Made by a program: the position numbers and the translations under genes. DNA of 5,703 bases, from NCBI GenBank assembly GCA_903854305.1, contig CAINWC010000359.1, positions 1-5,703 on the forward strand, in the 5' to 3' direction. Origin of the DNA: an uncultured Pseudomonadota bacterium. Its GTDB lineage: Bacteria > Pseudomonadota > Gammaproteobacteria > Burkholderiales > Methylophilaceae. Below the pieces are notes generated by a model, which made no database searches, was not told where the DNA came from, and worked only from the letters and a program-made list of their open reading frames with translations. Below, piece after piece: positions 1 through 5,703 of the stretch (within the stretch, counting starts at the first letter, position 1; each line of letters opens with the position of its first letter).

Positions 1-279
1 TTCCATCATGCGCTCGTAAGAATCATCAGGATAGTTTTCAGTATCGTTACTTTGAATGGCAATGGTGTTAATACCATATTGCAACAACTCGCGGCAATCT
101 GCCACTAAGCGTGTTTTAATGGCTTTTACGTAGGGGCAGTGATTGCAGATAAACATGACCAATAGGCCGTTTTTACCAACACTATTGGCTAAAGAATAGC
201 GCTTGCCATCAACGCCAAGCAAATCGAAATCAGCGGCACGTTGACCAAAATTACAAACTGGGGGATTTAAGCTAGCCAT
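1..279 (-). CDS. Thioredoxin-fold redoxin family protein (partial, N-terminal 93 codons)
   Basis: The start and first 93 residues are present; the rest lies beyond base 1. The protein opens MASLNPPVCNFG, then AADFDLLGVDGKRYSL (about residues 15-30), the usual entry strand and hairpin of AhpC/TSA-type thioredoxin folds. The strand GLLVMFI leads into the redox motif C45-N-H-C48 followed by PYV. CNHCPYVK is typical of a conserved proteobacterial thioredoxin-like family, probably cytoplasmic because no signal peptide is visible. Its physiological substrate is not established as far as I know. The ATG at 279-277 has an AGGAG-type ribosome site (287-283 on the minus strand), so the start is secure. 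The gene is divergent from rsmE. The family call is confident; a thiol-disulfide or peroxide role is inferred from the CxxC motif only. Confidence 0.88.
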   Translation of the reverse strand, partial: MASLNPPVCNFGQRAADFDLLGVDGKRYSLANSVGKNGLLVMFICNHCPYVKAIKTRLVADCRELLQYGINTIAIQSNDTENYPDDSYERMME

Positions 280-301
280 TTTTTTCTCCTTAAAGTCGTT
301 A

Positions 302-330
302 TATTTATTTGTTGTCTTACTTATTTACAA
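302..330 (-). promoter_or_regulatory. Candidate sigma70-like promoter of the redoxin gene
   Basis: Read on the minus strand, TTGTAA (330-325) and TAAATA (307-302) are separated by 17 bp. Transcription would begin near 295, giving a leader of about 16 nt before the ATG. The hexamers match the consensus only moderately, and AT-rich DNA yields such pairs by chance. Position upstream of a divergent gene is the main support. Confidence 0.3.
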
Positions 331-340
331 GACATATTCT
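312..340 (+). promoter_or_regulatory. Candidate sigma70-like promoter of rsmE
   Basis: TTGTCT (312-317) and TATTCT (335-340) are 17 bp apart, the optimal spacing. The predicted start near 347 would give a leader of about 66 nt before rsmE. It overlaps the candidate promoter for the divergent redoxin gene, so the two might compete. A short inverted repeat, TGTCTT (313-318) with AAGACA (329-334), lies across the spacer. Confidence 0.33.
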
Positions 341-412
341 ATATGACCATATTAACGTTTATATTATCACTTTTATTTTCACATTTCTCCTTCATTTCGA
401 GACAATTAATTC

Positions 413-1147
413 ATGGCAAATCTGCGCTTTTACACGAACAATCCTTTGGCTTTGGGCGTTACAGTCCAACTCTCAGAAAGCGCTGCCGCGCATGCCACAC
501 GAGCCTTGCGTTTAAATGTGGGAGATAGTGCCATTGTGTTTAATGGCGACGGCTTTGATTATGACTGCGAATTGACTTCGATTAAAAAAAATACCGTGCT
601 GGCGATAATCACCGCAGCCAATCAAGTGAACAATGAGTCGCCATTAAACATTACTTTGTTACAAGCCATCTCCAGCGGAGATCGTATGGACTTTACCATT
701 CAAAAAGCTGTAGAGCTTGGCGTAACCAGAATTCAGCCAATTTCAAGCCAACGCAGCGTGGTGAAACTTTCAGCAGAGCGCGCAGAAAAACGCACTGAAC
801 ACTGGCAAAATATTGCCATTTCAGCCTGCGAGCAATCTGGCCGCGCCGTAGTGCCAGTAGTAGACGCTCCATTAAGCTTACAACACTGGCTGGCAGCCAA
901 TCCACAAAACAACGCAACGCGCATTCTGCTTAACCCTGTAGGTGCGCTACGCCTTGCAGAAGTGGAAAAACCTTGCAATGAAACACAATTACTCATCGGT
1001 GCAGAAGGTGGTTTAGCACAACATGAAATTGACTTAGCTTGTAGCAACGGGTTTCAATCAATTGTGTTAGGGCCACGAATCTTACGTACCGAAACGGCTG
1101 CGCTAACCACTATTGCCGCCATGCAAACCTTATGGGGCGATTTTTAA
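413..1147 (+). CDS. rsmE: 16S rRNA (uracil-1498-N3)-methyltransferase RsmE
   Basis: RsmE uses S-adenosylmethionine to methylate N3 of U1498 in helix 44 of 16S rRNA in the assembled small subunit. The 244-residue length is normal for the family. The N-terminal PUA-like RNA-binding part (about 1-75) includes HATRALRLNVGD (27-38) and FNGDG. The SPOUT methyltransferase part (about 76-244) includes GDRMDFTIQKAVELGV (89-104), the ACEQSGR block (138-144), IGAEGG (195-200) and the knot segment LGPRILRTETAA (219-230). One small oddity is GAEGG where the family usually has GPEGG. The ATG start has only a weak GAGA (399-402) ribosome site about 10 nt upstream, but the protein begins at the expected residue (MANLRFY). 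The gene appears monocistronic, with gaps on both sides, and ends in a perfect inverted repeat. Confidence 0.95.
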   Translation: MANLRFYTNNPLALGVTVQLSESAAAHATRALRLNVGDSAIVFNGDGFDYDCELTSIKKNTVLAIITAANQVNNESPLNITLLQAISSGDRMDFTIQKAVELGVTRIQPISSQRSVVKLSAERAEKRTEHWQNIAISACEQSGRAVVPVVDAPLSLQHWLAANPQNNATRILLNPVGALRLAEVEKPCNETQLLIGAEGGLAQHEIDLACSNGFQSIVLGPRILRTETAALTTIAAMQTLWGDF

Positions 1148-1167
1148 TGGGTTTATACCCATTAAAA
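1142..1167. repeat. Perfect 11-bp inverted repeat spanning the rsmE stop codon
   Basis: TTTTAATGGGT (1142-1152) and ACCCATTAAAA (1157-1167) are exact reverse complements around a TTAT loop. The rsmE TAA stop (1145-1147) sits in the left arm. The hairpin would form at the 3' end of the rsmE mRNA, but it has only three G-C pairs at its loop-proximal end and no following T-run, so it is not a classical intrinsic terminator. It could be an mRNA 3'-end stabiliser, a weak terminator or a protein-binding dyad. Confidence 0.5.
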
Positions 1168-1212
1168 TGATATGCACTGAAAAAATTAGTTACGCATACC
1201 TCACACGCAACG

Positions 1213-1222
1213 TACATTTACA
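1213..1222 (+). promoter_or_regulatory. Tandem TACA half-sites upstream of the HTH-argA promoter
   Basis: TACATTTACA (1213-1222) contains two TACA words 6 bp apart. A near-copy, TACAATTACA, lies at 2957-2966 upstream of argB. TACA is also the half-site of the dyads at 1247-1256 and 1277-1289. A role as regulator half-sites is inference only; the sequence is AT-rich and short. Confidence 0.18.
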
Positions 1223-1245
1223 ATTCACTCAAAACTTAATTTAAT

Positions 1246-1274
1246 TTGTATTTACAGCATTTTAATAATATAAT
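1246..1274 (+). promoter_or_regulatory. Candidate sigma70 promoter of the HTH-argA gene
   Basis: A perfect -10 hexamer TATAAT (1269-1274) lies 17 bp downstream of TTGTAT (1246-1251), which keeps the important TTG of the -35. Transcription would begin near 1281, about 41 nt before the ATG at 1322. The -35 overlaps a small dyad TGTA-TT-TACA (1247-1256), and the predicted start falls within the dyad at 1277-1289. No other promoter-like pair in the 1148-1321 gap is as good. Confidence 0.45.
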
Positions 1275-1276
1275 TT

Positions 1277-1289
1277 TGTAATTATTACA
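1277..1289. promoter_or_regulatory. Candidate operator: perfect dyad TGTAAT-T-ATTACA
   Basis: A perfect two-fold symmetric 13-mer lies immediately downstream of the predicted -10 and covers the predicted transcription start, where a repressor would block initiation. A second dyad with the same half-site core (TGTA/TACA, 1247-1256) covers the -35. The next gene starts with an XRE-type HTH, a family whose dimers commonly bind palindromes near their own promoters, so autoregulation is the natural hypothesis. The dyad is seen in the sequence; the binding protein is inferred. Confidence 0.38.
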
Positions 1290-1321
1290 TTTTAATTTAT
1301 TTATCAGCCGCTAGGTTTATT

Positions 1322-2944
1322 ATGTCTCTGGGTTTATCCATAAGAAATAGGCGCAAGTCACTCAATATAACGCTGCAAACACTCGCTAACGCTATTGGTG
1401 CAGATGCCGGTAACTTGTCCCGCATTGAACGTGGCGAGCTTGGTGCATCTGAAACCATACTGCGCAAAATTGCTGAAGCCTTAAGCTGCACACCGGCCTA
1501 TCTTTACACGCAAAGCGATAACCCGAAAGCAACGCTAACAGCACAAGAAAGTCGTCAGCCTTATCTTGCTGGATTGCAGCAACCATTTGAAGCCACGAGC
1601 AAACCAAACCCCAAGGACTTCGTGCAATGGTTTAGGTCTGCCACACCGTACATTCATGCTTTCGGCGGACGCACCTTTGTGATTGCCTTTGGTGGCGAGG
1701 TCGTAGATCAGAAACAGTTCGTCGCTTTATCACACGACCTAAACTTACTAGCTAGCCTTGAAGTGCGGCTGGTATTGGTACACGGTGCGCGCCCACAAAT
1801 TGAAAAACGGTTACGCCGCGATAAACTCTCGCCTAAATTTGTAAATGGTTTGCGGGTGACTGACGATGCTGCAATGGAAGCGGTTAAAGAAGCCAATGGT
1901 GCGATTCGGGTAGAAATCGAAGCGCTTCTTTCTATGGGTTTAGTCAATTCACCGATGCAAGGCTCGGATATTCGCGTGGCGAGCGGCAACTTTGTGACCG
2001 CTAAACCAATGGGCGTGCGCGATGGCGTTGACTTACAACATACCGGTGAAGTGCGCAGAGTAGATGCCGTTGGCATACAAAAGCGTTTAGATGATGGTGA
2101 GTTAGTCATGCTGTCACCACTAGGCTATTCACCCACGGGCGAGGCCTTTAACCTGAGTTTAGAAGATGTTGCCGTGAGCGCTGCCATTGCACTGGATGCA
2201 GACAAGCTTATTTTCTTGATGGATTCTGAAGGGGTACATAATCTACGGGGTGAATTACTGCGTGAAATGACCGCCGAGAAAGCCAAAAACTTACTGAAAA
2301 ACATACAAAACCGCGAACAGGAAAACGAACAGGCCATTAATATTTCTGAAGATATTAATTATTACTTGCCAGCCGCAGTGCGTGCTTGTGAACATGGCGT
2401 AGCAAGAACGCATTTAATTAGTCGCCACATCGATGGCGCCATTATCCAAGAGTTATTCACGCTCAATGGTATCGGCACAATGGTGACTGAATTAAGCTTA
2501 GAAAGCATGCGCCAAGCCAATATTGATGATGTAGGCGGCATTTTGAAATTAATAGAACCATTAGAAGCTGAAGGCTTTTTAGTGCGGCGCGGGCGTGAAC
2601 ATATTGAAATGGAGATCAACCATTTTTATGTGATGGAGCATGGCAATCGCATTATTGGCTGCGCCGCACTCTACCCATTTATAGCAGAACGGACCGCTGA
2701 ATTTGCTTGCCTGGCGATTGACCCTGCATATAGAGGTGGTGGTCGTGGCGACAGATTGTTTTACTATTGTGCAGAACAAGCCAAAGAATTAGGCTTTAAA
2801 AGCTTATTTTGCCTCACCACGCGTACAGAACACTGGTTTTTAGAGCGCGGATTTGTCGAGCAGAATGTGGATAAATTACCAATGGAAAAACAAAAGCTTT
2901 ATAACTTTCAGCGTAAATCCAAGGTTTTTAGCAAAACGTTGTAA
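1322..2944 (+). CDS. argA: XRE-family helix-turn-helix / N-acetylglutamate synthase fusion (HTH-ArgA)
   Basis: The 540-residue protein joins a DNA-binding domain to the first arginine-biosynthesis enzyme (acetyl-CoA + glutamate to N-acetylglutamate). Residues 5-62 form an XRE HTH: LSIRNRRKSLNITLQTLANAIG, then the recognition region DAGNLSRIERGE and a final helix ending CTPAYLYTQ. A polar linker (63-98) follows. Residues 99 to about 370 are the amino-acid-kinase-fold domain with FVIAFGGE (119-126), LVHGARPQI (152-160), GLRVTD (176-181) and SPLGYSPTGEAFN (265-277); in this family it binds arginine. Residues 395-540 are the GNAT domain with YRGGGRGDRL (470-479, the acetyl-CoA loop), LTTRTEHWFLERGF (498-511) and LYNFQRKSKV (526-535). 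Classical ArgA is about 440 residues and lacks the HTH. ATG 1322 has AGG 6 nt upstream and the frame is closed by TAA at 1271. There is no internal Met before the ArgA part, but there is a GTG at codon 101. The order HTH-argA, argB suggests joint arginine control. Enzyme identity is very sure; DNA binding is inferred. Confidence 0.93.
   Translation: MSLGLSIRNRRKSLNITLQTLANAIGADAGNLSRIERGELGASETILRKIAEALSCTPAYLYTQSDNPKATLTAQESRQPYLAGLQQPFEATSKPNPKDFVQWFRSATPYIHAFGGRTFVIAFGGEVVDQKQFVALSHDLNLLASLEVRLVLVHGARPQIEKRLRRDKLSPKFVNGLRVTDDAAMEAVKEANGAIRVEIEALLSMGLVNSPMQGSDIRVASGNFVTAKPMGVRDGVDLQHTGEVRRVDAVGIQKRLDDGELVMLSPLGYSPTGEAFNLSLEDVAVSAAIALDADKLIFLMDSEGVHNLRGELLREMTAEKAKNLLKNIQNREQENEQAINISEDINYYLPAAVRACEHGVARTHLISRHIDGAIIQELFTLNGIGTMVTELSLESMRQANIDDVGGILKLIEPLEAEGFLVRRGREHIEMEINHFYVMEHGNRIIGCAALYPFIAERTAEFACLAIDPAYRGGGRGDRLFYYCAEQAKELGFKSLFCLTTRTEHWFLERGFVEQNVDKLPMEKQKLYNFQRKSKVFSKTL
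1613..1624 (+). promoter_or_regulatory. Possible internal translation start giving HTH-free ArgA
   Basis: AAGGA (1613-1617) precedes an in-frame GTG (1622-1624, Val101) by 4 nt. Starting there would give MQWFRSATPYIHAFGG and a 440-residue protein, close to the normal ArgA length and beginning just before the kinase-fold domain. The spacing is short and GTG is a weaker start, so use is uncertain. It may be a relic of the ancestral argA start. Confidence 0.28.
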
Positions 2945-2956
2945 GCAAATTTTAGA

Positions 2957-2966
2957 TACAATTACA
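2957..2966 (+). promoter_or_regulatory. TACAATTACA word in the argA-argB gap
   Basis: The 82-bp gap between argA and argB holds TACAATTACA, one mismatch from TACATTTACA at 1213-1222 upstream of the HTH-argA promoter. No strong sigma70 promoter was found in this gap and there is no terminator-like hairpin, so argB may be read through from argA. The shared word is a weak hint of a common regulator. Confidence 0.15.
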
Positions 2967-3008
2967 CAAAGCTAGATTCACTAATATTTACTATTGCCGA
3001 ATATCTAA

Positions 3009-3911
<903 letters not shown>

Positions 3912-3912
3912 T

Positions 3913-4557
3913 TTGTCTTTAAATAATAAGGCTAGGGTTTGGATATTTGACTTAGACGACACCCTGCACAACGCATCCACACACATCTTTCCTGTGATGA
4001 ACTGCGCCATGACGCAATACATCATGGATACGTTAGATTTAGATGAACCTGCCGCCCACAAAATGCGCCAACATTATTGGCGCATTTATGGCGCAACCCT
4101 TAAAGGACTGATGCGCCATCACGGTACTGATTCTTATCATTTTCTGCTTGAAACACACCGACTGATGAATTTACCAGAAATGGTGATTCAGGTGAAGCGC
4201 TTACGCCACATGCTAAACAGACTATCAGGACGTAAGCTCGTGTTCACTAATGCGCCGCGTGATTATGCCGTGCGCGTGCTTGAAATTATGGGCATTGCTG
4301 ATTGTTTCGAGTTAATATTTAGCGTGGAATCCACAAAATTTCACGCCAAGCCTTCTGTACGAGGCTTTCAAATGCTACTCAAAACAATCAAAGCAAAAGC
4401 CAGTGACTGTGTGATGCTGGAAGATAATATACCTGCGCTTATGACCGCAAAACGACTTGGTATGAAAACCATTTGGATTACAAAACAACTACAAAAACCA
4501 AATTTTGTTGATTATCGACTGAGTGGGGTGTTAGCACTTACTCACCTTAAGCTATAA
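3913..4557 (+). CDS. HAD-superfamily pyrimidine 5'-nucleotidase (SDT1-like)
   Basis: This 214-residue haloacid-dehalogenase-fold hydrolase resembles the pyrimidine 5'-nucleotidase group that often follows argB in betaproteobacteria; it would dephosphorylate UMP/CMP-type nucleotides, though the substrate is not shown here. All four HAD motifs are visible: I, DLDDT (13-17, nucleophile D13 and acid D15); II, FTN (111-113); III, K146 in HAKPS; IV, LEDN (169-172). The helical cap lies at about 20-100. The start is TTG 3913, 1 nt after the argB TAG. It is the only standard start between an in-frame stop (3895) and motif I, and AAGG (3900-3903) inside the argB end lies 9 nt upstream, so translation is probably coupled to argB. 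Nested inverted repeats lie at 4061-4119 within the cap coding region. slmA starts 29 nt downstream. Confidence 0.88.
   Translation: MSLNNKARVWIFDLDDTLHNASTHIFPVMNCAMTQYIMDTLDLDEPAAHKMRQHYWRIYGATLKGLMRHHGTDSYHFLLETHRLMNLPEMVIQVKRLRHMLNRLSGRKLVFTNAPRDYAVRVLEIMGIADCFELIFSVESTKFHAKPSVRGFQMLLKTIKAKASDCVMLEDNIPALMTAKRLGMKTIWITKQLQKPNFVDYRLSGVLALTHLKL
4061..4119. repeat. Nested inverted repeats of TGCGCCA inside the HAD gene
   Basis: AAATGCGCCAA (4061-4071) and TTGGCGCATTT (4077-4087) form a perfect 11-bp stem with a 5-nt loop. Directly after it, ATGGCGCA (4088-4095) pairs with TGCGCCAT (4112-4119). Thus four copies of the 7-mer TGCGCCA, two in each orientation, lie in 55 bp, and a fifth is at 4003-4009. 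The DNA is in-frame coding (MRQHYWRIYGA...LMRHH), so the structure is imposed on a gene. Confidence 0.55.
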
Positions 4558-4586
4558 TTAAACGATCATTTGTGAGGATAATAAAA

Positions 4587-5150
4587 ATGGCTGGCGAACG
4601 CAAACAACAAATATTAGAAACACTGGCAAAAATGCTGGAAGCACCCAAACGCGAGAAAATCACCACTGCCTCACTTGCTGCAAAATTGGAGGTGAGTGAG
4701 GCGGCGCTTTACCGCCACTTTGCCAATAAAGCACAAATGTTTGAAGGTCTAATCCTGTTTATTGAGGAAACGATTTTCGGCTTAATCAATAAAATCAGCA
4801 CTGAAGAAACCGACGGCTTAAGACAGGTCCAGCGCATTATCACCATGTTATTAGTGTTTGCAGAAAAGAATCCCGGCATGACCCGCGTACTCATTGGCGA
4901 TGCATTAGTCAATGAAGACGAAAAATTACAACTGCGCATCAACCAACTATATGACCGCATTGAGGTCACACTCAAACAAAGCTTACGGATTGCCGAAACG
5001 CAAACAGGTAAGCAAGGCGATGCCGAGGCACAAGCCAACTTAATGGTGTGTTATGTTTTAGGGCGTTGGCATCAGTTTGCAAAAAGTGGTTTTAAACGAA
5101 AACCAACTGAGTTTGTCCAACAGCAACTAACAACGTTTATTAACACTTAA
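4587..5150 (+). CDS. slmA: Nucleoid occlusion factor SlmA (TetR family)
   Basis: SlmA is a TetR-fold dimer that binds palindromic sites on the chromosome and, when DNA-bound, antagonises FtsZ assembly so that division does not cut the nucleoid. The 187 residues match the family across their length: RKQQILETLAKMLE (5-18), the HTH ITTASLAAKLEVSEAALYRHFANKAQMFEGL (25-55) with the SEAALYRHF signature, then the ligand/FtsZ-binding region with FAEKNPGMTRVLIGDAL (91-107), the INQLYDRIE block (118-126), and SGFKRKPTEF (167-176) near the end. The start is ATG 4587 with TGAGGA (4573-4578) 8 nt upstream; an in-frame GTG at 4572 overlaps that ribosome site and is unlikely. A TATAAT (4553-4558) over the HAD stop may be an extra -10, but no good -35 pairs with it. 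It is 29 nt after the HAD gene and 39 nt before the DUF2788 gene, probably the same operon. Confidence 0.93.
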   Translation: MAGERKQQILETLAKMLEAPKREKITTASLAAKLEVSEAALYRHFANKAQMFEGLILFIEETIFGLINKISTEETDGLRQVQRIITMLLVFAEKNPGMTRVLIGDALVNEDEKLQLRINQLYDRIEVTLKQSLRIAETQTGKQGDAEAQANLMVCYVLGRWHQFAKSGFKRKPTEFVQQQLTTFINT

Positions 5151-5189
5151 TCAGCTAGTTAGATTAGCTTAAATATACTGGAGAAAATC

Positions 5190-5414
5190 TTGCAAGGTAC
5201 GATGTTTGGTTTTACAGAAGCACAGATTACTGAGTTTGGCATGACCTATGGCGTAGGCGGGTTAATGCTACTAATGGTATTCATCGTAGGGCATTTGGCT
5301 TGGGAGTCAAAAGCCGGGAAGTTTGGCACCTTTGCTTTATTTTTAGGCCTAACTTTCGGCATGGTGGGTTATGTGGCGAAATATATTATTAAATATAAAC
5401 TGGGTATTGAATAA
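5190..5414 (+). CDS. DUF2788 family small inner-membrane protein
   Basis: This 74-residue protein has two hydrophobic helices, about 18-37 (GMTYGVGGLMLLMVFIVGHLAW) and 46-65 (GTFALFLGLTFGMVGYVAKY), joined by a short polar turn ESKAGKFG, so it is a helical hairpin in the inner membrane. It resembles the DUF2788 family of short proteobacterial proteins, whose function I do not know. The start is chosen as TTG 5190 because GGAGA (5180-5184) lies 5-6 nt upstream; ATG 5202 is the alternative (70 residues), with AAGG only 4 nt away. The gene lies 39 nt after slmA in the same direction and ends 12 nt from a converging gene. The family call is from memory of its conserved core (GHLAWESKAGKFGTF). Confidence 0.75.
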   Translation: MQGTMFGFTEAQITEFGMTYGVGGLMLLMVFIVGHLAWESKAGKFGTFALFLGLTFGMVGYVAKYIIKYKLGIE

Positions 5415-5437
5415 TCAGCATCCATTTTACTTCAATA
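5405..5437. terminator. Weak inverted repeat across the convergent 3' ends
   Basis: TATTGAA (5405-5411) and TTCAATA (5431-5437) are exact reverse complements; GGG (5402-5404) and CCC (5441-5443) could extend the stem past a bulge. The 19-nt loop contains both stop codons of the converging genes. There is no T-run, the loop is large and the pairing is mostly A-T, so a bidirectional terminator role is only a possibility. Confidence 0.2.
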
Positions 5438-5703
5438 ACTCCCGATAAGCGTCCTCTCGAGAAGAAGAGTCGGCTTGCGCTATTTTGGCAAAAGCATCAT
5501 TGCCTAATTTTCGAACCTTGCGACGATTTGATTTCATATCAATCTCTCGCCACCCCATTAACACCAACCAATCCCATAAATCTTGCGCCATAGGTTCAGT
5601 TATTTTAATCACAAGCTGTTGCTTAATAATATGACTATCTAAAGCTGGGACTTTAACTGAACGCGTCAATCGGCGACGATTCTCAGCTGGCATTCCACAA
5701 AAA
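5427..5703 (-). CDS. Unrecognised basic protein, C-terminal part (possibly open at the window edge)
   Basis: The reading frame ends at TAA 5429-5427 and stays open to the window edge (…FCG before the first Met). If ATG 5693 is the start, the protein has 88 residues (MPAENRRRLTRSVK…), but that ATG has no clear Shine-Dalgarno site, so the gene may begin outside the window. The protein is highly basic and soluble: an NRRR-LTR cluster near its start, a predicted beta strand QQLVIKI, an aromatic patch LWDWLVLMGWREI (39-51 from the Met), then KSNRRKVRKLG and an acidic-polar tail helix SSSREDAYRELLK. No known motif was recognised. Its charge suggests nucleic-acid or phospholipid contact, but that is a guess. 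It converges on the DUF2788 gene with a 12-nt gap. Confidence 0.6.
   Translation of the reverse strand, partial: FCGMPAENRRRLTRSVKVPALDSHIIKQQLVIKITEPMAQDLWDWLVLMGWREIDMKSNRRKVRKLGNDAFAKIAQADSSSREDAYRELLK

What the first reader, a model, noticed from the sequence alone, without database searches (positions are those of the whole stretch)
1322..2944. N-acetylglutamate synthase fused to an XRE-type DNA-binding domain
Seen: one uninterrupted frame encodes a clean XRE HTH (residues 5-62), a linker, and a complete ArgA with both kinase-fold and GNAT domains. Known: bacterial ArgA is about 440 residues, is feedback-inhibited by arginine through the kinase-fold domain and forms ring-like oligomers; arginine genes are usually controlled by separate regulators such as ArgR. 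Inference: this protein could be a trigger enzyme, in which arginine binding changes DNA binding. A hexamer carrying six HTHs (three dimers) could bridge several operators. I know of no description of such a fusion.
Basis: partly seen in the sequence, partly recalled or inferred. Interest (0 to 1): 0.85.

Follow-up and report, generated by a model that had tools for sequence, protein, structure and literature searches.

The report
Arginine enzyme with built-in repressor
Across the bacterial family Methylophilaceae the first enzyme of arginine synthesis carries a fused helix-turn-helix domain, and it is predicted to switch off its own gene, likely when arginine is plentiful, by binding a conserved pair of DNA palindromes at its own predicted promoter.

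Summary
In detail: window 1322-2944 is one 540-aa frame with an XRE helix-turn-helix (residues 7-61), a disordered linker (71-94) and a complete N-acetylglutamate synthase. It is no misassembly: 141 of 150 genomes of the family have it, and it is absent from every listed match in other families of the order and class. Two 13-bp palindromes (TGTAA-N3-TTACA type) precede the gene, usually 30 bp apart; one covers the predicted -35 box, the other starts 2 bp after the -10 box. 75 of 106 upstreams hold a strong pair, against a mean of 0.4 in shuffles and 0 of 12 upstreams of unfused argA. In one complete genome the pair occurs once, at argA. In the most diverged genus 10 of 17 upstreams keep a pair, often one or two helical turns wider. 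Recognition helix and arginine-binding residues are conserved. Best reading: a trigger enzyme that represses its own gene, arginine being the likely corepressor. DNA binding and the arginine effect are inferred. I found no description in print.

The parts
1322..2944 (+). fusion gene: XRE HTH + N-acetylglutamate synthase (ArgA), 540 aa
1340..1504 (+). XRE-type helix-turn-helix, residues 7-61
   Evidence: Pfam HTH_3; five helices at pLDDT about 90
1406..1432 (+). recognition helix, residues 29-37; N31 L32 S33 E36 invariant in 43 aligned fused proteins
1532..1603 (+). disordered, poorly conserved linker, residues 71-94
   Evidence: pLDDT under 50; entropy 2.8 bits for residues 65-98
1610..1663 (+). 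N-terminal helix of ArgA, residues 97-114 (in the gonococcal enzyme this helix makes a hexamer interface and moves on arginine binding)
   Evidence: literature passages
1673..2422 (+). amino-acid-kinase-fold domain, residues 118-367
2204..2206 (+). K295, taken as counterpart of arginine-site lysine K201 of gonococcal NAGS from the alignment; invariant in 53 aligned proteins
2450..2479 (+). arginine-binding motif ELFTLNGIGT, residues 377-386
2585..2821 (+). GNAT acetyltransferase domain, residues 422-500 (Pfam core)
1247..1259 (.). predicted operator palindrome 1, TGTATTTACAGCA (degenerate copy, 13.7 bits), overlaps the -35 box
1277..1289 (.). predicted operator palindrome 2, TGTAATTATTACA (31.2 bits), predicted to cover the transcription start
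1246..1251 (+). predicted -35 box TTGTAT
1269..1274 (+). predicted -10 box TATAAT, 17 bp after the -35 box
3027..3911 (+). argB, acetylglutamate kinase, 82 bp downstream on the same strand; possibly co-transcribed

Best explanation
This is an N-acetylglutamate synthase with an XRE-type helix-turn-helix fused to its N terminus, and it likely represses its own gene by binding two palindromes that overlap its predicted promoter, with arginine as the likely corepressor. Shown: the fusion, its conservation across the family, the conserved recognition helix, the conserved arginine-binding residues, and the paired palindromes, one over the predicted -35 box and one just after the predicted -10 box. 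Inferred: pairs of HTHs, brought together by the two-fold N-terminal-helix interface of an ArgA hexamer, bind the two palindromes on roughly one face of the DNA and block RNA polymerase. Inferred: arginine, which in the gonococcal enzyme moves the helix to which the HTH is here tethered and contracts the hexamer, favours the DNA-bound form. One protein would then close both the enzymatic and the transcriptional feedback loop at the first step of arginine synthesis. Downstream argB, where it is adjacent, would be affected only if it shares the transcript.
For: (1) Fusion shown in 141 of 150 family genomes; on a tree of the ArgA part 83 fused rows and 12 unfused rows separate with one change, support 100 (the diverged genus g15 was not in this tree). 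(2) N31, L32, S33 and E36 invariant and R34, I35, R37, G38 in 41-42 of 43 fused proteins down to 40% identity; residues 27-38 have mean entropy 0.47 bits against 2.79 for the linker. (3) Pair of 13-bp palindromes before the gene: start-to-start distance 30 bp in 58 of 84 loci, 29 or 31 in 13 more. Pair score 18 of 20 or better in 75 of 106 upstreams, shuffles mean 0.4 and maximum 2, unfused 0 of 12. 59 of 80 family loci have one at the gene, against 17 elsewhere in 956,740 bases of the same loci. (4) In a complete same-genus genome (2,547,570 bases) the only pair is at argA, and the two argA sites rank 1 and 3 of the weight-matrix scan. (5) In 58 aligned blocks with 30-bp spacing the best -10-like hexamer of three spacings tried matches TATAAT at 4-6 of 6 in all 58 and lies 17 bp after the -35 box in 54. 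(6) Other spacings are near whole helical turns: 41-42 bp in five diverged genomes, 50 or 52 bp in four others. (7) Arginine motif E-L-F-T-x-x-G-x-G-T in 50 of 53 aligned proteins, all 43 fused ones included; K295 and E377 in 53 of 53 (motif from PMC4490483, passages). (8) The model fits arginine-bound gonococcal NAGS 3D2P, TM 0.89 by target length, better than native 2R8V, 0.64; this concerns fold and domain orientation of a predicted model and is weak evidence on ligand.
Against: No binding, expression or arginine experiment exists here. The HTH-operator link is by position and co-occurrence. HTH residues 29 and 40 change together with operator letters, but only 2-3 independent contrasts exist for residue 40 and 4-5 for residue 29, and the tests are not significant; GC content differs too (0.46 and 0.505). 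In the diverged genus g15, 7 of 17 upstreams read show the HTH gene without a clear pair (L244, L245, L246, L257, L259, L260, L263). In Methylophilus the right half-sites are degraded. Site 1 in the window is itself degenerate. At a laxer pair score (16 of 20) shuffles reach a mean of 18.7 of 106 and 1 of 12 unfused upstreams qualifies. The 12 unfused controls come from three other families, with base composition not matched. In this AT-rich stretch a -10-like hexamer is easy to find. NLSRIERG is partly a general XRE consensus (recalled). Loci are related, so counts are not independent.
Confidence: 0.62

Rival explanations
1. Autoregulation without arginine: the HTH binds the paired operator and represses argA in proportion to enzyme amount (or to substrate or acetyl-CoA occupancy), while arginine acts only on catalysis.
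For: The disordered linker (residues 71-94) could uncouple the HTH from the enzyme. All evidence for the operator fits this as well.
Against: The HTH is tethered to the helix that moves on arginine binding in gonococcal NAGS (passages), and the arginine motif is present in all 43 fused proteins aligned.
Confidence: 0.2
2. The fusion activates rather than represses its own promoter, for example when arginine is absent.
For: The palindromes lie at the predicted promoter; XRE proteins can activate (recalled).
Against: Site 1 overlaps the predicted -35 box and site 2 begins 2 bp after the -10 box, the geometry expected of a blocking repressor. Activators mostly bind upstream of or at the edge of the -35 box (recalled).
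Confidence: 0.06
3. The palindromes belong to a different regulator; the fused HTH serves assembly or protein contacts.
For: No direct link between this HTH and these sites has been measured. Seven of 17 upstreams in genus g15 lack a clear pair although the HTH is kept.
Against: The pair occurs once in a complete genome, at the fusion gene, and not before unfused argA (0 of 12 at 17 of 20 or better). The recognition helix is the best-conserved part of the HTH. The pair stays with argA in loci where rsmE lies over 1 kb away (L023-L026) and where argB lies over 2 kb away (L041, L054).
Confidence: 0.07
4. Artefact or relic: sequencing error, misassembly or a decaying HTH.
For: One genome has a frame break (G071) and one a run of N between HTH and ArgA (G033); the window's assembly is fragmented (445 contigs).
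Against: 141 of 150 family genomes have it, isolates included, with conserved helix 3.
Confidence: 0.01

Closest known systems
Trifunctional NadR of Enterobacterales (N-terminal HTH + NMN adenylyltransferase + ribosylnicotinamide kinase)
   Same: Biosynthetic enzyme with an N-terminal HTH; restricted to one lineage while most relatives lack the HTH and are plain enzymes; repressor in the characterised case (PMC12421817, passages seen).
   Different: Other enzyme, pathway and ligand. NadR represses several NAD genes, whereas here the paired site was found only at the protein's own gene. No homology outside the HTH class is claimed.
BzdR of Azoarcus (XRE HTH + linker + shikimate-kinase-like domain)
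   Same: XRE HTH joined by a linker to an enzyme-derived domain in a betaproteobacterium; repressor (PMC3602430, passages seen). Our HTH matches NCBIfam PRK08154, an anaerobic benzoate regulator, at 5.5e-5, far below its cut-off (22.5 of 204 bits).
   Different: The paper states that loss of enzyme activity was essential for BzdR. Here acetyltransferase and arginine-site residues are conserved, so it looks like a natural enzyme-plus-regulator stage of the kind that paper built artificially.
Bacterial-type N-acetylglutamate synthase, Neisseria gonorrhoeae (2R8V, 3D2P)
   Same: AAK + GNAT domains, arginine motif, 302-bit match over residues 96-530.
   Different: No match to the HTH or linker part.
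ArgR/AhrC arginine repressor
   Same: Expected role: arginine-responsive repression of arginine synthesis.
   Different: Different protein family; no ArgR domain over cut-off in 150 family and 120 order genomes.

Membership tests
Bacterial-type ArgA (NAGS) | AAK domain followed by GNAT domain, matched by the NCBIfam equivalog over cut-off | tested here: met
   PRK05279 688 bits (cut-off 344), TIGR01890 578 bits (cut-off 203)
Bacterial-type ArgA (NAGS) | arginine-binding motif E-(L/I)-(F/M)-(T/S)-x-x-G-x-G-T plus key Lys and Glu | tested here: met
   ELFTLNGIGT 377-386, K295, E377 (motif from PMC4490483, passages)
Bacterial-type ArgA (NAGS) | acetyltransferase activity and arginine inhibition | not testable with these tools
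   only residue conservation seen
XRE/Cro-type HTH proteins | HTH_3 match over gathering score and helical fold | tested here: met
   PF01381 35 bits, cut-off 23; five helices
XRE/Cro-type HTH proteins | binds a palindromic operator as a dimer | not testable with these tools
   conserved paired palindromes are consistent
Trigger enzymes with own DNA-binding domain (NadR type) | active enzyme and sequence-specific DNA-binding domain in one chain | tested here: inconclusive
   architecture and conserved residues met; neither activity assayed
Trigger enzymes with own DNA-binding domain (NadR type) | target gene in the same pathway | tested here: inconclusive
   paired candidate operator only at its own gene in one complete genome; none at argC, argF, argG, carA; binding not shown
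ArgR/AhrC | Arg_repressor domain PF01316 | tested here: not met
   not among the window protein's Pfam matches; none over cut-off in the genomes searched

The most novel reading that the evidence does not exclude
A natural all-in-one feedback device: the first enzyme of arginine synthesis is its own arginine-sensing repressor. Its hexamer grips two helically phased operators across its promoter, so that one arginine-driven change of shape shuts off both catalysis and transcription. It has been kept across a whole bacterial family, including genomes of about 1.3 Mb.
Probability: 0.45. Interest if true: 0.86.

Novelty: new variant of a known kind. Interest (0 to 1): 0.76.

Why it matters
It would show enzyme control and gene control by the same end product united in one polypeptide at the first step of a core pathway, in a family whose order shows no ArgR over cut-off in the genomes searched. 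It supplies a natural, still catalytically conserved counterpart to the enzyme-to-regulator intermediates that were built artificially for BzdR. Spacing near whole helical turns makes a concrete prediction about how a ring-shaped enzyme meets DNA. The names that sources give to these proteins ('amino-acid N-acetyltransferase') hide the HTH.

Tried and rejected
ArgR replacement: rejected as a simple account, because ArgR is missing over cut-off from the order at large too (one and two weak matches below cut-off). Regulon of arginine genes: a weight-matrix scan of 1.5 kb before argC, argF, argG and carA in six genomes found nothing above 7.8 bits; the argA sites score 31.1 and 26.5, 30.4 and 26.5, 31.6 and 30.1 in three same-genus genomes, and 31.2 and 13.7 in the window; argD, argH and argJ were not searched. 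The strict palindrome inside the metX/metW genes of G078 was put down to chance: by base composition I expect about 4 strict matches and one search found 1. An XRE donor gene: the HTH alone found 13 proteins, 61-137 aa, mostly on short contigs, which look like pieces of the same fusion; no donor identified. HTH-operator coevolution: same direction, not significant. tRNA and Rfam scans were empty. The consensus promoter scan did not report the promoter proposed here, as its -35 box matches the consensus at only 3 of 6. The HTH residues for the 6 outgroup N-termini were judged by eye, without a profile scan.

Unequal evidence: the 106 upstreams include near relatives, and they leave out five diverged genomes that my motif rule missed (L241, L253-L256); these were read later and do carry the pair. 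One search ended with an error in its last print loop; the counts quoted were printed before it. The regular expression is strict and would miss a degenerate pair such as the window's own. The row lists were cut by the tool, so statements on other families cover listed rows only. The tree is a quick one, lacks genus g15, and the tool warned that the long branch of L099, L103 and L106 meets the outgroup.

Full report
What is there. Window 1322-2944 is one frame of 540 aa. Pfam finds HTH_3 at 7-61, AA_kinase at 118-367 and Acetyltransf_1 at 422-500. NCBIfam names residues 94-540 amino-acid N-acetyltransferase well over cut-off. The AlphaFold model, from 53 aligned sequences, gives a five-helix HTH at pLDDT about 90, a linker (71-94) below 50, the N-terminal helix of ArgA (97-114), and the AAK and GNAT folds. 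Foldseek's best two matches are gonococcal NAGS structures; the arginine-bound one (3D2P) fits better than the native one, TM by target 0.89 against 0.64. Neighbours: rsmE upstream (413-1147), argB 82 bp downstream, then a HAD pyrimidine 5'-nucleotidase and slmA.

Real and conserved. Eighty loci of named records carry the protein, many in Methylotenera, Methylophilus, Methylovorus, Methylobacillus and Novimethylophilus, so the family is taken as Methylophilaceae (the tool's family code f1 is unnamed, but for example G117 and L025, M. mobilis 13, agree in coordinates). Of 150 family genomes, 130 align from residue 1-8, four have no match, and 16 start later, are fragments or match argB only. 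I read 11 of these 16 and all have the HTH, one of them (G033) with a run of N between HTH and ArgA; five were not examined. In the order (300 genomes) and class (321 genomes), every listed match outside the family begins at query residue 65 or later, that is, without the HTH; the lists were cut by the tool. I looked at six outgroup N-termini by eye and saw no HTH. On a quick tree of the ArgA part, 83 fused rows and 12 unfused rows separate with one change, support 100; genus g15 was not in it. The simplest account is one fusion at the base of the family and vertical descent.

The HTH is maintained. In 43 fused proteins down to 40% identity, N31, L32, S33 and E36 are invariant and R34, I35, R37 and G38 are kept in 41-42. 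Mean entropy is 0.47 bits for residues 27-38 and 2.79 for the linker. Part of NLSRIERG is a general XRE consensus (recalled), so this shows a maintained HTH rather than a particular specificity.

The sensor is intact. PMC4490483 (passages seen) gives the arginine-site motif E-(L/I)-(F/M)-(T/S)-X-X-G-X-G-T, key residues K201 and E270 of the gonococcal enzyme, and states that arginine moves the N-terminal helix and contracts the hexamer by about 20 A along its three-fold axis. The window protein has ELFTLNGIGT (377-386), K295 and E377. K and E are kept in 53 of 53 aligned proteins and the motif in 50 of 53, all 43 fused ones included. The HTH is tethered through the linker to that same helix. 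The paper also places interlaced N-terminal helices at a two-fold interface, which could bring two HTHs together; that last step is inference.

The operator. Upstream of the gene lie two 13-bp palindromes of type TGTAA-N3-TTACA (TGCGT-N3-ACGCA in Methylobacillus-like genomes). The best pair is 30 bp apart, start to start, in 58 of 84 loci, and 29 or 31 in 13 more. Scored 0-20 for the pair at 29-31 bp, 75 of 106 distinct upstreams reach 18; dinucleotide shuffles give a mean of 0.4 and a maximum of 2; 12 upstreams of unfused argA give none. At 16 the figures are 100 of 106, 18.7 and 1 of 12. In the 80 named loci, 59 have a pair of 18 or better within 130 bp of the gene, and 17 such pairs lie elsewhere in 956,740 bases. 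The pair stays with argA where rsmE lies over 1 kb away (L023-L026) and where argB lies over 2 kb away (L041, L054).

Promoter geometry. In 58 blocks with 30-bp spacing, site 1 contains a TTG(C/T)AT-like -35 box in 57 (L070 differs), the best -10-like hexamer of three spacings tried matches TATAAT at 4-6 of 6 in all 58 and lies 17 bp away in 54, and site 2 starts 2 bp after that place. In the window: TTGTAT 1246-1251, TATAAT 1269-1274, site 1 1247-1259, site 2 1277-1289. A protein on both sites would cover the -35 box and the predicted start. That is the layout of a repressor. No start site has been mapped.

One target. I took the whole single contig of a same-genus genome (G078, 2,547,570 bases). 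The loose half-site pattern occurs 255 times singly, which would give about 0.13 pairs by chance over the five spacings tried (my arithmetic); exactly one pair was found, before argA. The weight matrix ranks the two argA sites first and third; second is a site inside the metX/metW genes, where chance is enough. No site over 7.8 bits lies within 1.5 kb before argC, argF, argG or carA in six genomes. So the regulator looks dedicated to its own gene.

Helical phasing. Besides 29-31 bp, five genomes of the diverged genus g15 hold pairs 41-42 bp apart, and four others of it 50 or 52 bp apart. Spacings near 3, 4 and 5 turns fit sites bound on about the same face by one oligomer. Against this, of 17 g15 upstreams read, 10 have a pair at 30, 41-42 or 50-52 bp and 7 do not although the HTH is kept (L244, L245, L246, L257, L259, L260, L263), and Methylophilus has degraded right half-sites. 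HTH residues 29 and 40 vary with the operator's third base (A29: C in 20% of half-sites, 55 loci; S29: 77%, 15 loci). Where contrasts exist they go the same way or do not differ, but they are few, 2-3 for residue 40 and 4-5 for residue 29, so this is a lead.

ArgR. No ArgR domain reached cut-off in 150 family genomes or in 120 of the order, while it rang in nine control genomes, eight over cut-off. So ArgR loss did not accompany the fusion.

What it works like and what it is. It is a bacterial-type ArgA by profile, fold and arginine site, with an XRE HTH. It would work like trifunctional NadR, an N-terminal HTH on biosynthetic domains restricted to one order (PMC12421817, passages), and resembles the intermediates proposed for BzdR (PMC3602430, passages), except that here the enzyme residues are kept. 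Six searches of the open paper library listed no paper that describes it (listings only, showing 12 of 336); subscription papers are mostly not held.

Verdict. Fusion: certain. Autorepression through the paired palindromes: about 0.8. Arginine as corepressor on top of that: about 0.62 overall. Undecided: binding, sign, ligand and stoichiometry.

Noticed in passing
L010 (JAIPCR010000004.1): Record titled Sulfuritalea sp., but its fused ArgA lies inside the Methylotenera group of the tree; the bin is probably mislabelled or mixed.
   Followed up: no
G071:C27:305220-306781: Fusion gene broken by a frame change and a stop inside the AAK domain; a sequencing error or a real lesion.
   Followed up: no
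L244, L245, L246, L257, L259, L260, L263 (genus g15): HTH-ArgA kept, but no clear palindrome pair in 130 bp upstream: operator lost, or changed beyond recognition.
   Followed up: partly
L241, L243, L253, L254, L258, L261 (upstream of the gene): By eye, the coding end of the upstream gene, apparently rsmE, runs into operator site 1, so that its stop codon and the operator share bases.
   Followed up: no
G078:C1:2429034-2429088: Near-perfect single site TGTAAATATTACA at the metX/metW junction with TGCAATTATTGCA 42 bp on; probably chance, but the spacing is that of the diverged argA operators.
   Followed up: partly
P0126 (320-kb contig): A 103-aa protein resembling the HTH half alone; possibly a frame-broken or split copy of the fusion.
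   Followed up: no
window 5427-5693, minus strand: 88-aa frame without any Pfam or NCBIfam match.
   Followed up: no
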